The notes under the pieces were generated by a model, which saw only the letters and a program-made list of their open reading frames with translations, did no database searches and was not told the DNA's origin. The translations under genes and the position numbers were made by a program. From Pseudonocardia kunmingensis (GTDB taxonomy: Bacteria; Actinomycetota; Actinomycetes; Mycobacteriales; Pseudonocardiaceae), in the NCBI RefSeq assembly GCF_006716445.1, contig NZ_VFPA01000001.1, forward strand, positions 1,984,001-2,048,000: DNA of 64,000 nt. Direction: 5' to 3'. Shown piece after piece: positions 1-64,000 of this stretch (the stretch's first letter is position 1; each line of letters begins with the position of its first letter).

Positions 1-43
1 TGGTCCGGCCGGCCGGCCGCGGTGGGAGCGGGATGTCGGCGGA

Positions 44-895
44 TCACGACGTCCCCCGCCGCGGATCGTCGGGCTGGTCGTCCGGTTCGGCGTCCTGAGA
101 GGCGGCGACGATGCCGATGGCGGCGCGCTGCGCGGCCGGAACGTCGCCTGCGGCGATGGCCTCCACCAGGGCCGCGTGGCGGTGGCGTTGTTCGGCGGCC
201 AGGTGTTCGCGACCGAGGGCGCGCGTGGCCACCGACGCGACGCGGGCGCTCCCGAGGCTGTCGTACAGCTCGGTCAGCAGGTCATTACCGGCGCACGCCA
301 CCACCGCACGGTGCAGCTCCGCGTCCGCGCGCAGGAACGCGGCGGTGTCGCCGCCGGCATCGAGCTCGAGCAGGCGGGCGAGCAGCACCCGGAGGTGCTC
401 CACGTCGTGGGGGCGACGGCGCGCGGCGGCGAACCCCGCTGCATGCTGCTCCAACACGGCCCGCACCTCGAAGGCCTCCGCCGTGCCGGTCCGGTGCACC
501 CGGCGGGCCAGCGAGGCCTCGAGCTCACTGGACGCCCGGACGTAGGTGCCGTCCCCGGGCCGGGACTCGAGCAGGCCGAGGTACACGAGTGCTCGCAGCG
601 CCTCGCGCACGGTGTTCCGGCTGACGCCGAGATCGGCGACCAGGTCGTGCTCCGGGGGAACCCGGGTCCCGACCGGCCAGCGACCCGAGGAGATGAGCTC
701 GAGGAGCTGGTCGGCGACCTGGCGGGACAGCGGGATCGTCCGGGCCGGTGCGCGCAGCCCGCTCGGGGAGGCGCCCGAGATCTCCGGGCCGTGCTCCGCC
801 GCGGCCGCGCCGTGGCGGGGCCGGGGGCCGGGTCGTGCGCCGGTCGGCGGGGTCGGCGGGATCACGGCAGCCGGCGGGGTCGCCGGCTGCGACAC
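44..895 (-). CDS. GntR-family transcriptional regulator, FCD (FadR-type) subfamily
   Basis: DNA-binding regulator. A Pro/Ala-rich leader of about 50 residues precedes the winged helix (IPLSRQVADQLLELI near residue 55; recognition helix VSRNTVREALRAL). An all-helical FCD ligand domain follows, with the conserved segments FEVRAVLEQHAA, RADAELHRAVV and QRHRHAALVEAI, whose Asp/His residues bind a metal and small organic acid in relatives. The 283-residue length fits the family once the leader is removed. The start is GTG; the long leader means a later start is possible. No divergent partner is visible, and the upstream gene (1008-1514) runs the same way 112 bp away, so its target is unknown. Fold is certain, ligand is not. 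Confidence 0.9.
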   Translation of the reverse strand: MSQPATPPAAVIPPTPPTGARPGPRPRHGAAAAEHGPEISGASPSGLRAPARTIPLSRQVADQLLELISSGRWPVGTRVPPEHDLVADLGVSRNTVREALRALVYLGLLESRPGDGTYVRASSELEASLARRVHRTGTAEAFEVRAVLEQHAAGFAAARRRPHDVEHLRVLLARLLELDAGGDTAAFLRADAELHRAVVACAGNDLLTELYDSLGSARVASVATRALGREHLAAEQRHRHAALVEAIAAGDVPAAQRAAIGIVAASQDAEPDDQPDDPRRGTS

Positions 896-1007
896 TGGCC
901 AAATGTAGGGCAGCTGGTCATAGGACTGAACCTAGCAGACCTGCGAGCAAGGGTCAGCGCACAGCGCCGGGGCGAACCGGGCCCACCCGTTCCGGCGTGC
1001 GCTGCGG

Positions 1008-1514
1008 TCAGCCGACCTCCACCAGGAACGCCACCTCGGAGGGGTCGTACCAGGCCAGCTCGTGGTCCTCGGCCTCGCCGACCAGGAACTCGGCGTCGAG
1101 GTCGCCCATGTCGGCGGCGTCGACCGCGCCGGAGGCCTGGCGCACCGCGTACGCGGCCTCCTCGGTGTCGACGTGCACCGCCGCGATCGACTCGAACGGC
1201 ACCGAGCCGGCGATGCGCACGACGCCGTCGTCGAGGTCGGGGCGCAGCGTGACGTCGTCCAGGTCGGCCGCCACCACCACCCGGCGGGCCGGTGTGGTGT
1301 CCTCCCCGAGCCCGAACTCCACGGCGAGCAGCCGCAGCGAAGCCCGGGCAGCCTGGTTCATCGCGGCGTACTCGAGCTCCTCGTCGTCGCCGCTGGTGTA
1401 GGCCTCGCGCAGGGCGGGCGTGAGGGCGAACGCGGTGCCGCCGATCGGGTCCAGGACGCCGTTCTTGACCAGCGAGCGGAGCATCGGCCACGTGGCCGGG
1501 ACGTAGACGCGCAT
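1008..1514 (-). CDS. Conserved actinobacterial protein, DUF6912-like
   Basis: A 168-residue acidic protein opening MRVYVPATWPMLRSLV and ending in a segment rich in D/E (LAWYDPSEVAFLVEVG). I recognise it as a conserved actinobacterial hypothetical family (DUF6912-like, from memory); no catalytic motif, signal peptide or membrane segment is visible. The ATG lies 4 bp after the stop of the WS/DGAT acyltransferase gene at 1519-2928, so the two are almost certainly one transcript with coupled translation. Function is unknown; a role alongside neutral-lipid synthesis is suggested only by position. Confidence 0.85.
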   Translation of the reverse strand: MRVYVPATWPMLRSLVKNGVLDPIGGTAFALTPALREAYTSGDDEELEYAAMNQAARASLRLLAVEFGLGEDTTPARRVVVAADLDDVTLRPDLDDGVVRIAGSVPFESIAAVHVDTEEAAYAVRQASGAVDAADMGDLDAEFLVGEAEDHELAWYDPSEVAFLVEVG

Positions 1515-1518
1515 CGGC

Positions 1519-2928
1519 TCAGGCCACCGTGCTCAGGAGCTCGTCGAGCGACTCGTCGACCAGCCCGGCCAGCACGTCGACGTCGGGCATCGCGTCGCGG
1601 TCGCCGTTGAACCCGTAGTAGACGCCCCCGTCGTAGGAGGTGAGCCCGATCGCGAGCGCCTGGCCCTTCGCCAGCGGCACGACCGGGAACATCTCGAGCA
1701 TCCGGGCACCTGCGGCGTACAGCGGGAACTGCGGTCCCGGCACGTTCGTCACCACCAAGTTGAAGATCCGCTTCGAGAACCCGCTCGCGGCGCGCGCCCC
1801 CAGGGCGTGCAGCGTAGGCGGGGCGAACCCGCCGATGCGGACCAGGGTGTCGGCACCGACGGACTGGCCGTTCGAGGTGTGCTCGCGCATCGCGTGCGTG
1901 ACGTGGTGCAGGCGCACCACCGGGCTGGGCTCCCCCACCGGCAGGTCCACGAGGAAGGACGACACCCGGTTGCCCAGCGACCCCGCGGTGGCCGAGCTCG
2001 GCACGTCGGCCTCCCCGCGCACCGACAGCGGCACCATCGCACGCACCGTCGCGGACGGGGTGACCGGCTCGCCGCGGGAGAGCAGCCAGTTGCGCAGCGC
2101 CCCCGCCACGACGCTCAGCACGACGTCGTTGACGCTGCAGCCGTGCGCCGCCCGCACCCGCCGGTAGTCCTCGAGCTCGGTGCGGGCGATCGCGAACCGG
2201 CGTTGCGTGGAGATGCCCACGTTGAGGGGCGTGCCGGGGGCCGGCCTGCTCGCCGTCCACGCCATCGAGAACAGCGTGGCCGCAGCACCGGTGATCTTGC
2301 CGACGGTGGCCACGGCGTCGCCGGTGGCCACGCGCACGTTGTCGACGATCTCGCCGGGCCGCGCCACCGCCTCCGCGACCGCCCCGAGCACCAGCTCCGC
2401 GCCCGACGGCTCCGGCCGGGGCATCCACAGCTCCTCGGGCACCACCCGCGGCTCGGCCGAGACGTCCAGGAGCACCTGGCCGATGTCGATCGCGCTGATC
2501 CCGTCGACCATCGCCTGGTGGGTCTTCGTGACGACCGCCGTGCGGCCCCGCGCCAGCCCTTCGACCAGGTACATCTCCCAGAGCGGACGGGTGTGGTCGA
2601 GCGGGCGCGACATCAGCCGGGCGACGAGCTCGGTGAGCTGCTCGTCCGATCCCGGCTTGGGCAGGGCGGAACGCCGCACGTGGTAGGCCACGTCGAAGTC
2701 GGGGTCGTCGATCCACACCGGCCGGGCGAGGTTGCCCGGCACGTGGCGGACCTTCTGCCGGTAGCGCGGCACGAGCGCGATGCGCTGCTCGATCAGGTCG
2801 ACGAGCCGGTCGTAGTCGAACCCGGCCCGCGGCCGCCGGAAGACCGACACCGCGCCGACGTGCATCGGCGTGGTCGGCGCCTCCAGGTACAGGAACGAGG
2901 CGTCGAGGGCGGAGAGCCGGGGCGGCAT
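1519..2928 (-). CDS. Wax ester synthase / diacylglycerol acyltransferase (WS/DGAT family)
   Basis: Transfers acyl groups from acyl-CoA to diacylglycerol or fatty alcohols, making storage triacylglycerol or wax esters at the inner membrane face. The N-terminus (LSALDASFLYLEAPTTPMHV) and the length of 469 residues are typical. The active-site motif HHxxxDG appears as HQAMVDG (H137, Q138): the catalytic first His, Asp and Gly are kept and the second His is Gln. The C-terminal half holds NDVVLSVVAGALRNWL and NLVVTNVPGP, as in actinobacterial Tgs proteins. It is followed 4 bp later by the DUF6912-like gene and lies 22 bp from the divergent methyltransferase gene at 2951. Confidence 0.93.
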   Translation of the reverse strand: MPPRLSALDASFLYLEAPTTPMHVGAVSVFRRPRAGFDYDRLVDLIEQRIALVPRYRQKVRHVPGNLARPVWIDDPDFDVAYHVRRSALPKPGSDEQLTELVARLMSRPLDHTRPLWEMYLVEGLARGRTAVVTKTHQAMVDGISAIDIGQVLLDVSAEPRVVPEELWMPRPEPSGAELVLGAVAEAVARPGEIVDNVRVATGDAVATVGKITGAAATLFSMAWTASRPAPGTPLNVGISTQRRFAIARTELEDYRRVRAAHGCSVNDVVLSVVAGALRNWLLSRGEPVTPSATVRAMVPLSVRGEADVPSSATAGSLGNRVSSFLVDLPVGEPSPVVRLHHVTHAMREHTSNGQSVGADTLVRIGGFAPPTLHALGARAASGFSKRIFNLVVTNVPGPQFPLYAAGARMLEMFPVVPLAKGQALAIGLTSYDGGVYYGFNGDRDAMPDVDVLAGLVDESLDELLSTVA

Positions 2929-2950
2929 CCCCCGATCCTAGGCTCGGTGC

Positions 2951-3721
2951 ATGAGCGGCGAGCGGTCCCCGAAGGACACATTCATCACCGTCTACGGCCG
3001 CAAGCCGGTGCTCGAGGCCCTCGACGACCGGGAGCTGCGGGTGGACAAGGTCGTCCTCGCCGAGGGTCTGCGCGGCCAACCGGTGCAGGCCATCCTCGAC
3101 GGCGCCCGCAGGCGGGGGGTGCCGGTGCAGCGCGCGTCGGCGCACCGCGTCAAGGTCCTCGCCGGCAACGGGCGGCACGACCAGGGCGTGCTCGCCGACG
3201 TCGTCGCGCCGCGGATGGCACCGGTCGCCGAGTTCACCGACGCGCTGGCACCCGGCGCCCCTGCGGCCGTGCTCGTGCTGGACCGGCTCACCAACCCCGC
3301 GAACGTCGGCATGATCCTGCGCAGCGCCACCGCCGCGGGCCTGGACGGGGTGCTGCTGCCCCGCCGCGGCCTGCCCGCGATCGACCCGCTGGTCGTGAAG
3401 GCGTCGGCCGGCGTCGCCTTCCGGGCCCCCGTGCTGCGCTCGGCGACCGTCGAGGAGGGGTGCGCCGCGCTCGCCGACGCCGGGTTCGCCCTGTACGGCC
3501 TCGACGCGGGTGGCGACTCGCTCCTCGGGGCTGCGCTGCCCGACCGCGTGGCGCTCGTGCTGGGCAACGAGACCGACGGGCTGTCCGGGTCGGTCCGCCC
3601 GCTGCTGGAGGGCCTGCTCGCGATCCCGATGCACGGCGGCGTCGAGTCGCTCGGCGTGGCCAGCGCCGGCGCCGTCGCGGCGTTCGAGCTCTCGCGGCGG
3701 CGGCACCCGGTCGGGGCATAG
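2951..3721 (+). CDS. SpoU/TrmH-family RNA 2'-O-methyltransferase
   Basis: SAM-dependent ribose 2'-O-methyltransferase of the knotted SPOUT class, acting on rRNA or tRNA. An N-terminal substrate-binding domain (TVYGRKPVLEALDD) precedes the catalytic domain with motif 1 NPANVGMILRSA (Arg conserved), motif 2 LVLGNETDGLS and motif 3 IPMHGGVESLGVASAGA. Motif 3 usually reads SLNVS/A; here the Asn is Gly, a departure in the cofactor loop. The 256-residue length is normal. It lies head to head with the WS/DGAT gene and 10 bp before the lactate dehydrogenase gene, so it is probably co-transcribed with the latter. Whether it is the G2251 enzyme (RlmB) cannot be decided from sequence alone. Confidence 0.88.
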   Translation: MSGERSPKDTFITVYGRKPVLEALDDRELRVDKVVLAEGLRGQPVQAILDGARRRGVPVQRASAHRVKVLAGNGRHDQGVLADVVAPRMAPVAEFTDALAPGAPAAVLVLDRLTNPANVGMILRSATAAGLDGVLLPRRGLPAIDPLVVKASAGVAFRAPVLRSATVEEGCAALADAGFALYGLDAGGDSLLGAALPDRVALVLGNETDGLSGSVRPLLEGLLAIPMHGGVESLGVASAGAVAAFELSRRRHPVGA

Positions 3722-3731
3722 GTTCGGGAAC

Positions 3732-4952
3732 ATGGTCCAGCGCAGGTTGCCCCGCCCCTCCGAGCTCCGCCCGCTGCTGCGTCCGGCCCCGTTCGTGCGC
3801 GACGCGGACGAACGCAGGCTGCGGCGCGCCGCGAGCATCGCCGACCTGCGGACGATCGCACGGCGCCGCACCCCGCGCGCTGTGTTCGACTACACCGACG
3901 GGGCCGCCGACGGCGAGCTGTCGCTGAACCGGGCCCGTCGCGCGTTCGCCCGGGTGGAGTTCCAGCCCACCGTGCTGCGCGACGTCTCCGCCACCGACAC
4001 CAGCCGCGAGATCCTCGGGGAGCGGGCCGCGCTGCCGTTCGCGTTCGCCCCGACCGGGTTCACGCGGATGATGCACCACGAGGGCGAGCGCGCCGTCGCG
4101 TCGGTCGCCCAGCAGGTCGGGATCCCGTACACGCTCTCGACGATGGGCACCACCACCATCGAGGACGTCGCCGCGGCCGCGCCGGACGCCCGCAAGTGGT
4201 TCCAGCTCTACATCTGGCGCGACCGGGCCCACGCCCGCGACCTGGTCCAGCGGGCGGCCGCGGCCGGGTACGACACGCTGATGCTGACCGTGGACACCCC
4301 GGTCGGCGGAGCGCGGCTGCGCGACGTGCGGAACGGCATGTCGATCCCGCCCGCGCTCTCGCTGCGCACGTTCGTCGACGGTGCGCTGCACCCGCACTGG
4401 TGGTTCAACATGCTCACCACCGAGCCGCTGAACTTCGCCAGCCTCGGCTCGACCGAGGGCACGGTCGCCGAGCTGATCAACCGGGTGTTCGACCCGGCGC
4501 TCACGATGGACGACGTCGAGTGGCTGCGCGGCGCCTGGTCCGGGAAGCTCGTGATCAAAGGCATCCAGAGCGTCGAGGACGCCACCCGGGTCGTCGACGC
4601 CGGGGCCGACGCGGTGCTGCTGTCCAACCACGGCGGCCGCCAGCTCGACCGCGCTCCCGTGCCGCTGGAGCTGGTGGAGCCCACCGTGCAGGCGCTCGGC
4701 GACCGCGCCGAGGTGTTCGTCGACACCGGCATCGTCCACGGCGCGGACGTGCTCGCCGCCGTGGCGCTGGGCGCCCGCGCGGCCCTCATCGGGCGTGCCT
4801 ACCTGTACGGGCTCATGGCCGGCGGCCGGGTCGGTGTCGAGAAGGCCGTCTCGATCCTGGCGGGCGAGATCGTGCGCACCCTCCAGCTCATCGGGGTGGC
4901 GAGCGTCGACGAGCTCCGCCCGTCGCACGTCCGGCTACGCCCGAACGGGTGA
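3732..4952 (+). CDS. lldD2: FMN-dependent L-lactate dehydrogenase (LldD2 type)
   Basis: Oxidises L-lactate to pyruvate, passing electrons to the membrane quinone pool. A 406-residue alpha-hydroxy-acid dehydrogenase TIM barrel: FDYTDGAADGELSLNRAR, FAPTGFTRMMHHEGE (FMN), WFQLYIWRDR, VDTPVGGARLRDVRNGMS, KGIQSVEDA (flavin N5 Lys), LSNHGGRQLDRAP (catalytic His and substrate Arg) and DTGIVHGADVLAA. The last motif lacks the Arg found in yeast flavocytochrome b2, but as I recall the M. tuberculosis LldD2 protein also has DTGIMSG there, so this is a subfamily trait. The ATG at 3732 was chosen over upstream in-frame starts because homologues begin there and earlier starts overlap the methyltransferase gene. 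Confidence 0.92.
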   Translation: MVQRRLPRPSELRPLLRPAPFVRDADERRLRRAASIADLRTIARRRTPRAVFDYTDGAADGELSLNRARRAFARVEFQPTVLRDVSATDTSREILGERAALPFAFAPTGFTRMMHHEGERAVASVAQQVGIPYTLSTMGTTTIEDVAAAAPDARKWFQLYIWRDRAHARDLVQRAAAAGYDTLMLTVDTPVGGARLRDVRNGMSIPPALSLRTFVDGALHPHWWFNMLTTEPLNFASLGSTEGTVAELINRVFDPALTMDDVEWLRGAWSGKLVIKGIQSVEDATRVVDAGADAVLLSNHGGRQLDRAPVPLELVEPTVQALGDRAEVFVDTGIVHGADVLAAVALGARAALIGRAYLYGLMAGGRVGVEKAVSILAGEIVRTLQLIGVASVDELRPSHVRLRPNG

Positions 4953-4996
4953 CGTCCGACACTGCACCGCCGATGGCGGGGGTCCATGGTGGGCGC

Positions 4997-5239
4997 ATGG
5001 GTTTCATGGACAAGGCCAAGGAAATGCTGCACCAGCACGACGACAAGGTCGACCAGGGCCTCGACAAGGCGGGGGAGGCGGCGAAGGGCCGCTTCGCCGG
5101 CCACGAGGAACACATCGACCAGGGCGTCGACCGCGTGCAGGGGATGACGGGTGACGGCGACACCACCCAGGCCCCGGCGCCGGGCGAGGCCCCGCCTCCC
5201 GGAGAGCCGGGCGAGCAGCCGCCCCCGCCGCCGCAGTGA
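4997..5239 (+). CDS. Small antitoxin-like protein (Rv0909/MT0933-like)
   Basis: An 80-residue hydrophilic protein. The first 50 residues form an amphipathic helix-repeat pattern (MDKAKEMLHQHDDKVDQGLD; DQGVDRVQGMTG) typical of the MT0933-like antitoxin family in actinobacteria; the last 30 are a Pro/Gly/Glu disordered tail. No toxin gene is adjacent, so a true toxin-antitoxin role is doubtful, and many such proteins may be stress or CsbD-like proteins. The ATG at 4997 follows a Gly-rich leader without a strong ribosome site. Confidence 0.72.
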   Translation: MGFMDKAKEMLHQHDDKVDQGLDKAGEAAKGRFAGHEEHIDQGVDRVQGMTGDGDTTQAPAPGEAPPPGEPGEQPPPPPQ

Positions 5240-5296
5240 CGCCGTGAACCGCGGCTGACCGGTTCGGGCCCGGCCGGTTCGGGGCACCCCCGTCCC

Positions 5297-5485
5297 ATGC
5301 CGAACGACGACACGGGACCCGAGGGACGCACCGACCGGCCCGCCCCCGGCTCCGAGGGCACCACCGAGAGCACCCTGCGCGACGCCACGCTCACCGGCAC
5401 CGGCGAGGACCCGGAGCCGCCGGCCGAGCCGCAGGGCGCGGCCTTCCCGCGCCACGGGGACGGCTCCGACGACGAGACGCGTTGA
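5297..5485 (+). CDS. Small disordered hydrophilic protein, hypothetical
   Basis: A 62-residue reading frame with no hydrophobic core, rich in D, E, G, P, T (GTTESTLRDATLTGTGEDPE). Codon positions show the strong third-position G/C bias of real genes here, and it sits tail to tail with the MarR-HAD gene, just after the antitoxin-like gene. No Shine-Dalgarno sequence is clear and no family is recognised. It may be a stress-related unstructured protein or not a gene at all. Confidence 0.4.
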   Translation: MPNDDTGPEGRTDRPAPGSEGTTESTLRDATLTGTGEDPEPPAEPQGAAFPRHGDGSDDETR

Positions 5486-5494
5486 CCCGGCGGG

Positions 5495-6328
5495 TCACCG
5501 CAGGTCCAACAGGGCCTCCAGCTCCATCACCGTGACGTCCGCGGACCGGTGGTGCACCACGACCGCGCCCGCCGCGCGGGCGCCACGCACGTTGCGGACG
5601 TGGTCGTCCACCACCACGCACTCGGCGACACCGACCCCGAGCCGCCCCGCCACGCGCCGGTAGAGCTCCGGATCCGGTTTCCGCACGCCCAGCGCGTCAC
5701 CCAACGCCAGCAGGTCGAACGCCGCGGCGCACGCGTCGGGGACGACCTGCGCGTCGGACACCAGCGCGGTCGCCACGCCCGCAGCCCTGGCCCGGGCGAC
5801 CACGTCGAGCAGCTCCGGCGCCTCGGTCAGGACGCCCGCGTAGTCCATCAGCAGCGCGCGCACGGGCATGGCGTCGACGCTATCCACCGGCCGCGGCTCG
5901 GGTCGGTCCAGGGCCGCCAGGAGCTCGAGCAGGTGCTCCCGCACCACCGCGACCCGCTCCGGGCCCGGGCGCGGCAGCCCCGCGAGGAGGCGTTCGACGC
6001 CCGCGCTCGCCTCGGTGCACAGCTCCCGGCCGCGGGCCGTGACCGAGACCCGCACGACCCGCCGGTCGGCCGCGTCGCGCACCCGCTGGAGCGCGCCCCG
6101 CTCCTCCAGCGCGTCGAGCACCGGGGTGAGCGTGGCCGGTGCGAGCCGGAGGTGGCCTGCCAGGTCGCGTTGCGACGGCGCGTCGTGCAGGACGAGCACA
6201 CCGAGGACCTCGAGGCCTGTCGCCGTCAATCCGAGCGCGGCGGCCGCGCGCCGGGTGCGACGCTGCAGCGCCTGCGCCGTGCGCACGAGGAGCCGTTCCA
6301 GCGGCTCCTCCCCTGGTCCGGGATGCAC
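5495..6328 (-). CDS. MarR-type winged-helix regulator fused to a capless HAD-like domain
   Basis: One 277-residue frame holds two domains. Residues 1-145 are a MarR regulator: LGLTATGLEVLGVLVLHD, SQRDLAGHLRLAPATLTPVL (recognition helix), then the wing RVRDAADRRVVRVSVTARG. Residues about 154-277 are a minimal HAD core: nucleophile motif LLMDYAGVLTE (Asp162; the usual second Asp is Ala, as in non-phosphatase variants), motif II LVSDA, motif III Lys in GVRKPDPELY, and motif IV VVVDDHVRNVRGA. There is no cap insertion. No stop separates the domains and an internal ATG at 5869 has no ribosome site, so a fusion is favoured. The GTG at 6328 was chosen because upstream codons run through a perfect inverted repeat (6335-6369) and do not look coding. 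Confidence 0.75.
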   Translation of the reverse strand: MHPGPGEEPLERLLVRTAQALQRRTRRAAAALGLTATGLEVLGVLVLHDAPSQRDLAGHLRLAPATLTPVLDALEERGALQRVRDAADRRVVRVSVTARGRELCTEASAGVERLLAGLPRPGPERVAVVREHLLELLAALDRPEPRPVDSVDAMPVRALLMDYAGVLTEAPELLDVVARARAAGVATALVSDAQVVPDACAAAFDLLALGDALGVRKPDPELYRRVAGRLGVGVAECVVVDDHVRNVRGARAAGAVVVHHRSADVTVMELEALLDLR

Positions 6329-6334
6329 CGGCCG

Positions 6335-6369
6335 ACCGTACGTGCGGAGATGGTTCGCCCACGTACGGT
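6335..6369. promoter_or_regulatory. Inverted-repeat operator candidate for the MarR-HAD gene
   Basis: A perfect 10-bp inverted repeat, ACCGTACGTG at 6335-6344 and CACGTACGGT at 6360-6369, separated by 15 bp. Each arm contains the self-palindrome CGTACG. It ends 6 bp before the GTG start of the MarR-HAD gene and lies 60 bp upstream of the divergent Rv3235-like gene, the usual place for an autoregulatory MarR site. Binding is inferred. Confidence 0.6.
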
Positions 6370-6429
6370 ATGGCCCCGAATAGACCCGAACGGCCCTGCC
6401 GACGGCGCCGCGAGCCCCACCATCGCGGC

Positions 6430-6921
6430 ATGACGACCACGCTGGGAAGCCCGCCGGTGCCCGCCGCGCCCGCCCCCACCCGCGCCCGCCTGCGCCCGGT
6501 CCGCTACGAGCCCGCCACCGGCCGCCCACCGCCCGGTCCGGCACCTGCGCCGTCCGGGCCACCGCGGCCGCCCCCACCGGGCAGCGCCGCGCGCCGACAC
6601 CCGGGCCGCGAGTTCGTGGACGCGCACCTCGCCGCCACCCGGATCCTGCGGCTCGCCCTCGAGGTGCTCGACGGCAGGCGCCCACCCGCGCAGCTCAGGA
6701 CGCACTTCGCGGACGCGCCGCTGCGCTACTGGCGCGCCGCCGCCGGCCGGCGCACCGCCCGGGCACCGGCCCGGTGCGGCCGCCTGCGGCTCTGCCTGCC
6801 GCGCTCGGGCGTGGCGGAGGTGGCCGTCACCTGCGTCGTGGACGGCCGCCACCGCGCTCTCGCCGCGCGCTTCGAGCGCCACGACGGCAGGTGGTGGTGC
6901 ACGGCGGTGCGGATGGGCTAG
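6430..6921 (+). CDS. Rv3235-family protein (DUF6459-like)
   Basis: A 163-residue basic protein. The first ~55 residues are a disordered Pro/Ala/Arg stretch; the C-terminal 105 form a small conserved domain (REFVDAHLAATRILRLALEV, then RCGRLRLCLPRSGVAEVAV and RHRALAARFERHDGRWWCTA). This matches the alanine-arginine-proline-rich Rv3235 family found close to secA in mycobacteria, and the gene holds the same position here. No function is established. The ATG at 6430 is the only sensible start; secA lies tail to tail downstream, with a long palindrome between. Confidence 0.82.
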   Translation: MTTTLGSPPVPAAPAPTRARLRPVRYEPATGRPPPGPAPAPSGPPRPPPPGSAARRHPGREFVDAHLAATRILRLALEVLDGRRPPAQLRTHFADAPLRYWRAAAGRRTARAPARCGRLRLCLPRSGVAEVAVTCVVDGRHRALAARFERHDGRWWCTAVRMG

Positions 6922-6939
6922 CTCCCCTGCGATCCGCAT

Positions 6940-6988
6940 GACGAACGGCACTCTCGTCGGTACCTAGCCGACGAAAGTGCCGTTCGTC
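6940..6988. repeat. 49-bp dispersed palindrome, family 1, copy 1
   Basis: Two 21-bp arms (6940-6960 and 6968-6988) around a TACCTAG loop, with one mismatch between the arms; the left arm begins GACGAACGGCACTCTCG. The element is identical at 49 of 49 positions to the reverse complement of 41571-41619. It lies between the convergent Rv3235-like and secA genes and could end transcription from both sides, though it has no T-tract. A dispersed REP-like sequence is the likely class. Confidence 0.9.
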
Positions 6989-7026
6989 AGGTGGGAGGCC
7001 CGGACCGGCGAGTCCGCCTGGCCGGG

Positions 7027-10017
<2,991 letters not shown>

Positions 10018-10122
10018 GGATCGACCTCATTCACCTCGCGGTCAGGGTGCAGCCCGCTGCCGGAGCACGCGCTGCCCGGACCAGGGTAGCGAAGCGACGG
10101 ACCGCTCCCTGCACAACGCCGG

Positions 10123-10164
10123 AGGGGCGGCTCGCGTTCCGGTCCCGGAGCGCGAGCCGCCCCT
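10123..10164 (-). terminator. Strong hairpin between hpf and secA
   Basis: A perfect 14-bp stem: AGGGGCGGCTCGCG at 10123-10136 and its complement at 10151-10164, with a 14-nt loop. It lies 16 bp after the hpf stop and about 105 bp before the secA start. It has no downstream T-tract, as is usual for actinobacterial terminators. It could end the hpf message or stabilise its 3' end, leaving secA with its own promoter. Confidence 0.6.
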
Positions 10165-10180
10165 TCGGGCGGAAACAGGG

Positions 10181-10822
10181 CTACCGCTCGAGGCGGATCA
10201 TCCCGTAGTCGTACCCCTTGCGCCGGTACACGACGCAGGGCTGGCCGCTGTCGGCGTCGGAGAACAGGTAGAAGTCGTGCCCGACCAGCTCCATCCGCGA
10301 GAGCGCGTCGTCGACGCTCATGGGGGACGCCGTGTGCACCTTGCGCCGGACGATCCGGCCCGGCACCTGCTCGTCGGCCGGGAGGCCCTCGTCATGGCCC
10401 CGCGGCCCGGGAATGTCGAGATCGGACTGCTCGTCCTGCTCGACCGGTGGCAGCTCGTCGAGCACGGCGGTGGCGGCGCCCGCGGCGCCGCGGCCGGCCG
10501 TCACGCGGGTGCGCTTGCCGTTGACCCTGCGCCGGTCGTGCGAACGGCGCAGCCGGGACTCGAGCTTGGCGACCGCGGCGTCCAAGGCCGCGTAGAAGTC
10601 CTGGGCACAGGCCTCGGCTCTGGCCGCCGTGCCGCACCCCCTGCCGGTGATCTCGACCCGCTGGCAGTTCTTGAGCTGGCGACGGTTGCGCTCGTGGAAG
10701 AGCTCGACCTCCATGCCCACGATCTTGTGGTCGTACCGCTCCAGGCGACCGAGCTTGTCGGACACGTGAACACGGAAGTGTTCGGGAACCTCGACATTGC
10801 GGCCGGTGACAACGATCTCCAC
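10181..10822 (-). CDS. hpf: Long-form ribosome hibernation promoting factor (HPF)
   Basis: Binds the 30S decoding site and dimerises ribosomes in stationary phase. A 213-residue long form: the N-terminal S30AE domain (VTGRNVEVPEHFRVHVSDKL; MEVELFHERNR) with the basic helix RLRRSHDRRRVNGKR, a disordered acidic linker, and a C-terminal dimerisation domain (PMSVDDALSRMELVGHDFYL; VVYRRKGYDYGMIRL). It sits upstream of secA as Rv3241c does in M. tuberculosis. The GTG at 10822 is preceded at 7 bp by GAGGGA. Two hairpins flank the gene (10123-10164 and 10862-10887). Confidence 0.95.
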   Translation of the reverse strand: MEIVVTGRNVEVPEHFRVHVSDKLGRLERYDHKIVGMEVELFHERNRRQLKNCQRVEITGRGCGTAARAEACAQDFYAALDAAVAKLESRLRRSHDRRRVNGKRTRVTAGRGAAGAATAVLDELPPVEQDEQSDLDIPGPRGHDEGLPADEQVPGRIVRRKVHTASPMSVDDALSRMELVGHDFYLFSDADSGQPCVVYRRKGYDYGMIRLER

Positions 10823-10861
10823 GCAGACTTCCCTCGCTCTCGTCGGGTGACGTTGCAGGGT

Positions 10862-10887
10862 GCGCCGGGGGAACCCACCCCCGGCGC
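10862..10887 (-). promoter_or_regulatory. Perfect hairpin in the hpf leader
   Basis: GCGCCGGGGG at 10862-10871 pairs perfectly with CCCCCGGCGC at 10878-10887 around a 6-nt loop, 40 bp upstream of the hpf GTG start and about 185 bp after the comF stop. No T-tract follows. It may be the comF terminator or part of the hpf 5' leader; the remainder of the 251-bp gap (10823-11073) shows no other clear signal to me. Confidence 0.45.
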
Positions 10888-11073
10888 TCGATCGGCGATT
10901 CCTCCTGATTGGGTGCCTCGGTGGGATGCCGAGCACCGTAACGCGCATCACGGTTGTGCAACAGCCCTGAGGCCCCTCTGGGCCCCGGCAGAGTGGATGC
11001 GCTGAACGACATTCCCCGTACGCCGCGGCGACGGTACGATTCCACGTTGCGTTCATGATCGTTCCGTCGACGA

Positions 11074-11772
11074 TCAACGCTCCCGCACGGCGTCGCAGAG
11101 CACGACCGCCGCCGCCACCGGCACCCCCGCACCCCCGAGCGCGTCCCGGCACGCCCGCAGCGTGGCGCCGGTGGTGACGACGTCGTCGACGAGCAGCACC
11201 CGGTCCCCCGGACCGGCGCCCGGCAGTGCACCGGGGTGCACCAGGACCCGACCCGCGAGGTTGGCGGCGCGCTGCGCCGCGTCGAGCCCCACCGAGTCCC
11301 GGGTGCGCCGGGCCAGCCGCAGCGGCCGCGCCACCCGCACGTCGGCCCGGCCCGCCGCGAGCGTGCGGCACAGGCGCGCGACGTGGTCGCCGCCGCGCTC
11401 GCGCGCCGCCGCCGGCCGCGACGGCGCGGGCACCAGCCACACCGCGCTCCCCCGCGGCGGCCCGGCGACCTCGTCGAGCACCGGGACGAGCAGCCACGCG
11501 AGCGCCCCGGCCAGGTCGCGGCGGCCGCGCTCCTTGTAGCGCAGCAGCGCCGCGCGCAGCGGCCCGGTGTACCGCCCGGCCGCGAGCACCGCGGGCCCGC
11601 CGGGCAGCCACGGCCGGGTGGGCGGACCGACCTGGGCGAGGCACGCCGGGCACCACGGCCGCACCGCGACGCCGCACCCCGCGCACTCGCCGGGCAGCAC
11701 GAGGTCGACCAGCGCCGCACCGAGCGCCCGCGCGTCCACAGGGTCCACGGGGTCCAGCTTCGCGCGCACCAC
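11074..11772 (-). CDS. ComF-family phosphoribosyltransferase-like protein
   Basis: A 232-residue relative of ComF, the competence-linked protein involved in taking up or processing single-stranded DNA. An N-terminal zinc-binding knuckle (CAGCGVAVRPWCPAC) is followed by the conserved YKERGRRDLAGALA and a C-terminal PRTase core with the PRPP loop VLLVDDVVTTGATLRAC. It occupies the Rv3242c position between hpf and lpqB. The start is GTG at 11772. Whether it supports natural transformation in this organism is unknown. Confidence 0.9.
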   Translation of the reverse strand: MVRAKLDPVDPVDARALGAALVDLVLPGECAGCGVAVRPWCPACLAQVGPPTRPWLPGGPAVLAAGRYTGPLRAALLRYKERGRRDLAGALAWLLVPVLDEVAGPPRGSAVWLVPAPSRPAAARERGGDHVARLCRTLAAGRADVRVARPLRLARRTRDSVGLDAAQRAANLAGRVLVHPGALPGAGPGDRVLLVDDVVTTGATLRACRDALGGAGVPVAAAVVLCDAVRER

Positions 11773-11823
11773 CCCCCGCGACGCCCGCCCGCACCCGGGT
11801 TGTCCACAGGCGCGGGCCCGCGC

Positions 11824-13557
11824 TCAGCCGGGGTAGAGGGGGACCGCGTCGGGGGCACCGCCGAGGACCTGGCGCCACGCGACCTGGTCGCCGCCGCCGA
11901 AGCTCCACACCCCCGTCTGGTCGGTGACCCAGAGGGGCCGGTTCGACGCGGCGGCGATCGCGGTGAGCGGCGGGGTGAGGTTGTTGCTGAGCACCGGCTG
12001 GACCACCAGGCCGTCGACCGAAACCTGTGCGACCAGCATCTCCCCGGTCCTCGTGATCGCGATGGCGGAGTCGACCGAGCGCCAGTCCGCCGCCACGACC
12101 TCGCCGAGGTCGTCCGGCCGCAACCGGCGGATGTTGCGGATCGCGACCTCACCGTCGATGCTGCGCACCACGGCCCCGGTGTGGAGCCCGCCGCCGACGA
12201 CCGCGAGGACGCGCACGCCGTCGCGGGACAGCCGCAGGTCCGCGATCGGCCCGAGCGCGGCCAGTTCCTCGGCGTTGACCTGCCCGGTGCGCGGCGGCGC
12301 CGTGTCACCGACGAGCACCCGCGCGACGACGGCCGAGTCGAGCACGGTCCACACCTCGCCCCCGGTCGGCGTCCACGACGGGCGGGTCATCGTGTCGGCC
12401 GTGAGCGACACCGCCGAGACGTCGCCGGAGCCGTCCCCGACGACCAGCGAGCGGCGCCCCCCGGAGCGGGTGACCGCCGCGAGCCGCGTGCCGTCCACCG
12501 TCGACGCCGCCGACTCCACGTCGTAGGCGCCGTCACCCACGGCGCCGGGCAGTGGTGCGCTCGGTTCCGGGCCGGACAGCTGGCGCACCCGCCCGCCCGC
12601 GACCACGAGCCCGGGCACGTCCGCGGCCGGCTGGACGACCGCGGACAGCGCCGCGACGTCCTCGCGGGTGAGGTCCTGGCGGCCGGGCACCAGCGGCTCG
12701 CCGTCGGCCAGCAGCCGGACCCGCCCGACGTTCACCTCGGACAGCGACAGCACCACCTGGGCGGCGAGCAGCATCCGGGACGGCTCGTCGAGGTCACCGA
12801 GGCGCGTCAGGTCGACGATCAGGGCCCCGTCGGCGCTGACCGTCACGTTGGCGCGCAGCTGCGCGCCCGGTGGCAGCAACGAGACCACCGCACCCTGCAA
12901 CGCCGGGGACGGCCCCGCCAGCAGCAGCTCCATCACCCGCGCGGCCTGCGCCCGGGACGGGGTGCTGGGCACGTGGCGCTGGTCGGCGACGACCATCCGG
13001 CGGACGGGGTCGACGAACCAGGTGCGCACGGGCTTGTAGTTGTCCCGGAAGACCGTCAGCGGCACGACGACCCCCGGCGGGAGGTTCGAGATCCGCCACT
13101 GCCCGTCACGGCGCACCACGGTGACGTCCTGCTGGAAGGTGCGCTGTTCCGGCTCGAAGGACCCGGACGAGGTGAGCCGCCCGATCGCGGTGCCGCGGAT
13201 GCGAATGGTGGTGACGCCCGTGCTGAGGCTCGCGGCCCCGGGCGCGGGGACCGTGTCGAACTGCCCGTCGAGCACGGTGAGGCCCGCGGCGTCGTCCCAG
13301 TGCTCGGCCTCGGGGGCCAGGAAACGGCGGGCCGCACCGTGGCGCTCGGTGCTGCTGCCCGAGGCGAACACGAAGTCGCGCACCAGGTCGAGCGGGTTGC
13401 TGCCCTCCACGGGGCCGGGCGGGAGCATCGCGTCCTCACCGCCGCCGACCTGGCGCAGCACCTGGACCGTGGACGTCTCGGGCACGCTCGCGCACCCGGC
13501 GGCGGTGCAGAGCGCCAGCAGCAGCGCCACCAGGACGCCCCGGCGACGCGGGTTCAC
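11824..13557 (-). CDS. lpqB: Lipoprotein LpqB, partner of MtrB
   Basis: Extracytoplasmic lipoprotein that interacts with the sensor domain of MtrB and tunes MtrA phosphorylation, cell division and envelope integrity. A signal peptide with lipobox (LLLALCTAAGC) starts at the GTG at 13557. A GerMN-type domain lies about residues 210-330 (SLSEVNVGRVRLLADGEPLV), followed by a C-terminal beta-propeller-like half. The length of 577 residues matches the family. The GTG start overlaps the mtrB stop by 4 bp (GTGA), so translation of the two is coupled. Confidence 0.95.
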   Translation of the reverse strand: MNPRRRGVLVALLLALCTAAGCASVPETSTVQVLRQVGGGEDAMLPPGPVEGSNPLDLVRDFVFASGSSTERHGAARRFLAPEAEHWDDAAGLTVLDGQFDTVPAPGAASLSTGVTTIRIRGTAIGRLTSSGSFEPEQRTFQQDVTVVRRDGQWRISNLPPGVVVPLTVFRDNYKPVRTWFVDPVRRMVVADQRHVPSTPSRAQAARVMELLLAGPSPALQGAVVSLLPPGAQLRANVTVSADGALIVDLTRLGDLDEPSRMLLAAQVVLSLSEVNVGRVRLLADGEPLVPGRQDLTREDVAALSAVVQPAADVPGLVVAGGRVRQLSGPEPSAPLPGAVGDGAYDVESAASTVDGTRLAAVTRSGGRRSLVVGDGSGDVSAVSLTADTMTRPSWTPTGGEVWTVLDSAVVARVLVGDTAPPRTGQVNAEELAALGPIADLRLSRDGVRVLAVVGGGLHTGAVVRSIDGEVAIRNIRRLRPDDLGEVVAADWRSVDSAIAITRTGEMLVAQVSVDGLVVQPVLSNNLTPPLTAIAAASNRPLWVTDQTGVWSFGGGDQVAWRQVLGGAPDAVPLYPG

Positions 13558-15281
13558 CGGCCCTCCCCCGGCCCGTCCGCGGGCGGGTGCGGGGGCACCG
13601 TGACCGGCCACCCGAGCGGCGGAGTCGGCACGGACGCCGCCGTCTCCGCACGGGGCGCGGGCTCGTCGGGCGGCCCGAGCGGCAGCGGGCTCGACTCGAC
13701 GACGTCGCCGACCGTGCGCGGCAGCGTCAGCCGGAAGACCGCACCCTCGCCGACCTCGCCCCACGCCTGCAGCCAGCCGCCGTGCAACCGCGCGTCCTCG
13801 ATCGCGATGGCGAGCCCGAGGCCGCTGCCGCCGCTGCGCCGCGCGCGCGACTCCTCCGCGCGCCAGAAACGGTTGAACACCAGGCTCGCCTCTCCGGGGC
13901 GCAGGCCGACGCCGTGGTCGCGCACCCGCACGGCGACCGCGCGCTCGTCGCCCGCGAGGGAGATGTGCACCGGCCTGCCCTCGCTGTGGTCGATCGCGTT
14001 GGCCACCAGGTTACGCACGATGCGCTCGACCCGGCGCGGGTCGACCTCGGCGTACTCGCCGGCCGGGAGATCCAGCTCGAGCGGGGTGCCGGTCTCGTCG
14101 GCGATGCCGCGCACCGCCTCGACCGCCCGCACCACCACGGCGTGCATGTCCACGCGCTCGGCGCCGAGCTCGGCAACGCCCGCGTCGAGCCGGCTGATCT
14201 CCAGGAGGTCCGCGAGGAGCGCCTCGAAGCGGTCCAGCTCGGCGACGAGCAGCTCCGAGCTGCGCCGCAGCGCGGGCAACAGCTCCTCGCGGGAGGCGTA
14301 GAGCACGTCGGCGGCCATCCGCACGGTGGTGAGCGGGGTGCGCAGCTCGTGGCTCACGTCCGAGGTGAACCGGCGCTGCAGCGCGCCGAACTCCTCGAGC
14401 TGCTGGATCTGGACCTGGATGCTCGACGCCATCTCGTTGTAGGACTCCGCGAGCCGGGCCACCTCGTCCTCGCCCTGCACGGGCATCCGCTCGTCGAGGT
14501 GGCCGTCGGCGAACCGCTCCGCGATCTCGGCGGCCTGCCGCACCGGGCGCACGACCTGCCGCGTGACGAGCCCGGCGATCCCGGCGAGCAGCAGCAGGAG
14601 GATCAACCCACCGACGATCAGCGTGCTCTGGACGGTGCCGAGCGTGCGCTGCTCGGCGGTCAGCGGGAACAGCAGGTAGAACTCCAGGTCACCGACCGCG
14701 GTGCGCACCGGTTGCCCGACCACCAGCGTCGGCACCTCGACGCCCTGCTCGCTCAGCGTGGTCGTGTACTGGCTCGAGAGGGTGCCCGCCGCGACGGCCT
14801 CGCGCAGCGTCGCGGGGACGTCCTCGACGGGGCCCGCGGAGACCTGGGCCCCGTCGCCGCTGCTCGTGGTGAGCACCGCGCGGAACTCGCCCGCCGTGGC
14901 CTGCTGGTCGTCCGCGGCGCTGGCGTTGGTGAGCCGGTCCAACGCGTTGTTGAGCTCGCCCTGCGCGCCCTCGCGCTCCGGATCGACGCCGGCCAGGTCG
15001 CGCTCCAGCAGGACCGCGCCCGTCTCGGTGCGGGTACGGGCGTCGTCCTCCTTGTTCTGCAGCAGCCGCTGCGCGATCTGCGTCTGCAGCACCATGCCGA
15101 GCACCAGGACGACGGCCGTCGACAGGGCGAGCGTGCTGATCACGACGCGCAGCTGCATCGAGCGCCGCCAGGCCACGCCCCAGGCCTCGATCAGCTCGCT
15201 GACCTGCTGGCGCACCGGGGCGAGAGCACGGCCGACGGGCTCGGTCCACCTCCGCCGCCGCGGGGCTCCGGCGGAGCTCAT
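13554..15281 (-). CDS. mtrB: Sensor histidine kinase MtrB
   Basis: Membrane sensor kinase that phosphorylates MtrA. Transmembrane segments lie at about 47-70 (VVISTLALSTAVVLVLGMVL) and 215-240 (LIVGGLILLLLLAGIAGLV), with an extracellular sensor between. Then come a HAMP domain (QVVRPVRQAAEIAERFADGH), HisKA with the phospho-accepting His311 in FTSDVSHELRTPLT, and HATPase_c with N box NLVANAIDHS and G boxes VRDHGVGL and GGSGLGLAIA. The 575 residues end in a Pro-rich tail. It lies 16 bp after mtrA and overlaps lpqB, forming the standard mtrA-mtrB-lpqB operon. Confidence 0.97.
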   Translation of the reverse strand: MSSAGAPRRRRWTEPVGRALAPVRQQVSELIEAWGVAWRRSMQLRVVISTLALSTAVVLVLGMVLQTQIAQRLLQNKEDDARTRTETGAVLLERDLAGVDPEREGAQGELNNALDRLTNASAADDQQATAGEFRAVLTTSSGDGAQVSAGPVEDVPATLREAVAAGTLSSQYTTTLSEQGVEVPTLVVGQPVRTAVGDLEFYLLFPLTAEQRTLGTVQSTLIVGGLILLLLLAGIAGLVTRQVVRPVRQAAEIAERFADGHLDERMPVQGEDEVARLAESYNEMASSIQVQIQQLEEFGALQRRFTSDVSHELRTPLTTVRMAADVLYASREELLPALRRSSELLVAELDRFEALLADLLEISRLDAGVAELGAERVDMHAVVVRAVEAVRGIADETGTPLELDLPAGEYAEVDPRRVERIVRNLVANAIDHSEGRPVHISLAGDERAVAVRVRDHGVGLRPGEASLVFNRFWRAEESRARRSGGSGLGLAIAIEDARLHGGWLQAWGEVGEGAVFRLTLPRTVGDVVESSPLPLGPPDEPAPRAETAASVPTPPLGWPVTVPPHPPADGPGEGR

Positions 15282-15297
15282 GGACGGCGGCGGCCCA

Positions 15298-15975
15298 TCA
15301 CGGCGGGCCTGCCTTGTAGCCCACGCCGCGGACCGTCAGCACGACCTCCGGGTGCTCCGGGTCGCGCTCCACCTTCGACCGCAGGCGCTGCACGTGCACG
15401 TTCACCAGCCGCGTGTCCGCGGCGTGCCGGTAGCCCCAAACCTGCTCGAGCAGCACCTCCCGGGTGAACACCTGCCGCGGCTTGCGGGCCAGCGCCACAA
15501 GGAGGTCGAACTCGAGGGGCGTGAGCGCGATCGGCACCCCGGCCCGGGCGACCTGGTGGGCCGGCACGTCGATGGTGACGTCGCCGATCGCGAGCTGCTC
15601 GGCCGGCTCGGCCTCGGTGCGGCGCACCCGGGCGCGGATGCGCGCGACGAGCTCCTTGGGCTTGAACGGCTTGACCACGTAGTCGTCGGCCCCGGACTCG
15701 AGACCGAGCACGATGTCCACGGTGTCGCTCTTGGCGGTGAGCATCACGATCGGCACGCCGGACTCGGTCCGGATGGCGCGGCAGACGTCGATCCCGTTCA
15801 TGCCGGGCAGCATCAGGTCGAGCAGCACGACGTCGGGCCGCAGCTCGCGGACGGCCGGCAGCGCCCGGGTGCCGTCGGCCACCACCGCGGTGTCGAAACC
15901 CTCGCCCCGCAGCACGATGGTCAGCATCTCGGCCAACGCCGGGTCGTCATCGACCACCAGAACGCGCGACTTCAT
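15298..15975 (-). CDS. mtrA: Response regulator MtrA
   Basis: OmpR-family response regulator that controls cell-wall, division and osmotic-stress genes and binds near oriC in mycobacteria. The receiver domain has the acidic pair VDDDP, phospho-acceptor Asp53 in VVLLDLMLPGMNG, Thr in VMLTAKS and Lys in VVKPFKPKEL. The C-terminal winged helix ends VNVHVQRLRSKVERDPEHP and VLTVRGVGYKAG. The length of 225 residues is standard. The ATG at 15975 gives the canonical N-terminus; a long upstream in-frame extension runs through the vapC remnant and tmk and is not coding. Confidence 0.97.
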   Translation of the reverse strand: MKSRVLVVDDDPALAEMLTIVLRGEGFDTAVVADGTRALPAVRELRPDVVLLDLMLPGMNGIDVCRAIRTESGVPIVMLTAKSDTVDIVLGLESGADDYVVKPFKPKELVARIRARVRRTEAEPAEQLAIGDVTIDVPAHQVARAGVPIALTPLEFDLLVALARKPRQVFTREVLLEQVWGYRHAADTRLVNVHVQRLRSKVERDPEHPEVVLTVRGVGYKAGPP

Positions 15976-16138
15976 GAGCGCAGCATCCCACCCGCCGCGC
16001 GCGGCCCGCCTCGGACCCGCGGGTTCGCGGAATCTGCACCAGGAGCGGGGCGCGCGCGGACGAGCGGCGTGAGGCAGGCCACGCGATTCCGGGTGGCGCG
16101 CCCGCCGCCGCGCCGGAACGGGATCGAGCCGACCGTCG

Positions 16139-16307
16139 GTGATCAGCTTCGCCGTCGACGCGTCCGCGATCCTCGAGCGATCACCGCGTACGACGCCGCC
16201 TACGTCGCGCTCGCCGAGGCGTTCGACCTCGCCTTCTGACCTGCGACGCCCGCCCGGGCCGGGCCAGCGGGCACCACGCGCGGATCGTCGTCTACCCGAG
16301 GAGCTGA
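16139..16307 (+). pseudogene. Remnant of a vapC-type PIN-domain toxin gene
   Basis: From a GTG at 16139 the frame reads SFAVDASAILE, the usual VapC start with the first catalytic Asp. About 80 codons are then missing and the sequence jumps, in another frame, to ITAYDAAYVALAEAFD, the conserved C-terminal PIN motif. A further frame change at about 16237 gives LTCDARPGRASGHHARIVVY, the typical VapC end. The three pieces keep family order but cannot make a working ribonuclease. No vapB antitoxin is visible. The remnant sits between mtrA and tmk, overlapping the last codons of tmk, inside a gap of over 300 bp that otherwise must hold the mtrA promoter. Confidence 0.7.
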
Positions 16308-16933
16308 GCCGCGAGCGCCGTCGCGTCGATCGATCCGCTGCCGTCCAGCACCGTCCAGGGTGACAGCCACGACGCCGCCGCGAGCTGCGCGTACGCCGCG
16401 CCGGTGCGCTCCTGCAGCCCGGCGTCGGACTCGTAGGCGTCCCGCTCCCGGCCGGCCTCGGTGCGCTCGCGGTGGGCGGCCCGCTCGGCGGCGACCGCGC
16501 GGGGCACCGAGAGCAGCAGCTGGTGGTCCGGCACCGGCACGCCGAACCGTTCGACCTCGAGCTCGTGCACCCACTCCACGAACCGGCCGTCGACATCCTC
16601 CCCGAGCCGCGCCATGTTGTAGGCGGCGTTGGACGCGACGTACCGGTCGACCAGCACCACGTCGCGCTCCTGCTGCGCCGCCCGCAGCTCCGGGGCGGCG
16701 GCGCGGCGGTCCAGCGCGAACAGCAACGCCATTCCGTGCACCGAGGCAGCGAGGTCGCCGTGCCGGCCGTAGAGCGCCTCCCGGGCCAGCTCCGCGTGCA
16801 CGTCCGCGTCGTAGCGGGGGAACGCGTAGCGCGCGACCCGCGCCCCCCGCGCGTCGAGTGCCGCGCACAGGGCATCGGACAGGGTGCGCTTGCCGGCCCC
16901 GTCCAGCCCCTCCACGACGATCAAGCGGCCCAT
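16292..16933 (-). CDS. tmk: Thymidylate kinase (dTMP kinase)
   Basis: Phosphorylates dTMP to dTDP for DNA synthesis. The P-loop is EGLDGAGKRTLSDAL (Arg where Ser is more common), DRY motif VLVDRYVASNAAYN, and a LID-like segment AAHRERTEAGRERDAY. It has 213 residues, close to actinobacterial Tmk, and shares the Rv3247c position between mtrA and ahcY. The ATG at 16933 was chosen because earlier in-frame codons overlap the MFS gene, whose stop is 7 bp upstream; the two are probably co-transcribed. Confidence 0.93.
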   Translation of the reverse strand: MGRLIVVEGLDGAGKRTLSDALCAALDARGARVARYAFPRYDADVHAELAREALYGRHGDLAASVHGMALLFALDRRAAAPELRAAQQERDVVLVDRYVASNAAYNMARLGEDVDGRFVEWVHELEVERFGVPVPDHQLLLSVPRAVAAERAAHRERTEAGRERDAYESDAGLQERTGAAYAQLAAASWLSPWTVLDGSGSIDATALAAQLLG

Positions 16934-16940
16934 GGCCGCA

Positions 16941-18167
16941 TCATCCCCGGTGGGCCGTCCGCGCCCACGGCCGGGCGAGCCCCGCCAGTGCCGCGACCGC
17001 CAGGAGCAGCGCACCGAGCACGACCGCGGCCGTCGGGAACGCGGTGGTGACGCCGAGGAGACCGGGCAGCGGCGCGGCTGCGGCACCGAGCACGAACTGC
17101 GCGCCGCCGAGGATCCCGGACGTCGCGCCGGGGGCACTGCGGCCCCGTTCCTGCACGGTCGTGACCGCGGCCGGCAGCATCATGCCGAGTCCCGCGGTCG
17201 TCCCGAACAGGCAGGCCCAGGTGCCACCCGGGGTGTCCAGGCCGGCGAGCAGGAGCGCGACCAGCACCGTGGCGGATGCCAGCGCCACCGCCGCGCCGGA
17301 CGCGAGCAGCACCGGGACGGGCCGGCTGCCCGCGAGCCGCCCGAACGCCGCGCCGGCCAGCAGCATGCCAACCGCGTTGCTCGCGAAGACGAGGCCGTAG
17401 GCGGTGGGGGACATGCCGTAGACGCCTTGGAAGACGAAGGCCGACCCGGCGATGTAGCCGAAGAGCGCGGCACCGCCGAATGCGAGTGCGAGCAGGTGGC
17501 CCACGAGGAGCCGGTCGCGCAGCAGCCCGGCCATCGCCGCCACCGTCTTCCGCAGGCCCCCGCGGCTGCGGTCGGTCGCAGGCAGCGACTCCGGCACCCA
17601 CGCCCACACCCCCGCCACGAGCAGCGCCCCGAACGCGGCGAGCACGCCGAAGACCGCCCGCCACGACCCGAGCGCCAGCACGAGCGCACCGGCAAGCGGA
17701 GCCACCACCGGCGCGACGAAGACGATCACCGAGAGCGTGGAGAACCGGCGGGCGGCCGCCACCCCGGCGAACCGGTCCGTGACGACCGCACGCGCCACCA
17801 CCAGGCCGGCCGCCCCTGCGATCCCCTGCAGAACGCGCGCCGCGTCCAGCACGACGATGCTCGGAGCGGCCGCGCAGGCGAGGGACAGCAGCGTGAACGC
17901 GATCGCGCCACCGAGCAGCACCGGGCGTCGGCCCACCCGGTCGCTCAGCGGGCCGAGCACGATCTGCCCGACGGCCAGGCCGACCAGGAAGCCGGTGAGC
18001 GAGAGCTGCACGGCCGCCCCCGAGGTGCCGAGGTCCGACGCGATCCGGGGGAAGCCGGGCACATACATGTCGGTGGCCAGTGGCGCCACCGCCGTGACGG
18101 CGGCGAGCACGGGGATCAGCCCGCGCGGCTCGCGGGTGCGGGTGGTGTCGGGGTGTGCGGGTTCCAT
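16941..18167 (-). CDS. MFS drug efflux transporter, Bcr/CflA type
   Basis: A 408-residue proton antiporter with about 12 membrane spans, expected to export small drugs. Typical Bcr/CflA features are LATDMYVPGFPRIASDLG in helix 1, motif A as GPLSDRVGRRPVLLGG and motif C near FVAPVVAPLAGALVLALG. The ATG at 18167 follows GGGAG at 7 bp; an upstream in-frame codon at 18230 lies inside the operator. The gene is divergent from a MarR regulator (18281) and the gap holds a 12-bp inverted repeat, so MarR repression is likely. It separates tmk from ahcY, which are neighbours in M. tuberculosis. Confidence 0.92.
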   Translation of the reverse strand: MEPAHPDTTRTREPRGLIPVLAAVTAVAPLATDMYVPGFPRIASDLGTSGAAVQLSLTGFLVGLAVGQIVLGPLSDRVGRRPVLLGGAIAFTLLSLACAAAPSIVVLDAARVLQGIAGAAGLVVARAVVTDRFAGVAAARRFSTLSVIVFVAPVVAPLAGALVLALGSWRAVFGVLAAFGALLVAGVWAWVPESLPATDRSRGGLRKTVAAMAGLLRDRLLVGHLLALAFGGAALFGYIAGSAFVFQGVYGMSPTAYGLVFASNAVGMLLAGAAFGRLAGSRPVPVLLASGAAVALASATVLVALLLAGLDTPGGTWACLFGTTAGLGMMLPAAVTTVQERGRSAPGATSGILGGAQFVLGAAAAPLPGLLGVTTAFPTAAVVLGALLLAVAALAGLARPWARTAHRG

Positions 18168-18226
18168 GCCGGAGCTCCCATCGAGTTCGAGGCGTCGCGT
18201 AGGGTCCGGACCGGTCGGCGAGCGAT

Positions 18227-18267
18227 ACATTACCAGTTAAGCATCGCCGATAGTCAACCGGTTATGT
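18227..18267. promoter_or_regulatory. Operator candidate between MFS pump and MarR gene
   Basis: ACATTACCAGTT at 18227-18238 and AACCGGTTATGT at 18256-18267 form a 12-bp inverted repeat with 10 matches and a 17-bp spacer. The stretch is much richer in A+T than its surroundings and lies 14 bp before the MarR ATG (ribosome site GGAGGGG). It could repress both divergent genes. Confidence 0.6.
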
Positions 18268-18280
18268 AACGGAGGGGCGG

Positions 18281-18865
18281 ATGAGCGCGCCGCAGAGCTG
18301 GGAACGGGACCATCCCGGCCTGGACACGTCGTCGATGGCCGTCGTCGGCCCGCTCAAGGCCGCTCAGGCGGCCCACGACCTGCTCGTCGAGCCGCTGTTC
18401 GCCACGGCGCCGGTCGGCCCGGCGGAGCTCGACGTGCTGCTCAAGCTCCGGCTCGGGCCGCAGCCCACGATCGCCGTCGCGCTGGCGAGGGCGATCGGGC
18501 GGTCCGGCGCGGCGATCAGCAAGACCCTCGCCAAGCTCGACCAGCGCGGGTACGTGACCCGCACGCCCAACCCGGCCGACCGCCGGGCCGCCCTCGTCGA
18601 GCTCACGGAGGTGGGCGCGCAGGTCGTCGACTCCCTGTTCCCGCGCCAGCTCGCGCTCGAGGCCGCGGCGCTCTCGACGCTCACCGCAGAGCAGCGCGCC
18701 GAGATCACGGCCGCACTCACCACGCTGTCCGACGCCCTCCGCGCCGCCGCCGCGAACCCGCCGACCCGACCCGGGCCCTGCGCGGGGCAGCGGTCAGACC
18801 GCCGGCACGGCGCCGGCAGCGACGAAGCGGAAGCCGATCGTCGTCAGGACGACCCCTCGTGCTGA
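18281..18865 (+). CDS. MarR-family transcriptional regulator
   Basis: Dimeric winged-helix repressor. The fold is clear: GPAELDVLLKLRL, recognition helix AIGRSGAAISKTLAKLDQRG, wing VTRTPNPADRRAALVELTEVG. The body ends near residue 160; the last ~35 residues are a charged tail that may reflect loss of an older stop codon. The ATG follows GGAGGGG. Its divergent partner is the Bcr/CflA-type pump, the classic MarR arrangement in which a pump substrate lifts repression. Confidence 0.9.
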   Translation: MSAPQSWERDHPGLDTSSMAVVGPLKAAQAAHDLLVEPLFATAPVGPAELDVLLKLRLGPQPTIAVALARAIGRSGAAISKTLAKLDQRGYVTRTPNPADRRAALVELTEVGAQVVDSLFPRQLALEAAALSTLTAEQRAEITAALTTLSDALRAAAANPPTRPGPCAGQRSDRRHGAGSDEAEADRRQDDPSC

Positions 18866-19026
18866 GTGCCGCTGCCGGCGGCGTCGTCCTCGACCAGCGG
18901 CTCCAGTGCCGTCACAGCCCTCCGGACCTGGCAACATCGCCGCTGCTCCCGGCGAAGGGCACGGGACGTCAGGAGCAAAAGGAAGATCGACGGACACAGC
19001 GGCGGCAGCGTAGCGGGCCGCGCGGG

Positions 19027-19479
19027 TCAGGCGATCGCGCGGACCGTCTCCCACGTCGCCGCGAAGCCCGGGTGCAGCGGGAGCTCACCGAGCTCGTCGG
19101 CCTGCACCCAGCGGACCTCCAGCGTCTCGCCGGTCAGGCCGGTCGGCAGCACGGCCGTACGGGCGCGGCCGACGACCGTGGTGTAGGACCAGCCGCCGTG
19201 GTCGTCGACGTGCCGGCCGGTCACCTCGTACGCGTCGGCGGCGAGGCCCGCCTCCTCGGAGGCCTCGCGCCGGGCGGCCTGCTCGGCCGACTCCGCACGG
19301 TTGCGGGCGCCACCGAGCAGGCCCCAGGTGCCGCCGTGGTGGCTCCAGAGCGCGCGGTGCTGCAGCAGCACCAGGTCGTGGTGCCACAGCAGCAGGCCCG
19401 CGGCACCGTAGAGCCCCCAGTGCCGGTGGCCGAGGGCGCACTGGGCCCAGCCGTCGCCGTCGCCCCGGAAATGCACCAC
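19027..19479 (-). CDS. NUDIX hydrolase
   Basis: A 150-residue nucleoside-diphosphate-X pyrophosphohydrolase. The NUDIX box reads GARNRAESAEQAARREASEE then AGL, with the G, E, REASEE and G positions all present. The core (GAAGLLLWHHDLVLLQHRAL) resembles NTP-cleaning enzymes, but the substrate cannot be called. It follows ahcY on the same strand, 40 bp away. Its GTG start codon lies inside a 12-bp hairpin stem (19474-19506), which may limit translation. The 160-bp stretch between its end and the MarR gene shows no clear gene. Confidence 0.88.
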   Translation of the reverse strand: MVHFRGDGDGWAQCALGHRHWGLYGAAGLLLWHHDLVLLQHRALWSHHGGTWGLLGGARNRAESAEQAARREASEEAGLAADAYEVTGRHVDDHGGWSYTTVVGRARTAVLPTGLTGETLEVRWVQADELGELPLHPGFAATWETVRAIA

Positions 19480-19506
19480 CCCGCCACACTATGCGGCGGG
19501 GTGGTG
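19474..19506 (-). terminator. Hairpin after ahcY that includes the NUDIX start codon
   Basis: CACCACCCCGCC (19474-19485) pairs perfectly with GGCGGGGTGGTG (19495-19506) across a 9-nt loop. It begins 13 bp beyond the ahcY stop and contains the GTG start of the NUDIX gene at 19479. It could end the ahcY transcript, hide the NUDIX start, or both. Confidence 0.55.
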
Positions 19507-19519
19507 AGAGGGCGAGGCG

Positions 19520-21019
<1,500 letters not shown>

Positions 21020-21179
21020 GGGGTGGTTACGCCTCCTCGATGGGCTGGTGCGGCGGGCCACGCTACTCGGTGCGCGAGGGCCCGCCGGGGTGGGTGGAGC
21101 AGTGAGGACGGCGTGCGGCGGCGCCGCCGGTTGCGGCGGAACGCGGGGTGCACCGGGCTGCCCTCCTCGTGCGAGTGGC

Positions 21180-21265
21180 AGGCGCCCTTGTTGCGTGCAA
21201 CGGCCTGGTCATCGAGCGTGGCGGGGCCCGGGTGCGGGCAGCCCGTCGCAGCGCCTCTCGAGACC
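21180..21265 (-). promoter_or_regulatory. Probable S-adenosylhomocysteine (SAH) riboswitch
   Basis: Read on the minus strand, the ahcY leader has the layout of the SAH riboswitch aptamer. P1 is GGUCUCGAG (21265-21257) with CUCGA-U-GACC (21216-21207), nine pairs with one bulged U. The conserved GCGCUGC follows directly (21254-21248). A GC-rich P2 hairpin comes next, then CCACGCUC (21221-21214; consensus CCAGGCUC, one change). The pseudoknot pairs AGGCGC (21256-21251) with GCGCCU (21185-21180), and AAGG precedes the latter much as AACGG does in the consensus. It sits about 160 nt upstream of the ahcY start. In known cases SAH binding turns ahcY on. Found by eye; a covariance-model score would decide. 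Confidence 0.72.
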
Positions 21266-21285
21266 GACTACGCGATTGCCCCTCC

Positions 21286-21315
21286 AGCATCGCCATCGGC
21301 GGTCGACGCTGTCAA
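21286..21315 (-). promoter_or_regulatory. Promoter of ahcY
   Basis: On the minus strand a perfect -35 TTGACA (21315-21310) is followed after 18 bp by GATGCT (21291-21286), three of six matches to TATAAT including the A at position 2 and final T. The start would be near 21279, about 14 nt before the first base of the riboswitch P1 stem. The rest of the 332-bp gap (21020-21351) is GC-rich leader without a gene. Confidence 0.55.
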
Positions 21316-21351
21316 CCGCGCGGCGACACGACACACACCGCGCGGCGGCCG

Positions 21352-22638
21352 TCAGCCCAGCAGGTGGTCGCGCAACAGCGACTCGGCCGCGCTCGTGCGG
21401 CCGCGGGCCGCGAGCAGCCCCGCCGGCACCACCGCGAAGTCGGCGTCCACCACGATCGGCACGCCCGCGAGCGCGGGAGCGAGCACCGGGTCGGCGCGCA
21501 GGGTGGCCGCCACGGCCGCGAGCCCGCCCGCGCGGTCGCGCTGGCGGAACACCCCGCCCGACAGCACCACGAGGCCCAGGTCGCGCCCGGCGTCGTCGTG
21601 CACGCGCAGGTGCCGGCGGACCGCGACCACGGCGGCCACCGCGGCGACGCGGCGGTCCTCCGCGGCGCTGCCGGGATCGCGCGGCACGTAGCCCACCTCG
21701 CTCGCCATCCGGGCGACCGTGGGGCCGAGCAGGTCGGCCTCCACGGGGTCGACGATGCCCTCGGCCTGCCCCTCCACCAGCACCCCACCGGCGGCGGCAC
21801 GGACGCCGAGGTCGCCCTCGACGGTGCGGACGGCGGCCTCGGTCCCCGCCGAGGAGTGGACGTCGGTGGTGGCGCACCCGACGTCGACGACCAGCGCGCG
21901 GGCGTCGCAGATGCGCGCGAGCTCCCCGGCCGCGTGCCCCACCGCGTCGGGGGTGACCACGCGGACGAGCTTGCGGAACCGGGGTGCGACCGCGGGGCCG
22001 CGGCCGCCGATGGCGTGGCGGCGGTACAGCTCGGCGAGCGCGGCGCGCGCCGGGCCCGGCACCACCTCTCCCCGGCGCGGCAGGACGTTGTCGCAGCTGA
22101 CCACCCGGCGCCCGGTGGCGCGCAGCAGCGCGAGGGCGTCGTCGTGCGCCGCGGCGTTGCCCGCGAGCACGATCGGGTGCCGGATCCTGGCCCTGGCCAA
22201 CCGGCCGGCGTTGTGCAGCAGCCCGGCCGGGTCGTCGCCGTCGGACCCGCCCACCAGCAGCACGACGCCGGGGCGGGCGCTGCGCAGCGACCGCACGTCG
22301 GCGGGCTCGAGCGGGCCGGCGTGGACGTGCACGACGTGCGCCCCCGCCGTGACGGCCACGCGGTGCCCCGCCTCGGTCGCCGAGAGCCGCTCCGAGCCGA
22401 CCACGGCGAGCCGCAGGCCACCGCCCGCCGACGAGCAGGCCAGCAGCTCGGGCTCCCCGCCGGAGCCCGCCGCGGACACGGCGCGGACGGCGGCGTCCAT
22501 GCCCGCGAGCACGTCACCGGTGGTCGTGGGGTGCTCCGCGAAGCCGGCCAGCGCGCCGTCGGGGTGCACGAGCACGGCCTTGGTCCACGTGGAACCCACG
22601 TCGAGGCAGACCGATGCGGCCTGGTCGGTGGGCGTCAC
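21352..22638 (-). CDS. GlmL/MutL-family ATPase (glutamate-mutase reactivase-like)
   Basis: A 428-residue member of the MutL/GlmL family (ASKHA ATPase fold), which in clostridia accompanies coenzyme-B12 glutamate mutase and is thought to repair or load it. Visible motifs are the phosphate-1 loop CLDVGSTWTKAVLV, LLVGGSDGDDPAGLLHNA, VVDVGCATTDVHSSAGT (second phosphate loop) and LVVLSGGVFRQRDRA (adenosine site). No glutamate mutase S or E subunit gene is in the window, so it is an orphan here. The GTG at 22638 is preferred to a TTG at 22695 because homologues start near VTPTDQAASVCLDVGS. Confidence 0.8.
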   Translation of the reverse strand: MTPTDQAASVCLDVGSTWTKAVLVHPDGALAGFAEHPTTTGDVLAGMDAAVRAVSAAGSGGEPELLACSSAGGGLRLAVVGSERLSATEAGHRVAVTAGAHVVHVHAGPLEPADVRSLRSARPGVVLLVGGSDGDDPAGLLHNAGRLARARIRHPIVLAGNAAAHDDALALLRATGRRVVSCDNVLPRRGEVVPGPARAALAELYRRHAIGGRGPAVAPRFRKLVRVVTPDAVGHAAGELARICDARALVVDVGCATTDVHSSAGTEAAVRTVEGDLGVRAAAGGVLVEGQAEGIVDPVEADLLGPTVARMASEVGYVPRDPGSAAEDRRVAAVAAVVAVRRHLRVHDDAGRDLGLVVLSGGVFRQRDRAGGLAAVAATLRADPVLAPALAGVPIVVDADFAVVPAGLLAARGRTSAAESLLRDHLLG

Positions 22639-22757
22639 GACGAACGAGCGTAACCGCTGGTGGCTCCGACGGCTGCGCGTCGCGTCGATGGTCAAGCCAC
22701 CCGTCCGGAGGTAACTTCCGCATGACGCACGGCACAGTCGCCGACAGGAGGCCCCTG

Positions 22758-24419
22758 ATGCTCGGACTCATGCAGGACCGACCGCTCGCCCTGCCGCACG
22801 TCTTCCACCGGGCCGAGCAGTACTTCGGGCACAAGACGATCGTCACCGCGGGCGCAGCGGGCGAGACCCGGACCACCGTGGCCGAGTGGGCGCAGCGGGT
22901 GCGGCGGCTCGCCACCGTCCTCGACACGCTCGACGTGAGCGCGGACGGGCGTGTCGGGACCTTCTGCTGGAACACCGGCCGGCACCTCGAGCTGTACCTG
23001 GCCGCGCCCTGCACCGGACGCGTGCTGCACACGTTGAACATCCGGCTGTTCCCCGAGCAGCTGGTCTACGTGGCCAACCACGCCGAGGACGAGGTGGTGT
23101 TCGTCGACCGGTCGCTGCTGCCGCTGCTCTGGCCGCTGGTGGACAAGCTGGAGACCGTACGGCACGTCATCGTGATCGACGACGGCGCCGACACCGAGGT
23201 GCCGGTCGACCCGCGCGTGCACGACTACGAGGAGCTCATCGGCGCAGCCGCCCCGTTCGAGGGCACGTTCGTCATCGAGGACGAGAACACCGCCGCGGCC
23301 ATGTGCTACACCTCCGGGACCACCGGCAACCCGAAGGGCGTGGTCTACAGCCACCGCTCCGCGGTCCTGCACTCGCTGATCACCCTGATCGTCGACGGGG
23401 CGGCGCTGTCCGAGCGCGACGTGGTGCTGCCGGTGGTCCCGATGTTCCACGCCAACGCGTGGGGCCTGCCCTACGGCTGCCTGCTCGCCGGCTCCGACCT
23501 GGTGTTCCCCGGTCCGAACATGAACCCGCAGGCGATAGCCGGGCTCCTGGAACGCCACCGCGTCACCGTCACCGGCGGTGTCCCCACCATCTGGATGGGG
23601 ATGCAGCCACTGCTCGCGCAGCACGACCTGAGTGCGCTGCGGACGATCCTGTGCGGCGGGTCGGCCGTGCCGAAGGCGCTGTCGGAGGCCTACCGGGAGG
23701 CGATCGGGGTGCCGATGCTGCACGCGTGGGGCATGACCGAGACCAGCCCGATCGCCACCATGTCCACGCCCCGCACCCAGCACGACCCGCTCACCGAGGC
23801 CGAGCGCGCCGACGTCCGCGCGCGCCAGGGCCAGGCCGTGCCGCTGGTCGACCTGCGCCTCGTCGACCCGGGCACGGGCGAGCCGCAGCCGTGGGACGAC
23901 ACGGCCACCGGCGAGATCCAGGCGGCGGGCCCGTGGATCGCCGCCGAGTACTACCGCGGCGAGGGCGGCGGCGCCCAGTTCACCGACGACGGCTGGCTGC
24001 GCACCGGCGACGTCGCCGCGGTCGACCGCTACGGCTTCGTCCGGCTCGTCGACCGGACGAAGGACCTCATCAAGTCCGGCGGCGAGTGGATCGGGTCCGT
24101 CGAGCTGGAGAACGAGATCATGGCGCACCCGAAGGTCGCCGAGGCCGCCGTCATCGCGATCCCGCACGAGAAGTGGGTCGAGCGCCCGCTCGCGTGCGTG
24201 GTCGTCAAACCGGGCGAGACGCTCACCGCGGACGAGGTCATCGCCCACCTGGAGCCGCGCGTCGCGAAGTGGTGGCTCCCCGATGCGGTGGAGTTCATCG
24301 ACGAGGTGCCCAAGACCAGCGTGGGCAAGTTCTCCAAGAGGACACTTCGTGAGAAGTTCGGTGGCTACCAGGTGACCGGTCCCGGACCGGCGAGCACGAC
24401 CGACGACGGCAGGACATGA
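22758..24419 (+). CDS. Medium/long-chain fatty acid-CoA ligase (AlkK/FadD type)
   Basis: Adenylates a fatty acid and transfers it to CoA. A 553-residue acyl-activating enzyme with P-loop A3 YTSGTTGNPKGVVYSHRS, gate region MFHANAWGLPYG, A5 LHAWGMTETSPIATMS, A7 GWLRTGDVAAVDRYG, A8 VDRTKDLIKSGGEWIGSVEL and the terminal catalytic Lys in KTSVGKFSKRTL. ATG 22758 is preceded by AGGAGG at 7 nt; a second start at 22722 with GGAGG is possible. Its stop overlaps the next gene by 4 bp (ATGA), so they form an operon. Confidence 0.92.
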   Translation: MLGLMQDRPLALPHVFHRAEQYFGHKTIVTAGAAGETRTTVAEWAQRVRRLATVLDTLDVSADGRVGTFCWNTGRHLELYLAAPCTGRVLHTLNIRLFPEQLVYVANHAEDEVVFVDRSLLPLLWPLVDKLETVRHVIVIDDGADTEVPVDPRVHDYEELIGAAAPFEGTFVIEDENTAAAMCYTSGTTGNPKGVVYSHRSAVLHSLITLIVDGAALSERDVVLPVVPMFHANAWGLPYGCLLAGSDLVFPGPNMNPQAIAGLLERHRVTVTGGVPTIWMGMQPLLAQHDLSALRTILCGGSAVPKALSEAYREAIGVPMLHAWGMTETSPIATMSTPRTQHDPLTEAERADVRARQGQAVPLVDLRLVDPGTGEPQPWDDTATGEIQAAGPWIAAEYYRGEGGGAQFTDDGWLRTGDVAAVDRYGFVRLVDRTKDLIKSGGEWIGSVELENEIMAHPKVAEAAVIAIPHEKWVERPLACVVVKPGETLTADEVIAHLEPRVAKWWLPDAVEFIDEVPKTSVGKFSKRTLREKFGGYQVTGPGPASTTDDGRT

Positions 24420-25153
24420 CGACCGCACGACTGGTTCAACACCGCACGACGCCCACCCGCCCGAACATCGGCCCGCCGCTCACCGCGGCGCTGCCGAGCC
24501 CCGAGCTCGCCGCGCTGCGGATCGCCTACTCCGACATCGCGACGATCGTGGCCTCGATCGAGGAGGAGGACTCCTGGCTACCCACCCGGTGCACCGGGTG
24601 GGTGGTGCGCGACCTGCTCGTCCACCTGCTCGGTGACGTCCAGCGCGCGCTGGTCGCCCTGGCCACCCCGGCCGTGGGTCCACCCGACCGCGACGCCGTG
24701 ACGTGGTGGACGGGGGCCGAGCCGACCGACGACCCGGACTTCCGGGAACTGCGGAGCCTGCGCACGATCGCGAGCGCGTGGAACCTCGAGGACCTGGTCC
24801 GCACGTTCGTCGAGACGACGCGCGCGGTCGTCACGCTCGCCGGCCGGACCCCGCCCGAGGCGCTCGTCGCCACGCAGGGGCACGTGCTGCAGGTGGTCGA
24901 CCTCGTCACGACGCTCGCGGTGAAGGCCGCCGTGCACCACCTCGACCTCGTGGTGGAGCTGCGCCGTCCCGGCCCGCGGCCCGAGCCGCTCGCGCTGGTG
25001 CGCTGCACGCTGGACGCGCTGCTGGGCCACCCGGCCCCGCAGGACTGGCCCGACGAGCGCTGGGCCCTGCTCGGCACCGGTCGCGTACCGCCCGGGGGCG
25101 GTGAACGCCGAGCCCTGGGCCCGGCGGCCGCGCGCCTCCCGCTACTCGGCTGA
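24416..25153 (+). CDS. Mycothiol-dependent maleylpyruvate isomerase-like (DinB-fold) protein
   Basis: A 245-residue protein of the maleylpyruvate-isomerase N-terminal/DinB superfamily, four-helix bundles that in actinobacteria often use mycothiol and a metal. Typical segments are PTRCTGWVVRDLLVHLLGD (metal-ligand His in HLLGD), a central acidic stretch, and VKAAVHHLDLVVEL (paired His). The substrate is unknown. It overlaps the acyl-CoA ligase gene by 4 bp, implying a joint pathway, perhaps degradation or detoxification of an aromatic or fatty acid. Confidence 0.8.
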   Translation: MTTARLVQHRTTPTRPNIGPPLTAALPSPELAALRIAYSDIATIVASIEEEDSWLPTRCTGWVVRDLLVHLLGDVQRALVALATPAVGPPDRDAVTWWTGAEPTDDPDFRELRSLRTIASAWNLEDLVRTFVETTRAVVTLAGRTPPEALVATQGHVLQVVDLVTTLAVKAAVHHLDLVVELRRPGPRPEPLALVRCTLDALLGHPAPQDWPDERWALLGTGRVPPGGGERRALGPAAARLPLLG

Positions 25154-25206
25154 GGGCGGGGGGATTGCAGCAGAGCCACTTTCCTGCAGCCACGTAGTCT
25201 CCCGCC

Positions 25207-25830
25207 GTGGAGCTCCCGCGGGCCGGCACGATCACCTTCGCCGCGCTCGCGGTGGAGGTGCTCGCCGCCCCGCCGCGGTGCGGGCCCACGCGGCTGGTGT
25301 GCGTCGACGGGCCGTCGGGGTCGGGGAAGACGACGTTCGCCGCGCGGCTGGCCGCCGCGCTCGGCGGTTCGCCGGTGCTGCACATGGACGACATCTACCC
25401 GGGCTGGGACGGGCTCGCCGCCGCGGTCCCGCTGCTGCACGACCAGGTCGTCGGGCCACTGGCCGCGGGGCGGGCGGCCCGCTACCGGCCCTACGACTGG
25501 CACCGCGGCGAGTTCGCGCAGCCGCGTGCACTCGGCACACCGCCCGTGCTCGTCGTGGAGGGGGCCGGGAGCGGAGCACGCGAGGTCGCAGCCCGTGCCG
25601 TGCTGCTGGTCTGGATCGACGCCCCGCGCGACGAGCGGTACCGGCGCGGCATCGCCCGCGACGGCGACACCTACCGCCCGCACTGGGAGCGCTGGGCGCG
25701 CCAGGAGGCCGCCCACTTCGCCGAGGAGGGCACCGCCGAGCGCGCGGACTTCCGGGTCGACGGTGCGTCCGAGGTGCCGCACGACCCCGCGCGGGAGGTC
25801 GTCCTCGCGGCACCCGCCCCTGCCCGATGA
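25207..25830 (+). CDS. Uridine kinase-like P-loop NTPase
   Basis: A 207-residue kinase-like protein with Walker A DGPSGSGKTTFAARL, Walker-B-like VLHMDDIYPGWDG and LVVEGAGSGA, and a LID-like RDERYRRGIARDGDTYRPHW. This pattern fits actinobacterial uridine-kinase-family proteins of unknown substrate. It starts with GTG at 25207 after a 53-bp gap that contains a weak TGCAG/CTGCA inverted repeat, and is convergent with the SRPBCC gene. Confidence 0.82.
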   Translation: MELPRAGTITFAALAVEVLAAPPRCGPTRLVCVDGPSGSGKTTFAARLAAALGGSPVLHMDDIYPGWDGLAAAVPLLHDQVVGPLAAGRAARYRPYDWHRGEFAQPRALGTPPVLVVEGAGSGAREVAARAVLLVWIDAPRDERYRRGIARDGDTYRPHWERWARQEAAHFAEEGTAERADFRVDGASEVPHDPAREVVLAAPAPAR

Positions 25831-25912
25831 GCGCGCGCCCCGTCTCCGGCCACGCGCCCCGTCGACCCGGGAGCCTCGACCGACCCGGGGTGCGCCGCCT
25901 GCAGCCGCCGCG

Positions 25913-26683
25913 TCAGCGGCCGCTCGGCACGCGTTCCAGCCGCGCCACCAGGTCGGCGACCCGCGTGCGGTCGGCGGCCAGCGCCGCCTGCGGGTCGCCG
26001 CCCACGGTGTGCGTGAGCAGCAGCCGGGCGCCGTGCCCGGTGCCCTCCCGCAACTCCCAGCGCAGCCGGCCACCCTCGTCGGCGTCGTGCTCCAGCACGT
26101 GCCCGTGCGCGACGGCGCCCGCGGGCACGCCGGCCGTCAGCACCTCCCACACGGCGTCGGCGGGCCGGGTGAGCTGCCGCTCGTACCGCACCCGCCGGCC
26201 CTGCGCGTCCTCCTCGACGGCGCCGGCGTCGAGCCCGAACTGCGCGACGAAGCGCTCGTGCAGGGCGATGTCGTCGACGCCCGGGTCCTCGCCCGCGCGG
26301 CCGTCGAGCGCGAGGGCGAGCGCCACGATGCAGGTGTGCCAGCCCGCTCCGAAGCTCGCCGCGCCCGCGCGGTCGTCGAACGTGTGCAGCAGGACGAGGC
26401 GGGTACCGGCGCCGTCCGGGTGCAGTTCCCAGCGCAGGTGGTCCCCGCCCCAGGTGTAGGCGATGACGCGTGGCGGGTCCAGGTCCGTGACCACGCCGTC
26501 GTCGCCGAAGTCGAACGTGACGGCCCCGCCCACCCGCAGCTCGGGCGTCATCGCCCCGGGGAACCAGTCCGCGAGCCGCTCGGGCTCGGTCATCGCCCGC
26601 CACACCTTCTCCGGCGGGTGCCCCAGCCGCCGCTCCAGGCGCAACACCGCGCGGCCGCCGTCGGTCTGCAGGCTCTCGCTCAC
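25913..26683 (-). CDS. SRPBCC (AHSA1/START-like) domain protein
   Basis: A 256-residue protein. The N-terminal half is a complete AHSA1-type SRPBCC domain (HPPEKVWRAMTEPERLADWF; VIAYTWGGDHLRWELHP; GWHTCIVALALALDGR). The C-terminal half (RRVRYERQLTRPADAVWEVL onward) resembles a second, degraded SRPBCC copy. These domains bind hydrophobic ligands. The start overlaps the stop of the ArsR regulator gene by 4 bp (ATGA), the common ArsR-SRPBCC gene pair. The ligand is unknown. Confidence 0.85.
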   Translation of the reverse strand: MSESLQTDGGRAVLRLERRLGHPPEKVWRAMTEPERLADWFPGAMTPELRVGGAVTFDFGDDGVVTDLDPPRVIAYTWGGDHLRWELHPDGAGTRLVLLHTFDDRAGAASFGAGWHTCIVALALALDGRAGEDPGVDDIALHERFVAQFGLDAGAVEEDAQGRRVRYERQLTRPADAVWEVLTAGVPAGAVAHGHVLEHDADEGGRLRWELREGTGHGARLLLTHTVGGDPQAALAADRTRVADLVARLERVPSGR

Positions 26684-26991
26684 GTCTCCTCCTCAGCATC
26701 CTCGTCGAGGTGCCGTTCGAGGGCGTCCAAGCGGTCGGCCCACATCCACCGGTACGGCTCGAGCCACGCGTCGACCTCGCGCAGCGGGGCCGGGTCGATC
26801 TCGTACCAGCGGCGCTGGGCCTCGGCCCGCACCCGCACCAACCCCGCCTCGCGCAGCACCCGCAGGTGCTTGGAGGTGCCGGGCTGGCTCATGCCGAGCT
26901 CGGCGGTCAGCTCCCCGACCAGCCGCGGGCGCTCCCGCAGCAGGTCGAGGATGCGCCGGCGGACCGGCTCGGCGAGCACCTCGAACGTCAC
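26680..26991 (-). CDS. ArsR-family transcriptional regulator
   Basis: A 103-residue winged-helix repressor without metal-binding Cys pairs: VLAEPVRRRILDLLRERPRL, recognition helix MSQPGTSKHLRVLREAGLV and wing RVRAEAQRRWYEIDP. It belongs to the subgroup partnered with SRPBCC proteins, and the partner gene overlaps its stop. It begins with GTG at 26991, and a promoter just upstream (26998-27026) places the transcript start on or beside this GTG, so the message may be leaderless. Confidence 0.92.
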   Translation of the reverse strand: MTFEVLAEPVRRRILDLLRERPRLVGELTAELGMSQPGTSKHLRVLREAGLVRVRAEAQRRWYEIDPAPLREVDAWLEPYRWMWADRLDALERHLDEDAEEET

Positions 26992-26997
26992 GAGCCG

Positions 26998-27026
26998 AAC
27001 ATACCGAGCCAGCTATATAACCGCAA
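26998..27026 (-). promoter_or_regulatory. Promoter of the ArsR-SRPBCC operon
   Basis: On the minus strand TTGCGG (27026-27021) and TATGTT (27003-26998) are separated by exactly 17 bp. The spacer holds TATATAGC, an A/T-rich patch unusual for this genome that could be the ArsR operator. The start would fall at about 26991-26992, on the GTG start codon. Confidence 0.55.
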
Positions 27027-27031
27027 GGAAT

Positions 27032-28537
27032 CTACTTCTGGCGCTCCCGCCGCCCCAGCACCGAGTGCGACCGGCCGTAGGCGAAGTACACGACCACGCC
27101 CACGGCCATCCAGACGACGAACCGCAGCCAGGTCTCGACCGACAGGTTGATCATCAGCCAGACGCAGGCCAGCACGGCGAGGATCGGCACCAGCGGCACC
27201 AGCGGCGTGCGGAAGGCCCGCGGCAGGTCGGGCCGGGTGCGCCGCAGGACGACCACCCCGATCGACACCAGCACGAACGCGAACAGCGTGCCGATGTTGA
27301 CCATCTCTTCCAGCGTGCCCGCCGGGAAGAACGTGGCGACGATCGCCACCACGACACCGATCAGGACGGTGGCCCGCACCGGCGTGCCGCGCGACCCCGT
27401 GCGCGCGAACGAGCGCGGCAGCAGGCCGTCGCGCGACATCGCGAAGAACACCCGGATCTGCCCGAGGAGCATCACCATCACGACGGTGGTGAGCCCGGCG
27501 AGCGCGCCCACCGCGATGATCGTGGCCGCCCAGTCGACGCCGAGCGAGGCGAACGCCGTGGCCAGGGTGGCCCGGGTGCCGTCCTCCTGCGTCTGCAGGT
27601 CCGTGTAGGGGACCATGCCGGTGAGGACGAGCGCGACCGCGACGTAGAGCACCGTGACGATGGCGAGCGAGCCGAGGATGCCGCGCGGGAGCGACCGCTG
27701 CGGGTTGCGGGTCTCCTCCGCGGTCGTGGCGACGACGTCGAAGCCGATGAACGCGAAGAACACCAGCGACGCGGCCGCGAGCAGGCCGTAGATGCCGTAG
27801 GTGCTGCCGGCCTCGCCGCCGATGGCCGAGAGCAACGACTGCTGCAGCCCGCCGTCGGACTCCTCGCCCGCCGCCGCGGCAGGCGGGATGAAGGGCGAGT
27901 AGTTGGCGGCGTTGATGTAGGTGAAGCCGAGGATGATCACGAACAGCACGATCGCGACCTTGATCGTGGTGATCACGAGGCTGACCCGGCTCGAGAGCTT
28001 CGTGCCCAGCACCAGCAGGACGGTGAGCACGGCGATCAGCAGCAGGGCGCCCCAGTCGAAGGCGACGCCCCCGAGGTCCAGCGTGGTGGGCACCTCCGCC
28101 CCGAACTGGGAGAACACCGTGGCGAGGTACTGCGACCAGCCCTTCGCGACGACGGCGGCCGCCACCGCGAACTCGAGCACCAGGTCCCAGCCGATGATCC
28201 AGGCGATCAACTCGCCGAACGTGGCGTAGGAGAACGTGTAGGCGCTCCCGGCAACCGGCAGCGTGGAGGCGAACTCGGCGTAGCAGAGCGCGGCGAGCGC
28301 GCACGCGATCGCGGCCAGCACGAAGGCGAGCGAGACGGACGGCCCCGCCACGTCCCCCGCCGTGCTCGCGGCGAGCGTGAAGATGCCCGCGCCGACGACG
28401 ACCGCGACCCCGAAGACGATCAGGTCCCAGGTGGTCAGGTCTTTGCGGAGCTTGCTGTCCGGCTCGTCGGTGTCAGCGATCGACTGTTCCACCGACTTGG
28501 TGCGCATGATCCCGTTGCGGGTCTCGCGGAGGGCCAT
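27032..28537 (-). CDS. APC-superfamily amino acid permease (cationic amino acid transporter type)
   Basis: A 501-residue transporter with about 12-14 membrane spans. Family features are LTTWDLIVFGVAVVVGAGIF in helix 1, AGPSVSLAFVLAAIACALAA, and the helix-6 region LVFFAFIGFDVVATTAEETR followed by NPQRSLPRGILGSL. These resemble the YhdG/CAT group, which imports cationic or other amino acids. The ATG at 28537 was chosen because codons further upstream overlap the cation transporter gene. It lies 55 bp downstream of that gene on the same strand, so the two may be co-transcribed. Confidence 0.9.
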   Translation of the reverse strand: MALRETRNGIMRTKSVEQSIADTDEPDSKLRKDLTTWDLIVFGVAVVVGAGIFTLAASTAGDVAGPSVSLAFVLAAIACALAALCYAEFASTLPVAGSAYTFSYATFGELIAWIIGWDLVLEFAVAAAVVAKGWSQYLATVFSQFGAEVPTTLDLGGVAFDWGALLLIAVLTVLLVLGTKLSSRVSLVITTIKVAIVLFVIILGFTYINAANYSPFIPPAAAAGEESDGGLQQSLLSAIGGEAGSTYGIYGLLAAASLVFFAFIGFDVVATTAEETRNPQRSLPRGILGSLAIVTVLYVAVALVLTGMVPYTDLQTQEDGTRATLATAFASLGVDWAATIIAVGALAGLTTVVMVMLLGQIRVFFAMSRDGLLPRSFARTGSRGTPVRATVLIGVVVAIVATFFPAGTLEEMVNIGTLFAFVLVSIGVVVLRRTRPDLPRAFRTPLVPLVPILAVLACVWLMINLSVETWLRFVVWMAVGVVVYFAYGRSHSVLGRRERQK

Positions 28538-28592
28538 GACGCGCAACCTAACCGTCGCCCGCTGCTTCGGCCAGCCGGGCGAGGAGGAGGGG

Positions 28593-29513
28593 TCAGCCGG
28601 AGACGGTGGCGCGGTCGAGATCGGGCTCGAGGTAGATGACCCGCGCGTCCGGCACGCGCTCCCGGATCCGGGCCTCCGCGGCGTCGATGGCCCGCGCCAC
28701 GGCCTCGAGCGGCAGCCCAGGAGCCAGTGCGATCTTGGCGGCGACCAGCAGCTCCTCCGGGCCGAGGTACTGGGTCTTGATGTGGATGACGCGCTGGACG
28801 TCCTCGACCTCCAGCGCCGAGACGATCGTGGACAGCACCGGTGGAGCCGCCCCCTCACCGATCAGAAGGCTCTTCATCTCGATGATCAGGATGATCGCGA
28901 TGACGCCGAGCAGCAGGCCGATGCAGATGGTGCCGATCGCGTCGAACACCGGGTCGCCGGTGAGCACGCTGAGCCCGACGCCGAGCAGGGCCAGCACCAA
29001 CCCGACGAGCGCACCGAGGTCCTCCAGGAGCACCACCGGCAGCTCGGGCGTCTTCGACTGGCGGATGAACTGCCACCAGGTCTTCGAGCCCTTCAGCGGC
29101 CGCGACTCGTGGATCGCGGTGCGGAAGGAGTACGTCTCCAGGCCGATCGCGACCACCAGGATCACGACGGCGACCAGCGGCGACGTGAGCGGCTCGTGCG
29201 CCTCCAGCTTGTGGATGCCCTCGTACAGCGCGAACACCGAGCCCAGGGTGAACAGCAGCAGCGCCACGACGAACGAGTAGAAGTAGCGGTCCCGGCCGTA
29301 GCCGAACGGGTGCTCGGGGGTGGCCTTGCGCCGGGCGGTGCGGCCGCCGAGCAGCAGCAGCCCCTGGTTGGACGTGTCGGCCACGGAGTGCACGGCCTCG
29401 GCCAGCATCGACGACGACCCGGTGATCAGGTATCCGATGAACTTGGCGATCGCGATCCCGGCGTTGGCGACCAGTGCCGCCACGATCGCCCGCGTTCCCC
29501 CACCCGCAGCCAT
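28593..29513 (-). CDS. Cation diffusion facilitator family transporter
   Basis: A 306-residue CDF protein, expected to export a divalent metal such as zinc or manganese by proton antiport. It has six membrane spans, with helix 2 site residues in SMLAEAVHSVADTSNQGLLL, the conserved EHPFGYGRDRYFYSFVVAL loop, and helix 5 LLEDLGALVGLVLALLGVG, where an E/D pair replaces the HxxxD site, as in a CDF subgroup. The C-terminal cytosolic domain carries VQRVIHIKTQYLGPEELLV. The ATG follows GGAGAAGG. Confidence 0.88.
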   Translation of the reverse strand: MAAGGGTRAIVAALVANAGIAIAKFIGYLITGSSSMLAEAVHSVADTSNQGLLLLGGRTARRKATPEHPFGYGRDRYFYSFVVALLLFTLGSVFALYEGIHKLEAHEPLTSPLVAVVILVVAIGLETYSFRTAIHESRPLKGSKTWWQFIRQSKTPELPVVLLEDLGALVGLVLALLGVGLSVLTGDPVFDAIGTICIGLLLGVIAIILIIEMKSLLIGEGAAPPVLSTIVSALEVEDVQRVIHIKTQYLGPEELLVAAKIALAPGLPLEAVARAIDAAEARIRERVPDARVIYLEPDLDRATVSG

Positions 29514-29560
29514 GCCTTCTCCCCGTCCGGCCGATGTCCGGCACGGAGCCTAGTGCTCCC

Positions 29561-30145
29561 CTAGACCGGACGGACCCCGACCGCGGGGAGGATGGCCTGG
29601 TCGACGATCTCGGCCAGCCGTTGCCGCGTCGGTTCCTCGCCGGAGTCGATCGCGTGCTTGAGGACGAGCGCCTCACCGATGTCCTCGACGACCGGGGTGA
29701 CCAGCGCCGGGTCGAGCTGTCCCAGCCCGGCGTAGTGGTGCAGCACCGTGGCCGTGAACCGCCTGCCCGCGGCGTCGAAGACCCGTTGCAGCGCCTCGGC
29801 CAGCTCCGGGCGGCGGTGCCGCTCGGTCATGATCGCCTGCACCGCGCGCGCCGTCGGGTGCCGGGACCACTCGATCAGCAGCTGCAGCGCCGCGACCAGG
29901 TCCCCGCGCAGGTCGTCGGCCGCCGGGGACGGCGCCTCCACGGGGTACGCCGCGGCGATCGCGTCGAGCAGCAGCTCCTCCGGGCCGGCCCAGCGCCGGT
30001 AGAGCGTGGTCTTGGGGGTGCCGGCACGGCGCGCGACGCCCTCCATCGTCAGCCTGCCGAGCCCCACCTCGTCGAGCTCGGCGAGCACCGCGTCGTGCAG
30101 GGCCGCGAGGAGCTCCGCTCCGCGGCGCCGGGGCCGGCCACCCAT
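29561..30145 (-). CDS. TetR-family transcriptional regulator
   Basis: A 194-residue TetR repressor. The helix-turn-helix is LGRLTMEGVARRAGTPKTTL then YRRWAGPEELL; the rest is a helical ligand domain. The ATG at 30145 follows AAGGAGG at 5 nt, while an upstream start at 30199 would lie within the operator sites and is rejected. It is divergent from a DUF418 membrane protein, and two 18-bp palindromes fill the 79-bp gap, so it very probably represses both genes. Confidence 0.92.
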   Translation of the reverse strand: MGGRPRRRGAELLAALHDAVLAELDEVGLGRLTMEGVARRAGTPKTTLYRRWAGPEELLLDAIAAAYPVEAPSPAADDLRGDLVAALQLLIEWSRHPTARAVQAIMTERHRRPELAEALQRVFDAAGRRFTATVLHHYAGLGQLDPALVTPVVEDIGEALVLKHAIDSGEEPTRQRLAEIVDQAILPAVGVRPV

Positions 30146-30160
30146 CGCGCCTCCTTGCCG

Positions 30161-30207
30161 AGATACGCATCCGTATCTTATTCTGCGCCAGCTACGCATC
30201 CGTATCT
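30161..30207. promoter_or_regulatory. Twin TetR operators
   Basis: Two 18-bp sites share the design AGATACG-CATC-CGTATCT. The first, 30161-30178, is a perfect inverted repeat; the second, 30190-30207, differs by one base (AGCTACG). Their centres are 29 bp apart, nearly three helical turns, in the gap between the TetR gene and the DUF418 gene. Repression of both genes is the natural reading. Confidence 0.75.
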
Positions 30208-30224
30208 TACGAGAGGCACCGCTC

Positions 30225-31370
30225 GTGTCGTCGACCCGCTACGAACCCCCCGTCCCCCGGGTGCGTGCCCTCGCCCCGGACCTCGCGCGCGGCACCATGC
30301 TCGCCGTCATCGCGCTCGCCCACTCGCAGGTGCTCGCGCAGCCGTTCCTCGGGCCGGCGCCCGCGCCCGGATCCGCCGTCGACACCGCCGTGCAGGCGCT
30401 GCTGACGCTCTTCGTCGACAGCCGCGGCTACCCGATGTTCGCGGCGCTCTTCGGCTACGGGATGGTGCAGATCCTGCGGAGCCGCGAACCCGTCCTCGGC
30501 CGGACCGGCGCCCGCAGGCTGCTGCGCCGCCGCGCCACGTGGCTGATCATGTTCGGCCTCTGCCACGTGCTGCTGCTCTACCCCGGCGACATCCTCGCCT
30601 CCTACGGCGTCCTCGCCCTCCTCCTGGTGGGCGCGCTGCGCTGGCCGGACGGACGCCTGCTCACCGTCGCCGCAGGCGCCGCCGTCGTCGGGGCGCTGGT
30701 GTACGGCTCCGTCCTCGCGCTGCCCGCCCCGGTCGGCGACCCGGCCGACCTGCCCGTGGATCCGCTGGGCTCGGCGCTCTACCGGCTCATGGCGTTCCCG
30801 CTGGTGGTCCCGCTCAACGCGGTGATGGCCGCGGCGCCCCTGCTCGTCGGGATCTGGGCCGGTCGGCGCCTGCTGCTGGAGGAGCCCGAGCGGCACCGCC
30901 GCCTGCTCACGGGCGTGGCCGTCGCCGGGATCGCGATCGCCGCGGTCGGCGCCGTGCCGCACGCGCTCGTCACGACCGCCGCCTGGGTCCCGGGGAGCGG
31001 CGCCCTCGTCGCGGCCGGTGCCCTGCACACCGCCACCGGCTACGCGGGCGGGCTCGGCTACGCCGCACTCGTCGGCCTCGTCGCCCTGCGGCTGACCCGG
31101 CGGGGCACGGCCCCCGGCCCGGTCGCCACGGCGCTCGCCGCCTGCGGGCAGCGCTCCATGAGCTGCTACCTCGCCCAGTCGGTCGCCTGGTTCCTGCTGC
31201 TGGAGCCCTACCTGGCCGGCCTGACCGGGGCGCTCGGGATCGCCGCCGCGGCCGCCGTGGGCCTCGGGATCTGGCTGGTCACCGTGGTCGTCGCCGACCT
31301 GGCCCGGCGCGCAGGCCGCCCCGGGCCCGCCGAGGCGCTCCTGCGTCGCCTGGCCTACCGCACGTCGTGA
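30225..31370 (+). CDS. DUF418 family membrane protein (YeiB-like)
   Basis: A 381-residue protein with about ten membrane segments. Typical features are LARGTMLAVIALAHSQVLAQ at the start, SRGYPMFAALFGYGMVQIL, RRRATWLIMFGLCHVLLLYP then GDILASYGVLALLL, and a C-terminal DUF418 block with CGQRSMSCYLAQSVAWFLL. Members are related to acyltransferase-like membrane proteins and are often controlled by a neighbouring TetR; substrate unknown. The GTG at 30225 follows GAGAGG at 8 nt. Its stop codon lies in a hairpin stem (31367-31406). Confidence 0.86.
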   Translation: MSSTRYEPPVPRVRALAPDLARGTMLAVIALAHSQVLAQPFLGPAPAPGSAVDTAVQALLTLFVDSRGYPMFAALFGYGMVQILRSREPVLGRTGARRLLRRRATWLIMFGLCHVLLLYPGDILASYGVLALLLVGALRWPDGRLLTVAAGAAVVGALVYGSVLALPAPVGDPADLPVDPLGSALYRLMAFPLVVPLNAVMAAAPLLVGIWAGRRLLLEEPERHRRLLTGVAVAGIAIAAVGAVPHALVTTAAWVPGSGALVAAGALHTATGYAGGLGYAALVGLVALRLTRRGTAPGPVATALAACGQRSMSCYLAQSVAWFLLLEPYLAGLTGALGIAAAAAVGLGIWLVTVVVADLARRAGRPGPAEALLRRLAYRTS

Positions 31371-31406
31371 GTGGATATGGGTGTCGGAGCACCCGTATCC
31401 ACTCAC
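31367..31406. terminator. Long hairpin between convergent DUF418 and manA genes
   Basis: A 17-bp stem, GTGAGTGGATATGGGTG at 31367-31383 with its complement at 31390-31406, has one T/G wobble and a 6-nt loop. It contains the DUF418 stop codon and lies 12 bp from the manA stop, so it can act for both converging genes. No T-tract is present. Confidence 0.65.
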
Positions 31407-31418
31407 GGCCTCCTGGGG

Positions 31419-32639
31419 TCAGACCGCCAGCGCGTCGCTGGCAAGGAACAGCTGCGTGCCGTCCGCCCGCGGCGTGACGGTGACGCTCGTGTCGGCCGCT
31501 CCCAGCCACACCGACGCCCCGCGGCCGATCTCCAGCTCGCCACCCAGCGAACGGACGCGCGCCGACCCCGCGGTGCAGAGCAGGATCCGCGGGCCGCCGT
31601 CGGGCACCGGGACGGGGCCGCCCGCCTCGGCCACGGCGTCGAACCGGCGGAGCAGGAACTCCTCCGCAGGGGTGTCGTAGCGGATCCAGTCGCCGTCCGG
31701 CTTGCCCGCGACGATCGGCGGCGGCGTGGCCTGGAAGTCCAGCACCCGCAGCAGCTCCGGGACGTCCACGTGCTTGGGCGTGAGCCCGCCGCGCAGCACG
31801 TTGTCGGAGTTCGCCATCAGCTCGATGCCCGCGCCGGACAGGTACGCGTGCAGGTTGCCGGCCGGCAGGTACAGCGCCTCGCCGGGCTCGATCGTGACGC
31901 GGTTGAGCAGCAGCGCGGCGAGCACGCCCGCGTCGCCCGGGTAGCGCTCGGAGAGCTCCAGCACCGTGCGGGCCTCGGTGGAGAACTCGCCGTCACCGCC
32001 CGCCAGCCCGACGCAGCCCTCCTGCAGGGCGGGGACCAACGTGTCCAGCACGGCCTGCGGGAGCGTGATCCACGTGGTGAACAGCGCCCGCAGCCCGTCG
32101 GCGTCGGGCTGGGCGGCGAGCAGCTCGGCATGCCCCGCGAGCTCGGGCACGCCGAGCGCGCGCAGCAGCCGCACCGTCACCGCCGGGTCCCGGAACCCGG
32201 CGAGCGCGTGCATCTCGGTGAGCGCGCAGATCAGCTCGGGCTTGTGGTTGGCGTCCTTGTAGTTGCGGTCGGAGGCGTCGCGGGCGACGCCCTCGGCCTC
32301 CTCCTGGGCGAACCCCGCCCTGGCCTGTTCGATGCTCGGGTGCGCCTGCAGCGAGAGCGGCTCGTCGGCGGCCAGCACCTTGAGCAGGAACGGGAGGGTG
32401 CCGTCCCAGCGCGCGCTCCGGTCGTCACCGAGCAGCCGCCGCGGGTCGGCGCGCAGCGCGTCGAGGAGCGACGTGCGCCCGCCGTCGGGATGCACCAGGT
32501 GCGACGGGTCGGCGGGATGGGCCCCGAACCACAGCTCGGCCTGCGGGTGCGCCGAGGGCACCTCCTCGCCCAGCAGTTCCGGGATCACCGTGCGCGAGCC
32601 CCACGCGTAGGCACGCACGGGGTTGTCCAGCAGCTCCAC
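31419..32639 (-). CDS. manA: Mannose-6-phosphate isomerase, class I
   Basis: Interconverts fructose-6-phosphate and mannose-6-phosphate, the entry to mannosylated lipids and glycans. The 406-residue cupin enzyme has zinc ligands in SLQAHPSIEQA (Gln and His) and DANHKPELI (Glu nearby), plus PAGNLHAYLSGAGIELMANS with the third ligand region and active-site Arg in NVLRGGLTPKHVDVPEL. It starts with GTG at 32639, 16 bp after the TobH-like gene. manA, TobH-like and phosphomannomutase share direction, as in the Rv3255c-Rv3257c cluster. Confidence 0.95.
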   Translation of the reverse strand: MELLDNPVRAYAWGSRTVIPELLGEEVPSAHPQAELWFGAHPADPSHLVHPDGGRTSLLDALRADPRRLLGDDRSARWDGTLPFLLKVLAADEPLSLQAHPSIEQARAGFAQEEAEGVARDASDRNYKDANHKPELICALTEMHALAGFRDPAVTVRLLRALGVPELAGHAELLAAQPDADGLRALFTTWITLPQAVLDTLVPALQEGCVGLAGGDGEFSTEARTVLELSERYPGDAGVLAALLLNRVTIEPGEALYLPAGNLHAYLSGAGIELMANSDNVLRGGLTPKHVDVPELLRVLDFQATPPPIVAGKPDGDWIRYDTPAEEFLLRRFDAVAEAGGPVPVPDGGPRILLCTAGSARVRSLGGELEIGRGASVWLGAADTSVTVTPRADGTQLFLASDALAV

Positions 32640-32655
32640 GTCCGGTCAGCTCTCC

Positions 32656-33750
32656 TCAGGCAGGCTCGATCGTGCGGGTGGCCAGTCCCAGGTACACCGC
32701 GGCCACGTCCAGACGCGACGCGAGCAGCACGGCCCGGAGCAGGGCGGCGTGCCGGGTCCCGCGCGCCACCTCGTCGACCGGGTGCGCCACATCGGCCGCC
32801 GGCCACCCGCGCCCGGCGCGCCGCAACGTCACCTGTCCGGGGTCATCCTCCCCGGTGGCCAGCAGTACCAGCCGCACGGGGGGTGCCTCCGCGGCCCCGT
32901 CCGGGTCGTCGAACGGGTCTCGGAAGATGTCGGTCCCCCGCGCCCCGCGGTCCACCGCCCGGACCAGGCCTGCGGCCGCCGCGGACTCGGTGACCTCCCC
33001 CGCGTGGGCCACGACCCCGGCCTGGGTGGCCAGCGCCGCCGCCCCGTGCACGGCGACGGCCGCCGCGAGGCGGTCCGTGCCCCACAGCAGCGGTGTGTGG
33101 TCGGCCAGGCGCAGCGCCAGCGACTTCGCCGGGTTCATGAAGGGCTCGTGGCCGGGCTGGTTGCGCTCCGCCTCCCCGTCGAGGACGTCGGCAAGCGCGT
33201 CCAACGTCGGATCGAGCGGGGAGTCGAGGAGCCCGAGCGCCTGGACCACGGCGAGCCCGACGGCCAGCGCGCACGGCAGGTCCAGCCCCGGCGGCACCGG
33301 GATGCGGGGCTCCACCAGCCGCGCCCGGCCGGCACCCGCCGACGCCACGGGCCCCTCGCCGGGCGCGGAGAGCACCACCTCGGCACCTCGGCGCACCGCG
33401 AGGACGACGCTGTCGGCGAGCTCGGCGTCGGTCTCCTCGGCCGTGTGCGCGATGACCACGTCCAGCGGGCCGATCCACGTCGGCGTCGTGTCCGTGACGA
33501 CCACCGGCACCGGCGCGCCGGGGCCGAGCAGCGCGGCGAGCAGGCCCGTCGACGTGGCGGACGCGCCCGGCCTGCGCAGCAGCACCAGCGCCCGCGGACG
33601 GCCGCCGGCCAGCTCACCGACGCCCGCCTCCGCCGCGCTCTGCGCCGCGGACCGGACCTGCGCACCGGCGGTCGCCGCGGACCGCAGCACACCGCCCGAG
33701 TCGAGCGCCGCCAGCGCCCTCGGGTCGGCCAGCAGGGTGTCGTCGAGCAC
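32656..33750 (-). CDS. TobH-like SIS-domain protein (Rv3256c homologue)
   Basis: A 364-residue protein that looks like a SIS sugar-isomerase-type fold without clear catalytic residues (PRALVLLRRPGASATSTGLL; PVPVVVTDTTPTWIGPLDVV; TPLLWGTDRLAAAVAVHGAA). The family, named TobH after a tobramycin-cluster gene as I recall, sits between manA and phosphomannomutase in actinobacteria and may bind a sugar phosphate. It lies 3 bp after the Trm112-like gene and 16 bp before manA, so it is part of one operon. Confidence 0.85.
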   Translation of the reverse strand: MLDDTLLADPRALAALDSGGVLRSAATAGAQVRSAAQSAAEAGVGELAGGRPRALVLLRRPGASATSTGLLAALLGPGAPVPVVVTDTTPTWIGPLDVVIAHTAEETDAELADSVVLAVRRGAEVVLSAPGEGPVASAGAGRARLVEPRIPVPPGLDLPCALAVGLAVVQALGLLDSPLDPTLDALADVLDGEAERNQPGHEPFMNPAKSLALRLADHTPLLWGTDRLAAAVAVHGAAALATQAGVVAHAGEVTESAAAAGLVRAVDRGARGTDIFRDPFDDPDGAAEAPPVRLVLLATGEDDPGQVTLRRAGRGWPAADVAHPVDEVARGTRHAALLRAVLLASRLDVAAVYLGLATRTIEPA

Positions 33751-33753
33751 GGG

Positions 33754-33963
33754 TCAGTCGCTCGGCGGTGCTTCGACGGGCGGGATCGCCTCGTCCAGCA
33801 ACAGGACCGGCACGCCGTCCACGACCGGGAACCCGCGACCGCACGACGTGCAGGTGAGCACGTCGGCGTCCGGATCGGCGGGGCTGCCGGCCCGCAGCGG
33901 CGCGTGGTCGTCGGACGGGCAGGCCAGGATGTCCATCAGCTGGGGATCGAGCTGTACGGCCAC
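33754..33963 (-). CDS. Trm112-family small zinc-ribbon protein (UPF0434)
   Basis: A 69-residue protein, MDILACPSDDHAPLR ... VLTCTSCGRGFPVVDGVPVL, matching the Trm112-like family that activates methyltransferases in other organisms. The N-terminal CPxC half-site is reduced to one Cys (CPSDDH), leaving three Cys and a possible His as ligands. A strong ribosome site (AAGGAGGAGG) precedes its GTG start. It links the phosphomannomutase gene (137 bp upstream) to the TobH-like gene (3 bp downstream). Confidence 0.88.
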   Translation of the reverse strand: MAVQLDPQLMDILACPSDDHAPLRAGSPADPDADVLTCTSCGRGFPVVDGVPVLLLDEAIPPVEAPPSD

Positions 33964-34100
33964 GGTCCTCCTCCTTCGACGGCGTCGATGTTCGCTCCGC
34001 GAGCTCCGCCCAGGCGCTCGGCGCGCGCGGGAACACCCGATGCTGCCAGTGTGCGGCGCACTCCGCCGGGCAGGTCGGCCACTCGCGGAGTTCGGCGAGG

Positions 34101-35456
34101 TCAGGCGCGGACGACCGCGAGCACCTCGTCGCGCAGCGCGGCCATCGCGGCGGCGTCCGCGGCCTCCACGTTCAGCCGCAACAGCGGCTCGGTGTTGGAC
34201 GGGCGGAGGTTGAACCAGGACCCGTCGGGAAGGTTGACCGTGAGGCCGTCGAGCTCGTCGAGCTCGACGCCGTCGCGGGCGCCGTAGGTGTCCTTCACCG
34301 CCGCGATCCGGTCGGCCTGGTCGCGCACAGTCGAGTTGATCTCGCCGGATGCCGAGTACCGCTCGTAGTCGGCCATCAGCTGCGACAGCGGCGCGTCCTG
34401 CTCGGCCAGCGCCGCCAGCGCGTGCAGCGCGGCGAGCATGCCGGAGTCGGCCTTCCAGAAGTCGCGGAAGTAGTAGTGGGCGGAGTGCTCGCCGCCGAAC
34501 ACGGCGCCCGTCTCGGCCATCGTCTGCTTGATGAACGAGTGCCCGACGCGGGTGCGCACCGGGGTGCCACCGCGCTCGGTGACGATCTCCGGAACGGCCT
34601 TCGACGTGATCAGGTTGTGGATCACCGTGGCGCCCGGGTCCTTGGCCAGCTCGCGGGTGGCCACCAGCGCGGTGATCGCGCTCGGGCTCACCGGCTCGCC
34701 GCGCTCGTCGACCACGAAGCAGCGGTCGGCGTCGCCGTCGAAGGCCAGGCCGATGTCGGCGCCCTCGCTGACCATGCGCTTCTGCAGGTCGACGAGGTTG
34801 GCCGGGTCGAGCGGGTTGGCCTCGTGGTTGGGGAACGTGCCGTCGAGCTCGAAGTACATCGGCACGACCTCGAACGGCAGCGGCTCGAACACCGCGGGCA
34901 CCGTGTAGCCGCCCATGCCGTTGCCGGCGTCGACCACCACGCGCAGCGGTCGCGCGCCGCTCAGGTCGACGAGCTCGCGCAGGTAGGCCGCGTAGTCGGC
35001 GAGCATGTCGCGGGTGCTCACCGTGCCGCCCCCGGGGCCGGCCGGCACGCCCGCCTCGACGGCCTCGCGGATCTGCGAGAGGCCGGTGTCCTGCCCGATC
35101 GGCGTGGCGCCCGCGCGGCAGAGCTTGATGCCGTTGTACTTCGCCGGGTTGTGGCTCGCGGTGAACATCGCGCCCGGCAGCTCGAGGGTGCCGGAGGCGA
35201 AGTAGAGCATGTCGGTGCTGGCCAGGCCGATCGACACGACGTCGAGGCCCTGCCCCGTGACGCCGTCGGCGAACGCCGCCGCAAGCTCCGGGGAGCTGTC
35301 GCGCATGTCGTGACCGATCACGACCCCGCGCGCGCCCTCCGCCCCCACCAGCGCCGCCATCGCCGCGCCGAGGTCGCGGACGGTCGCGGCGTCGAGCTGC
35401 TCGCCGACCACGCCGCGGATGTCATAGGCCTTCACGATCGCCGCCAGATCTGCCAC
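34101..35456 (-). CDS. manB: Phosphomannomutase / phosphoglucomutase
   Basis: Converts mannose-6-phosphate to mannose-1-phosphate. A 451-residue alpha-D-phosphohexomutase with the four family signatures: IVKAYDIRGVVGEQLD, phosphoserine loop MFTASHNPAKYNGIKLC, metal loop LAFDGDADRCFVVDE and sugar loop GGEHSAHYYFRDFWKADSG, then phosphate site LRPSNTEPLLRLNVE. It starts with GTG at 35456. Together with manA and the guanylyltransferase at 48790 it completes GDP-mannose synthesis. Confidence 0.95.
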   Translation of the reverse strand: MADLAAIVKAYDIRGVVGEQLDAATVRDLGAAMAALVGAEGARGVVIGHDMRDSSPELAAAFADGVTGQGLDVVSIGLASTDMLYFASGTLELPGAMFTASHNPAKYNGIKLCRAGATPIGQDTGLSQIREAVEAGVPAGPGGGTVSTRDMLADYAAYLRELVDLSGARPLRVVVDAGNGMGGYTVPAVFEPLPFEVVPMYFELDGTFPNHEANPLDPANLVDLQKRMVSEGADIGLAFDGDADRCFVVDERGEPVSPSAITALVATRELAKDPGATVIHNLITSKAVPEIVTERGGTPVRTRVGHSFIKQTMAETGAVFGGEHSAHYYFRDFWKADSGMLAALHALAALAEQDAPLSQLMADYERYSASGEINSTVRDQADRIAAVKDTYGARDGVELDELDGLTVNLPDGSWFNLRPSNTEPLLRLNVEAADAAAMAALRDEVLAVVRA

Positions 35457-35482
35457 GCCTCAGACACTAGCGTCGCCGCGGA

Positions 35483-35839
35483 TCAGTCCTCCGAGGGCCC
35501 GGGGAGGACGCGCAGGTGCCCCCGGCGCCCGGTGCCCGACGCGGGCACCGGCTCCACCGGGCGGTCGGCGCGTCCGGCCTCGCGCACGGCCTCGGCCAGC
35601 GCGGTGAGGTCGTCGCTGCTGTGCTGCGGCGGGGCGAACTCCCCCTCGAACCGCACCAGCTCCCAGCCCCTGGGCGCCGTCAGCCGGTGGGCGTGCGCCG
35701 TGCACAGGTCATAGGAGTGGGGCTCGGCCTGTGTGGCCAGGGGACCGACGACCGCCGTGGAGTCGGCGTAGACGTAGGTGAGCGTGGCCACCGCGAGCTC
35801 GGTGCACCCGGTCCGCGAACACCGCCGCACACTCAGCAC
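35483..35839 (-). CDS. DUF3499 family protein (Rv3258c homologue)
   Basis: A 118-residue actinobacterial protein with conserved VLSVRRCSRTGC, AVATLTYVYADSTAVVGPLA and SYDLCTAHAHRLTAPRGWEL. The two Cys clusters could form a zinc site. Function is unknown. The GTG at 35839 is preferred over 35905 because the family begins at this VLSVRRC segment and a GAGGAGG lies 13 nt upstream. It precedes the phosphomannomutase gene by 26 bp on the same strand and is divergent from the zincin-like gene, as in mycobacteria. Confidence 0.9.
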   Translation of the reverse strand: MLSVRRCSRTGCTELAVATLTYVYADSTAVVGPLATQAEPHSYDLCTAHAHRLTAPRGWELVRFEGEFAPPQHSSDDLTALAEAVREAGRADRPVEPVPASGTGRRGHLRVLPGPSED

Positions 35840-36006
35840 GTCCCGGACGATACCTCCTCGCGCCCCCGCTCCCCGGCCGCGACGCGCACCGTCTGCGCGA
35901 CTCACCCCCTCCGGGCACCGCCGGGATCGCCGGTGCGGGTGGTGTCCGCGGGACGCGGAGCGTCGGGGAGTGGGACCGGCCCGCCGGGGGCCGTAGGATT
36001 CCCCGG

Positions 36007-36489
36007 GTGACGACCGCGCGCCGGACGCTGCGCCGCTCGCCCCGCAGGCGGGACCGCCGGGGGCGGGGCCTGCGCGGACTGATGTACCCGGCCACCACGC
36101 CTGCCTCGCGCACGCGTGCCGAGAAGTTCGACGCCATGGTGCTGGAGGCGTTGGAGCCGATCGAGCTGCGCTGGGGATCCGAGCTCGCCGACCTCGACCT
36201 CGCCGTGGACGAGGTCCCCGAGGTCGACGAGACCTCGCCGGACGACGTGGTGTGGGGCCAGGGCGTGCTCGCCGACGTCGGGGTTCCCCTCGCGCAGCTC
36301 GTGCCGGCCGGCGTGGACCCGGAGGGGCTGCCGTCGCGGGCGCGGATCGTGATCTACCGCCGACCGCTCGAGGCGCGCGCCCGAGGGGGCGCCGACCTCT
36401 CCGACCTGCTGCACGAGGTGCTCGTCGAGCAGGTGGCGGAGTACCTGAACATCGAGCCGGACGCCGTGGACGGCGACGAGGGCCGGTAG
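36007..36489 (+). CDS. Zincin-like (metallopeptidase-family) protein, Rv3259 homologue
   Basis: A 160-residue protein. After a basic N-terminus (about 25 residues, Arg-rich) comes the zincin-like domain: FDAMVLEALEPIELRW, LDLAVDEVPEVD, RIVIYRRPLEARA and LLHEVLVEQVAEYLNIEP. The metallopeptidase HExxH motif appears as HEVLVEQ, so the second His is missing and peptidase activity is doubtful. It lies between DUF3499 (divergent) and whiB (convergent), the same place as Rv3259. Confidence 0.85.
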   Translation: MTTARRTLRRSPRRRDRRGRGLRGLMYPATTPASRTRAEKFDAMVLEALEPIELRWGSELADLDLAVDEVPEVDETSPDDVVWGQGVLADVGVPLAQLVPAGVDPEGLPSRARIVIYRRPLEARARGGADLSDLLHEVLVEQVAEYLNIEPDAVDGDEGR

Positions 36490-36519
36490 GCGCTCGCGCG
36501 GCTCAGACCACCGGACGGC

Positions 36520-36852
36520 TCAGCAGGCGGCGCGCCGCAGCCGGCGCCGCTCCCGCTCCGAGAGCCCGCCCCAGATGCCGAAGCGCTCGTCGTGCGCGAG
36601 CGCGTACTCGAGGCACTCGGCGCGCACCTCGCACCCGGAGCAGATGCGCTTGGCCTCCCTCGTGGAGCCGCCCTTCTCCGGGAAGAACGCCTCCGGATCG
36701 GTCTGCGCGCAGAGCGCGCGCTCCTGCCAGTCCTGCTCCTCGGGTTCCTCCTGGCCGAGTGCGGCAACCGCCTCCCCGAACGGATCGGCAGCCGGATACG
36801 GAACCCCCGCTGTGGTTTCGACCAGCTCCATCGTGGCTGTGATGACGTTCAC
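36520..36852 (-). CDS. whiB2: WhiB-family iron-sulfur regulator (WhiB2/WhmD type)
   Basis: Fe-S cluster transcription factor needed for septation in mycobacteria. The 110-residue protein has the four ligand Cys in ALCAQTDPEAFFPEKGG and KRICSGCEVRAECLEYALAH, then the turn GIWGGLSERERRRLRR. The GTG at 36852 follows GGAGG at 8 nt; an ATG six codons later is the alternative. The 165-bp gap to the divergent M50 gene carries a perfect palindrome ACAGCGCTGT at 36927-36936 and a TAGGGT -10-like element nearer the gene. Confidence 0.95.
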   Translation of the reverse strand: MNVITATMELVETTAGVPYPAADPFGEAVAALGQEEPEEQDWQERALCAQTDPEAFFPEKGGSTREAKRICSGCEVRAECLEYALAHDERFGIWGGLSERERRRLRRAAC

Positions 36853-37017
36853 CTTGCCCACCTCCCCGCGCGCCCCCGGCGTGGCCGCCACCAACCCTAC
36901 GGGCTGGGAATGACAGCGATGTAAGTACAGCGCTGTCGGTTCGAGGTTTGCAAGCTGAAGCTGCCGACCGGGTGACGCAGTCCACCCGGTCGGTCGCCCG
37001 TTCAGCACAATGACCGG

Positions 37018-37791
37018 GTGCGCGTTGTGTCTGATCGGGTCAGTCCCTGGTTCCTCGTGCTCGTCGCGATCGCGGTCGCCGGAGCGGTGCTCGCCGTCGC
37101 CGGCACTCCCGCCGCCCTCGCCACGGGCACGTCTCCGCTGCTCACGGCGGGGGTGGTGCTGCTGGTGCTCGGCGGCTGGGCGGTGTCGCTGTGCCTGCAC
37201 GAGTTCGGGCACGCCCTCGTCGCCTACCGCGCGGGCGACCGGTCCGTGCGGTCGAAGGGCTACCTCACGCTCGACATCCGCCGCTACACCGACGTCGGGC
37301 TGTCGTTCGTCCTCCCGATCGTGATCCTCCTCGTGGGTGGGATCCCACTGCCCGGTGGCGCTGTGTGGATCAACCACGGCGCGATCCGCTCCCGCGGCGC
37401 GCGCAGCCTCGTGTCGCTCGCGGGCCCGGGCACGAACCTGGTGCTCGGCGCGCTGCTCACCGCGGCCGTCGCGCTCGTGCCGATGCCGATCGGGCTCGCG
37501 ATCGGCCTCTCCTGCCTGGCGTTCATCCAGGTGATCGCGTTCGTGCTCAACATCATCCCGATCCCGGGGCTCGACGGCTTCGGCGTGCTGGAGCCGTTCC
37601 TGCCGCTGTCCGCGCGCCGGCTGGCGGCGCGGGTGCGGCCGTGGGCACCGCTCGTGCTGTTCCTGCTGATCATCGGGGTGCCGGGGGTCTCCTCGGCGTT
37701 CTTCCAGGTCGGCGGGAACCTGTTCGCGGCCGTGGGCGGCGACGCCGAGCTCGCGTTCTTCGGCTACAGCGAGCTGCGGTTCTGGGAATGA
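37018..37791 (+). CDS. Site-2-protease-like M50 metallopeptidase
   Basis: A 257-residue intramembrane zinc protease with about six spans. The catalytic HEFGH is in LCLHEFGHALVAYRAG and the distal ligand in FVLNIIPIPGLDGFGVLEP (NxxPxPxLDG), both intact. A loop GAVWINHGAIRSRGARSLVS and LAGPGTNLVLGALL match the SpoIVFB-like subgroup. The substrate, often an anti-sigma factor or membrane regulator, is unknown. The start is GTG. It lies between whiB2 and the F420 genes. Confidence 0.9.
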   Translation: MRVVSDRVSPWFLVLVAIAVAGAVLAVAGTPAALATGTSPLLTAGVVLLVLGGWAVSLCLHEFGHALVAYRAGDRSVRSKGYLTLDIRRYTDVGLSFVLPIVILLVGGIPLPGGAVWINHGAIRSRGARSLVSLAGPGTNLVLGALLTAAVALVPMPIGLAIGLSCLAFIQVIAFVLNIIPIPGLDGFGVLEPFLPLSARRLAARVRPWAPLVLFLLIIGVPGVSSAFFQVGGNLFAAVGGDAELAFFGYSELRFWE

Positions 37792-37855
37792 GTGCACCGC
37801 CCGCGGGTACTGGTGCGGAGTAGGGCGATCGTGACGACGACACGAGGGGTGGAAC

Positions 37856-37999
37856 ATGGGCGTCCACGCCACTGACCCCGCGGGACCGGGCCCCGAGCCA
37901 GAACCGCCCGGGCCCGAGCCGTTCCCGCCGACCCCTCCGAAGGCGCCGGACCCACCCGAGCCACCGCTCCCACCCGCGCCGCCCGCCCGACCGGCCTGA
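37856..37999 (+). CDS. Very small proline-rich protein
   Basis: A 47-residue frame starting ATG after ACGAGGGG at about 6 nt, 62 bp downstream of the M50 gene. It is dominated by Pro, Glu and Ala (EPFPPTPPKAPDPPEPPLPP) with a MGVHATDPAG start. It has no homology I can recognise. The ribosome site and position support a gene, while low complexity makes chance possible. Confidence 0.4.
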   Translation: MGVHATDPAGPGPEPEPPGPEPFPPTPPKAPDPPEPPLPPAPPARPA

Positions 38000-38009
38000 T
38001 CGCCCGCGC

Positions 38010-38061
38010 GACTCGCCCTGTCCGGACGGGAGACTCGCGCTGTCCGGACGGGAGACTCGCC
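38010..38061. repeat. 22-bp tandem repeat
   Basis: Two units, 38010-38031 and 38032-38053, differ by one base, and a third begins at 38054 (GACTCGCC). The shared core is CTGTCCGGACGGGAGACTCG, with a TCCGGA palindrome in each. It lies between the small Pro-rich gene and the convergent NUDIX gene, at one edge of the fbiB-fbiA block. Confidence 0.85.
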
Positions 38062-38077
38062 GGGGTGGGGTCGGGCG

Positions 38078-38617
38078 TCAGGGAAGGCGGGAGCGGGCGG
38101 CGGCGACCATCGCGGGGACGTCGGCGTCGTCGGGGAGGGCGTCGAGGGGCCACCAGCGCAGGTCGTCGGATTCGGCGCTGATCCGCGGTACCGCGCCCTC
38201 CGGCGCCCGCACCAGGAACCGGACGTCGAGGTGGCGGGTCGGCAGGCCCAGCGAGCAGGTGATCGGGTGGACGTCCACGTGCAGCGGCGCCGGGTCGATC
38301 GTCAGGCCGTCGATGCCGGACTCCTCCGTGGCCTCCCGCAGCGCGGCGTCCGCGAGGGAGGCGTCGCCGTCCTCGCAGTGCCCGCCCAGCTGCAGCCACC
38401 GGCCGACGCGCGGGTGCAGGGTCAGCAGGGTGTGCTCGGCCGCCGCGTCGACGACGAGCGCGGACGCGGTGAGGTGCCCGGGCTCGCACGAGCGGGAGCA
38501 CGCGTCGTCCGGACGGGCGTCGAGGAAGGCGAGCAGCGCGTGGCGCAGGCCCTGCTGAGCCCGGTCGGCCGGGTCCCAGGCCGTCAGCTCGGCGACCGCC
38601 GCAGCGGGGGCTACCAC
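38078..38617 (-). CDS. NUDIX hydrolase downstream of fbiB
   Basis: A 179-residue NUDIX-fold protein. The box is [20 protein letters not shown] then TEESGI; the C-terminal REATEES helix is intact, while the first Glu of the classic GX5E is displaced. The surrounding [20 protein letters not shown] and [12 protein letters not shown] are as in actinobacterial proteins coded beside fbiB. The GTG at 38617 overlaps the fbiB stop (GTGGTAG), implying translational coupling and a link to F420 or flavin chemistry. Substrate unknown. Confidence 0.85.
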
Positions 38618-39945
38618 TCGAGGAACCCCTGGTCCGGATCGCGCGGCGGGCGCGGCACGAGCGGGTCCGCCGGCACCCCGACGGCGACGGCGCCGAGCGG
38701 CTGCCAGTCCGGGGGAAGGTCCAGGACCCGGCGGACGACGTCCGGCGCGAAGATCGTCGAGCCCACCCAGCACGAGCCGAGCCCCTCGGCGGCCAGCGCC
38801 ACGAGGAACGACTGCACGGCCGCACCCCCGGCCACCGTGAACATCGTCCGCTCACCCGTGCGGCGGGCGTCGTCGGGATAGGTGTGCATGCCGTCGCCGG
38901 TGCGGAAGGCGAGCACCAGCTCGGGGGCGCGGCGCAGCAGGTCGCCGCGCCGCATCCGCCGCTCCACCTCGTCCGCGGGGCGCCCGTCGGCCTCCAGGTG
39001 CTCGCGCCACCGCGCCGCCATCGCGTCCAGGAGCGCGGCGCGCCGCTCGCGCACCCACGCGAACCGGATCGGTGTGCTGTGGTGCGGCGCGGGCGCGGTG
39101 AGCGCCACGCCGACGGCCCGCCGCAGCACCGCCCCGTCGACCGGGTCGTCGGTGAACGCGCGGGTGCTGCGCCGCAGCAGCACCGCCTCGCGCCTGCCGC
39201 GGGCGATGGCCTCGTCGGTGCCGAGCCAGAACATGTCCTCGTCGAGCGGGCGCACGAGGTCCCGCGCCGTGGAGCCGTCGTCCACCGGCGCCATTCCGCG
39301 CACCACCGCCACCGGCAGCCCGCCGAGCTTGCCCTTGACGAGGTCGGCAGCCGCGGCCAGCTCGTCGGCCAGCGCCACCTCGGTGACCAGCAGCTCGTTG
39401 CCCTCGGCGTCCAGCTGCCCTTCGTAGCGGTGCAGCACGGGCAGCCCGGCCGAGCCGATCGCGACGTCGGTCTGTCCCACGCGCCAGGTGCGGCCCAGCG
39501 TGTCGGTGACGACCACGGCCACCTCGACGCCGCGCAGGCGCCGCAGCTCGTCCCGCAGGCGCGCGGCGCTGGCGTCCGGGTCGGCCGGGAGCAGCGCGAG
39601 CTCGTCGCGCCGGACGTTCGAGCCGTCGACACCCGCCGCCGCCTGCACGATGCCCAGCTTGCCCGCGACGATCAGCGTGCGGCCCCGCCGGGCCAGCACC
39701 CGCTCGGTCTCGGCGTCGACGAGCTCGCGGCGCAGCGCGTCGCGCGCCTCGGGGTCGGTGGGGGCGGGAACGAGCCTGCCCTCCACCTTGGAGAACACCT
39801 TGGAGGTGATCACCACGACGTCGCCGTCGGCGAGCCACGGCGCGGCGTCGGCGAGGGCACCCGCGAGGTCGTCACCGGGGCGGAACTCGGGCAGCCCGGG
39901 GACCGGCAGGACCGTCAGGCCCTCGGGGGCGGCGTGGTCACGCAA
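38611..39945 (-). CDS. fbiB: Coenzyme F420:L-glutamate ligase / dehydro-F420 reductase, bifunctional FbiB
   Basis: Adds the glutamate tail to F420 and reduces dehydro-F420. A 444-residue fusion: residues 1-245 are the CofE ligase ([56 protein letters not shown]), and residues 250-444 an FMN nitroreductase-type domain ([40 protein letters not shown]). The two-domain form is typical of actinobacteria. The frame starts at a TTG (39945) that overlaps the end of fbiA by 8 bp. Confidence 0.94.
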
Positions 39946-40930
39946 CGGTCGTCCCCGCCAGCTCCAGCGCCCGCCGCGCCATCTCGGCCGTGGCGTCCAC
40001 GTCGGACATCAGCAGCGGCACCGCCTGCACCTCGACGCCCGGGACGTCGGCCGTGTCGCCGGTGTGCACGAGCCAGCCGTCGAGCACCCCGCCGTCGGCG
40101 CGCGCACCGAGGTGCCGCCCGACCGCCTCGGCGCTGGTCTCCACGCCGATCGTGGTGAGGCACGCGTCGGCCATCCCGCGCACCGGCCTGCCGCCCACGA
40201 TCGGCGACAACCCCACGACCTTCGCCGCCGTCTCGCGCAGCGCCTCGCGCACACCCGGCACGGCGAGGATCGTGCCGATGCTGACGACGGGGTTGGACGG
40301 TGCGAGCAGCACGGCGTCGGCGTCCCGGATCGCGTCGCGCGCCGCCGGCAGCACGCTCGCCTGCTCGGCGCCGACCGAGACGATGTCGTGCGCGGGCAGC
40401 TCGGCGCGGTGCCGCACCCACCACTCCTGGAAGTGGATCGCCTTGCGCGCCTTCGGGCCGGTCTCCGGGTCGTCCACGACCACGTGGGTCTCGACCCTGT
40501 CGTCGGTGGCGGGCAGCAGCCGGACACCGGGGCGCCACCGGTCGCACAGCGCGGTGACGACGTCGGAGAGGCCGTACCCGGCGCGCAGCATCCGGCTGCG
40601 GACGAGGTGGGTGGCGAGGTCGCGGTCGCCGAGGCCGAACCACGTGGGCTCGGCGCCGTAGGCGGCGAGCTCGTCGCGCACCGTCCAGGTCTCACCGACC
40701 CGGCCCCAGCCGCGCTCGGTGTCGATCCCACCGCCGAGGGTGTACATGCACGTGTCGAGGTCGGGGGTGATCCGCAGGCCGTGCATCCAGACGTCGTCGC
40801 CGACGTTCACCACGGCCGTGACCTGGTGCCCCGACTCCCCCTCACCTGTGGGGGGCAGGCCGAGCGCCGCCTTCACCCCGAGCAGGAAGCGGGCCCCACC
40901 GACGCCACCGACCAACACAGCGACTCTCAC
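39938..40930 (-). CDS. fbiA: 2-phospho-L-lactate (phosphoenolpyruvyl) transferase FbiA
   Basis: Transfers the phospho-enolpyruvyl or phospholactyl group to FO, making (dehydro-)F420-0. The 330-residue CofD-family protein has the nucleotide loop [59 protein letters not shown] and [20 protein letters not shown]. It starts with GTG and runs fbiA, fbiB, NUDIX as one operon. Relative to whiB2 and the mannose genes the block is inverted compared with M. tuberculosis. Confidence 0.95.
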
Positions 40931-40957
40931 GCGAACGAGCGTAGTCGTCCACCCAGA

Positions 40958-41020
40958 CGCACCTTGGAGCCTTATTGCTGTTCTGTCGCCCGCTGGGCAG
41001 CGCTATGGCTCCACGGTGCG
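40958..41020. repeat. 63-bp dispersed hairpin repeat, family 2, copy A
   Basis: Arms at 40958-40978 and 41000-41020 (17 of 21 pairs match) enclose a 21-nt loop starting TGTTCTG. The left arm begins CGCACCTTGGAGCC and the right arm ends GGTGCG. A copy in the same orientation lies at 47796-47859, and the pair flank the arabinofuranoside cassette. The right arm includes the stop codon and last codons of the ICMT-like gene. Confidence 0.85.
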
Positions 41021-41542
41021 GTGGGGCGGTTCCCACGGGCGTCGACGCGGGATCCAGCGGGGGACGTTCTCGCAGTAGAGCTCGTACTGCTCACCGAACT
41101 GCGCTGCGAGCGCAGGCTCCTCCCGCAGGCGAACGAACGCCGTGACCGGCACCGCCATCACGCCCGTGTACACGAGCAGCCGGGCGCGGCCGAGCAGCAA
41201 CGCCTGCCCGAGGACGGCCGAGGCCAGCGCGAGGTACATGGGGTTGCGGACGTGTCGGTAGATCCCGCCGACCACGAGCTCGGTGGGCGCGGCCACCGGG
41301 ATCGGCGTGCCGAGGCCCTCCCGCACGAAGCGCACGAACGCCGAGGTGATCGCCGCCCCGCCGATCGCGACGAGCACGCTCCCCGCCACCTGGGCCGGGA
41401 CGCCCCCGGGCACCGGGTCGCGTCGCTCCCAGCGCGTGAGCAGGTAGGGGACGACGCCGGCCACCGTGCCGGGACCGGCGGCCATGAAGAGGGCCGAGAC
41501 CAGCCCCGCGCGCCGGCGCCGCGTCCGCACGTCCGCTCCCAT
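41003..41542 (-). CDS. Isoprenylcysteine methyltransferase-like (ICMT/PEMT) membrane protein
   Basis: A 179-residue membrane methyltransferase-like protein with about four spans. The SAM/active-site signature is GGIYRHVRNPMYLALASAVL followed by RLREEPALAAQFGEQYELY and RWIPRRRPWEP, as in bacterial members of the isoprenylcysteine/phospholipid methyltransferase group, which methylate lipids or small thiols. The ATG at 41542 follows GGGGAGG at 6 nt. The final codons run into a family-2 hairpin repeat, suggesting the original C-terminus was replaced when the repeat arrived. Confidence 0.83.
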   Translation of the reverse strand: MGADVRTRRRRAGLVSALFMAAGPGTVAGVVPYLLTRWERRDPVPGGVPAQVAGSVLVAIGGAAITSAFVRFVREGLGTPIPVAAPTELVVGGIYRHVRNPMYLALASAVLGQALLLGRARLLVYTGVMAVPVTAFVRLREEPALAAQFGEQYELYCENVPRWIPRRRPWEPPHRTVEP

Positions 41543-41570
41543 CGGGCACCTCCCCGGGACCATATCCGAT

Positions 41571-41619
41571 GACGAACGGCACTTTCGTCGGCTAGGTACC
41601 GACGAGAGTGCCGTTCGTC
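41571..41619. repeat. 49-bp dispersed palindrome, family 1, copy 2
   Basis: The exact reverse complement of 6940-6988: 21-bp arms with one mismatch around a CTAGGTA loop. Because the element is almost symmetric, both copies also share ATGAC at the left border and GTGGGAG a few bases beyond the right border. It lies downstream of the lacI-type gene and upstream of the ICMT-like gene, where it may end the regulator transcript. Confidence 0.9.
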
Positions 41620-41661
41620 CGGGTGGGAGTCTGCAGCGGAGCGCGCGGCCACGCCGCCGCC

Positions 41662-42669
41662 TCAGTCGGGCAGGGTCGAGGCGCGGACCACGAGGCGGGC
41701 CGGGAGCGCCACCGTTCCGCGGTGCGCACGGCCGGCCACCGCGTCCAGCAGCAGCCGGGCGGCGTGGCGGCCCAGCTCCTCCAGCTCCAGGTCGACCGTC
41801 GTGAGCGGGGGGCGGCTGGCCAGCGCCATGACGTCCCAGTTGTCGTAACCGGTGACGGCGACGTCCTCGGGGATGCGCCTGCCCAGCTCGCGCAGCCGCT
41901 CGCAGACCCCGCGGGCGATCTGGTCGCTGCCGCAGGAGATCGCGTCGAGGTCGGGGTGGGCGCGCAGCAGCAGGTCGACGGCGTGGCGGCCCCAGCGCTC
42001 GCTCCACTCGCCGTAGAGCGCCGGGCCGCGGAACGCCCCTCCGGCCGCCTCGACCGCCGCGGAGGCCCGCTCGACGGCGCTGCGGTGCCGCTGCGGGCCG
42101 GTGACGTGGGCGATCGCGGTGCACCCGACGTCCAGCAGGTGCCCGACGGCGGCGGTCGCGCCGCCCCGGTCGTCGACGACGACCGAGGCGTCGGCCGGGT
42201 CGGTCGAGCTGGAGAACGCGTAGACGACGGGGATCGGCACGTCGATCGGCGGCCGGGGCTCGGTGCGCCGCCCGGTGACGATGATCCCGTCGACCCGCCG
42301 GGCGAGCAGGGTGCGCACGTAGTGCTGCTCGCGCAACGGGTCGTCGCGGGTGTCGCACAGCAGCAGGGCCATCTCCCCCGCGGAGAGGGCGTCCTCGGCG
42401 CCGAGCATGATCGGGATGCTGAAGCGGCCGGAGCTGTCGGTGGTGACCAGCCCGACGGTGTAGCTGCGCCCCGAGGACAGCGCGCGGGCGCGGCCGTCGG
42501 GGGTGAACCCGAGCTGCTCGGCGGCGCGACGGACCCGTTCACGGGTCTCGCTGCGCAGCTGGCCCGTGTCGTTCAGGGCCTTCGACGCGGTGCCGGGCGA
42601 GACCCCGGCCAGCGCCGCGACGTCGGTGATGCGGACGACGCCGGCGCGGCTCGACGCACTGCTCGCCAC
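41662..42669 (-). CDS. LacI-family transcriptional regulator of the arabinofuranoside cassette
   Basis: A 335-residue repressor. The helix-turn-helix is ITDVAALAGVSPGTASKALN with hinge AAEQLGFTPDGRARALSSGR, then a periplasmic-binding-like sugar domain (VGLVTTDSSGRFSIPIMLGA; VDGIIVTGRRTEPRPPI; VAVTGYDNWDVMALASRPPL; TTVDLELEELGRHAARLLL). The GTG at 42669 has AAAGGAG 5 nt upstream. It is divergent from the GH127 gene, with a palindromic operator between them, so it very likely controls the glycosidase-importer operon in response to an arabinose-type sugar. Confidence 0.93.
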   Translation of the reverse strand: MASSASSRAGVVRITDVAALAGVSPGTASKALNDTGQLRSETRERVRRAAEQLGFTPDGRARALSSGRSYTVGLVTTDSSGRFSIPIMLGAEDALSAGEMALLLCDTRDDPLREQHYVRTLLARRVDGIIVTGRRTEPRPPIDVPIPVVYAFSSSTDPADASVVVDDRGGATAAVGHLLDVGCTAIAHVTGPQRHRSAVERASAAVEAAGGAFRGPALYGEWSERWGRHAVDLLLRAHPDLDAISCGSDQIARGVCERLRELGRRIPEDVAVTGYDNWDVMALASRPPLTTVDLELEELGRHAARLLLDAVAGRAHRGTVALPARLVVRASTLPD

Positions 42670-42754
42670 CGGCACTCCTTTCCGTACGTTCCGGCCTCGG
42701 CGCATCGTAGCGGCACCAGGCCTTGACTGCTCGGGGCACCGACCCTACCGTCTC

Positions 42755-42782
42755 CACGGAAATCGAATTCCTTTTTTCCGTG
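42755..42782. promoter_or_regulatory. LacI-type operator upstream of GH127
   Basis: An outer perfect 8-bp inverted repeat, CACGGAAA (42755-42762) and TTTCCGTG (42775-42782), overlaps an inner near-palindrome GGAAATCGAATTCC (42758-42771) with a central CG, the hallmark of LacI-family operators. It lies just before the GH127 ribosome site (CAGGAG). Confidence 0.65.
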
Positions 42783-42797
42783 ACACGCAGGAGTGGC

Positions 42798-44609
42798 ATG
42801 ACGGCGACCTCGCCCCGGACCGGCACCACCAGCACCCGGGGGCCCGCCGCCCCGACGGCCGCGGCGCAGGTGGCGCTGCGCCCGCTCGGCCTCGGCGAGG
42901 CGACGATCGGCGGCGGCTTCTGGGCCGGCCGCCAGGACGCGAACGCGGCGGCGATCCCGCTCGGCCGCCGGCGTCTCGAGGACGCCGGGAACCTCCGGAA
43001 CCTGCGCATCGCCGCCGGCCGGGAGGAGGGCGACGCGATCGGCCCGATCTTCGCCGACTCCGACGTCTACAAGTGGCTCGAGGCCGTGGCCTGGGAGTAC
43101 GCCCGCCGCCCCGCCGAGGAGCTGCTGGCGATGCAGCGCGAGGTCACCGCGGTCGTCGCCGACGCGCAGGCCGCGGACGGCTACCTGAACTCCGTCGTGC
43201 AGGTCCGCCACGCCGACGAGCGCTACACCGACCTGCCGTGGAGCCACGAGCACTACTGCGCGGGACACCTCATCCAGGCCGCCGTCGCCCAGGTCCGCTG
43301 CACCGGCGACACGGCGCTGCTCGACGTCGCCGTCAAGGTCGCCGACCACCTGGCCGACACCTTCGGCGAGGACCGCCGCCACGACGTCGACGGCCACCCC
43401 GTGATCGAGATGGCGCTCGTCGAGCTGCACCGCGAGACCGGCGACCCCCGCCACCTGGAGCTCGCCCGCTACTTCGTCGAGGCCCGCGGCCACGGGCTGA
43501 TCAGCGCCTACGGCCACGACCCGACCTACTTCTCCGACCGCGTTCCGGTGCGGGAGGCCACCACGGTGGAGGGCCACGCCGTGCGCGCGGTCTACCTGAC
43601 CGCCGGTGCCGCCGACGTCGCCGCCGAACGGGGCGACACGGCGCTGCTCGACGCCCTCGCCCGGCAGTTCGACCACATGCTCGCCACCAAGACCTACATC
43701 ACCGGGGGGCTGGGCGCGCGCTGGGACCGGGAGGCCTTCGGCGACCCCTACGAGCTGCCCACCGACCGCGCCTACGCCGAGACCTGCGCGGCGATCGGCG
43801 GCGTCCAGTGGGCGTGGCGGATGCTGCTGGCCACCGGCGACGCCCGCTACGCCGACGCGATCGAACGCATGCTGTTCAACGGCTTCCTGGCCGGCGTCTC
43901 CCTGTCGGGCTCCGAGTACTTCTACGTCAACCCGCTGCAGCACCGCAGCGACGCCCACGCCGACGGCGACCGCTCGCCCGCCCACGGCCGCCGCGGCTGG
44001 TTCGACTGCGCCTGCTGCCCGCCCAACGTGATGCGCACGCTGTCCGGGTTGGAGGGCTACCTCGCCACGCGTGACGACGGCGGCGTCCAGCTGCACCAGT
44101 ACGCACCGGGCACGGTCACGGCAGGCGCCACCACGCTGACCGTCGAGACCGAGTACCCGTGGGACGGGCTGGTGCGCGTGCGCGTCGACGCCGCGGACGC
44201 CCCCTTCGCCCTGTCCCTGCGGGTGCCGGCGTGGGCGGCGGGCGCCACCCTCGACGGCGCACCGGTGGGACCCGGCTACGCCCGGGTGCAGGTGGCCGCG
44301 GGCGACGTCGTCGAACTGCGGCTGCCGATGGAGGTCCGCACCACCACCGCGCACCCCCGCGTCGACGCCGTGCGCGGCTGCGTGGCCGTGGAGCGCGGGC
44401 CGCTGGTGTACGCGGCCGAGCAGGCCGACCACGACACCCCGGTCGACGACCTGCGCCTCGACCCCGCCGCCCCGCGCGCGGGCGCGCACCGCCCGGACCT
44501 GCTCGGCGGCGTCACCGTCGTCACCGCGGGCGAGCTGACCCTGGTGCCGTACTACGCCTGGGCCAACCGCGGCGCGGCGCCGATGCGCGTCTGGATCCCG
44601 ACCACCTGA
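42798..44609 (+). CDS. GH127 beta-L-arabinofuranosidase (DUF1680 family)
   Basis: Glycoside hydrolase that releases beta-L-arabinofuranose, in known cases from plant hydroxyproline-rich glycoprotein sugars, using a Cys nucleophile near a zinc ion. The 603-residue protein has GGGFWAGRQ, an (alpha/alpha)6 barrel (SDVYKWLEAVAWEYARRPAE; PWSHEHYCAGHLIQAAVAQ) and the metal/catalytic set Glu328 and Cys330 in AYAETCAAIGG plus Cys404, Cys406 and Cys407 in WFDCACCPPNVMR, matching E338, C340, C417 and C418 of Bifidobacterium HypBA1. No signal peptide is seen, so it acts on imported oligosaccharides. ATG 42798 follows CAGGAG. First gene of the importer operon. Confidence 0.92.
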   Translation: MTATSPRTGTTSTRGPAAPTAAAQVALRPLGLGEATIGGGFWAGRQDANAAAIPLGRRRLEDAGNLRNLRIAAGREEGDAIGPIFADSDVYKWLEAVAWEYARRPAEELLAMQREVTAVVADAQAADGYLNSVVQVRHADERYTDLPWSHEHYCAGHLIQAAVAQVRCTGDTALLDVAVKVADHLADTFGEDRRHDVDGHPVIEMALVELHRETGDPRHLELARYFVEARGHGLISAYGHDPTYFSDRVPVREATTVEGHAVRAVYLTAGAADVAAERGDTALLDALARQFDHMLATKTYITGGLGARWDREAFGDPYELPTDRAYAETCAAIGGVQWAWRMLLATGDARYADAIERMLFNGFLAGVSLSGSEYFYVNPLQHRSDAHADGDRSPAHGRRGWFDCACCPPNVMRTLSGLEGYLATRDDGGVQLHQYAPGTVTAGATTLTVETEYPWDGLVRVRVDAADAPFALSLRVPAWAAGATLDGAPVGPGYARVQVAAGDVVELRLPMEVRTTTAHPRVDAVRGCVAVERGPLVYAAEQADHDTPVDDLRLDPAAPRAGAHRPDLLGGVTVVTAGELTLVPYYAWANRGAAPMRVWIPTT

Positions 44610-44633
44610 GTTCCACCCGTCAGGAAGAGGACG

Positions 44634-45947
44634 ATGACGACCTCACGACGCGGTTTCCTCCGGCTCGCCGGACTCGGCGCGCTCGCGGCCGGGCTGCCGG
44701 CCTGCAGTTCCGTGCTGCCGGCGCCGGACACCGCGGCGCCCGGATTCGGCACCTCGGCCACGGGCCCCGTCCGGGTCTGGTGCCGGGCCAACACCCAGGA
44801 GGGCCTCACCGCGCTCGTGGCGTCGTTCAACGCGAGCCAGGACCGGCTGACCGTCGAGCTGACACCGATCCCGGACGTCCAGTACGTCACGAAGCTCGCC
44901 ACCGCGATCCGGGCGCGGGACGTGCCGGACCTGGTGGACATCGACGACATCAACTCGCTGCTGTTCGTCTACCGGGACGCGTTCACCGACCTGACCGACC
45001 TGATCGCGGATCTCGATTTCGCCGACCGGCTCAGCCCCGGACACCTGGCACTGGCGACGGTCGGCGGCCGCCGCTACGCCGTGCCGTACCTGGCCGACAA
45101 CTCCGCGCTGTTCTGCAACACGCGGCTGTTCGAGCGGGCCGGCCTCGACGTCGACGAGGCCACGACCGACCTGGACTCCCTGCTCGACGCCGCGCGGCGG
45201 ATCACCGCGCTCGGCGGCGACGTGCGCGGCTGGACCTTCCCCGGCAACAACCAGGGCTCGCTCGGGTTCGTGGTGCAGCCGCACGTCTGGGCGGCCGACA
45301 CCGACCTCATCCGCGGCGAGGTCGGTGCCCAGAGCGGCAACGTGGCGGGCAACGACGCCGTGGCCCGGCTGCTGGAGTTCTACCGCGCCCTCTGGGTGGA
45401 CGGGCTCGTGCCGCCGGAGAACTTCGCCGACGACGCCTCCCGCTGGGGCTCGGACTACAAGGCCGGGCGGATCGGCATGATCCCCTCCAACTACAGCACG
45501 GTCACCACGGACACGGACCCCGAGCTCGTGGCGGCCACCACGGTGCGGCTGCTGCCCGGTCCCGACGGCGGGCGCGCCTTCTTCGACGGCGGCGACAACA
45601 TGTGCATCCCCCGTGGCGCCGCCAACGCGTCCGGGGCGTGGGAGTTCGCGCGGTTCGCGCTCGATCTGCCGCAGCAGTCGGCGCTGCCCGAGGGCGGTTT
45701 CACGCCGGTGCGCTCCGACGTCGCGACACCGGAGTTCGCGGCGCGGCACCCGCTGGTGCTCCCGCCCCTGCTGAACCAGGACGAGGGCTATGCGCCGCAG
45801 ACGCTGTCCTACAACCAGATCTACAACCAGCCCGACGGCCCGTGGCTCACGATGCTCCGCCGCGCGGTCTTCGACGGCGAGATCGAGGCGGCCATGGCAG
45901 AAGCGCAGATCGGCTACGACCGGATCCTCCGGCAGGCCCAGACATGA
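44634..45947 (+). CDS. Sugar ABC transporter substrate-binding lipoprotein
   Basis: A 437-residue extracellular binding protein. The N-terminus has a Tat-like motif SRRGFLRLAG followed by a lipobox (LAAGLPAC), so it is probably exported by Tat and lipid-anchored. The mature part matches family-1 solute-binding proteins: VRVWCRANTQEGLTALVASF, IPDVQYVTKLATAIRARDVP then DLVDID, RRYAVPYLADNSALFCNTRL. It lies 24 bp after the GH127 gene and overlaps the permease gene by 4 bp. It presumably binds arabinofuranose-containing oligosaccharides. Confidence 0.93.
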   Translation: MTTSRRGFLRLAGLGALAAGLPACSSVLPAPDTAAPGFGTSATGPVRVWCRANTQEGLTALVASFNASQDRLTVELTPIPDVQYVTKLATAIRARDVPDLVDIDDINSLLFVYRDAFTDLTDLIADLDFADRLSPGHLALATVGGRRYAVPYLADNSALFCNTRLFERAGLDVDEATTDLDSLLDAARRITALGGDVRGWTFPGNNQGSLGFVVQPHVWAADTDLIRGEVGAQSGNVAGNDAVARLLEFYRALWVDGLVPPENFADDASRWGSDYKAGRIGMIPSNYSTVTTDTDPELVAATTVRLLPGPDGGRAFFDGGDNMCIPRGAANASGAWEFARFALDLPQQSALPEGGFTPVRSDVATPEFAARHPLVLPPLLNQDEGYAPQTLSYNQIYNQPDGPWLTMLRRAVFDGEIEAAMAEAQIGYDRILRQAQT

Positions 45948-46882
45948 CCGCCGTGACCACGGCGGAGCGGGCCGCGCCTCCCGCGCCGTCCGGCCCGCGC
46001 GGCGGGCGGCGGCGCTCGCTGACCCACCCCCCGCGCGTCGGGCTCCTGCTCGTCGCGCCCGCGCTGGTGATGATCGGGGTGTTCGTCCTCGCGCCGCTGC
46101 TGTTCGCCCTGGGGATCTCCTTCACGAACTGGCCGCTGATCGGCGAGGTCGGCTTCACCGGCCTCACCAACTACGTGAGCATCGGCAGCGACCTCGGCTT
46201 CCTGCGCGCGGTGCTCTACACGCTGCTCTACACGGGCATCGTCACGCTGCCGATCCTCGTGCTCGGCTACGCGCTCGCGGTGCTCGTGCGCAGCAGGCGG
46301 CGCGGCGCCACGCTGCTGCGCACCGTGTTCTTCCTGCCGTTCGTGGTGGGCCTGACCACGCTCTCGTTCATCACCCTGCTCGAGGCGCAGCCGAACAGCG
46401 GCGCGATCAACCTGGTGCTGGCGGCGCTCGGCATCACCGACGGCAGCACCGCGTGGCTGGTGGACGGGCCGCTGGCCACGGTGCTCGTCTCGGTGCTGGT
46501 GATCTGGGGCGTGTCCGGGCTGACCATGCTGCTGCTCATGGGCGGGATGCAGGCGATCCCGCGCGAGGTCTACGAGTCGGCCGACCTGGACGGCGCGAGC
46601 TGGTGGCAGCAGGAGTGGCGGATCACGATCCCGATGCTGCGCCGGACGATCGCGATGTCGCTGGTGATCTCGGTGATCGGCTCGCTGCTCGCGTTCACCC
46701 AGTTCTACATCCTCACCCAGGGCGGGCCGGGCTCGGCGACCGCCACCGTGGTGCTCTACATCTACAAGCGCGCCTTCGTGCAGCTCCAGCTCGGCGCGGC
46801 CACGGCGCTGTCGGTCGTGCTGGTGGTCGTGATCGCGCTGGTGACGGCCCTGCAGATGTGGCTCGTCCGAGGCGAGGAGTGA
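45944..46882 (+). CDS. Sugar ABC transporter permease, MalF type
   Basis: A 312-residue inner-membrane permease with six spans. The cytosolic EAA loop is present as EVYESADLDGASWWQQEWRI then TIPMLRR. The N-terminal leader is Ala/Pro/Arg-rich before the first helix (VGLLLVAPALVMIGVFVLAP). ATG 45944 overlaps the stop of the binding-protein gene. It pairs with the MalG-type permease 4 bp downstream. No ATPase gene is present, so a shared MsiK-type ATPase elsewhere is expected. Confidence 0.93.
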   Translation: MTAVTTAERAAPPAPSGPRGGRRRSLTHPPRVGLLLVAPALVMIGVFVLAPLLFALGISFTNWPLIGEVGFTGLTNYVSIGSDLGFLRAVLYTLLYTGIVTLPILVLGYALAVLVRSRRRGATLLRTVFFLPFVVGLTTLSFITLLEAQPNSGAINLVLAALGITDGSTAWLVDGPLATVLVSVLVIWGVSGLTMLLLMGGMQAIPREVYESADLDGASWWQQEWRITIPMLRRTIAMSLVISVIGSLLAFTQFYILTQGGPGSATATVVLYIYKRAFVQLQLGAATALSVVLVVVIALVTALQMWLVRGEE

Positions 46883-46886
46883 ACCG

Positions 46887-47780
46887 ATGACCGTCGTCGC
46901 ACCCGCACCCCGCGCCAGCGCCGGTCGCACGAGCACCGGCCGGCGCGAGACCCGGACGAAGCGCCTGCTCTACGCCGTCGGGGGCACCGGCGCGTTCCTG
47001 GTCTTCGCGGTACCGCTGGCCTGGGCCCTGTTCCGGTCCTTGCAGCCCGGCGACGTCATCGTGGCGGCCCCGGACCCGGCCACCTTCTTCGACCTGACCG
47101 GCGAGAACTTCGCGGCGCTGGTGACCGGCCCGGGCAACCTCATCCGCGCGGTGGGCAACAGCCTGGTCGTGGCGCTGTCCTGCGCGGTGCTGACCACGGT
47201 GCTGGCCACCGCGGCCGGCTACGGGTTCGCCCGGTTCCGCTTCCGGTCCGGCCCCTTGCTGTTCGCGCTGGTCGTGGCATCGATGATGGTGCCGTTCCAG
47301 GCCATCCTCACGCCGCTGTACCTGCAGATGAACCTCATGCGGCTCACCGACAGCCTGCTCGGGCTCGTGCTGTTCACCACCACGCTGAACCTGCCGTTCG
47401 GGGTGCTGGTGATGCGCAACGCGTTCTCCTCGATCCCCGGTGAGCTGGAGGACTCCGCGCACATCGACGGCGCGGGCACGTTCCGGATCGTCACGTCGGT
47501 GCTGCGGCCGCTGATCACGCCGGGCGCCGCGACCGTCGCCCTGTACGCGTTCCTCGCCGCGTGGACCGAGTTCCTCGGCGCGCTGACCTTCCTCACCGAC
47601 ACCGACCTCTACACGCTGCCGGTGGCCATGGTGAACCTGCAGCAGGGCACCTACGGTCAGATCGACTTCGGCTTCATCGCGGCCGGCTCGGTGATCGCGA
47701 TGATCCCCTGCGTGATCCTCTACGTTGGCCTCCAGCGCTTCTACGTGGCAGGCCTGGCCAGCGGAGCAGTGAAGGGCTGA
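46887..47780 (+). CDS. Sugar ABC transporter permease, MalG type
   Basis: A 297-residue permease partner with six spans and EAA loop IPGELEDSAHIDGAGTFRIV. The C-terminal signature LQRFYVAGLASGAVKG is typical of the CUT1 family that uses the common ATPase MsiK. It starts 4 bp after the MalF-type gene. The stop is followed 15 bp later by family-2 hairpin copy B, which ends the cassette. Confidence 0.93.
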   Translation: MTVVAPAPRASAGRTSTGRRETRTKRLLYAVGGTGAFLVFAVPLAWALFRSLQPGDVIVAAPDPATFFDLTGENFAALVTGPGNLIRAVGNSLVVALSCAVLTTVLATAAGYGFARFRFRSGPLLFALVVASMMVPFQAILTPLYLQMNLMRLTDSLLGLVLFTTTLNLPFGVLVMRNAFSSIPGELEDSAHIDGAGTFRIVTSVLRPLITPGAATVALYAFLAAWTEFLGALTFLTDTDLYTLPVAMVNLQQGTYGQIDFGFIAAGSVIAMIPCVILYVGLQRFYVAGLASGAVKG

Positions 47781-47795
47781 CGCCACCCTCCAGAG

Positions 47796-47859
47796 CGCAC
47801 CTTGGAGCCGTACTGCTGTTCTGAAGCGCCTCAAAAGTGCGGTATGGCTCCAAGGTGCG
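47796..47859. repeat. 64-bp dispersed hairpin repeat, family 2, copy B
   Basis: Arms at 47796-47816 and 47839-47859 pair over 21 positions with two G/T wobbles, around a 22-nt loop that also starts TGTTCTG. The left arm shares CGCACCTTGGAGCC with copy A. It lies between the convergent MalG-type permease and DNA glycosylase genes and could terminate both. Confidence 0.88.
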
Positions 47860-47872
47860 GGGTGGGCGCTCC

Positions 47873-48784
47873 TCAGATGGCGCGGTAGTCCTTCGGGCTG
47901 TAGCGGGGGCCGAATCTCGGGCGCTTGAAGCCCGACAGCTCCACGTAGCGGACCGCCCGCTGGCGCTGCGGCGCGTACGGGGCCAGGACGCCCAGCATCC
48001 CGGCGTCGTCGAGCGGGCGGCCCACGAGCGCCCAGCCCACGACGGTGGGGATGTGGAAGTCGCCGACGCTCACGGCGTCCGGGTCGCCCCACGCGCGCTG
48101 CGCGATCTCGGCCGCGGTCCACACGCCGATGCCCGGGACCTTCCGCAGCAGCTCACGGCCGCGTTCGCCGCCCAGCTCGCAGGCCGCCTCCAGCCGGTGC
48201 GCGACCGCGGCGCAGGCGAGGATGGCGCGCCTGCGGGCGAGGTCCACGCCGGCGCGGTGCCACTCCCAGTCCGGGATGGCCCGCACCTGCGCCGGTGACG
48301 GCGGCACGCGCATGCCCTCGGGGGCGGGGCCGGGCGGCGGGTCGCCGAAGCGCCGGCACAGCTCCCGCCACGACCGCCGCGCCTCGGTGCCGGTGACCTT
48401 CTGCTCCAGCACCGAGGGCACCAGCACGTCCCACACGCGCATCGACGCGCCGAGGCGCAGACCGGGCATCCTCCGGGCCGCGTCGGCGACGAGCGGGTGG
48501 TGGGCCACGAACCCCTCGGGTCGGTCGCCCTCGCCCAGCAGCGCCGGGACCCCGTCGAGCGACCACTGCGCCCCGGCGCCCCACGCCTGCGCCACCACGG
48601 TGCCGTCACCGCGACGGTGCAGCCGCAGCGTGGCCGGGCCGTCCGGCGTGCTGCCGGTCCGCCAGACCGCGGCGCCGTCGGCGCGCCAGCTGGGATCACC
48701 GGGGCCGCGGCGCAGCGGCGCGAGCACACCGGCGAGGTCCAGCCGGAAGTCCGGCCGCCACTCGCGGGTGCTCGCGCCGGCCAC
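47873..48784 (-). CDS. DNA-3-methyladenine glycosylase II-like (HhH-GPD) protein
   Basis: Removes alkylated bases from DNA. The 303-residue protein carries the helix-hairpin-helix LLRKVPGIGVWTAAEIAQRA and the catalytic Asp in DAVSVGDFHIPTVVGWALVG, with AlkA-like WDVLVPSVLEQKVTGTEARR before it. The first ~90 residues form an AlkA-N-like beta domain. Its GTG start is 5 bp after the stop of the guanylyltransferase gene, so they are co-transcribed, an odd pairing of repair with cell-wall sugar synthesis. Confidence 0.9.
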   Translation of the reverse strand: MAGASTREWRPDFRLDLAGVLAPLRRGPGDPSWRADGAAVWRTGSTPDGPATLRLHRRGDGTVVAQAWGAGAQWSLDGVPALLGEGDRPEGFVAHHPLVADAARRMPGLRLGASMRVWDVLVPSVLEQKVTGTEARRSWRELCRRFGDPPPGPAPEGMRVPPSPAQVRAIPDWEWHRAGVDLARRRAILACAAVAHRLEAACELGGERGRELLRKVPGIGVWTAAEIAQRAWGDPDAVSVGDFHIPTVVGWALVGRPLDDAGMLGVLAPYAPQRQRAVRYVELSGFKRPRFGPRYSPKDYRAI

Positions 48785-48789
48785 GTCCG

Positions 48790-49863
48790 TCAGACGTCCG
48801 GGGAGAAGCGCAGCCCGTGCGGGGGCAGCGTGACGTCGGGCCAGACCCGCATGCCGTGCCGCAGCTCGCAGTGCGCGCCCACGACCGCGCGGTCGCCCAC
48901 GACGGCGTCGAACAGGGCGGCGCTCTCCTCGATCCGCGCGCCGTTCCCGACGACCGAGTTCACGACACGGGCGTTGTCCTCGACGACGGCGCCGTCGAAC
49001 AGCATGGAGGCGTCGACCCGGGCACCCTTGCCGATCGTCACGCCGCGCCCGACGATCGTGCCGCCGAACACGCGCGCCGTCTCGTCCACCTGCGCACCGT
49101 CCAGCAGCAGTGCCTCGCCGGCCGGCCCGGGCAGGGCGGCCGAGGGCGCCACGCCGCGGACGAGGTCGGCCGAGCCGCGCACCAGGTCGAGCGGGGTGCC
49201 CAGGTCACGCCAGTACGCGGTGTCGACGTGGCCCGACACCCGCGCGCCCGCCTCCAGCAGCCCGGGGAACGTCTCGCGCTCCACCGACACGGGACGGCCC
49301 TCGGGGATCGACTCGATCACCTCGCGGCGGAAGACGTAGCACCCGGCGTTGATCTGGTCGGTCGGCGGGTCCTCGGTCTTCTCCAGGAACGCCGTCACCC
49401 GCCCGTCCTCGTCGGTGGGCACGCAGCCGAACGCGCGCGGGTCCTGCACGCGCACCAGGTGCAGCGTGGCGTCGGCCTTCGTGCGGCGGTGGGTGTCGAC
49501 CACGGCGGTCAGGTCCGTGCCGCACAGGACGTCACCGTTGAACACCAGCACGTCGGGGGCGGTGAGGTACTTGAGGACGTTGCGGATGCCACCGCCGGTG
49601 CCCAGCGGCTCGGTCTCCACGACGTACTCGATCTCCAGCCCCATCTCGGAACCGTCGCCGAAGTACTCGGAGAAGGTCTCCGCCAGGTAGCTCGTGCCGA
49701 GCACCACCCGGCGCACACCCGCCGCCTGGATCCGGGAGAGCAGGTGCGCCAGGAACGGCACGCCGGCCGTCGGCAGCATGGGCTTGGGGGCCGACAGCGT
49801 GAGCGGCCGCAGCCGTGTTCCCTTGCCGCCGACCAGCACCACGGCCTCGACGTCGTCCAGCAC
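48790..49863 (-). CDS. manC: Mannose-1-phosphate guanylyltransferase (Rv3264c homologue)
   Basis: Makes GDP-mannose from mannose-1-phosphate and GTP for mannosylated lipids and glycans. A 357-residue nucleotidyltransferase: signature VLVGGKGTRLRPLTLSAPKP, PLGTGGGIRNVLKYL, VLVFNGDVL, a sugar site FLEKTEDPPTDQINAGCYVF, and a left-handed beta-helix tail (ARVFGGTIVGRGVTIGKGAR; VVGDRAVVGAHCELRHG). Assignment to GDP-mannose rather than another NDP-sugar rests on similarity and synteny to Rv3264c. It starts with GTG. Confidence 0.88.
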   Translation of the reverse strand: MLDDVEAVVLVGGKGTRLRPLTLSAPKPMLPTAGVPFLAHLLSRIQAAGVRRVVLGTSYLAETFSEYFGDGSEMGLEIEYVVETEPLGTGGGIRNVLKYLTAPDVLVFNGDVLCGTDLTAVVDTHRRTKADATLHLVRVQDPRAFGCVPTDEDGRVTAFLEKTEDPPTDQINAGCYVFRREVIESIPEGRPVSVERETFPGLLEAGARVSGHVDTAYWRDLGTPLDLVRGSADLVRGVAPSAALPGPAGEALLLDGAQVDETARVFGGTIVGRGVTIGKGARVDASMLFDGAVVEDNARVVNSVVGNGARIEESAALFDAVVGDRAVVGAHCELRHGMRVWPDVTLPPHGLRFSPDV

Positions 49864-49900
49864 GCGTACTCCTCGTGTTCAGGATCTCGGGTTCGGATGT

Positions 49901-50677
49901 TCAGGGTCGGCGGCGACCCGCGAGCGCCGCCAGCGCCCGCACCGGTCCGGAGGCGCGGTCGCGCACGTACCGGTGCAGCCCGGCCGCGTGCGCCTCCAGG
50001 ATGCCGTGCCCGCACTCGAACGTGTCACCGGGCTCGACTTCCGCGCCCGCGCCCGGCACCGCGACGACCAGCCAGCCCGCCGCGGCGAGCCGGTCCCCGA
50101 GGTCGACGTCACCGATCTCGCCGGGCCCGCCCAGGTAGCGGCCGTCGAGACCGTCCACCGAGTCCCAGGCGGTCCGGCGCACGAGTGCGGCCGCCGTGGA
50201 CAGCCACCCGGTCGGTCCGGACACCACCGCGTGGGGGATCCGTCCGCGCGCCGCGGCGAGCACCCCCGGCAGCGCTCCCCCGGACGCGACGGCCGCGTCC
50301 GCCGCGTACAGGCGGGGCCCCAGCAGGCCGGCGCGCGGGTGGCGGGCCGCCGCGTCGAGGAGCGCGTCGATCGCACCGGGCCGCCAGCGCACCCCCGGAT
50401 CGGTGAGCACGACCCAGCCCACCGACGGCTCCAGCCCGGCCACGGCGCGGTTGAGCGCGGCTGCGCGGCCGACGTCCTCGGCGAGGCGCAGCACGTCCCC
50501 GTCCCCCGCGGCGGAACCGCAGGCCGTGTCGACGACGACCAGCCGCACGGGCCGCGCGGTGGCGGCGGGCAGCGCCGCCCGGACGCCGTCGAGAGCGGGA
50601 ACCCCCCGCCGGGTGGCGCTGAGGACGGCGAGCCCGTCGCCGTACCGACGCACCGCATCGATCTCCACCCCAGCCAC
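49901..50677 (-). CDS. Family 2 glycosyltransferase, WbbL-like
   Basis: A 258-residue GT-A glycosyltransferase in the position of Rv3265c (WbbL, the rhamnosyltransferase of the arabinogalactan linker). Visible features are LRLAEDVGRAAALNRAVAGL, a degenerate metal motif VVLTDPGVRW in place of DDD, PRAGLLGPRLYAADAAVASG and GGPGEIGDVDLGDRLAAAGW (acidic catalytic region). Sequence similarity is modest, so the linker role is inferred from position. The gene lies 37 bp upstream of the guanylyltransferase on the same strand. Confidence 0.75.
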   Translation of the reverse strand: MAGVEIDAVRRYGDGLAVLSATRRGVPALDGVRAALPAATARPVRLVVVDTACGSAAGDGDVLRLAEDVGRAAALNRAVAGLEPSVGWVVLTDPGVRWRPGAIDALLDAAARHPRAGLLGPRLYAADAAVASGGALPGVLAAARGRIPHAVVSGPTGWLSTAAALVRRTAWDSVDGLDGRYLGGPGEIGDVDLGDRLAAAGWLVVAVPGAGAEVEPGDTFECGHGILEAHAAGLHRYVRDRASGPVRALAALAGRRRP

Positions 50678-50700
50678 GCTATCCGCCCAGCGCCCGAGGC

Positions 50701-51552
50701 TCAGTACTCGTCCAGGTCCACCCCGTCCAGCTCCGCCAGTGCCTCCACCGCTGTCTCGTCGCCCTCGTCGACCGCGAGCTGCAGGTAGTGGCGCGCCTCC
50801 TCCCCGCGGCCCTCGTCGAGGAGGAACCGGCCCAGCGCGAAGGCCCAGCCGGGCTCGGCGCGCCGCTCGGCCTCGCGGAACGCGCGCTCCGCAGCCACCG
50901 GGTCGTTCCGGGCGCTCAGCAGGAACTGCGCATGCGCGGTGTGCGCCCGCAGCGCGCCGAGCTCGCCCGCCCGCCGGTAGAGCGCGTCGGCGTCGTCGTG
51001 GCGCCCCTGCAACGCGCGGACGTCGGCCAGCGCGACGAGGGTGTCCGGCCTGCCGTCGCTCGCGTAGGCCTCGGCGGTCTCGACCGCGGCGGACAGGTCA
51101 CCCGCCTCGAGCTGCAGCTCGACGAGGTTGGCCGCGGCGAGCTGGTCGCCCGCCGCGAGCGCGTCGCCCAGCAGGCGCAGCGCCTCCTGCAGCCGGCCCT
51201 CGTCGCGCAGCAGGATCGCGAGGTCGTTCGCCGCGTTGATCTCGCCGGACTCGACGGCGAGCCGCAGTGCCGCCTCCGCGCGGTCCCGCTCACCGAGCTG
51301 CACCAGTGCGACGCCGAGCCGACCCGCGAAGCGCACGTGCCCCTGCTCGACGAGCGTGCCGAGCCAGTCGGCGGCGGCGCGGAAGCTGCCGCTGTCCAGG
51401 TAGGCGCGCACCAGCAGGTCCGGCGCGGAGGGCTCCCCGGCCGCGACCGCCTGCCGCAGCACGTCGACGGCCTCGAACGGACGCCCCTGTGCGAGCAGCG
51501 CCGCGCCCTGCACCGCCATGTCCTCCGGAGACGGAACGGGTGGCTCGGTCAT
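50701..51552 (-). CDS. Tetratricopeptide-repeat protein
   Basis: A 283-residue soluble protein made of about seven TPR/Sel1-like helical pairs (AAGEPSAPDLLVRAYLDSGS; EGRLQEALRLLGDALAAGDQ; ADVRALQGRHDDADALYRRA). Such repeats mediate protein contacts. No catalytic residues are seen. The ATG at 51552 follows GAGGGAGAGAG; an upstream start would overlap the next gene. It sits between two glycosyltransferases and could be a scaffold in envelope glycan assembly, but nothing in the sequence proves this. Confidence 0.85.
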   Translation of the reverse strand: MTEPPVPSPEDMAVQGAALLAQGRPFEAVDVLRQAVAAGEPSAPDLLVRAYLDSGSFRAAADWLGTLVEQGHVRFAGRLGVALVQLGERDRAEAALRLAVESGEINAANDLAILLRDEGRLQEALRLLGDALAAGDQLAAANLVELQLEAGDLSAAVETAEAYASDGRPDTLVALADVRALQGRHDDADALYRRAGELGALRAHTAHAQFLLSARNDPVAAERAFREAERRAEPGWAFALGRFLLDEGRGEEARHYLQLAVDEGDETAVEALAELDGVDLDEY

Positions 51553-51602
51553 CTCTCTCCCTCGATCGGGTGGCGCGATGCTGCCACTCCGACCAGGAGA
51601 GA

Positions 51603-52430
51603 TCACCGTCGGTAGGGGGCTATCACCCTGCGGTACGCCGACCGGCGCAGTCCCTCCGGGACCAACCGGTAGCCGCCGCGTACGACCAGGTTGCGCACGC
51701 ACTGGCCGCGCGTGGTGAACCCGAGTTCCCGGAAGCGGGCCTGGAGGGCCACTTCGGCGCGCAGCAGCGCGAGCCCGCCGCGCCGCGCGTAGGCGCCCGC
51801 ACCCACGCGGTACTTCACGAGCGGCTCGGCCACGTTGGCCACCCGCGCGTCGGCGACGATCAGCTTCGCCCAGAGCAGGTAGTCCTCCATCTTCGCGAAG
51901 TCCCCGTAGCCCCCGACACCGGTGACGAGGGGGCGTCGGTAGACGACCGTCGGGTGGTGGAACGGGGTCGCGAAGCGGGCCCGGCGGACGATCTCGGCGG
52001 GCTCGGTCGGCACGGTCCGCGAGCCGACGACCACGTCCGGGTCGTCGGCGAACTCCAGCAGGCCCGAGCCCACGACATCGACGCCGGACTCGATGACCGG
52101 CATCTGCACGGCGAACCGCTGGGGCAGCGAGATGTCGTCGGCGTCCATCCGCGCGACCACGTCGTGGCGGCAGGCCGCGAGCCCGGCGTCGAGCGCGGGG
52201 CCCAGGCCCGCGTTCTGCGCGAGCTCCACGACGTCCACCGGCACCGGGCTGGACGCGGCGAGCTCCGCGATCCGCTCGTCGAGCGCGGCGCCCACCGGGC
52301 CGTCACGCACGATGACGACCTGGTCCGGTCGACGCGTCTGCGCGTCCACCGTGGACCGGAACGCGTCGGTGAGGAAGTCGGGCCGGTCACCGGCCCAGAC
52401 GGGCAGCAGCAGCGACAGCCGCTCGGACAT
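51603..52430 (-). CDS. Family 2 glycosyltransferase
   Basis: A 275-residue inverting GT-A enzyme: SLLLPVWAGDRPDFLTDAFR, QVVIVRDGPVGAALDERIAE, donor motif VVARMDADDISLPQRFAVQM (DADD binds the metal) and an acceptor region TPFHHPTVVYRRPLVTGVGG then YGDFAKMEDYLLW. It resembles AmsE/WcaA-like capsule or exopolysaccharide transferases. The ATG at 52430 follows GGAGGGAG. It is divergent from the LCP ligase gene, suggesting linked synthesis and attachment of a surface glycan. Donor sugar unknown. Confidence 0.9.
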   Translation of the reverse strand: MSERLSLLLPVWAGDRPDFLTDAFRSTVDAQTRRPDQVVIVRDGPVGAALDERIAELAASSPVPVDVVELAQNAGLGPALDAGLAACRHDVVARMDADDISLPQRFAVQMPVIESGVDVVGSGLLEFADDPDVVVGSRTVPTEPAEIVRRARFATPFHHPTVVYRRPLVTGVGGYGDFAKMEDYLLWAKLIVADARVANVAEPLVKYRVGAGAYARRGGLALLRAEVALQARFRELGFTTRGQCVRNLVVRGGYRLVPEGLRRSAYRRVIAPYRR

Positions 52431-52596
52431 CGCGGGCTCCCTCCGCTCCGGCGGGGAACCACCGGAGTCACGGTGCGTGACGAGCGTGGACGCGGCAGGG
52501 GTCACCCGCGACACGCACCGCGGTGACCCGGGGGGACCACCTCCGGTGTTGCACCCTAGGAGACCGGATGCCGGGAGCGAGCGGAGGTGGTCACCG

Positions 52597-54348
52597 ATGG
52601 ACGGACGGGTGACCGGCGGCTCGACACCACGCCGCTCGACACCGGAGCGCTCGTCACCGCAGCGCTCGACACCGCAGCGCTCGTCACCGCAGCGCTCCGC
52701 CGTGGGCCTCCGCCCCGCCCGCGCGGCGGAGCGGTCCCCGCGCGAGGCGCCCCGGCGCTCGCCGTCCCGCGAGCCGGGCCCGCACCCGGCGTCGGCCCGC
52801 AGGCCCCGCCCGGCGTCGGCGCCCCGCACACCGGCCCCGCCGCCGCGCGGGCACACGCTGCGCAGGCGCCTGCGCGTCGTGCTGGTGGTGGCCTCGGTGC
52901 TCGTGCTGACGCTCACCGGGACCGCGTGGGGCCTCTACCGCGACATCACCGCCGGGATCACGACCACCGACGTCATCGCGGGCGGCGGCGACGGCGGCGC
53001 GCAGAACATCCTGCTCGTCGGCGTGGACAGCCGGACCGACGCACAGGGGAACCCGCTGCCGCCCGAGGTGCAGCAGATGCTCAACAGCGGCCCGGACACC
53101 GGCGTGCTGAACTCGGACACGATCATCCTGCTGCACGTGCCGGAGGGCGGCGGGGCCGCGACGGCGTTCTCGATCCCGCGCGACGCCTACGTCGACATCC
53201 CCGGCTACCGCCGCGACAAGATCAACGCGGCCTACCCGGCGATCGCGGCCCGCGCGCAGGAACGGCTCGCGGCGCAGGGCGTCCGCGCCGGGAAGGGCCG
53301 CGACGCCGAGGCGGCCCAGGAGGGTCGCAGCGCCCTGATCGGCGCCGTCGAGCGGCTGACGGGGCAGACGGTCGACCACTACGCCGAGATCAACCTGCTC
53401 GGCTTCCACAACCTCACCCGGGCGATCGGCGGCGTGGACGTCTGCCTGCGCGAGCCGGTGGACGACGCGCTCTCCGGAGCGCGCTTCCCCGCGGGGCCGC
53501 AGACGATCTCGGGAACGGACGCGCTGGCCTTCGTCCGGCAGCGGCACGGCCTGCCGGACGGCGACCTGTCGCGCATCCGCCGCCAGCAGGTGTTCCTCGC
53601 CGCCGTCGCCGACAAGGTGCTCGCGGGCGGCACGCTCACCGACCCGGGTCGGCTCGCCGCGCTCGTCGGGGTGGCGCAGCAGTCACTCGTCATCGACGAG
53701 GGCTGGGACCTCCTCGCGTTCGCCCAGCAGGCCGCCGACATCGCGGCCGGGAACCTGCAGTTCCTCACGATCCCGACCGAGGGGCGCGAGACGAACACCC
53801 GTGGCGACGTCGTGCTGGTGGAGCCGCGCGAGGTGGAGGCCTTCATCGAGGAGCGGATCGCGGCGCAGCGGGCGGCCGCCGAGGCGGCGGCGCAGGCCGT
53901 GGCCGCGGAGGCCGCCGACCCGCCGCCCCCGCCACCCCCACCCGTCGACGTGATCGCCTCGCGCTACGTCGTGGACGTGAGCAACGGATCCGACCTCGGT
54001 GGGATGGCGGGCGACGTCTCCGAGCACCTGGACGGGCTCGGCTTCGTCCCCGGCATCGTGGACAACGCCGAGCCGGCCGCGACGTCGGTGGTGCGCTACA
54101 CCGATCCGGACGCCGACGCCGCGCAGTCGGTGGCCGACCAGCTGGGCGGCATCGAGGTCGAGCGCGACGACGCGGTCGCCCGCGGGCACCTGCAGGTCGT
54201 GCTCGGCGCCGACTTCGACCCCGCCGTCGTGCCCGAGCCGCCCGCGGAGGCACCGGCCCCCACGTCCGCCGCCTCGCCGACCACCGCGGCCCCGGCTCCC
54301 CCGCCGAACGCCCCCATCACAGCGGCCGGCGTCCCCTGCGTCGACTGA
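52597..54348 (+). CDS. LytR-CpsA-Psr (LCP) family glycopolymer ligase
   Basis: Membrane phosphotransferase that attaches glycans such as arabinogalactan to peptidoglycan. The 583-residue protein has a cytosolic disordered N-terminus with repeated RSSPQ/RSTPQ units, one transmembrane helix at about 93-114 (VVLVVASVLVLTLTGTAWGL), the LCP domain (ILLVGVDSRTDAQGNP; TAFSIPRDAYVDIPGYRRDK; ALAFVRQRHGLPDGDLSRIR with conserved Arg) and a C-terminal LytR_C domain (VDVSNGSDLGGMAGDVSEHL). The ATG follows GGAGGTGG. It holds the Rv3267 position, next to the TIGR03089-like gene. Confidence 0.94.
   Translation: MDGRVTGGSTPRRSTPERSSPQRSTPQRSSPQRSAVGLRPARAAERSPREAPRRSPSREPGPHPASARRPRPASAPRTPAPPPRGHTLRRRLRVVLVVASVLVLTLTGTAWGLYRDITAGITTTDVIAGGGDGGAQNILLVGVDSRTDAQGNPLPPEVQQMLNSGPDTGVLNSDTIILLHVPEGGGAATAFSIPRDAYVDIPGYRRDKINAAYPAIAARAQERLAAQGVRAGKGRDAEAAQEGRSALIGAVERLTGQTVDHYAEINLLGFHNLTRAIGGVDVCLREPVDDALSGARFPAGPQTISGTDALAFVRQRHGLPDGDLSRIRRQQVFLAAVADKVLAGGTLTDPGRLAALVGVAQQSLVIDEGWDLLAFAQQAADIAAGNLQFLTIPTEGRETNTRGDVVLVEPREVEAFIEERIAAQRAAAEAAAQAVAAEAADPPPPPPPPVDVIASRYVVDVSNGSDLGGMAGDVSEHLDGLGFVPGIVDNAEPAATSVVRYTDPDADAAQSVADQLGGIEVERDDAVARGHLQVVLGADFDPAVVPEPPAEAPAPTSAASPTTAAPAPPPNAPITAAGVPCVD
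52632..52691. repeat. 15-bp tandem repeat inside the LCP gene
   Basis: Four in-frame 15-bp units with consensus GCGCTCG(A/T)CACCGCA (52632-52646 imperfect, then 52647, 52662 and 52677) encode the R-S-[ST]-P-[EQ] repeats of the cytosolic tail. Unit number could vary between strains by slippage. Confidence 0.85.
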
Positions 54349-54370
54349 GCGGGCGCTAGCGTGGCGTCCC

Positions 54371-55090
54371 GTGACGCTCACCGCCGCCCTGCTGGGCCCG
54401 CTGCTCTCGGGCGCGGCCGCCGCCCGCCCGCTGATCACCTTCTACGACGACGCGACCGGTGAGCGCGTCGAGCTCTCCGCCACCACCACCGCGAACTGGG
54501 CCGCCAAGGCGGCGAACCTGCTGCGCGAGGAGTGCGACGTCGAGCCGGGCACGCCCGTCGCCGTCCTGCTGCCCGCGCACTGGCAGACCGCCGCCGTGCT
54601 GCTCGCCGCGTGGTGGTGCGGGGCCACGGTCACCGAGCCGGCCGAGGCCGAGTGGGTGCTGTGCGACGCCGAGCGCGTGGACCTCGCGCTCGGCGTCGAG
54701 CCGGCCGGCGGCGTGGTGGCGCTGTCGCTCGACGCGTTCGGCGCCGGCGTGCCCGGCCTGCCTGCGGGGGTCGTCGACTTCGCCACCGAGGTCCGGTTGC
54801 AGGGCGACGAGTTCGTACCGTGGAGCCCGGTGCCCGAGAACGCTCCCGCGCTCGCCGGGGCCACGGTGGGCGAGGTGCTCGCCTGCGCCCGGGCGCGGGC
54901 GGGCGAGCTGGGGATCTCCCGCGGGGACCGGGTCCTGTCCACGCTCGACTGGAGCACCGGCGACGGGCTGCGCGACGGCCTGCTCGCCGTGCTCGCCGCG
55001 GAGGCGTCGCTGGTGCAGGTGCGCCACCCCGACGAGGAGGCGATGGGCCGCCGCGCCGCCACCGAGCGCACGACCGTCCGGCTGGCCTGA
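54371..55090 (+). CDS. TIGR03089-family protein (Rv3268 homologue)
   Basis: A 239-residue actinobacterial protein that resembles the N-terminal part of acyl-AMP ligases (ITFYDDATGERVELSATTTA then NWAAKAANLL; TPVAVLLPAHWQTAAVLLAA) but lacks the ATP-binding and catalytic motifs. The function is unknown. It starts with GTG 22 bp after the LCP ligase gene, as Rv3268 follows Rv3267, so it is probably co-transcribed and may act with the ligase. Confidence 0.86.
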   Translation: MTLTAALLGPLLSGAAAARPLITFYDDATGERVELSATTTANWAAKAANLLREECDVEPGTPVAVLLPAHWQTAAVLLAAWWCGATVTEPAEAEWVLCDAERVDLALGVEPAGGVVALSLDAFGAGVPGLPAGVVDFATEVRLQGDEFVPWSPVPENAPALAGATVGEVLACARARAGELGISRGDRVLSTLDWSTGDGLRDGLLAVLAAEASLVQVRHPDEEAMGRRAATERTTVRLA

Positions 55091-55201
55091 CCTGCACGGT
55101 CACGATCCCGTCACGTCCGGGTGCCCCCCGGTCGCGTCCCGGTTCCCCGCCCGCACCGCGGGTACTGCGGGGGCGACCGACGGACGAAGGAGTGATGGAG
55201 C

Positions 55202-55732
55202 ATGACCGAGCCGGGACAGCACGCCGCGCCGCAGGCGAGCGGCCAGACGGTGCTCGGGTCCTACGCGACCTACGCCGAGGCCGAACGCGTCGTCGACCAC
55301 CTGTCCGACAACGGCTTCCCGGTGGAGCGCACGGCGATCGCCGGACGCGGTCTCAGCAGCTACGAGCAGGTGACCGGACGCCTCACGACCGGACGCGCGG
55401 CCCTGCAGGGAGCCGTGTCCGGCGCCGTCATCGGGGCGCTGCTGGGGTGGCTGTTCGGGGTGTTCAGCTGGGTCGACCCGCTGATCTCCGGCCTGCTCCT
55501 CGCCCTGTACGGGCTGGTGGTCGGCGCCGTCCTCGGCGCGGTCCTCGGCGCGCTCGGGCACGCCATGAGCGGCGGGCGGCGGGACTTCTCCTCCGTCCCG
55601 GGCGTGCGCGCGGACGCGTACGAGGTGGTCGTAGACAGCGAGCTGGCCGCCCGGGCGGCGCAGCTGCTGGACGCGCCCGGCGCTCCGGGACGCGGGAGCG
55701 CGACGGGACCGGCGGACCGCGCGGTGCCGTGA
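55202..55732 (+). CDS. General stress protein-like (YflT domain) with glycine-zipper helices
   Basis: A 176-residue protein. The N-terminal 55 residues match the YflT/general-stress domain (VLGSYATYAEAERVVDHLSD; NGFPVERTAIAGRGLSSYEQ). Two Gly/Ala-rich hydrophobic helices follow (GAVSGAVIGALLGWLFGVFS; LLLALYGLVVGAVLGAVLGA), probably membrane-inserted. A basic/acidic tail (RADAYEVVVDSELAARAAQL) resembles a second ferredoxin-like half. The ATG follows GAAGGAG/GGAG. Likely stress-induced, but the role is unknown. Confidence 0.85.
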   Translation: MTEPGQHAAPQASGQTVLGSYATYAEAERVVDHLSDNGFPVERTAIAGRGLSSYEQVTGRLTTGRAALQGAVSGAVIGALLGWLFGVFSWVDPLISGLLLALYGLVVGAVLGAVLGALGHAMSGGRRDFSSVPGVRADAYEVVVDSELAARAAQLLDAPGAPGRGSATGPADRAVP

Positions 55733-55745
55733 CCGCGGCGGCGGG

Positions 55746-56903
55746 TCAGCCCTTGAGCAGCGCCCGCGCCATCACTATGCGCTGGATCTGGTTGGTGCCC
55801 TCGTAGATCTGGGTGATCTTCGCGTCGCGCATCATCCGCTCCACCGGGAAGTCCCGCGTGTAGCCGGCGCCGCCGAGCAGCTGCACGGCGTCGGTGGTGA
55901 CGCTCATGGCCGTGTCGGAGGCGAAGCACTTCGCCGCGCTGGAGATGAACCCCAGCTTCGGCTCGCCGCGCTCGGCGCGCGCGGTGGCGACGTAGACCAG
56001 CTGCCGCGCCGCCTCCACCTTCATCGCCATGTCGGCGAGCATGAACTGCAGGCCCTGGAACTCGGCGAGGTGCTTGCCGAACTGCTTGCGCTCCTTGACG
56101 TACGCGGTGGCGACGTCGAGCGCACCCTGGGCGATGCCGACCGCCTGCGCCCCGATCGTCGGGCGGGTGTGGTCGAGGGTGGCGAGCGCGGTCTTGAAGC
56201 CTGTGCCCTCGGCGCCGATGAGGCGGTCGGCCGGGATCCGGCAGTCGGCGAAGTAGATCTCGCGGGTGGGCGAGCCGTTGATGCCGAGCTTGCGCTCCTT
56301 GGGGCCCACCTCGAAGCCCGGGTCGTCGCGGTGCACCGCGAACGCGGAGATCCCGCCTGAGCCCTTCTCCGGGTCGGTCACCGCCATGACCGTGTACCAC
56401 GTGGACTCGCCCGCGTTGGTGATCCAGCACTTGGTGCCGTTCAGCACCCAGGAGTCGCCGTCGCGGCGCGCGCGGGTCTTCATCGCCGCGGCGTCCGAGC
56501 CCGCCTCGCGCTCCGACAAGGCGTAGCTGATCATCGCATCCCCCGCCGCGATGGACGGCAGCACCTGCCGCTTCAGCCCGTCGGACGCCGAGAGCAGGAT
56601 CGGCGTGAGCCCCAGCCCGTTGACGGCCGGGATGAGCGAGGACGACGCGCACACGCGCGCCACCTCCTCGATCACGATGCAGCCCGACAGCTCGTCGGCG
56701 CCCTGGCCGCCGTACTCCTCCGGGATGACGACGGCCTGGAACCCCGCCTTGACCAGCGCGTTCTGCGCCTCGATCGGGTAGCGCCCCTGCTCGTCGACCT
56801 CCGCGGCGTACGGGGCGATCTCCTTCTCGGCGAGCGCCCGCACCGCCTCGCGCAGCGCCTCGTGCTCGTCGCTGAGCCGGTAGATGTCGAAGTCGGGGTT
56901 CAT
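55746..56903 (-). CDS. Acyl-CoA dehydrogenase (FadE25 type)
   Basis: FAD enzyme that oxidises acyl-CoA to 2-enoyl-CoA in fatty-acid or branched-chain degradation. The 385-residue protein contains AMISYALSEREAGSDAAAMK, WITNAGESTWYTVMAVTD, RIPADRLIGAEGTGFKTALA, QFGKHLAEFQGLQFMLADMA and the catalytic-Glu segment TQIYEGTNQIQRIVMARALL. The ATG at 56903 was chosen since a GTG 10 codons earlier would lie in the operator region. It is divergent from a TetR gene, with palindrome GGCACTACGTGCC between, and is upstream-adjacent to purE/purK as in Rv3274c. Confidence 0.95.
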   Translation of the reverse strand: MNPDFDIYRLSDEHEALREAVRALAEKEIAPYAAEVDEQGRYPIEAQNALVKAGFQAVVIPEEYGGQGADELSGCIVIEEVARVCASSSLIPAVNGLGLTPILLSASDGLKRQVLPSIAAGDAMISYALSEREAGSDAAAMKTRARRDGDSWVLNGTKCWITNAGESTWYTVMAVTDPEKGSGGISAFAVHRDDPGFEVGPKERKLGINGSPTREIYFADCRIPADRLIGAEGTGFKTALATLDHTRPTIGAQAVGIAQGALDVATAYVKERKQFGKHLAEFQGLQFMLADMAMKVEAARQLVYVATARAERGEPKLGFISSAAKCFASDTAMSVTTDAVQLLGGAGYTRDFPVERMMRDAKITQIYEGTNQIQRIVMARALLKG

Positions 56904-56918
56904 GTGCGCCAGCTTAAC

Positions 56919-56931
56919 GGCACTACGTGCC
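56919..56931. promoter_or_regulatory. TetR operator candidate between fadE25-like and TetR genes
   Basis: GGCAC-TAC-GTGCC (56919-56931) is a perfect 5-bp inverted repeat in the 59-bp divergent gap; the motif CACTAC is repeated directly beside it. It lies 16 bp before the fadE25-like ATG and would suit a TetR dimer. Confidence 0.45.
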
Positions 56932-56962
56932 ACTACTCAAGGAGGTTGCTACCCTGCGTGCC

Positions 56963-57637
56963 ATGACTGGGGCCACCCGCCGCGGCCGCTCCCCGGAGGG
57001 CCGGGCCGAGGTCCGGCGCGAACTGGTGGCGGCCGCCGTCCGGTTGTTCGGCACCCGCGGCTACGAGGACACGACGGTCGACGACATCGCGGCCGCGGCC
57101 GGCGTCGGGCGGCGCACGTTCTTCCGCTACTTCCGCAGCAAGGAGGACGCGGTCTCCCCCGACCACGAGGCCGCCCTCGCCCGGATCGCGGAGGTCTTCG
57201 AGGCCGCCCACCCCGACGAGCCCGCGGCCTCGCTGGTGCTCCGGGCCGGGGAGACGGTCTTCGACCTCTACGCCGAGGACCCCGCGCTGTCGGTGCAGCG
57301 TTTCGCGCTGACGCACGAGGTGCCCGTGCTGCGCGACCGCGAGTCGGCCCGCGTGGACCACTACCGGCGGCTGTTCACCCGCCACCTGCGCAGCCGCTTC
57401 ACCGGCGAGCCCGACGGGGAGCTGCGCGCCGCCGTGATCGGCGCGTCCGTGGTGGCCGCGCACAACCTCGCCCTGCGCGCCTGGCTCGCCGACGGCGCCC
57501 CGGCCACGGGGCTCCCGGCCGCCAAGGAGCGGTTCCGCCGGGTCGCCACGATGCTGCCCGGCGAGCCCACGGAGCGCGCCGGGCTGCACGCGGTGGCGAA
57601 GCGGCTGGAGGACGCGGTGGAGCGGCTCGGCCTGTGA
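56963..57637 (+). CDS. TetR-family regulator
   Basis: A 224-residue repressor with helix-turn-helix YEDTTVDDIAAAAGVGRRTF then FRYFRSKEDAV; the C-terminal domain (ALTHEVPVLRDRESARVDHY) is of the MftR-like/TetR_C_17 kind seen in actinobacteria. The ATG at 56963 gives the usual N-terminal length, although the AAGGAGG lies 17 nt upstream, so a non-ATG start nearer to it is possible. It probably controls the divergent acyl-CoA dehydrogenase in response to an acyl-CoA. Confidence 0.9.
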   Translation: MTGATRRGRSPEGRAEVRRELVAAAVRLFGTRGYEDTTVDDIAAAAGVGRRTFFRYFRSKEDAVSPDHEAALARIAEVFEAAHPDEPAASLVLRAGETVFDLYAEDPALSVQRFALTHEVPVLRDRESARVDHYRRLFTRHLRSRFTGEPDGELRAAVIGASVVAAHNLALRAWLADGAPATGLPAAKERFRRVATMLPGEPTERAGLHAVAKRLEDAVERLGL

Positions 57638-57657
57638 GCGCCCGGCCCCGCCCGGTT

Positions 57658-57687
57658 GCAGCAATCCGGCAGGCAGCAATCCGGCAG
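57658..57687. repeat. 15-bp direct duplication
   Basis: GCAGCAATCCGGCAG is repeated exactly at 57658-57672 and 57673-57687, in the gap between the convergent TetR and membrane-protein genes. It is probably a small slippage duplication. Confidence 0.85.
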
Positions 57688-57694
57688 GCGGCCC

Positions 57695-58699
57695 TCACGC
57701 CGCCCCGGAGCGCACGAGCGGCTCCGCCGTGGCGCGGTGCCGGCCCGCCACCGGCGGACGCAGGCGGGCCCGCGTCACGATCCCGACCGTCAGCAGCACC
57801 GTGACCGCGGCCGTCGCCCCGACGGCGGTCCAGGTAGCGGCGTCGGGGTGGACCAGCGACTGGCCCCGCACCGCCTGCCATGCCGTGATGACGAAGACGC
57901 AGGTGTAGGCGAGGATCGCGACCCCGGTCAGCTGCGCGCGCACGCGCTCGCTGCGCAGCCAGGCGACCCGCGTGGCCGCGGCGCGCAGGACCAGCACCGC
58001 GAGCACGAAGACCTGGATGGCGTGCAGGCCGACGAAGTGGGGCACCCGCATGTCCCCGCCCTGCACGCTCCAGTTCGTGATCGGCATGCCGCCGCCGTCA
58101 GGTACCCCGATGCCGTGCTGCCCCGACAGCCGGACCGGGGTGCCGTTCGCGTCCTCCACGACCCGCGGGCCGGGACCCGACCCGACGATGGAGAACGCCA
58201 CCAGCATCCCGAGGGCGGCCAGCGCGACGCCGGCCCGCAGCGCCCAGGTCAGCGCGGGCTCGCCGACCCGCTGGAACAGCAGCATCACGGCGATCAGCAG
58301 GCTCGCCCCGAAGAGCCCGATCACGCCGGACTGGAAGACCTGCTGGCCGATGGCGTTGATCGGGTCGGTGTTGGTGTTGAAGTGGCTGAACGTGCCGCGG
58401 GCGGCCTGCAGCGCGATGAACCCGACGTCGACGATCCCGGTGACGGCGAAGACCGTGCCGAGGGTCCACATCGTGCGCCGGGCCCGGCGCAGCCTCGGCA
58501 GCATCCAGGCGAGCGTCGCGCCGTAGAGGACGAACGAGACCGCGAACTTGAACGGCTTCGCCCAGATCGACTCGGTCAGCAGCTGCCGGTCGTCGACGAC
58601 GAGCCCGATGCCTGCGACGACGACCAGTCCGGCCATCGCGGCCACCATGACCACCAACGGTCGGTGCCACGACCGCACTTCGGCAAAGGAGCTGGACAC
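57695..58699 (-). CDS. Multi-pass membrane protein of unknown function
   Basis: A 334-residue protein with about eight membrane helices (PLVVMVAAMAGLVVVAGIGL; FKFAVSFVLYGATLAWMLPR; GVIGLFGASLLIAVMLLFQR; LTGVAILAYTCVFVITAWQA). Two His-containing motifs stand out: FSHFNTNTDPINAIGQQVFQ and RVPHFVGLHAIQVFVLAVLV, conserved-looking and possibly metal- or haem-binding. I cannot name the family. The GTG at 58699 follows GGGAGG at 6 nt; the longer upstream frame is not coding-like. Its leader contains three nested palindromes (58779-58814). Confidence 0.8.
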   Translation of the reverse strand: MSSSFAEVRSWHRPLVVMVAAMAGLVVVAGIGLVVDDRQLLTESIWAKPFKFAVSFVLYGATLAWMLPRLRRARRTMWTLGTVFAVTGIVDVGFIALQAARGTFSHFNTNTDPINAIGQQVFQSGVIGLFGASLLIAVMLLFQRVGEPALTWALRAGVALAALGMLVAFSIVGSGPGPRVVEDANGTPVRLSGQHGIGVPDGGGMPITNWSVQGGDMRVPHFVGLHAIQVFVLAVLVLRAAATRVAWLRSERVRAQLTGVAILAYTCVFVITAWQAVRGQSLVHPDAATWTAVGATAAVTVLLTVGIVTRARLRPPVAGRHRATAEPLVRSGAA

Positions 58700-59086
58700 T
58701 GGGGCCTCCCGACTGGAGCGGGCCGCCGCGCAGCCCTCCGACCCGTCGATCGTCCTGCGATCGCCACCGAAGATCATTGGGGATGACCCCGGGATCCGGG
58801 TGGGGGAAACCCCCGTCGGGAGAGGCCGGACATGCGTGATCCCCGGGCCGCAGCAGGAGCTGCGCACGCCGAGCTGGACGGGCTCGGGCCCGGGGACCAC
58901 GGGTGACTGCCTGGGATTCGCCGGCACCACACCGGCTTCCACTGACGGCCGTCGGAACGAGTCCAGTGGTGCTAGCGGACAGCCACCTCACATGCCCAGT
59001 TGCTATTCAACGCTGGACCACCTCCTCTCCTGTGTACGGCCACACTACGACCGGGAGACGCGGGCGCGCCACGAGAATTCCGCGGA
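58700..59086. other. 387-bp intergenic region with a cluster of G/C palindromes
   Basis: No gene is supported. Within 36 bp lie GGGGatgaCCCC (58779-58790), CCCGGGATCCGGG (58788-58800) and GGGGGAAACCCCC (58802-58814), about 80-115 bp upstream of the membrane-protein start, so they are candidate operator or leader structures. The remaining ~270 bp toward purE is less GC-rich and shows nothing clear, apart from probably holding the purE 3' region. Confidence 0.5.
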
Positions 59087-59590
59087 TCACGTCCCCGCGG
59101 CGGCGTCGCGCAGCGCCGCGTCCTTGGCCAGCACCGACTCCGCGAGGTCGGCCTGGAACGCCACCATCCGCTCGCGCAGCCCGGCGTCGCCCGTCGCCAG
59201 CATCCGGACGGCGAGCAGGCCGGCGTTGCGCGCCCCGCCGACCGCGACCGTGGCCACCGGCACGCCTGCCGGCATCTGGACGATGGAGAGCAGCGAGTCC
59301 ATCCCGTCGAGCTGCGCGAGCGGCACCGGCACCCCGATCACCGGCAGCGGCGTGGCCGCGGCCACCATGCCGGGCAGGTGCGCCGCGCCGCCGGCACCCG
59401 CGATCACCACCTGCAGGCCCCGCCCGGCGGCGCTCGTCGCGTAGTCGAGCATGCGCTGCGGCGTGCGGTGGGCCGAGTAGACCCCCACCTCGTGGGGCAC
59501 CTCGAACTCGGCGAGCGCCTCGGCGGCGGCGCGCATCACGCGCCAGTCCGAGTCGCTGCCCATGATCACGCCGACCCGCGGGTCAGACAC
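59087..59590 (-). CDS. purE: N5-carboxyaminoimidazole ribonucleotide mutase
   Basis: Moves the carboxyl group of N5-CAIR to C4 in purine synthesis. The 167-residue class I enzyme has [30 protein letters not shown] (active-site His), [20 protein letters not shown] and [20 protein letters not shown]. The GTG start at 59590 overlaps the purK stop by 8 bp, giving coupled purK-purE translation. Confidence 0.96.
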
Positions 59591-60806
59591 CGTGCGCCTC
59601 CTGTGCGTTCTCGTGCACCGACCACCCGTCGGGCCACTGCGCCGTGGACAACCACGCCGCGGCGAGCGCCGCGCGTTCCCGCACGGCGGCCATGTCCGCG
59701 CCGAGCGCGGTGACGTGCCCGACCTTGCGCGCCGGGCGCTCGGCCTTGCCGTACAGGTGCACCTTGACGTCGGGGAACCGCGCGAACAGGTGGTGCACCC
59801 GCTCGTCGACCGACATCGCCGGCTCCTGCGCGGCACCGAGCACGTTGGCCATCACGACGGCTGGCGCGGTGGGCGCGGTGGCGCCGAGCGGGTAGTCCAG
59901 GACGGCGCGCAGGTGCTGCTCGAACTGGGAGGTGCGGGAGCCCTCGATCGTCCAGTGCCCGGAGTTGTGCGGGCGCATCGCGAGCTCGTTGACGACCATG
60001 ACCCCGTCGGTCCGCTCGAACAGCTCCACCGCCAGCAGCCCCGTGACGCCCAGCTCGGCGGCCACCCGCAGCGCCATCTCCTGGGCGCGCGCGGCCACGT
60101 CCTCGTCCAGGCCGGGAGCCGGCGCGAGCACCTGCACGCACTGGCCGTCCTCCTGCACGGTCTCCACCACCGGCCAGGCCGCCGCTTGCCCGTAGGGCGA
60201 GCGGGCCACGAGCGCGGCGAGCTCGCGGCGCATCGGGACGGCCTGCTCCACGAGCAGCGGGGTGCCGGCCGCGAGCAGCTCGGCGACCAGTTCGGGCTGC
60301 GCTTCGCGCAGCATCCACACGCCGCGCCCGTCGTAGCCGCCGCGCGCGGCCTTGAGCACCACCGGCCAGCCGTGCTCGGCGGCGAACGCCCCCACGTCCC
60401 CCGGCTCGCGCACCTCGGCGAACGCCGGCACCACCAGGCCGAGCCCGGCCAGCCGGTGGCGCATCACCAGCTTGTCCTGCGCGTGCAGCAGCGCGTCCGG
60501 GTGCGGGTGGACCGGGACGCCCGCCGCGACGAGCGCGCGCAGCTGCTCCTGGGGCACCTGCTCGTGGTCGAAGGTGACGGCCGAGCAGCCCCGCGCGAAC
60601 GAGCGCAGGGCCGCCAGGTCCGAGGCCGCGCCGGCGTGCACGTCGGCGCAGACGAGCGCGGCGGGGTCGGCCGGATCGACGGCGAGCACGCGCAGCGACT
60701 GGCCGAGCGCGATCGCGGCCTGGTGCGTCATGCGCGCGAGCTGTCCGGCACCGACCATCCCGACGACGGGAAGGCCCCCAGCGGAGTGCGATCGGGAGGC
60801 GTCCAC
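59583..60806 (-). CDS. purK: N5-carboxyaminoimidazole ribonucleotide synthase
   Basis: ATP-grasp enzyme that makes N5-CAIR from AIR, ATP and bicarbonate, feeding PurE. The 407-residue protein shows [38 protein letters not shown] (ATP site), VAVEL-type stretch [20 protein letters not shown] and [20 protein letters not shown]. It starts with GTG. It is divergent from the GtrA gene, 57 bp away, as in Rv3276c/Rv3277. Confidence 0.96.
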
Positions 60807-60863
60807 GGTGCAGGGAGCCTACCGGCGGGTGCCGCGGCACCGGCGTCTGGCACGATCGAGCAG

Positions 60864-61373
60864 GTGTCCGTTGTCGAGTCGGCGCTTGCGATCATCCCGC
60901 AGCCCTACCGCGACATCGCCATCAAGCACCGGGAACTGGTGAAGTTCGCCCTCGTCGGCGGCACCACGTGGGTGATCGACACGGCGGTGTTCCTGCTGCT
61001 CAAGGCCACCGTGCTCGAGGAGAAGCCGCTCACGGCCAAGATCATGGCAGTGCTCGTGGCCACGATCGCGTCCTACGTCCTCAACCGCGAGTGGTCCTTC
61101 CGCACCCGTGGTGGCCGGGAACGCCACCACGAGGCCGCGCTGTTCTTCCTCGTGAGCGGGATCGGGGTCGCCGTGTACACGGCGCCGCTGGCGATCTCGC
61201 GTTACGTGTTCCACCTCGAGGTCCCCCAGGTGAGCCCGCTCACCGAGGGGATCGCCGACTTCGTCAGCGGCCAGATCATCGGCGTCCTCGCCGGGATGGC
61301 GTTCCGCTGGTGGGCCTTCCGCCGGTTCGTCTTCCCCGACGAGGACGTGCGGCGCCAGGTCCCCACCGGCTGA
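60864..61373 (+). CDS. GtrA-family membrane protein (Rv3277 homologue)
   Basis: A 169-residue protein with four membrane spans. GtrA proteins are thought to flip or help transfer polyprenyl-linked sugars for cell-surface glycans. Features are LVKFALVGGTTWVIDTAVFL, VATIASYVLNREWSFRTRGG and the C-terminal GMAFRWWAFRRFVFPDED. It starts with GTG at 60864 and is convergent with the FAD monooxygenase gene, 13 bp away. Confidence 0.92.
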   Translation: MSVVESALAIIPQPYRDIAIKHRELVKFALVGGTTWVIDTAVFLLLKATVLEEKPLTAKIMAVLVATIASYVLNREWSFRTRGGRERHHEAALFFLVSGIGVAVYTAPLAISRYVFHLEVPQVSPLTEGIADFVSGQIIGVLAGMAFRWWAFRRFVFPDEDVRRQVPTG

Positions 61374-61386
61374 GCGCAGGCGAACG

Positions 61387-62610
61387 TCAGCATCGGAGCC
61401 CTGGCGAGGAGTCCGACCCCTCGAAGTCGACGCGGTAGTCGTTCATCCACGCCTGGCTGCCGAACCGGGCGATCAGCGCGAACACCACCCGCAGTGACAT
61501 GTCCCGTACCAGCCGCGCCGCGGGATGGGCCGAGCCCACCTTTTGATTGCCGCGCCTGCGCCCCTCAGCCGCGATCCGCTCCACCCGGGCGCGGCGCCGA
61601 TGCTCATAGGCGGCGAACGCCCGGGTGGCGTCGGGGAGGTCCCGTAGGCAGGCAGCCAGGACGAGTGCGTCCTCCACCGCGAGGGAGGCGCCCTGGCCGC
61701 TAGAGTTGGACACGGCGTGGGCGGCATCACCGAGGAGTGCCACCCGGCCCCGACTCCATCGGGGCAACGATGCCAGGTCGTAGGTGCCGAGCGGTCGGAA
61801 CCGCGAGGGTTCGGCAGCCCGCATGATCGTGGTGATGTCCGGAAGATCGTCGCTGAACAACGCCAGCGCGTGGGACTTCCAATCGTCGTCGCCGCGGGCG
61901 GCGATCTCTTCGGCGGTCATTTCGGAATGCCCGAGGTTGGCGAACCAGAACACCTCGCCCGAAGGCCCGGTCTGGTAGCCGAAGAACGCCCGCTTGCCGA
62001 AGACCATCCGCGTCGTGGCCTCGGCGGTGGGCGCGACGTCCGAGGATTCGAGGTACCCGCCGATCCCCAGGAGCCCCGTGTATGCCGGGTTCGGGGCCTC
62101 GGGGTCCATCAAGCGCCGCACCAGGGAGTGGATTCCGTCGGCCCCGAGCAGGACATCGCCCTCGGCCGAGGAGCCGTCGCCGAACTCGGCGGCCACCCCG
62201 GAGTCCGTCTCGGTGTAACGGGTGAAGCGTTTGCCGTACTCGATCCGGATGCCCTGGTCCCGGGCGGCCTCGGCCAGGGCGCGCTGCAGGTCGCCCCGGT
62301 TGATGGTGATGGTGCGTAACTCGGCCGGGCCCCGCTCCGAGCCGTCGCCCAACCTCCCGAGGCGCCGGCCGGACCCGTTGACGAACTCGATGCCCGTCGT
62401 GGGAAAAGCGGCCGCCCGCCGCGCCGCGTCGAGCATGCCCACCGTGCGCAGGGCGGCCAGGCCGTTGGGCGCCAGCGTGAGGAAGGTGCCCAAGTTGTCC
62501 CCCGGACCGGCGTGGGCCTCGTGGACGACCGCCTCGATACCGGCGCGCTGCAGCGCCGCCGCGGCGACCGGGCCACCGATACCTCCTCCGATGATCAGCG
62601 CCTTGGTCAT
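61387..62610 (-). CDS. FAD-dependent monooxygenase (PHBH/TetX-like)
   Basis: A class A flavin hydroxylase, 407 residues: dinucleotide fold LIIGGGIGGPVAAAALQRAG, DG motif GDVLLGADGIHSLVRRLMDP and GD motif GRVALLGDAAHAVSNSSGQG then ASLAVEDA. It would oxidise an aromatic compound or drug using NAD(P)H and oxygen. It is divergent from a PadR regulator with tandem palindromes between. Codon use is slightly less extreme and the gap is A/T-rich, and the pair breaks the conserved order, so acquisition is plausible. Confidence 0.9.
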   Translation of the reverse strand: MTKALIIGGGIGGPVAAAALQRAGIEAVVHEAHAGPGDNLGTFLTLAPNGLAALRTVGMLDAARRAAAFPTTGIEFVNGSGRRLGRLGDGSERGPAELRTITINRGDLQRALAEAARDQGIRIEYGKRFTRYTETDSGVAAEFGDGSSAEGDVLLGADGIHSLVRRLMDPEAPNPAYTGLLGIGGYLESSDVAPTAEATTRMVFGKRAFFGYQTGPSGEVFWFANLGHSEMTAEEIAARGDDDWKSHALALFSDDLPDITTIMRAAEPSRFRPLGTYDLASLPRWSRGRVALLGDAAHAVSNSSGQGASLAVEDALVLAACLRDLPDATRAFAAYEHRRRARVERIAAEGRRRGNQKVGSAHPAARLVRDMSLRVVFALIARFGSQAWMNDYRVDFEGSDSSPGLRC

Positions 62611-62630
62611 CGCCCGCCCACTTCACCGCT

Positions 62631-62660
62631 AGTCATACTATGACTATACATAGGATGACT
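62631..62660. promoter_or_regulatory. Tandem PadR operator candidate
   Basis: AGTCATA-C-TATGACT (62631-62645) is a perfect 7-bp inverted repeat. Directly adjoining it, 62646-62660 is a second 15-bp unit whose reverse complement AGTCATCCTATGTAT matches at 12 of 15 positions. The pair lies between the monooxygenase start (62610) and the PadR start (62703), in an A/T-rich patch. Confidence 0.65.
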
Positions 62661-62702
62661 CCCACCATCGGCCCGGCATGACGACGATGTGGAGGTGACC
62701 AG

Positions 62703-63332
62703 GTGCCGCATCACACGCACCGGCGTTCGCCCCTGGCGGTGCAACTACTGCTGCTGCTGGCCGAGGAGCCGATGCACGCCTACCGGATGCAGCAGTTGAT
62801 CAAGGCCCGGCAGAAGGACCGGATCGTCAACATCGCCCAGCGCAACAGCGTGTACCAGACCTTGGACCGGCTACTGCGTGCCGAGCTCATCGCGGTGGCG
62901 GACACGGAGCGCGCGCCGGGCCGTCCCGAGCGGACGATCTACCGGCTCACCGACCACGGGCACGGCACTCTGGAGGAGTGGTTGCGGCAGATGCTCTCCG
63001 CTCCCGCCCGCGAGTTCCCGGAGTTCCCCGTGGCACTGGCCGCACTGCCGCACCTCACCCCGGAGCGGGCCGCCGACCTGCTGGAACACCGGGCGCAGAG
63101 CCTGCGGGAACGGCTGCGGCGGGCCGGCGCTGACGCCGAGCGCGCCGATCGAATGGGCCTGCCCCGGTTGTTCATGCTGGAGGACGAGTACCAGCGCGCG
63201 ATCACCGAGACCGAGCTGCGATGGGTGAACGACCTCGTGGACGACTTGCGTGCGGGAGGTCTCACCTGGAATTCGGAATGGCTGCACGCCGTATCCCGAC
63301 GCCTCAGTCCGGAGGGCGACGGCACGGACTGA
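62703..63332 (+). CDS. PadR-family transcriptional regulator
   Basis: A 209-residue repressor of the long PadR type (Vir-like C-terminal domain). The winged helix is SPLAVQLLLLLAEEPMHAYR, QRNSVYQTLDRLLRAELIAV and RPERTIYRLTDHGHGTLEEW; the C-terminal half is a coiled-coil dimer domain. The GTG at 62703 follows GGAGG at about 8 nt. It most likely represses the divergent FAD monooxygenase, responding to an aromatic substrate or drug. Confidence 0.93.
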   Translation: MPHHTHRRSPLAVQLLLLLAEEPMHAYRMQQLIKARQKDRIVNIAQRNSVYQTLDRLLRAELIAVADTERAPGRPERTIYRLTDHGHGTLEEWLRQMLSAPAREFPEFPVALAALPHLTPERAADLLEHRAQSLRERLRRAGADAERADRMGLPRLFMLEDEYQRAITETELRWVNDLVDDLRAGGLTWNSEWLHAVSRRLSPEGDGTD

Positions 63333-63363
63333 GACGGGATCGACCTCGTGGGCTCCGCTCCGC

Positions 63364-64000
63364 CTACCGGCCCTCCACGCGATCGGCGACGGCACGCACC
63401 TCGTCCGCCACCCGCGGCCACAGCTCCCGCGGCAGGTCGTGACCGACCCCGGGCAGGAGCACGAGCCGTGCACCGCGGATCGCCGCGGCGGTCACGCGGG
63501 CCCCGGCCGGCCGCAGCACCTGGTCGGCCGTGCCGTGCAGGACGACCGCGGGCACGCGCAGCGCGGCCAGCCGGGGACCGCTCCACGGCGCGCCCGTCTG
63601 CCGGCCCTGCGCCGCCGCGTCCCGTACGCCGCTGCGCACCCCGACCGCCCGCTCGCGGTCGACGACGAGCCGCGCCGCGTCCTCGTCGAACGGGTACGCG
63701 GGGGAGGCCACCGCCCGGGCCAGCGCCAGCCCGGCGACGAGGTCGCCGTCGGGCCCGTCCGGGAAGCGCAGCCGCGACATCCGGGCCACGAATCCCAGGC
63801 GGACGTAGCGCAGCACGCCGAGCGACCCGGCGTCGCTCGGCACCGCCGCCGACACCGCGATCCCGCGGACGCGGCCGGGGTGGCGCAGTGCGACGCGCTG
63901 CGCCAGCAGGCCGCCCATCGAGTGGCCGAACAGGTACGCGGATGCCCATCCGAGCGCGTCGAGCACCGCGACGGCGTCGTCGGCCATGTCCTCGCCGGTG
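63364..64000 (-). CDS. Alpha/beta-hydrolase, 5' end beyond the window
   Basis: The C-terminal ~212 residues of an alpha/beta-fold hydrolase; the frame is open to the right edge, so the N-terminus with the oxyanion region is missing. The nucleophile elbow is LFGHSMGGLLAQRVALRHPG (Ser), with Asp in VVLHGTADQVLRPAGARV and His in LLPGVGHDLPREL, a complete catalytic triad. Esterase, lactonase or epoxide-type activity cannot be told apart. An internal ATG at 63987 is unlikely to be the start because homologues carry about 80 more residues before this point. Confidence 0.85.
   Translation of the reverse strand, partial: TGEDMADDAVAVLDALGWASAYLFGHSMGGLLAQRVALRHPGRVRGIAVSAAVPSDAGSLGVLRYVRLGFVARMSRLRFPDGPDGDLVAGLALARAVASPAYPFDEDAARLVVDRERAVGVRSGVRDAAAQGRQTGAPWSGPRLAALRVPAVVLHGTADQVLRPAGARVTAAAIRGARLVLLPGVGHDLPRELWPRVADEVRAVADRVEGR

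Follow-up and report, generated by a model that had tools for sequence, protein, structure and literature searches.

The window analysed here (the whole 64,000-nt stretch of Pseudonocardia kunmingensis DNA) contains at 21265-21180 (-) what is almost certainly an aptamer of the SAH riboswitch class, and we consider it likely that this aptamer, an actinobacterial variant of the SAH riboswitch, forms part of a translational switch which senses SAH and turns ahcY on. A preliminary description of the same DNA had already read this leader as an SAH-class riboswitch for ahcY, and the class and the target are backed by a separately built model, covariation among relatives and genome-wide specificity, with ahcY, the expected target, as the next gene; the expression platform, a leader ORF that overlaps ahcY and a change in the aptamer core, however, had no place in that description.

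The aptamer plan could be read directly from the sequence (Table 1). P1 comprises 9 bp with one bulged U, GCGCUGC lies right behind it, and CCACGCUC closes P1 at 21221-21214 (-), the position where the printed Rfam consensus reads CCAGGCUC; these elements had been named in the preliminary description and were all recovered. All six pairs of the pseudoknot AGGCGC/GCGCCU can form in the window, and P2 has 4 bp plus an extension. A longer P2 and a spacer hairpin had been put forward as features of an actinobacterial form, and both are present here, P2 and its loop together spanning 24 nt where the median is 15. P2 plus loop is, however, as long or longer in 29 of 184 distinct copies, and the hairpin occurs in only two of them, the window element and its nearest kin L148. 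The hairpin was thus rejected as a class feature, being lineage-specific, and to judge from these copies both traits are local variation and no class features.

Table 1. Features of the ahcY leader in the window (positions within the window)
Feature	Position	Strand	Basis or remark
SAH-class aptamer (P1, P2, pseudoknot), predicted	21180..21265	-	Rfam RF01057, model R1, covariation in relatives
P1 5' strand GGUCUCGAG (GGUC+UCGAG)	21257..21265	-	read from sequence
P1 3' strand CUCGA-U-GACC	21216-21207	-	bulged U at 21211
Pseudoknot 5' strand AGGCGC	21251..21256	-	partner GCGCCU 21185-21180
P2 and apical extension CGGG CU GCCCG CACC CGGGC CCCG	21222..21245	-	fold; P2 pairs in relatives
Spacer hairpin GUUG-CACG-CAAC	21190..21201	-	sequence
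Competing hairpin GCGCC/GGUGC, UGCC/GGCA, CUC/GAG	21150..21185	-	MFE of 21185-21146
Candidate promoter TTGACA 21315-21310, GATGCT 21291-21286	21286..21315	-	sequence; 18-nt spacer
Shine-Dalgarno (SD) GAGGAGG of leader ORF	21162..21168	-	sequence; 8 nt before GUG 21153
Leader ORF, 45 codons from GUG	21016..21153	-	predicted translation; frame statistic in 44 same-genus leaders
ahcY, adenosylhomocysteinase, 499 aa	19520..21019	-	PF05221 E 1e-145, PF00670; TIGR00936 E 2.5e-180

The TTGACA hexamer of the preliminary description is present, and the two hexamers recur unchanged in L148-L151, where they are 17 nt apart, with TTGACA/GATCCT in L199, but a generic sigma-70 scan lists no promoter site in the leader. 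TTGACA/GATGCT is a probable promoter, from which we infer a transcript start about 10-14 nt before P1. The gene upstream of the ahcY leader (21352-22695, -) is MutL/GlmL-like (PF13941, E 3.6e-94), under NCBIfam cut-offs.

Scoring of the leader with the Rfam covariance model, a check proposed in the preliminary description, did not yield a match at 21265-21180 (-) at the gathering threshold. In a 351-nt stretch RF01057 was the best of three Rfam matches, scoring 21.5 bits where the cut-off is 37, with E 0.062 across 4227 families, and in the own whole genome the window element ranked second (E 0.384) after a 38-bit copy, so that Rfam alone is not decisive. This 38-bit copy lies directly before metH, a gene assigned because its product resembles a MetH from the same genus; the tested 492-aa part of that relative matches the NCBIfam MetH models under their whole-protein cut-offs. 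Elsewhere in the window, an Ms_IGR-5 sRNA (RF02471, 58829-59035, -, 95.9 bits) is the sole Rfam match at the gathering threshold.

Leaders were collected from 60 same-genus genomes (own included), from 80 named actinobacterial ahcY loci and from wider samples, and a new model, R1, was trained on 44 actinobacterial aptamers at most 90% alike; the window element and L148 were kept out of the training set, which includes the metH copy of the own genome and other same-genus copies. R1 E-values are rough. Within the window, R1 gave the element 59.2 bits (E 1.3e-10), the next-best match having 16 bits. Across the 9.1-Mb genome only two matches were clear, the metH copy with 76.4 bits and the ahcY copy with the same 59.2 bits (E 1.8e-8), and the third match had 24.1 bits (E 0.4).

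Covariation among the leaders of relatives, also suggested in the preliminary description as a check, was found in P1, P2 and the pseudoknot. With 44 sequences aligned by MAFFT, 94.4% of the cells were paired, both sides had changed in nine of 20 pairs, among them the outer five pairs of P1 and three of P2, and none of 500 shuffles matched any of five covariation measures. When 100 sequences were fitted to the model, which leans the result toward that model, 95.7% were paired, and shuffles reached the observed value in 0 of 500 cases for four measures and in 1 of 500 for the fifth. Because part of the copies were gathered by patterns and models in which core letters are fixed, those letters prove little and only the free ones are informative. 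The pseudoknot had been described as co-varying, and in 183 of the 184 distinct copies all six of its pairs are standard: the outer pair is A-U in 166, G-U in 15, G-C in two and U-U in one, the inner pair is C-G in 167, U-A in 15 and U-G in two, and one copy has an internal G-U. Double changes account for 17 copies (AGGCGU/ACGCCU in 15, GGGCGC/GCGCCC in two), and the U-A form occurs before metH in families f2 and f29.

In the predicted fold of the region downstream of the aptamer, the pseudoknot 3' strand is taken by a competing hairpin that also buries four of the seven bases of the SD together with the GUG start codon (21153). Folding energy was not relied on as evidence, the 122-nt stretch folding no better than its shuffles (z 0.56) and the MFE of this hairpin, -17.4 kcal/mol, being weak alone (z -1.20; 24 of 200 shuffles were equally good). 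Among 121 distinct copies, however, 106 have an MFE stem with at least four pairs from the pseudoknot 3' strand that covers at least three SD bases, and stems of four pairs from this strand are present in 96.7% of copies versus 65.5% of shuffles. Pairs of the platform stem change together (position 7 is C-G in 87 copies, G-C in six, U-A in six and U-G in four), and the SD that follows the pseudoknot strand is purine-rich and able to pair back with it. By eye, the SD covered in short ahcY leaders and in metH leaders is that of the gene itself.

Terminator-like hairpins were counted in 16 of 88 ahcY leaders, none of the 16 from same-genus loci, and in one of 89 metH leaders, by a crude pattern; L069 and L240 fit direct masking of the start as well, and no more than two Us are present in L245, L303 and L315. 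A terminator scan found none in the window leader. In five leaders from outside the genus (L229, L299, L310, L330, L332), such hairpins carry U-runs and use the whole pseudoknot strand. Every type of platform predicts that the closed pseudoknot is the ON state, and an ON direction of the switch is highly probable; the SAH riboswitch class is reported to upregulate ahcY in the accessible text of PMC7057144.

The SD masked in the window lies ~143 nt before the ATG of ahcY (21019) and belongs to the leader ORF, whose TGA (21018-21016) overlaps this ATG as AUGA. An ORF of this kind is present in 44 of 54 distinct same-genus ahcY leaders; eight of the remaining ten have no start codon in place, and two run directly into ahcY. 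Its end falls in the 4-nt overlap in 25 of the 44, at most 20 nt upstream of the ahcY start in nine, farther upstream in eight and past it in two. Hence 34 of the 44 end within -20 to +4 of the ahcY start, where about one third is expected, and when the frame was drawn at random per cluster, the observed value exceeded expectation with 22 clusters (16.1 versus 7.7, 0 of 20000 draws), with 12 clusters (9.4 versus 4.5, p 0.0002) and with 26 clusters (19.1 versus 8.9). Moreover, an ATG or GTG stands 9-15 nt past the first SD in 31 of the 54 leaders, versus 11.7% of control windows. The final statistic covers the 54 same-genus leaders, 12 leaders of other genera, some of them terminator-like, being left out; ahcY starts were assigned by a heuristic, except that L011 and L153 were set by hand to the CCCCATGACC start, with which L011 counts as overlap and L153 as past, and L319 has no aptamer by pattern search.

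The base pattern of the leader ORFs is not coding-like, with GC1/2/3 of 0.725/0.725/0.765 compared with 0.554/0.469/0.887 at the start of ahcY, in a set of 56 leaders (30 clusters) that includes 12 from outside the genus. In addition, the leader peptide of the window has no Pfam match, and the idea of a conserved functional peptide is thus unsupported. It seems that the reading frame is kept while the peptide is not, which fits coupling between the leader ORF and ahcY.

We propose that in the absence of SAH the pseudoknot 3' strand GCGCCU would pair downstream and hide the SD and GUG of the leader ORF. As SAH accumulates, the aptamer would close, the pseudoknot would claim GCGCCU and the leader ORF would be translated; because the leader stop overlaps the ahcY start, terminating ribosomes would restart on ahcY, and the SAH hydrolase made in this way would clear SAH. 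On balance we lean toward such a relay, in which leader translation and its coupling to ahcY would carry the signal. From comparison of sequences, the proposal draws on the aptamer fold, the target gene, the competing hairpin and the preferred frame of the leader ORFs. Since ahcY has an SD of its own (GAGGAGG, upstream of its ATG), it may also start alone.

Two other explanations accept the SAH riboswitch and give the leader ORF a different part. Ribosomes on the ORF might keep Rho off the ~130-nt leader with no restart at AUGA; leader coverage would likewise favour ORF ends near the ahcY start, as in the 34 leaders, and the own SD of ahcY also suits this explanation, but the exact 4-nt overlap in 25 of 44 leaders is tighter than Rho protection needs, and for ppe2, the analogous case, the result with one construct spoke against Rho (accessible text of PMC11260477), so that we hold Rho protection to be unlikely. 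Equally improbable in our judgement is direct control of ahcY, through its start region or its mRNA stability, with an incidental leader ORF: the ten same-genus leaders that have no such ORF, the missing coding signature and the direct SD masking or terminator-like hairpins of other genera agree with it, whereas the frame bias of the ORFs, the ATG or GTG found at the proper distance past the first SD and, in the window, the long distance from the masked SD to ahcY all speak against it.

The relay preferred here has a counterpart in the ppe2 system, where, according to the accessible text of PMC11260477, a B12 riboswitch controls a short leader ORF, uPPE2, that overlaps ppe2 as AUGA, and experiments showed that ppe2 depends on translation of this leader, mainly by termination-reinitiation. 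The arrangement of a riboswitch-controlled short ORF overlapping the gene start is alike in both; as far as that text goes, the ppe2 switch differs in aptamer and ligand, is an OFF switch, serves a gene which, unlike ahcY, has no SD of its own, and was established experimentally for one gene, whereas ours is seen in many leaders of one genus and proposed from sequence comparison. Among the matches listed for the open-licence literature, and in the accessible texts, those of PMC2864571, PMC10907184 and PMC9495176 included, no leader ORF was seen in combination with an SAH riboswitch.

Compared with RF01057, the window element has the same plan of P1, P2 and pseudoknot, the same GCGCUGC and CCAxGCUC, and the same targets, ahcY and metH. 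It differs in its score below the cut-off, in the leader ORF between aptamer and gene, in the pseudoknot, where the actinobacterial AGGCGC/GCGCCU represents a double compensatory change relative to the consensus GAGCGC/GCGCUC, and in the core, where C and G replace the G and C of the consensus CCA[G]GCUC and CAA[C]GG. All 184 distinct copies have the C in CCA[C]GCUC and the G in AA[G]G, with GCGCUGC and the A of CCA kept, and the two differing letters have the appearance of a paired change; the counting pattern left both letters free, many copies came from searches with R1, a model biased toward C and G at these places, and the comparison is with the printed Rfam consensus. Presumably the two-letter change represents a swapped contact.

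From the class and the targets, SAH is very likely the ligand of the ahcY-leader aptamer. An aptamer of SAH-like form might, with a changed core, recognise a different molecule (SAM, adenosine or some other adenosyl compound), and both core letters depart from the consensus in every copy, but the change resembles a paired swap and the targets are ahcY and metH, which makes this explanation very unlikely. The letters that we take to correspond to G15, C16 and A29, moreover, do not vary in 100 copies. In the accessible text of PMC7057144, these three residues contact the adenine of SAH, which is bound at 32 nM, and SAM 1,000-fold more weakly. The paired core change would provide a natural variant for structural study of how SAH is discriminated from SAM.

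The surveys with R1 were run with strict filters, which lose weak matches. At E <= 0.01, R1 matched in 53 of 60 same-genus genomes, in 127 of 200 genomes (23 of 46 genera) of a family sample and in 75 of 394 genomes (19 of 138 genera) of a class sample, the own genome included in each; at E <= 0.001, a phylum-wide sample gave 10 of 396 genomes (3 of 237 genera), namely the own genome and nine of the same order. The seven same-genus genomes with no R1 match are G009, G011, G019, G020, G032, G045 and G055, in the last of which ahcY is broken off at a contig end. The Rfam model found a copy in 54 of the 60 at E <= 1, and above its cut-off in 15 (own included). A chance resemblance in GC-rich DNA, to which the Rfam score under the cut-off, its E-value in the own genome and weak Rfam matches at E <= 10 in 10 of 14 control genomes might point, can practically be dismissed in view of the R1 E-value in the window, the spread through the genus and the covariation. 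Very probably, then, the window element is a real SAH-class riboswitch in an actinobacterial variant, and annotation at the Rfam cut-off overlooks copies such as this one.

The expectation that an actinobacterial form would extend the class is weakened, as SAH riboswitches of Mycobacteriaceae, likewise actinobacterial, are already in print (accessible text of PMC3766115) and a quarter of the same-genus genomes, the 15 above, have a copy over the Rfam cut-off; beyond Mycobacteriaceae, no actinobacterial SAH riboswitch appeared among the matches listed for main texts of the open-licence literature, as far as these texts are accessible. Copies of family f2, whose hosts are probably mycobacterial, have AGGCGU/ACGCCU and stand immediately before metH. 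By a strict letter pattern, the element was found in six of the 80 named ahcY loci, at most 700 nt from ahcY in Actinomycetospora, Jidongwangia, Dactylosporangium, Herbihabitans and Actinoplanes, and farther away in Amycolatopsis orientalis, where the aptamer (L087, 520-593, +) lies ~900 nt before ahcY with no clear sense gene between. The named ahcY loci that score best belong to Saccharothrix, Amycolatopsis, Kutzneria and Tamaricihabitans, a list possibly without near kin. The new parts are the proposed leader-ORF relay, the apparent paired change in the core and the further target genes.

Among 186 distinct copies, 89 stand before metH and 88 before ahcY, together 177, and nine elsewhere, one of which is L087, with no assigned target. 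Four of the nine, in four genomes of two genera, precede genes for MOSC proteins (L230, L324 and L327 by domain match, L322 by eye), and two, in genomes of one genus, precede a metK-ahcY operon (L313, with metK by TIGR01034, and L314, by eye). Single copies lie directly before an adenosine deaminase gene (L273, 1501-1571, -; NF006854) and before a SAM-dependent methyltransferase gene (L285, the same place as L335; PF08241). In the proteobacterial SAH regulons, as far as the accessible text of PMC4239095 describes them, ahcY is likewise a core target and metH is included in Comamonadaceae; metF, in contrast, is core there, and metK is stated not to be under SAH riboswitch control in the Proteobacteria studied, unlike the two copies before metK-ahcY found here. 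For an SAH riboswitch with adenosine deaminase, the open-licence literature gave no match. The added targets suggest that in some actinobacteria the SAH signal may reach beyond SAH hydrolysis, for example to adenosine removal by adenosine deaminase. The AhcY reaction is reversible, and removal of adenosine by this enzyme would pull it forward.

Taken as a whole, an ON relay retained in much of the genus, in which the switch would control a throw-away leader cistron with a freely changing peptide instead of ahcY itself and AUGA reinitiation would turn ahcY on, built on a subtype with a swapped core contact and belonging to a wider SAH-relief regulon, is a reading that we regard as evenly balanced. 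If true, a single aptamer class would, in one bacterial class, serve three platforms: one that masks the SD of the gene directly, one with a terminator-like hairpin and one that works through a leader-ORF relay.
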